From: Alkalimonas sp. | GTDB taxonomy: Bacteria; Pseudomonadota; Gammaproteobacteria; Enterobacterales; Alteromonadaceae | Assembly: GCA_007117525.1 (NCBI GenBank) | Contig: SKGJ01000132.1 | Coordinates: forward strand, 1 to 6,336 | Direction: 5' to 3' | DNA length: 6,336 nucleotides | Shown: positions 1 to 6,336 of the stretch, one piece after another | Layout: each line of letters begins with the position of its first letter | Position numbering within the stretch: position 1 is the first letter of the stretch | Made by a program: the position numbers and the translations under genes | Notes under the pieces: model-generated | What the model saw: only the letters and a program-made list of their open reading frames with translations | What the model was told of the DNA's origin: nothing | Database searches by the model: none

Positions 1-877
1 ATTGGAGCAAGTCGGCACCATTATGGATGGCCGCCCTGTTTTTGCACCGCGTGAACCAGGAAGTCGTCAAGACTATCTGCTGACAAATGCAAGCAGCGAT
101 GCTACGAACTATTCCTTCAGCACGTCCTTATCGCGTGTTGAAGACTTTGGCTTAAGCTGGACAGTAGCCTATGCTTACACCCAAGCCAAAGATGCCAACC
201 CAATGACCAGCTCTGTTGCGGCGTCAAACTTTAACAACTTTGCCCGTTCAGATTTTAACGACCCACGCAATGCGACTTCAAACTATGAAATACCGCATCG
301 CTTCACAGTACGAGCTGTCTACAACCATGAGTTTATTGATGGCTACAAAACAACCTTTAGCTTGGTAGGCTCACACAACAAAGGCCGTCCATTCAGCTAT
401 ACCTTCCGTGGACAGCTGTTTGGTGATAGCACCTTTGATCGTCAGTTGCTGTACATCCCAACTGGGCTGAATGATCCTGCGGTTGAGTTTGGACCAGATT
501 TTGATACGGATGCATTTTTTGCTTTTGTTGAAAGAACTGGTTTAAGCAAGTATGCGGGCCGTACTTCTGAAAGGAATGCTTTCCGCTCGGATTGGTGGAC
601 CAAGGTTGATCTTCGTATTCAACAAGAGCTGCCAGGTTTCCGTGACTCCCACCGCGCTAAAGCATTTTTGGTTGTGAATAACTTAACCAACATGCTCAAC
701 AGCAGCTGGGGTACTTTGTACGAAGCAGAGTTCCCGCAAGCTGAGCGTACTGTAACGGCTGAACTGCTGGACAACGGTGTTGTTCGATACAATCGTTTCG
801 AAGAGCCGCGTCCGCAAGGTCGCCGTGTTAATCCATCACTTTGGAACGTTGTGTTGGGGATTAAATACGATTTCTAA
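1..877 (+). CDS. TonB-dependent receptor, Oar-like, C-terminal part (5' truncated by window edge)
   Basis: This is the C-terminal 291 residues of an outer-membrane beta-barrel receptor; the reading frame is open from the first complete codon at position 2, so the N-terminus, plug domain and any TonB box lie outside the window. What is seen is alternating polar/aromatic strands typical of TonB-dependent barrels (for example residues 99-111 and 116-124), the segment 187-206 with an RN..R.DWW.KVDLRI pattern, NNLTN at 226-230, and a terminal ...GIKYDF ending in Phe, the usual barrel-assembly signal. The RN...W.KVDLRI.QELPG pattern and the absence of a compact siderophore-type C-terminus fit the Oar/carboxypeptidase-regulatory-domain group common in Alteromonadales, Cellvibrionales and Xanthomonadales. 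Such receptors import large substrates (glycans, peptides, chelates) using TonB-ExbBD energy. The substrate cannot be read here. The family call is fairly secure, the Oar subgroup less so. Confidence 0.85.
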   Translation, partial: LEQVGTIMDGRPVFAPREPGSRQDYLLTNASSDATNYSFSTSLSRVEDFGLSWTVAYAYTQAKDANPMTSSVAASNFNNFARSDFNDPRNATSNYEIPHRFTVRAVYNHEFIDGYKTTFSLVGSHNKGRPFSYTFRGQLFGDSTFDRQLLYIPTGLNDPAVEFGPDFDTDAFFAFVERTGLSKYAGRTSERNAFRSDWWTKVDLRIQQELPGFRDSHRAKAFLVVNNLTNMLNSSWGTLYEAEFPQAERTVTAELLDNGVVRYNRFEEPRPQGRRVNPSLWNVVLGIKYDF

Positions 878-903
878 TCGGTCCCTGGCTAAACAAAGCT
901 GAC

Positions 904-929
904 AAAACCGGCCTTTGGGCCGGTTTTTT
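904..929 (+). terminator. Rho-independent terminator of the receptor gene
   Basis: Stem CCGGCC (908-913) pairs with GGCCGG (918-923) around a TTTG loop. It is flanked by AAAA (904-907) that can pair with the first T's of a six-T run (924-929). It begins 26 bp after the receptor stop codon, so it should separate the receptor transcript from the salvage genes downstream. The A-rich upstream flank could make it partly bidirectional, but no minus-strand gene ends here. Confidence 0.92.
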
Positions 930-953
930 ATTTCTAAATGCACCGTTTTTAGC

Positions 954-959
954 GATAAT
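954..959 (+). promoter_or_regulatory. Possible -10 element of the udk-nupC promoter
   Basis: GATAAT differs from TATAAT at one position and lies 34 bp before the chosen udk start and after the receptor terminator, where a promoter is needed. The best -35 match at 17-bp spacing is TTTCTA (931-936), only three of six consensus bases, so recognition would be weak or activator-dependent. This is inference from position and one hexamer. Confidence 0.3.
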
Positions 960-992
960 TGCTCTTTGTGTGTATTGAAAAGTGACAACAAC

Positions 993-1625
993 GTGGGTAA
1001 GAACACCATCATTGCTATAGCAGGCGCCTCTGCATCGGGTAAAAGTTTATTTGCATCAACAGTTTATCAGGAGTTGGTAGCGGAGCTGGGTGGGGAGCGT
1101 ATTGCTATACTGGCGGAAGATGCCTATTACCGCGATCAAAGCCATTTGTCGTTTGAGCAGCGAACTCTCACCAACTACGACCATCCATCAGCATTTGAGC
1201 ACAAATTGCTGGGACAGCATTTGCAGGATCTGCGCGCAGGACAAGCGATTGACATGCCGCAATACTGCTACAAAACCCATACCCGAGTAGCGGACAGCAT
1301 CCGGGTGCAGCCAGCCAAGGTTATTCTGGTAGAAGGCATATTGTTGCTCAGCGATCCACTGCTACGCGATGAGTTTGATATCAGTGTCTTTATGGATACG
1401 CCACTGGATATTTGCCTGCTGCGCCGTATTCGTCGTGATTTGGAAGACAGGGGCCGAAGTTTGCAATCCGTGGTCGAGCAGTACGAAGCCACGGTCAGGC
1501 CTGCATTTTTTGATTTTATTGCACCGTCCAAGCAATTCGCTGACTTGGTGGTGACCCGCGGTGGCAAAAATGAAATTGCCATCGATATTATAAAAACGAA
1601 AATTCGCCAGCTACTGGCGGAATAA
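993..1625 (+). CDS. udk: Uridine kinase (uridine/cytidine kinase)
   Basis: Cytosolic NTP-dependent phosphorylation of uridine and cytidine to UMP and CMP in pyrimidine salvage. With the GTG start at 993 the protein has 210 residues, close to the roughly 213 of E. coli Udk, which I recognise as very similar along the whole length. Visible features are the Walker A loop GASASGKS (11-18), ED.YY (42-46), the NYDHPSAF substrate motif (61-68), HTR (96-98), the Walker-B-like ILVEGILLL (111-119), the [13 protein letters not shown] lid region (136-149), DRGRS (152-156) and RGGKN (189-193). The frame is open upstream to a TTG at 915, but that codon lies in the loop of the receptor terminator, so the extension is unlikely. 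An in-frame TTG at 975 (216 residues) is the alternative. The ribosome-binding site is poor for either. nupC follows after 17 bp, indicating an operon. Confidence 0.95.
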
Positions 1626-1629
1626 AGAC

Positions 1630-1642
1630 AAGGACCAGGGGA
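1630..1642 (+). promoter_or_regulatory. Ribosome-binding site of nupC
   Basis: AAGGA (1630-1634) lies 8 nt before the ATG at 1643. A second purine run AGGGGA (1637-1642) abuts that ATG and is only 3 nt from the next ATG (1646). Spacing therefore favours the first of the two adjacent ATGs. The site is in the 17-bp gap after udk, so nupC has its own translation signal on the shared transcript. Confidence 0.65.
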
Positions 1643-2851
1643 ATGATGGGATTAGTCGGCATCGCCGTGCTGCTGCTGGTAGCATGGCTGGCATCCAACA
1701 ATAAAAAGCACATTAACTGGCGCACCGTGGGTGGTGCTTTTGCCATCCAGGTCGCCATTGGCGCCTTTGTCTTGTACATTCCGTTTGGTCAGGATGTGCT
1801 GTACAGCATTTCGCAAGTGGTCGCCAATGTCATTGGCTATGCCAATGCTGGTATTGAGTTCTTATTTGGGGATTTAGGACGCTTCTCGCAAGGCTTTATA
1901 TTTGCCATCCATGTACTGACCATTATTATTTTTTTCTCATCGTTGATAGCGGTGCTCTATCACATCGGCATTATGACCTGGGTGATTCGTCTGATTGGCG
2001 GTGGCTTGCAAAAGCTGCTGGGTACCAGTCGCCCTGAGTCGATGTCGGCTGCAGCCAATATCTTCGTCGGGCAGACCGAAGCGCCTTTGATTGTGCGTCC
2101 TTTTGTTCCCACCATGACCCGCTCGGAGCTTTTTGCCGTGATGGTCGGTGGCCTGGCCTCAGTAGCCGGCTCGGTACTGGCTGGTTATGCCGGTCTTGGC
2201 GTGGAATTAAAGTACCTGATAGCGGCCAGCTTTATGGCGGCGCCCGGCGGGTTTTTAATGGCAAAAATGATACTGCCGGAAACCGAACAACCAAAAAATG
2301 AGCTGACTGAAATTGCTCAGGAAAAACCCCACACCAATGTGATTGATGCTGCCGCAGCAGGCGCTTCCAGCGGTATGCAGCTGGCGCTAAATGTGGGTGC
2401 CATGCTGCTGGCTTTCATTGGTCTGATTGCGCTGATCAATGGCATGGTCGGTGGCATTGGCGGTTGGTTTGGCATGGATAACCTGACTTTGCAGCTGATT
2501 TTCGGTTATGTATTCCAGCCACTTGCATTTATCCTGGGCGTATCCTGGGAAGAAGCCCGCATGGCGGGCAGTTTTATTGGCCAGAAGCTGGTGATCAATG
2601 AGTTTGTCGCTTACCTTGACTATGTTCAGGTGAAAGAGCAATTAAGTGCCCATACCCAGGTGATTGTGACTATTGCACTCTGTGGCTTTGCCAATTTCTC
2701 TTCCATTGCGATCCTATTAGGTGGCTTGGGCGGTATGGCGCCCGGTCGCCGGGCTGATATTGCGGCTCTGGGTTTAAAAGCCTTGCTGGCAGCAACATTG
2801 GCCAACTTAATGAGCGCTGCCATTGCAGGGTTCTTTTTTTCTTTAGGCTAG
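1643..2851 (+). CDS. nupC: Concentrative nucleoside transporter (NupC/CNT family)
   Basis: Inner-membrane symporter that brings nucleosides into the cell on an H+ or Na+ gradient. The 402 residues match the usual length of bacterial CNT proteins (about 400). In order: N-terminal membrane segments (about 1-60), interface helix and gate region (about 75-200), a charged cytoplasmic loop (about 211-232), and the C-terminal transport domain (about 235-402). The binding motifs are present: GQTEAPL with Q144, T145, E146, then INEF.AY with N319 and E320, and GFANFSS with F349, N351 and S354. In the Vibrio cholerae CNT structure the equivalent Gln-Thr-Glu, Glu, Phe, Asn and Ser residues line the nucleoside site, so the protein should be active. 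Which coupling ion it uses is not readable with certainty. It lies 17 bp after udk, coupling uptake to phosphorylation. ATG 1646 is an equivalent start one codon later. Confidence 0.95.
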
Positions 2852-2901
2852 TACCTCGAAAACCAATAGCATCATAAAAGTGCTATTGGTGCTCCTGGTA
2901 C
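2851..2901. repeat. Inverted repeat / hairpin between nupC and the oxygenase gene
   Basis: ACCAATAGCA (2862-2871) and TGCTATTGGT (2881-2890) are a perfect 10-bp inverted repeat with a 9-nt loop. The structure can be continued by GTACC (2851-2855) with GGTAC (2897-2901) across a 6x6 internal loop. There is no T-run after it, so it is not a standard intrinsic terminator. It starts at the last base of the nupC stop codon and ends just before the oxygenase ribosome-binding site. It could be an mRNA stabiliser or partial attenuator between the genes, or a protein-binding operator for a promoter in the gap. The repeat itself is certain; the role is inference. Confidence 0.7.
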
Positions 2902-2907
2902 CCAAAC

Positions 2908-2910
2908 AGG
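2908..2910 (+). promoter_or_regulatory. Ribosome-binding site deciding the oxygenase start
   Basis: AGG (within AACAGG) lies 8 nt before the ATG at 2919. The in-frame GTG at 2880 would add 13 mostly hydrophobic residues with no such site, and it lies in the inverted repeat. The ATG at 2919 is therefore preferred. Confidence 0.55.
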
Positions 2911-2918
2911 TCTTATTT

Positions 2919-3869
2919 ATGACACAGCAAGTTCCAACGTTAGATATAAGACGGTTTGCCACCGACAAAGATAACTTTGTTGCCGAAATTGGCAAGGCCT
3001 ACACTGAGTTTGGATTTTGTGGCATTAGCGGTCACGGGATCTCCGATGAAGTGGTAGCAGAGACATACTCCGCCATTAAGCAGTTTTTTGCGCTGCCCAA
3101 TGAAGTAAAAGCGAAGTACCACATGCCGGGGCAGGGCGGTGCCCGCGGTTATACCGGCTTTGGCGTGGAAAAAGCCAAAGATAGCAAGCATCCGGATCTG
3201 AAAGAGTTCTGGCATGTTGGCCGTGAACTGGACGGCGCTGCACCGCACCCTAGCTTGTACCCCAATGTTTGGCCTACTGAAGTGCCGGGCTTTAAAGAAG
3301 CGACCTACCGCTTGTACAGCGAGCTGGAAAAGCTGGGCAACCGGGTCTTAGAAGCGCTGGCGCTCTTCTTAGGGCAGCCACAGGACTATTTTGCCGATAA
3401 GGTCAATTTTGGCAACTCTATCCTGCGGCCTATTCATTATCCGCCAATTCAGGATACCAGCACTCAGTCGATCCGAGCAGGTCAACACGAAGACATTAAT
3501 TTGATCACCTTGCTGGTCGGCTCGAACGAGGCTGGTTTGGAAATACTGCGGCGGGATGGCAGCTGGTTGCCGGTCACGACCATTGAAGGAACCATCGTCG
3601 TGAATATCGGTGATATGCTGCAGCGGTTAACCAACCATGTGTTGCCATCCACCACCCACAGGGTGGTGAATCCGGCTGGTATGGCTGCGGGCGAGCCTCG
3701 ATACTCCATTCCTTTCTTTATGCATCCAAATCCGGATTTTGTCATTGAGACGCTGCCAAGCTGTATCAGTACTGAGCGCCCCAATCGTTATCCGGAGCCA
3801 ATTAATTCCAACGACTATTTAATGCAGCGTTTGGAAGAGATCGGCTTGCTAAAAAAGAACGGAAAATAG
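2919..3869 (+). CDS. Isopenicillin N synthase-like Fe(II)/2-oxoglutarate oxygenase
   Basis: A cytosolic non-haem iron oxygenase of 316 residues, the usual size for this family. The N-terminal DIOX_N-type domain spans about residues 6-115 (VPTLDIRRF start, FGFCGISGHGI at 31-41, RGYTGFG at 76-82). The double-stranded beta-helix catalytic domain spans about 165-270. The iron triad H190-x-D192 ... H247 is intact (GQHEDINLITLL; STTHRVV), and R261-Y-S263 is the RxS pair that binds the 2-oxoglutarate carboxylate in most members. SILRPIHYPP (167-176) is the typical strand before the triad. It should be catalytically competent, but bacterial members of this group are mostly uncharacterised and the family also includes enzymes with quite different substrates, so no substrate is assigned. 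It lies 67 bp after nupC on the same strand and may be cotranscribed. No convincing terminator follows its stop codon. Confidence 0.9.
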   Translation: MTQQVPTLDIRRFATDKDNFVAEIGKAYTEFGFCGISGHGISDEVVAETYSAIKQFFALPNEVKAKYHMPGQGGARGYTGFGVEKAKDSKHPDLKEFWHVGRELDGAAPHPSLYPNVWPTEVPGFKEATYRLYSELEKLGNRVLEALALFLGQPQDYFADKVNFGNSILRPIHYPPIQDTSTQSIRAGQHEDINLITLLVGSNEAGLEILRRDGSWLPVTTIEGTIVVNIGDMLQRLTNHVLPSTTHRVVNPAGMAAGEPRYSIPFFMHPNPDFVIETLPSCISTERPNRYPEPINSNDYLMQRLEEIGLLKKNGK

Positions 3870-3929
3870 CCGCTTTGCACAGCAAATAAGCGAGTGACAC
3901 AAAAGCCGTTAAATTGTGCCATATTGCAG

Positions 3930-3957
3930 TTGACAGCTTTTTGGAACTCGCTATACT
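3930..3957 (+). promoter_or_regulatory. Sigma-70 promoter of tRNA-Leu
   Basis: A perfect -35 TTGACA (3930-3935) and a -10 TATACT (3952-3957, one mismatch) are separated by 16 bp. The following discriminator is GC-rich (GTGCGCC, 3958-3964), as in stable-RNA promoters that are repressed by ppGpp during starvation. The start of transcription would be near 3964, leaving a leader of about 30 nt to be removed before the mature tRNA. Confidence 0.85.
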
Positions 3958-3993
3958 GTGCGCCATGTTGAGCAGCGATGCGCAACATACCAT

Positions 3994-4080
3994 GCAGATG
4001 TGGTGGAATTGGTAGACACGCTAGCTTCAGGTGCTAGTGCTCGAAAGGGCGTGAGAGTTCGAGTCTCTCCATCTGCACCA
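3994..4080 (+). tRNA. tRNA-Leu, anticodon CAG
   Basis: An 87-nt tRNA with a long variable arm, as expected for leucine. The acceptor stem GCAGATG (3994-4000) pairs perfectly with CATCTGC (4070-4076), and the CCA end is encoded (4078-4080). The anticodon stem CTAGC/GCTAG (4021-4025, 4033-4037) encloses the loop TTCAGGT with anticodon CAG at 4028-4030, which reads the CUG leucine codon. The variable arm covers 4038-4052. The T arm is GAGAG/CTCTC around TTCGAGT (4053-4069), and the D loop has the conserved GG. All stems are intact. It is a single-gene unit with its own promoter and terminator. Confidence 0.97.
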
Positions 4081-4084
4081 AATT

Positions 4085-4108
4085 AACCGGCTTAAAGCCG
4101 GTTTTTTT
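4085..4108 (+). terminator. Rho-independent terminator of tRNA-Leu
   Basis: AACCGGC (4085-4091) pairs with GCCGGTT (4097-4103) around TTAAA, and a seven-T run (4102-4108) closes it, four bases after the CCA end. Read from the other strand the stem is followed by a weaker TTAATTT, so it might also stop transcription from the minus-strand ligase gene. Confidence 0.92.
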
Positions 4109-4109
4109 G

Positions 4110-4179
4110 TGCCTGCTATCCCTGCAGGCATCCCTCCGGGACCAGCCATTGGCTGTCCAAAAGCACTCCCGCTGCTTTT
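4110..4179. repeat. Cluster of four short hairpins, candidate interspersed repeat
   Basis: Four adjacent dyads fill the space between the tRNA terminator and the ligase gene. They are TGCCTGC/GCAGGCA (4110-4116, 4124-4130, 7-nt loop), TCCC/GGGA (4131-4134, 4138-4141), CAGCCA/TGGCTG (4143-4148, 4150-4155) extended by GGA/TCC with one bulged C, and AAAAGCA/TGCTTTT (4159-4165, 4173-4179, 7-nt loop). The last is followed on the plus strand by GTGTTTTTA, so it could be a back-up terminator. The dense packing is more than one terminator needs and resembles palindromic intergenic repeats, but only one copy is in view, so repeat status is inference. Confidence 0.5.
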
Positions 4180-4191
4180 GTGTTTTTAGAT

Positions 4192-5658
4192 TTACCGTTT
4201 GAGCTCAATCCGGCGGATAAAGTCTTCCACCAGCAAATCATAGAGCTTGTTGCCCAGATACAAATCTTCCACTCCATCATCGATGTTTGGGTTGTCATTG
4301 ACCTCGATCACGTACACCTTATCCCCATCTTGTTTGATGTCAACGCCATAGAGGCTGTCGCCAATCGGAGCGCAGGCTCGAATAGCAGCATCAAGCACAT
4401 GAGCCGGTACTTCGCTCACAGCGCAGGTGCTAAATGCACCGCTTTGGGTTTTGCCGCTACCGTGCTTGTAAATCTGCCAGTGATTGCGCGCCATAAAGTA
4501 TTTGCAGGCAAAAAGCGCCTGACCATTTAAAACGCCTATACGCCAGTCAAACTCTGTGAAGGTATAGCGCTGGGCCAGGATGATGGCGCTTTGCTCAAAC
4601 AGCTCGGTCATTTTTTGCCGCAGCTCGGTCAGTGTTTTTACTTTCACCACCCCTCGGGAGAAACTGCCATCCGGGATTTTTAATACCATGGGTAAACCAA
4701 GTAAATCAGCCGCCCGCTCCAGATTGTCGGTATCGTATTTGAACAACATCAAACCATCCGGCACCGGTACCTGGTGCTGTTCAAACAGAGTTTGCAGATA
4801 AATTTTATTGGAGCAGCGTAAAATCGAGTTCGGATCGTCAATCACCGCCAGCCCTTCACGCTCGGCTTTTAATGCCATTTTGAAAGTATGATGATTGACA
4901 GCGGTGGTTTCACGGATAAAAAGGCCATCAAACTCTGCCAGCCTTTGATGATCGCGGGCACCGATGATCTCGGTATCCATGGCTGCTTTTTTGGCGGCTT
5001 TGCAAAACAGCTCAATGGAGCGGGGTGTACAGGGCGGGAACTGCTCCTTGGGATCCATTAACACGGCCAGATCGTATTTAAATTGCCGTTTGCTCGGCTC
5101 CAATCGCCAGATTTTATGACTAAAGCGCTCCAGCGCTTCAGCAAACTGTGTTTGTTGCGACTCGGTCAGTTTGTGCAAACTGCCAATACGAATGGTTTTT
5201 ACCTGCCACTGCTGTTTTTTGATTAAATCAACGTGCAGGATAGGAACAGAAAATGCTTCAAACAGGTAATCGGCCACTTTCTTTAGCGAGCGCTCGCTGG
5301 TTTCGCCAAAATACAATTGAAACCTAAGTTGCGTTTCCGGGTTATCTGCCAAGGCTTTATTGAGCTGCTTCGTCAACGCCACCGGGATATCATCAATCAC
5401 ATCGGCAATTTCGTCCCGGTTAAATTTATTAAATACTTTAATGGAAGGGATTGCATGATGATTGCGCGCTTCGGCCAGTAAAGAGCAGTAATAACCAGAT
5501 CCCAGGTACTGGGATTGACGGCAGAGGTTAATGAGCCGCACGCGCTGACGGGACTTGCCCTGCCACTTCAGGTAGTCAGCCAAAGCCATCACACCATCGT
5601 ATTGAAAGAAAGGTCCCCAATCTTGCAGTTTATCGACTACGATTAATAACTTAGACAT
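4192..5658 (-). CDS. RimK-like ATP-grasp ligase with RLAN-type N-terminal domain
   Basis: A 488-residue predicted ATP-dependent carboxylate-amine (amide-forming) ligase. The N-terminal alpha/beta region (about 1-180, beginning MSKLLIVVDKLQDW) matches what I know of the RLAN domain found in front of RimK-like ATP-grasps. The ATP-grasp occupies about 255-480: VLKIPDGSFSRGV (325-337) is the nucleotide-binding strand and flexible loop, DWRIGVLNG (371-379) follows, GVD (438-440) and IEVNDNPN (451-458) supply the acidic/Asn metal ligands (D440, E452, N454). All key residues look intact. The start is at 5658 because GGAA (5665-5668) lies 6 nt upstream; an ATG at 5718 would add 20 residues that cross the intergenic palindrome. 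It is not ordinary RimK, which is about 300 residues and acts on ribosomal protein S6. Family neighbours point to peptide synthesis or modification. The substrate is unknown. Confidence 0.88.
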   Translation of the reverse strand: MSKLLIVVDKLQDWGPFFQYDGVMALADYLKWQGKSRQRVRLINLCRQSQYLGSGYYCSLLAEARNHHAIPSIKVFNKFNRDEIADVIDDIPVALTKQLNKALADNPETQLRFQLYFGETSERSLKKVADYLFEAFSVPILHVDLIKKQQWQVKTIRIGSLHKLTESQQTQFAEALERFSHKIWRLEPSKRQFKYDLAVLMDPKEQFPPCTPRSIELFCKAAKKAAMDTEIIGARDHQRLAEFDGLFIRETTAVNHHTFKMALKAEREGLAVIDDPNSILRCSNKIYLQTLFEQHQVPVPDGLMLFKYDTDNLERAADLLGLPMVLKIPDGSFSRGVVKVKTLTELRQKMTELFEQSAIILAQRYTFTEFDWRIGVLNGQALFACKYFMARNHWQIYKHGSGKTQSGAFSTCAVSEVPAHVLDAAIRACAPIGDSLYGVDIKQDGDKVYVIEVNDNPNIDDGVEDLYLGNKLYDLLVEDFIRRIELKR

Positions 5659-5687
5659 ATGCTGTTCCGGGAAAATATACTTCTTGT

Positions 5688-5693
5688 ATTGTA
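5688..5693 (-). promoter_or_regulatory. Possible -10 element of the ligase gene
   Basis: Read on the minus strand this is TACAAT, one mismatch from TATAAT, placing transcription start near 5681 and leaving a leader of about 23 nt that includes the GGAA site. The nearest -35 candidate (TTGGGC) is 19 bp away and poor, and it lies inside the palindrome. A second AT-rich hexamer, TATATT (5674-5679), would start transcription too close to the ribosome-binding site. Confidence 0.3.
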
Positions 5694-5699
5694 GACACT

Positions 5700-5768
5700 G
5701 AAGCAGATGGCTGCCCAATGAAATCCTTTGCTCGTCAGCAGCAAAATAATTGGCTTGTCATCTGCTTC
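5700..5768. repeat. 69-nt imperfect palindrome in the divergent intergenic region
   Basis: Three nested dyads share nearly the same centre: GAAGCAGATG/CATCTGCTTC (5700-5709, 5759-5768, perfect 10 bp), CCAAT/ATTGG (5715-5719, 5749-5753, same axis after symmetric 5-nt internal loops), and TTTGCT/AGCAAA (5727-5732, 5740-5745, 7-nt loop, shifted by an unequal internal loop). As DNA it could be a paired operator set for both divergent genes; as RNA it would be a long leader hairpin. No terminator T-run follows on either strand. Confidence 0.65.
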
Positions 5769-5813
5769 GAAACACGTGCAATGTCTGGTTACAACACAAC
5801 AGAGCTAGGACTT

Positions 5814-6336
5814 ATGGAAAACAACGATCTCTGTATCCGCGATGCGGTGATCCAGGACCTGGCCCACTTGGTGCAACTGGAGCAAGCTTGCTTTGAAGCC
5901 GATCGGATAAGTCGACGCAGCTTTAGGCACTTTATTCTGGATAAGCGCAGTGATCTGCAGGTACTGGAAAAAAATAGCCAGCTAGTAGGTTATTTTCTGG
6001 TGCTGTACCGTCGTGGCATAAGTCTGGCCCGATTGTACTCGCTCGCCGTATCACCAACCGAACGAAAACAAGGTTTTGCACAGCTGCTGTTAAATCAGGC
6101 TGAGTTATCAGCACGCCAGCGGCGCTGTGTTTTTTTACGACTTGAAGTCAGGCCAGATAATCAAGGGGCCATTGCTTTGTATCGCAGGCATGGGTATCAG
6201 GAGTTTGCTATCCGGCACGATTTTTATGAAGATCACTCGGATGCACTTTGCATGCAAAAGCGCGTATTCAGCTATCAGCAACAGGGTGATAGTAAAAGAA
6301 TTCAATTTATACAGCAAACCACGCCTTTTACTTGTG
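5814..6336 (+). CDS. GNAT acetyltransferase, N-terminal part of a probable GNAT-C39/papain-like peptidase fusion (3' truncated)
   Basis: The frame is open to the window edge; 174 codons are visible. Residues 5-150 form a RimI-like GNAT acyl-CoA transferase: IRDA start (8-11), LYSLAV.P (74-81), the acetyl-CoA pyrophosphate-binding R/Q-x-x-G-x-A at R84-K-Q-G87-F-A89, and motif B LEVRPDN..AI.LYRRHGY (110-128). A short linker (151-162) leads to IQFIQQTTPFTC, where Q167 or Q168 and C174 sit like the oxyanion Gln and catalytic Cys (Q...TC-G) at the start of C39-like peptidases. RLAN-RimK genes are typically next to just such fusions, which supports the reading. AGGA (5807-5810) lies 3 nt before the ATG at 5814; in-frame ATGs at 5781 and 5718 would add 11 or 32 residues without a better site. 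The GNAT call is firm. The peptidase part is inferred from about ten residues and the neighbourhood. Confidence 0.82.
   Translation, partial: MENNDLCIRDAVIQDLAHLVQLEQACFEADRISRRSFRHFILDKRSDLQVLEKNSQLVGYFLVLYRRGISLARLYSLAVSPTERKQGFAQLLLNQAELSARQRRCVFLRLEVRPDNQGAIALYRRHGYQEFAIRHDFYEDHSDALCMQKRVFSYQQQGDSKRIQFIQQTTPFTC

Follow-up and report, generated by a model that had tools for sequence, protein, structure and literature searches.

The window analysed here is an entire contig of 6336 bases from a draft genome (G000; 2.09 Mb, 72% complete). The observation of an RLAN-RimK ligase paired divergently with a GNAT gene was confirmed, and the pair and its parts were located as follows:

4192..5658, minus strand: RLAN-RimK ATP-grasp ligase, 488 aa (open reading frame with matches to PF14401 and PF08443; length as in the relative P0121)
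5134..5580, minus strand: RLAN domain (PF14401), by profile match
4279..4812, minus strand: RimK-like ATP-grasp domain (PF08443), residues 303-480 of the 508-codon open reading frame
5659..5813: region of 155 bases between the two start codons, a possible shared control region
5814..6336, plus strand: RimI-like GNAT, its C-terminal part lost at the contig end; start at 5814 or 5781
5871..6197, plus strand: GNAT domain (PF00583), residues 52-160 of the open frame from 5718
6315..6335, plus strand: onset of a C39-like domain, from a conserved Gln to the predicted catalytic Cys, by alignment with complete relatives

The plus strand between positions 2 and 3869 carries, after a C-terminal protein fragment (2-877) with no Pfam match, a uridine kinase, a NupC-type nucleoside transporter, and a 2OG-Fe(II) oxygenase resembling isopenicillin N synthase. 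A tRNA-Leu gene (anticodon CAG; 3994-4080, plus strand), with a promoter-like site ahead of it and a terminator-like hairpin behind, separates the oxygenase gene from the ligase; the congener G002 (L142) also has a tRNA at this place.

The longest frame of the ligase (4192-5718, minus strand) holds 508 codons; the start codon was placed at 5658 because the family length is 488 aa, as in P0121, an Alkalimonas protein with 98% identity and the nearest ligase among the relatives gathered. The ligase of the congener G001 is 100% identical to that of the window over 487 columns. An RLAN N-terminal region, as the earlier note had proposed, was borne out by the profile search: PF14401 matched with 145.5 bits across positions 2-150 of its 150, and the 508-codon frame with 142.4 bits across 3-150 (E 1e-41; cut-off 25 bits), which places the ligase in that family. 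The 508-codon frame matched RimK (PF08443) with 30.2 bits (cut-off 21), and this match together with a RimK-type fold places the protein among the RimK-like ATP-grasp enzymes. The predicted model of the ATP-grasp half matches structures of ArgX, LysX, and RimK; the PDB matches span roughly residues 190-487 of the ligase and thus leave out the RLAN part. The RimK site is copied incompletely, with Arg364 at the place of the RimK ADP contact E178.

On the opposite strand, the frame 5718-6335 scored 57.2 bits against Acetyltransf_1. The GNAT also scored 88.3 bits against the RimI family TIGR01575, close to the cut-off of 86.4, and a second copy in G000 scored 126 bits. The ligase-linked GNATs of the congeners fall below that cut-off, and the congeners G001 and G004 (81% and 88% complete) have no RimI copy stronger than the linked GNAT. 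We placed the start at 5781 or 5814, rather than 5718, because the window and G001 differ by a one-base indel upstream of the ATG at 5781 and because the ATG at 5814 agrees with the family start in the alignment. The last full codon (6333-6335) aligns with the Cys in QTTPFTCGPA, a motif of the family. Profile searches found no match to PF11814, the C39-like family, in the window protein or elsewhere in G000, where the GNAT gene is cut; the frame runs off the contig end and the peptidase domain is therefore unreadable in this genome. The claim that the GNAT tail begins like a C39 peptidase is supported by the congeners: all five congeneric genomes examined carry a complete GNAT-PF11814 protein next to the ligase in divergent orientation, and the window ends at the predicted Cys. 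All 48 C39-bearing genome loci conserve the Gln, Cys, His, and Asp positions. One relative, P0027, consists of a GNAT, the first PF11814 residues, and then an ATP-grasp end, resembling a deletion that joined both genes.

Genome loci were compared for the best 80 of 581 confirmed relatives, nearly all titled Gammaproteobacteria. The two genes are divergent in 74 of these 80 loci and tandem in one; five (L058, L060, L069, L083, L133) gave no GNAT hit. The divergent layout of the window is thus normal, and not the departure from an operon that the earlier note took it to be. At 65 PF11814 places in a sample drawn from the phylum, 28 were tandem with the GNAT-C39 gene first, 21 divergent, seven tandem with the ligase first, and three convergent; in one the genes lay far apart on the same contig, and the remaining five were on another contig or in a genome without RLAN. 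A control region shared by both genes, also proposed earlier, is possible. The intergenic region contains an imperfect inverted repeat (5700-5719 / 5749-5768; 20 bases, 80%), present in G001 as well; promoter-like sites in the window were no more frequent than chance predicts, nine against 7.4 expected.

The association of the two families is very strong, as had been claimed. Among 59 relatives, RLAN was found in 27 genomes and PF11814 above its cut-off in 25, all of them RLAN-bearing; the two without PF11814 were G000, with its cut gene, and G011. In three of the 25 (G015, G031, G033) the two families lie on separate contigs. Across 397 Pseudomonadota genomes, RLAN occurred in 81 (46 of 232 genera), PF11814 in 62 (33 of 232 genera), and both in 61 (Fisher p 5e-53, kinship ignored). 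The dependence is one-sided: only one of the 62 PF11814 genomes lacks RLAN, and 20 of the 81 RLAN genomes, G000 among them, lack PF11814. The GNAT-C39 gene is located away from the ligase in G248 and G091; in the latter (L144, L145) a stand-alone GNAT adjoins the RLAN ligase, and GNAT-C39 followed by a DUF2817 gene lies about 2.1 Mb away. Contigs from a viral collection (L135, L137, L138, L140) carry relatives of the ATP-grasp half without a full RLAN domain, one of which (L138:7681-8993) overlaps a GNAT gene on the same strand. The ligases of two drafts titled Eremiobacteraeota and Bacteroidetes (L103, L116) group among gammaproteobacterial ones; these are perhaps misassigned contigs.

The neighbour of the ligase is a GNAT alone in 27 of the best 80 loci. 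PF11814 was found nowhere in the genome in any of 25 such GNAT-only genomes (of 27; L090 and L100 were left out). With two further genomes, L133, which has none, and L091 (Chiayiivirga), which has one, the total is 1 of 27. The phylum sample holds 20 genomes with RLAN and no PF11814; ten of these were fetched, and nine had a GNAT in the locus. A ligase tree (FastTree, 122 rows with long branches flagged; 77 with PF11814, 37 without, 8 unlabelled) showed 11 changes of the C39 label, at least eight of them forced by well-supported branches and some between closely related Pseudomonas (L096, L131); the tree cannot tell gain of C39 from loss. Of the 37 rows lacking PF11814, 35 retain a GNAT at the locus and two (L133, L156) show none; the 37 may correspond to 36 genomes, since rows L070 and L149 do not differ and probably come from the same genome. 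The lineages without the peptidase include Rhodanobacter and Dyella. Because PF11814 is absent from whole genomes in which a GNAT is kept beside the ligase, ligase and acetyltransferase look like the core of the system. The earlier note had treated ligase, acetyltransferase, and peptidase as an equal trio; that part of its interpretation had to be corrected, together with its view of the layout, while the families and their linkage stood. If trimming or transfer were essential, PF11814 would not be expected to be absent where ligase and GNAT are kept; most likely the peptidase serves in turnover or in trimming not needed for synthesis. That it acts on the product of the pair is suggested because ligase and GNAT stay together where the peptidase is absent and the peptidase hardly ever occurs without the ligase.

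A DUF2817 (PF10994) gene is a third recurrent neighbour in some lineages. It lies beside the ligase in eight loci of Methylococcales, Methylophaga, and their kin (Pfam assignment confirmed for three of the eight), and seven of them have it on the same strand as the GNAT, flanked by ligase and GNAT-C39; in L060 it is cut by the contig end. In the phylum sample, full-length strong matches were counted at 68 places (96 if weak ones are included) in 54 of 397 genomes. Of these 54, 25 carry RLAN (p 3e-6, kinship ignored), and in 14 genomes DUF2817 is no more than 8 kb away from RLAN or PF11814, with varying layouts (e.g. L143, L144, L147). It was not found in G000. Its motifs (THGxEGF, DLNRN, DxHxGLG, TLEFG) resemble the M14 zinc carboxypeptidase pattern; a search of PDB sequences returned no relative (best E 0.11). 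Among the neighbour families identified, no other gene qualified as a conserved third member. The families of broadest spread, reaching 11 genus labels, belong to Lysobacterales, where one member each was identified as DapF, an XerC-like recombinase (332, just under the cut-off of 335), and a proteasome-family gene; several wide families lie on the opposite strand and are possibly antisense frames. A LysR regulator in L061 is not general.

Given the one-sided dependence, we consider it most likely that the pair makes a short peptide with an N-acetyl cap and that the fused C39-like domain would hydrolyse or trim this product; we put the probability of this reading at roughly 0.4. The ligase would spend ATP to join an amino acid to an acceptor carboxylate, in the manner of RimK and ArgX/LysX, and the RimI-like GNAT would place an acetyl group on an alpha-amine, either that of this small peptide or that of the residue with which it begins. 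Turnover would fall to the C39-like domain, which would cut the product, and in some lineages also to the M14-like DUF2817 enzyme. Several points count against this reading. The ligase residues R249, R373, and N454 may be positions common to ATP-grasp enzymes in general, and Arg364 replaces the RimK contact E178. The GNAT-C39 fusion could equally mean that its halves act successively during synthesis, and changes of the C39 label do not have to be losses, as gains would look alike on the tree. There are also the exceptions given above: L133 and L156, with neither PF11814 nor a GNAT in the locus, and G248 and G091, where GNAT-C39 is remote from the ligase.

The main rival is the tailing of a protein. 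RimI-type enzymes are best known as protein acetylators, which fits a RimI-like GNAT, and the lack of a recurrent substrate gene nearby is what a housekeeping target would predict. PMC12239564 and PMC11957791 describe a precedent in RimK, which joins glutamates to RpsF and also makes free poly-glutamate, and in RimB, which takes the glutamates off again. RimABK shares with the present system a RimK-type ligase and a peptidase partner; however, RimB is a retropepsin-like aspartic protease (PMC11957791), whereas the partner here is C39-like, and RimK lacks an RLAN domain while the window-type system includes a GNAT. Tailing alone fails to explain why the GNAT is kept where the peptidase is absent, and RimK, matched only in the ATP-grasp half, offers no counterpart to the RLAN half; we regard this alternative as credible though doubtful.

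The C39-like domain could instead act first, cutting a precursor and so supplying a peptide for GNAT and ligase to modify. GNAT and C39 form one chain in the five congeners and in most C39-bearing loci, and such a chain could hand on a cut peptide; however, ligase and GNAT persist in the 25 searched GNAT-only genomes that lack PF11814, and a conserved precursor-like short open reading frame was missing, which makes this order of events improbable. We sought such a precursor among 2515 open reading frames of 18-90 aa around 75 loci, and no family spanned more than five genus labels; the most widespread one resembles a lipoprotein and belongs to Lysobacterales synteny. A RiPP-type secondary metabolite cluster with a ribosomal precursor is very improbable on the same count and in view of neighbours that, where identified, are lineage-specific housekeeping genes, even though ATP-grasp ligases and C39-type peptidases do occur in RiPP clusters.

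Besides RimABK, three known systems come closest to the one described here. ArgX and LysX, the LysW-dependent ligases, provide the best solved folds for the ATP-grasp half, but the matched structures lack an RLAN domain, and no small carrier-like frame recurred among the short frames of the 75 loci. N-acetylglutaminylglutamine synthetase (TIGR03103) combines an acetyltransferase with an ATP-grasp enzyme acting on a dipeptide, much as is proposed for the window pair; both domains there reside in one protein, whereas the window has two genes, and the window GNAT scored only 21 bits against that family (cut-off 569) and lies outside it. Comparative genomics by Iyer et al. in 2009 reportedly predicted the RLAN (PF14401) ligase with a GNAT-DUF3335 (PF11814) partner; ligase family, partner families, and neighbourhood are the same here. 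DUF3335 members are described as frequently fused to GNAT domains, which may serve as peptide ligases or acetylate (PMC10318531). A literature search that mostly did not extend to subscription journals returned no paper testing the product of an RLAN ligase.

The window is thus an ordinary member of a widespread system whose families and association were described before. In contrast to the system as predicted, the peptidase looks dispensable, with a one-sided dependence on the ligase, the divergent layout is usual, and DUF2817 recurs as a neighbour in some lineages; these are the observations added here. A wider scheme is more speculative, and we think it rather unlikely to hold in full: the system may be a bacterial counterpart of the N-acetyl-dipeptide cycle of brain, in which RLAN ligase and RimI-like GNAT would build an N-acetyl-capped acidic oligopeptide as an ordinary metabolite in about one-fifth of the sampled Pseudomonadota, to be recycled by two unrelated peptidases, the GNAT-fused cysteine peptidase and the M14-like zinc enzyme, either of which could be present or absent without regard to the core.

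If the peptidase serves in turnover, the product should still be present in lineages that lack this enzyme, for example Rhodanobacter and Dyella, and loss of the ligase or the GNAT should abolish it. An acetyl-capped peptide as product would be a common metabolite that has so far gone unnoticed. The RLAN ligase family is present in 81 of the 397 sampled Pseudomonadota genomes, and the split between core and accessory parts makes the question of what it does testable.
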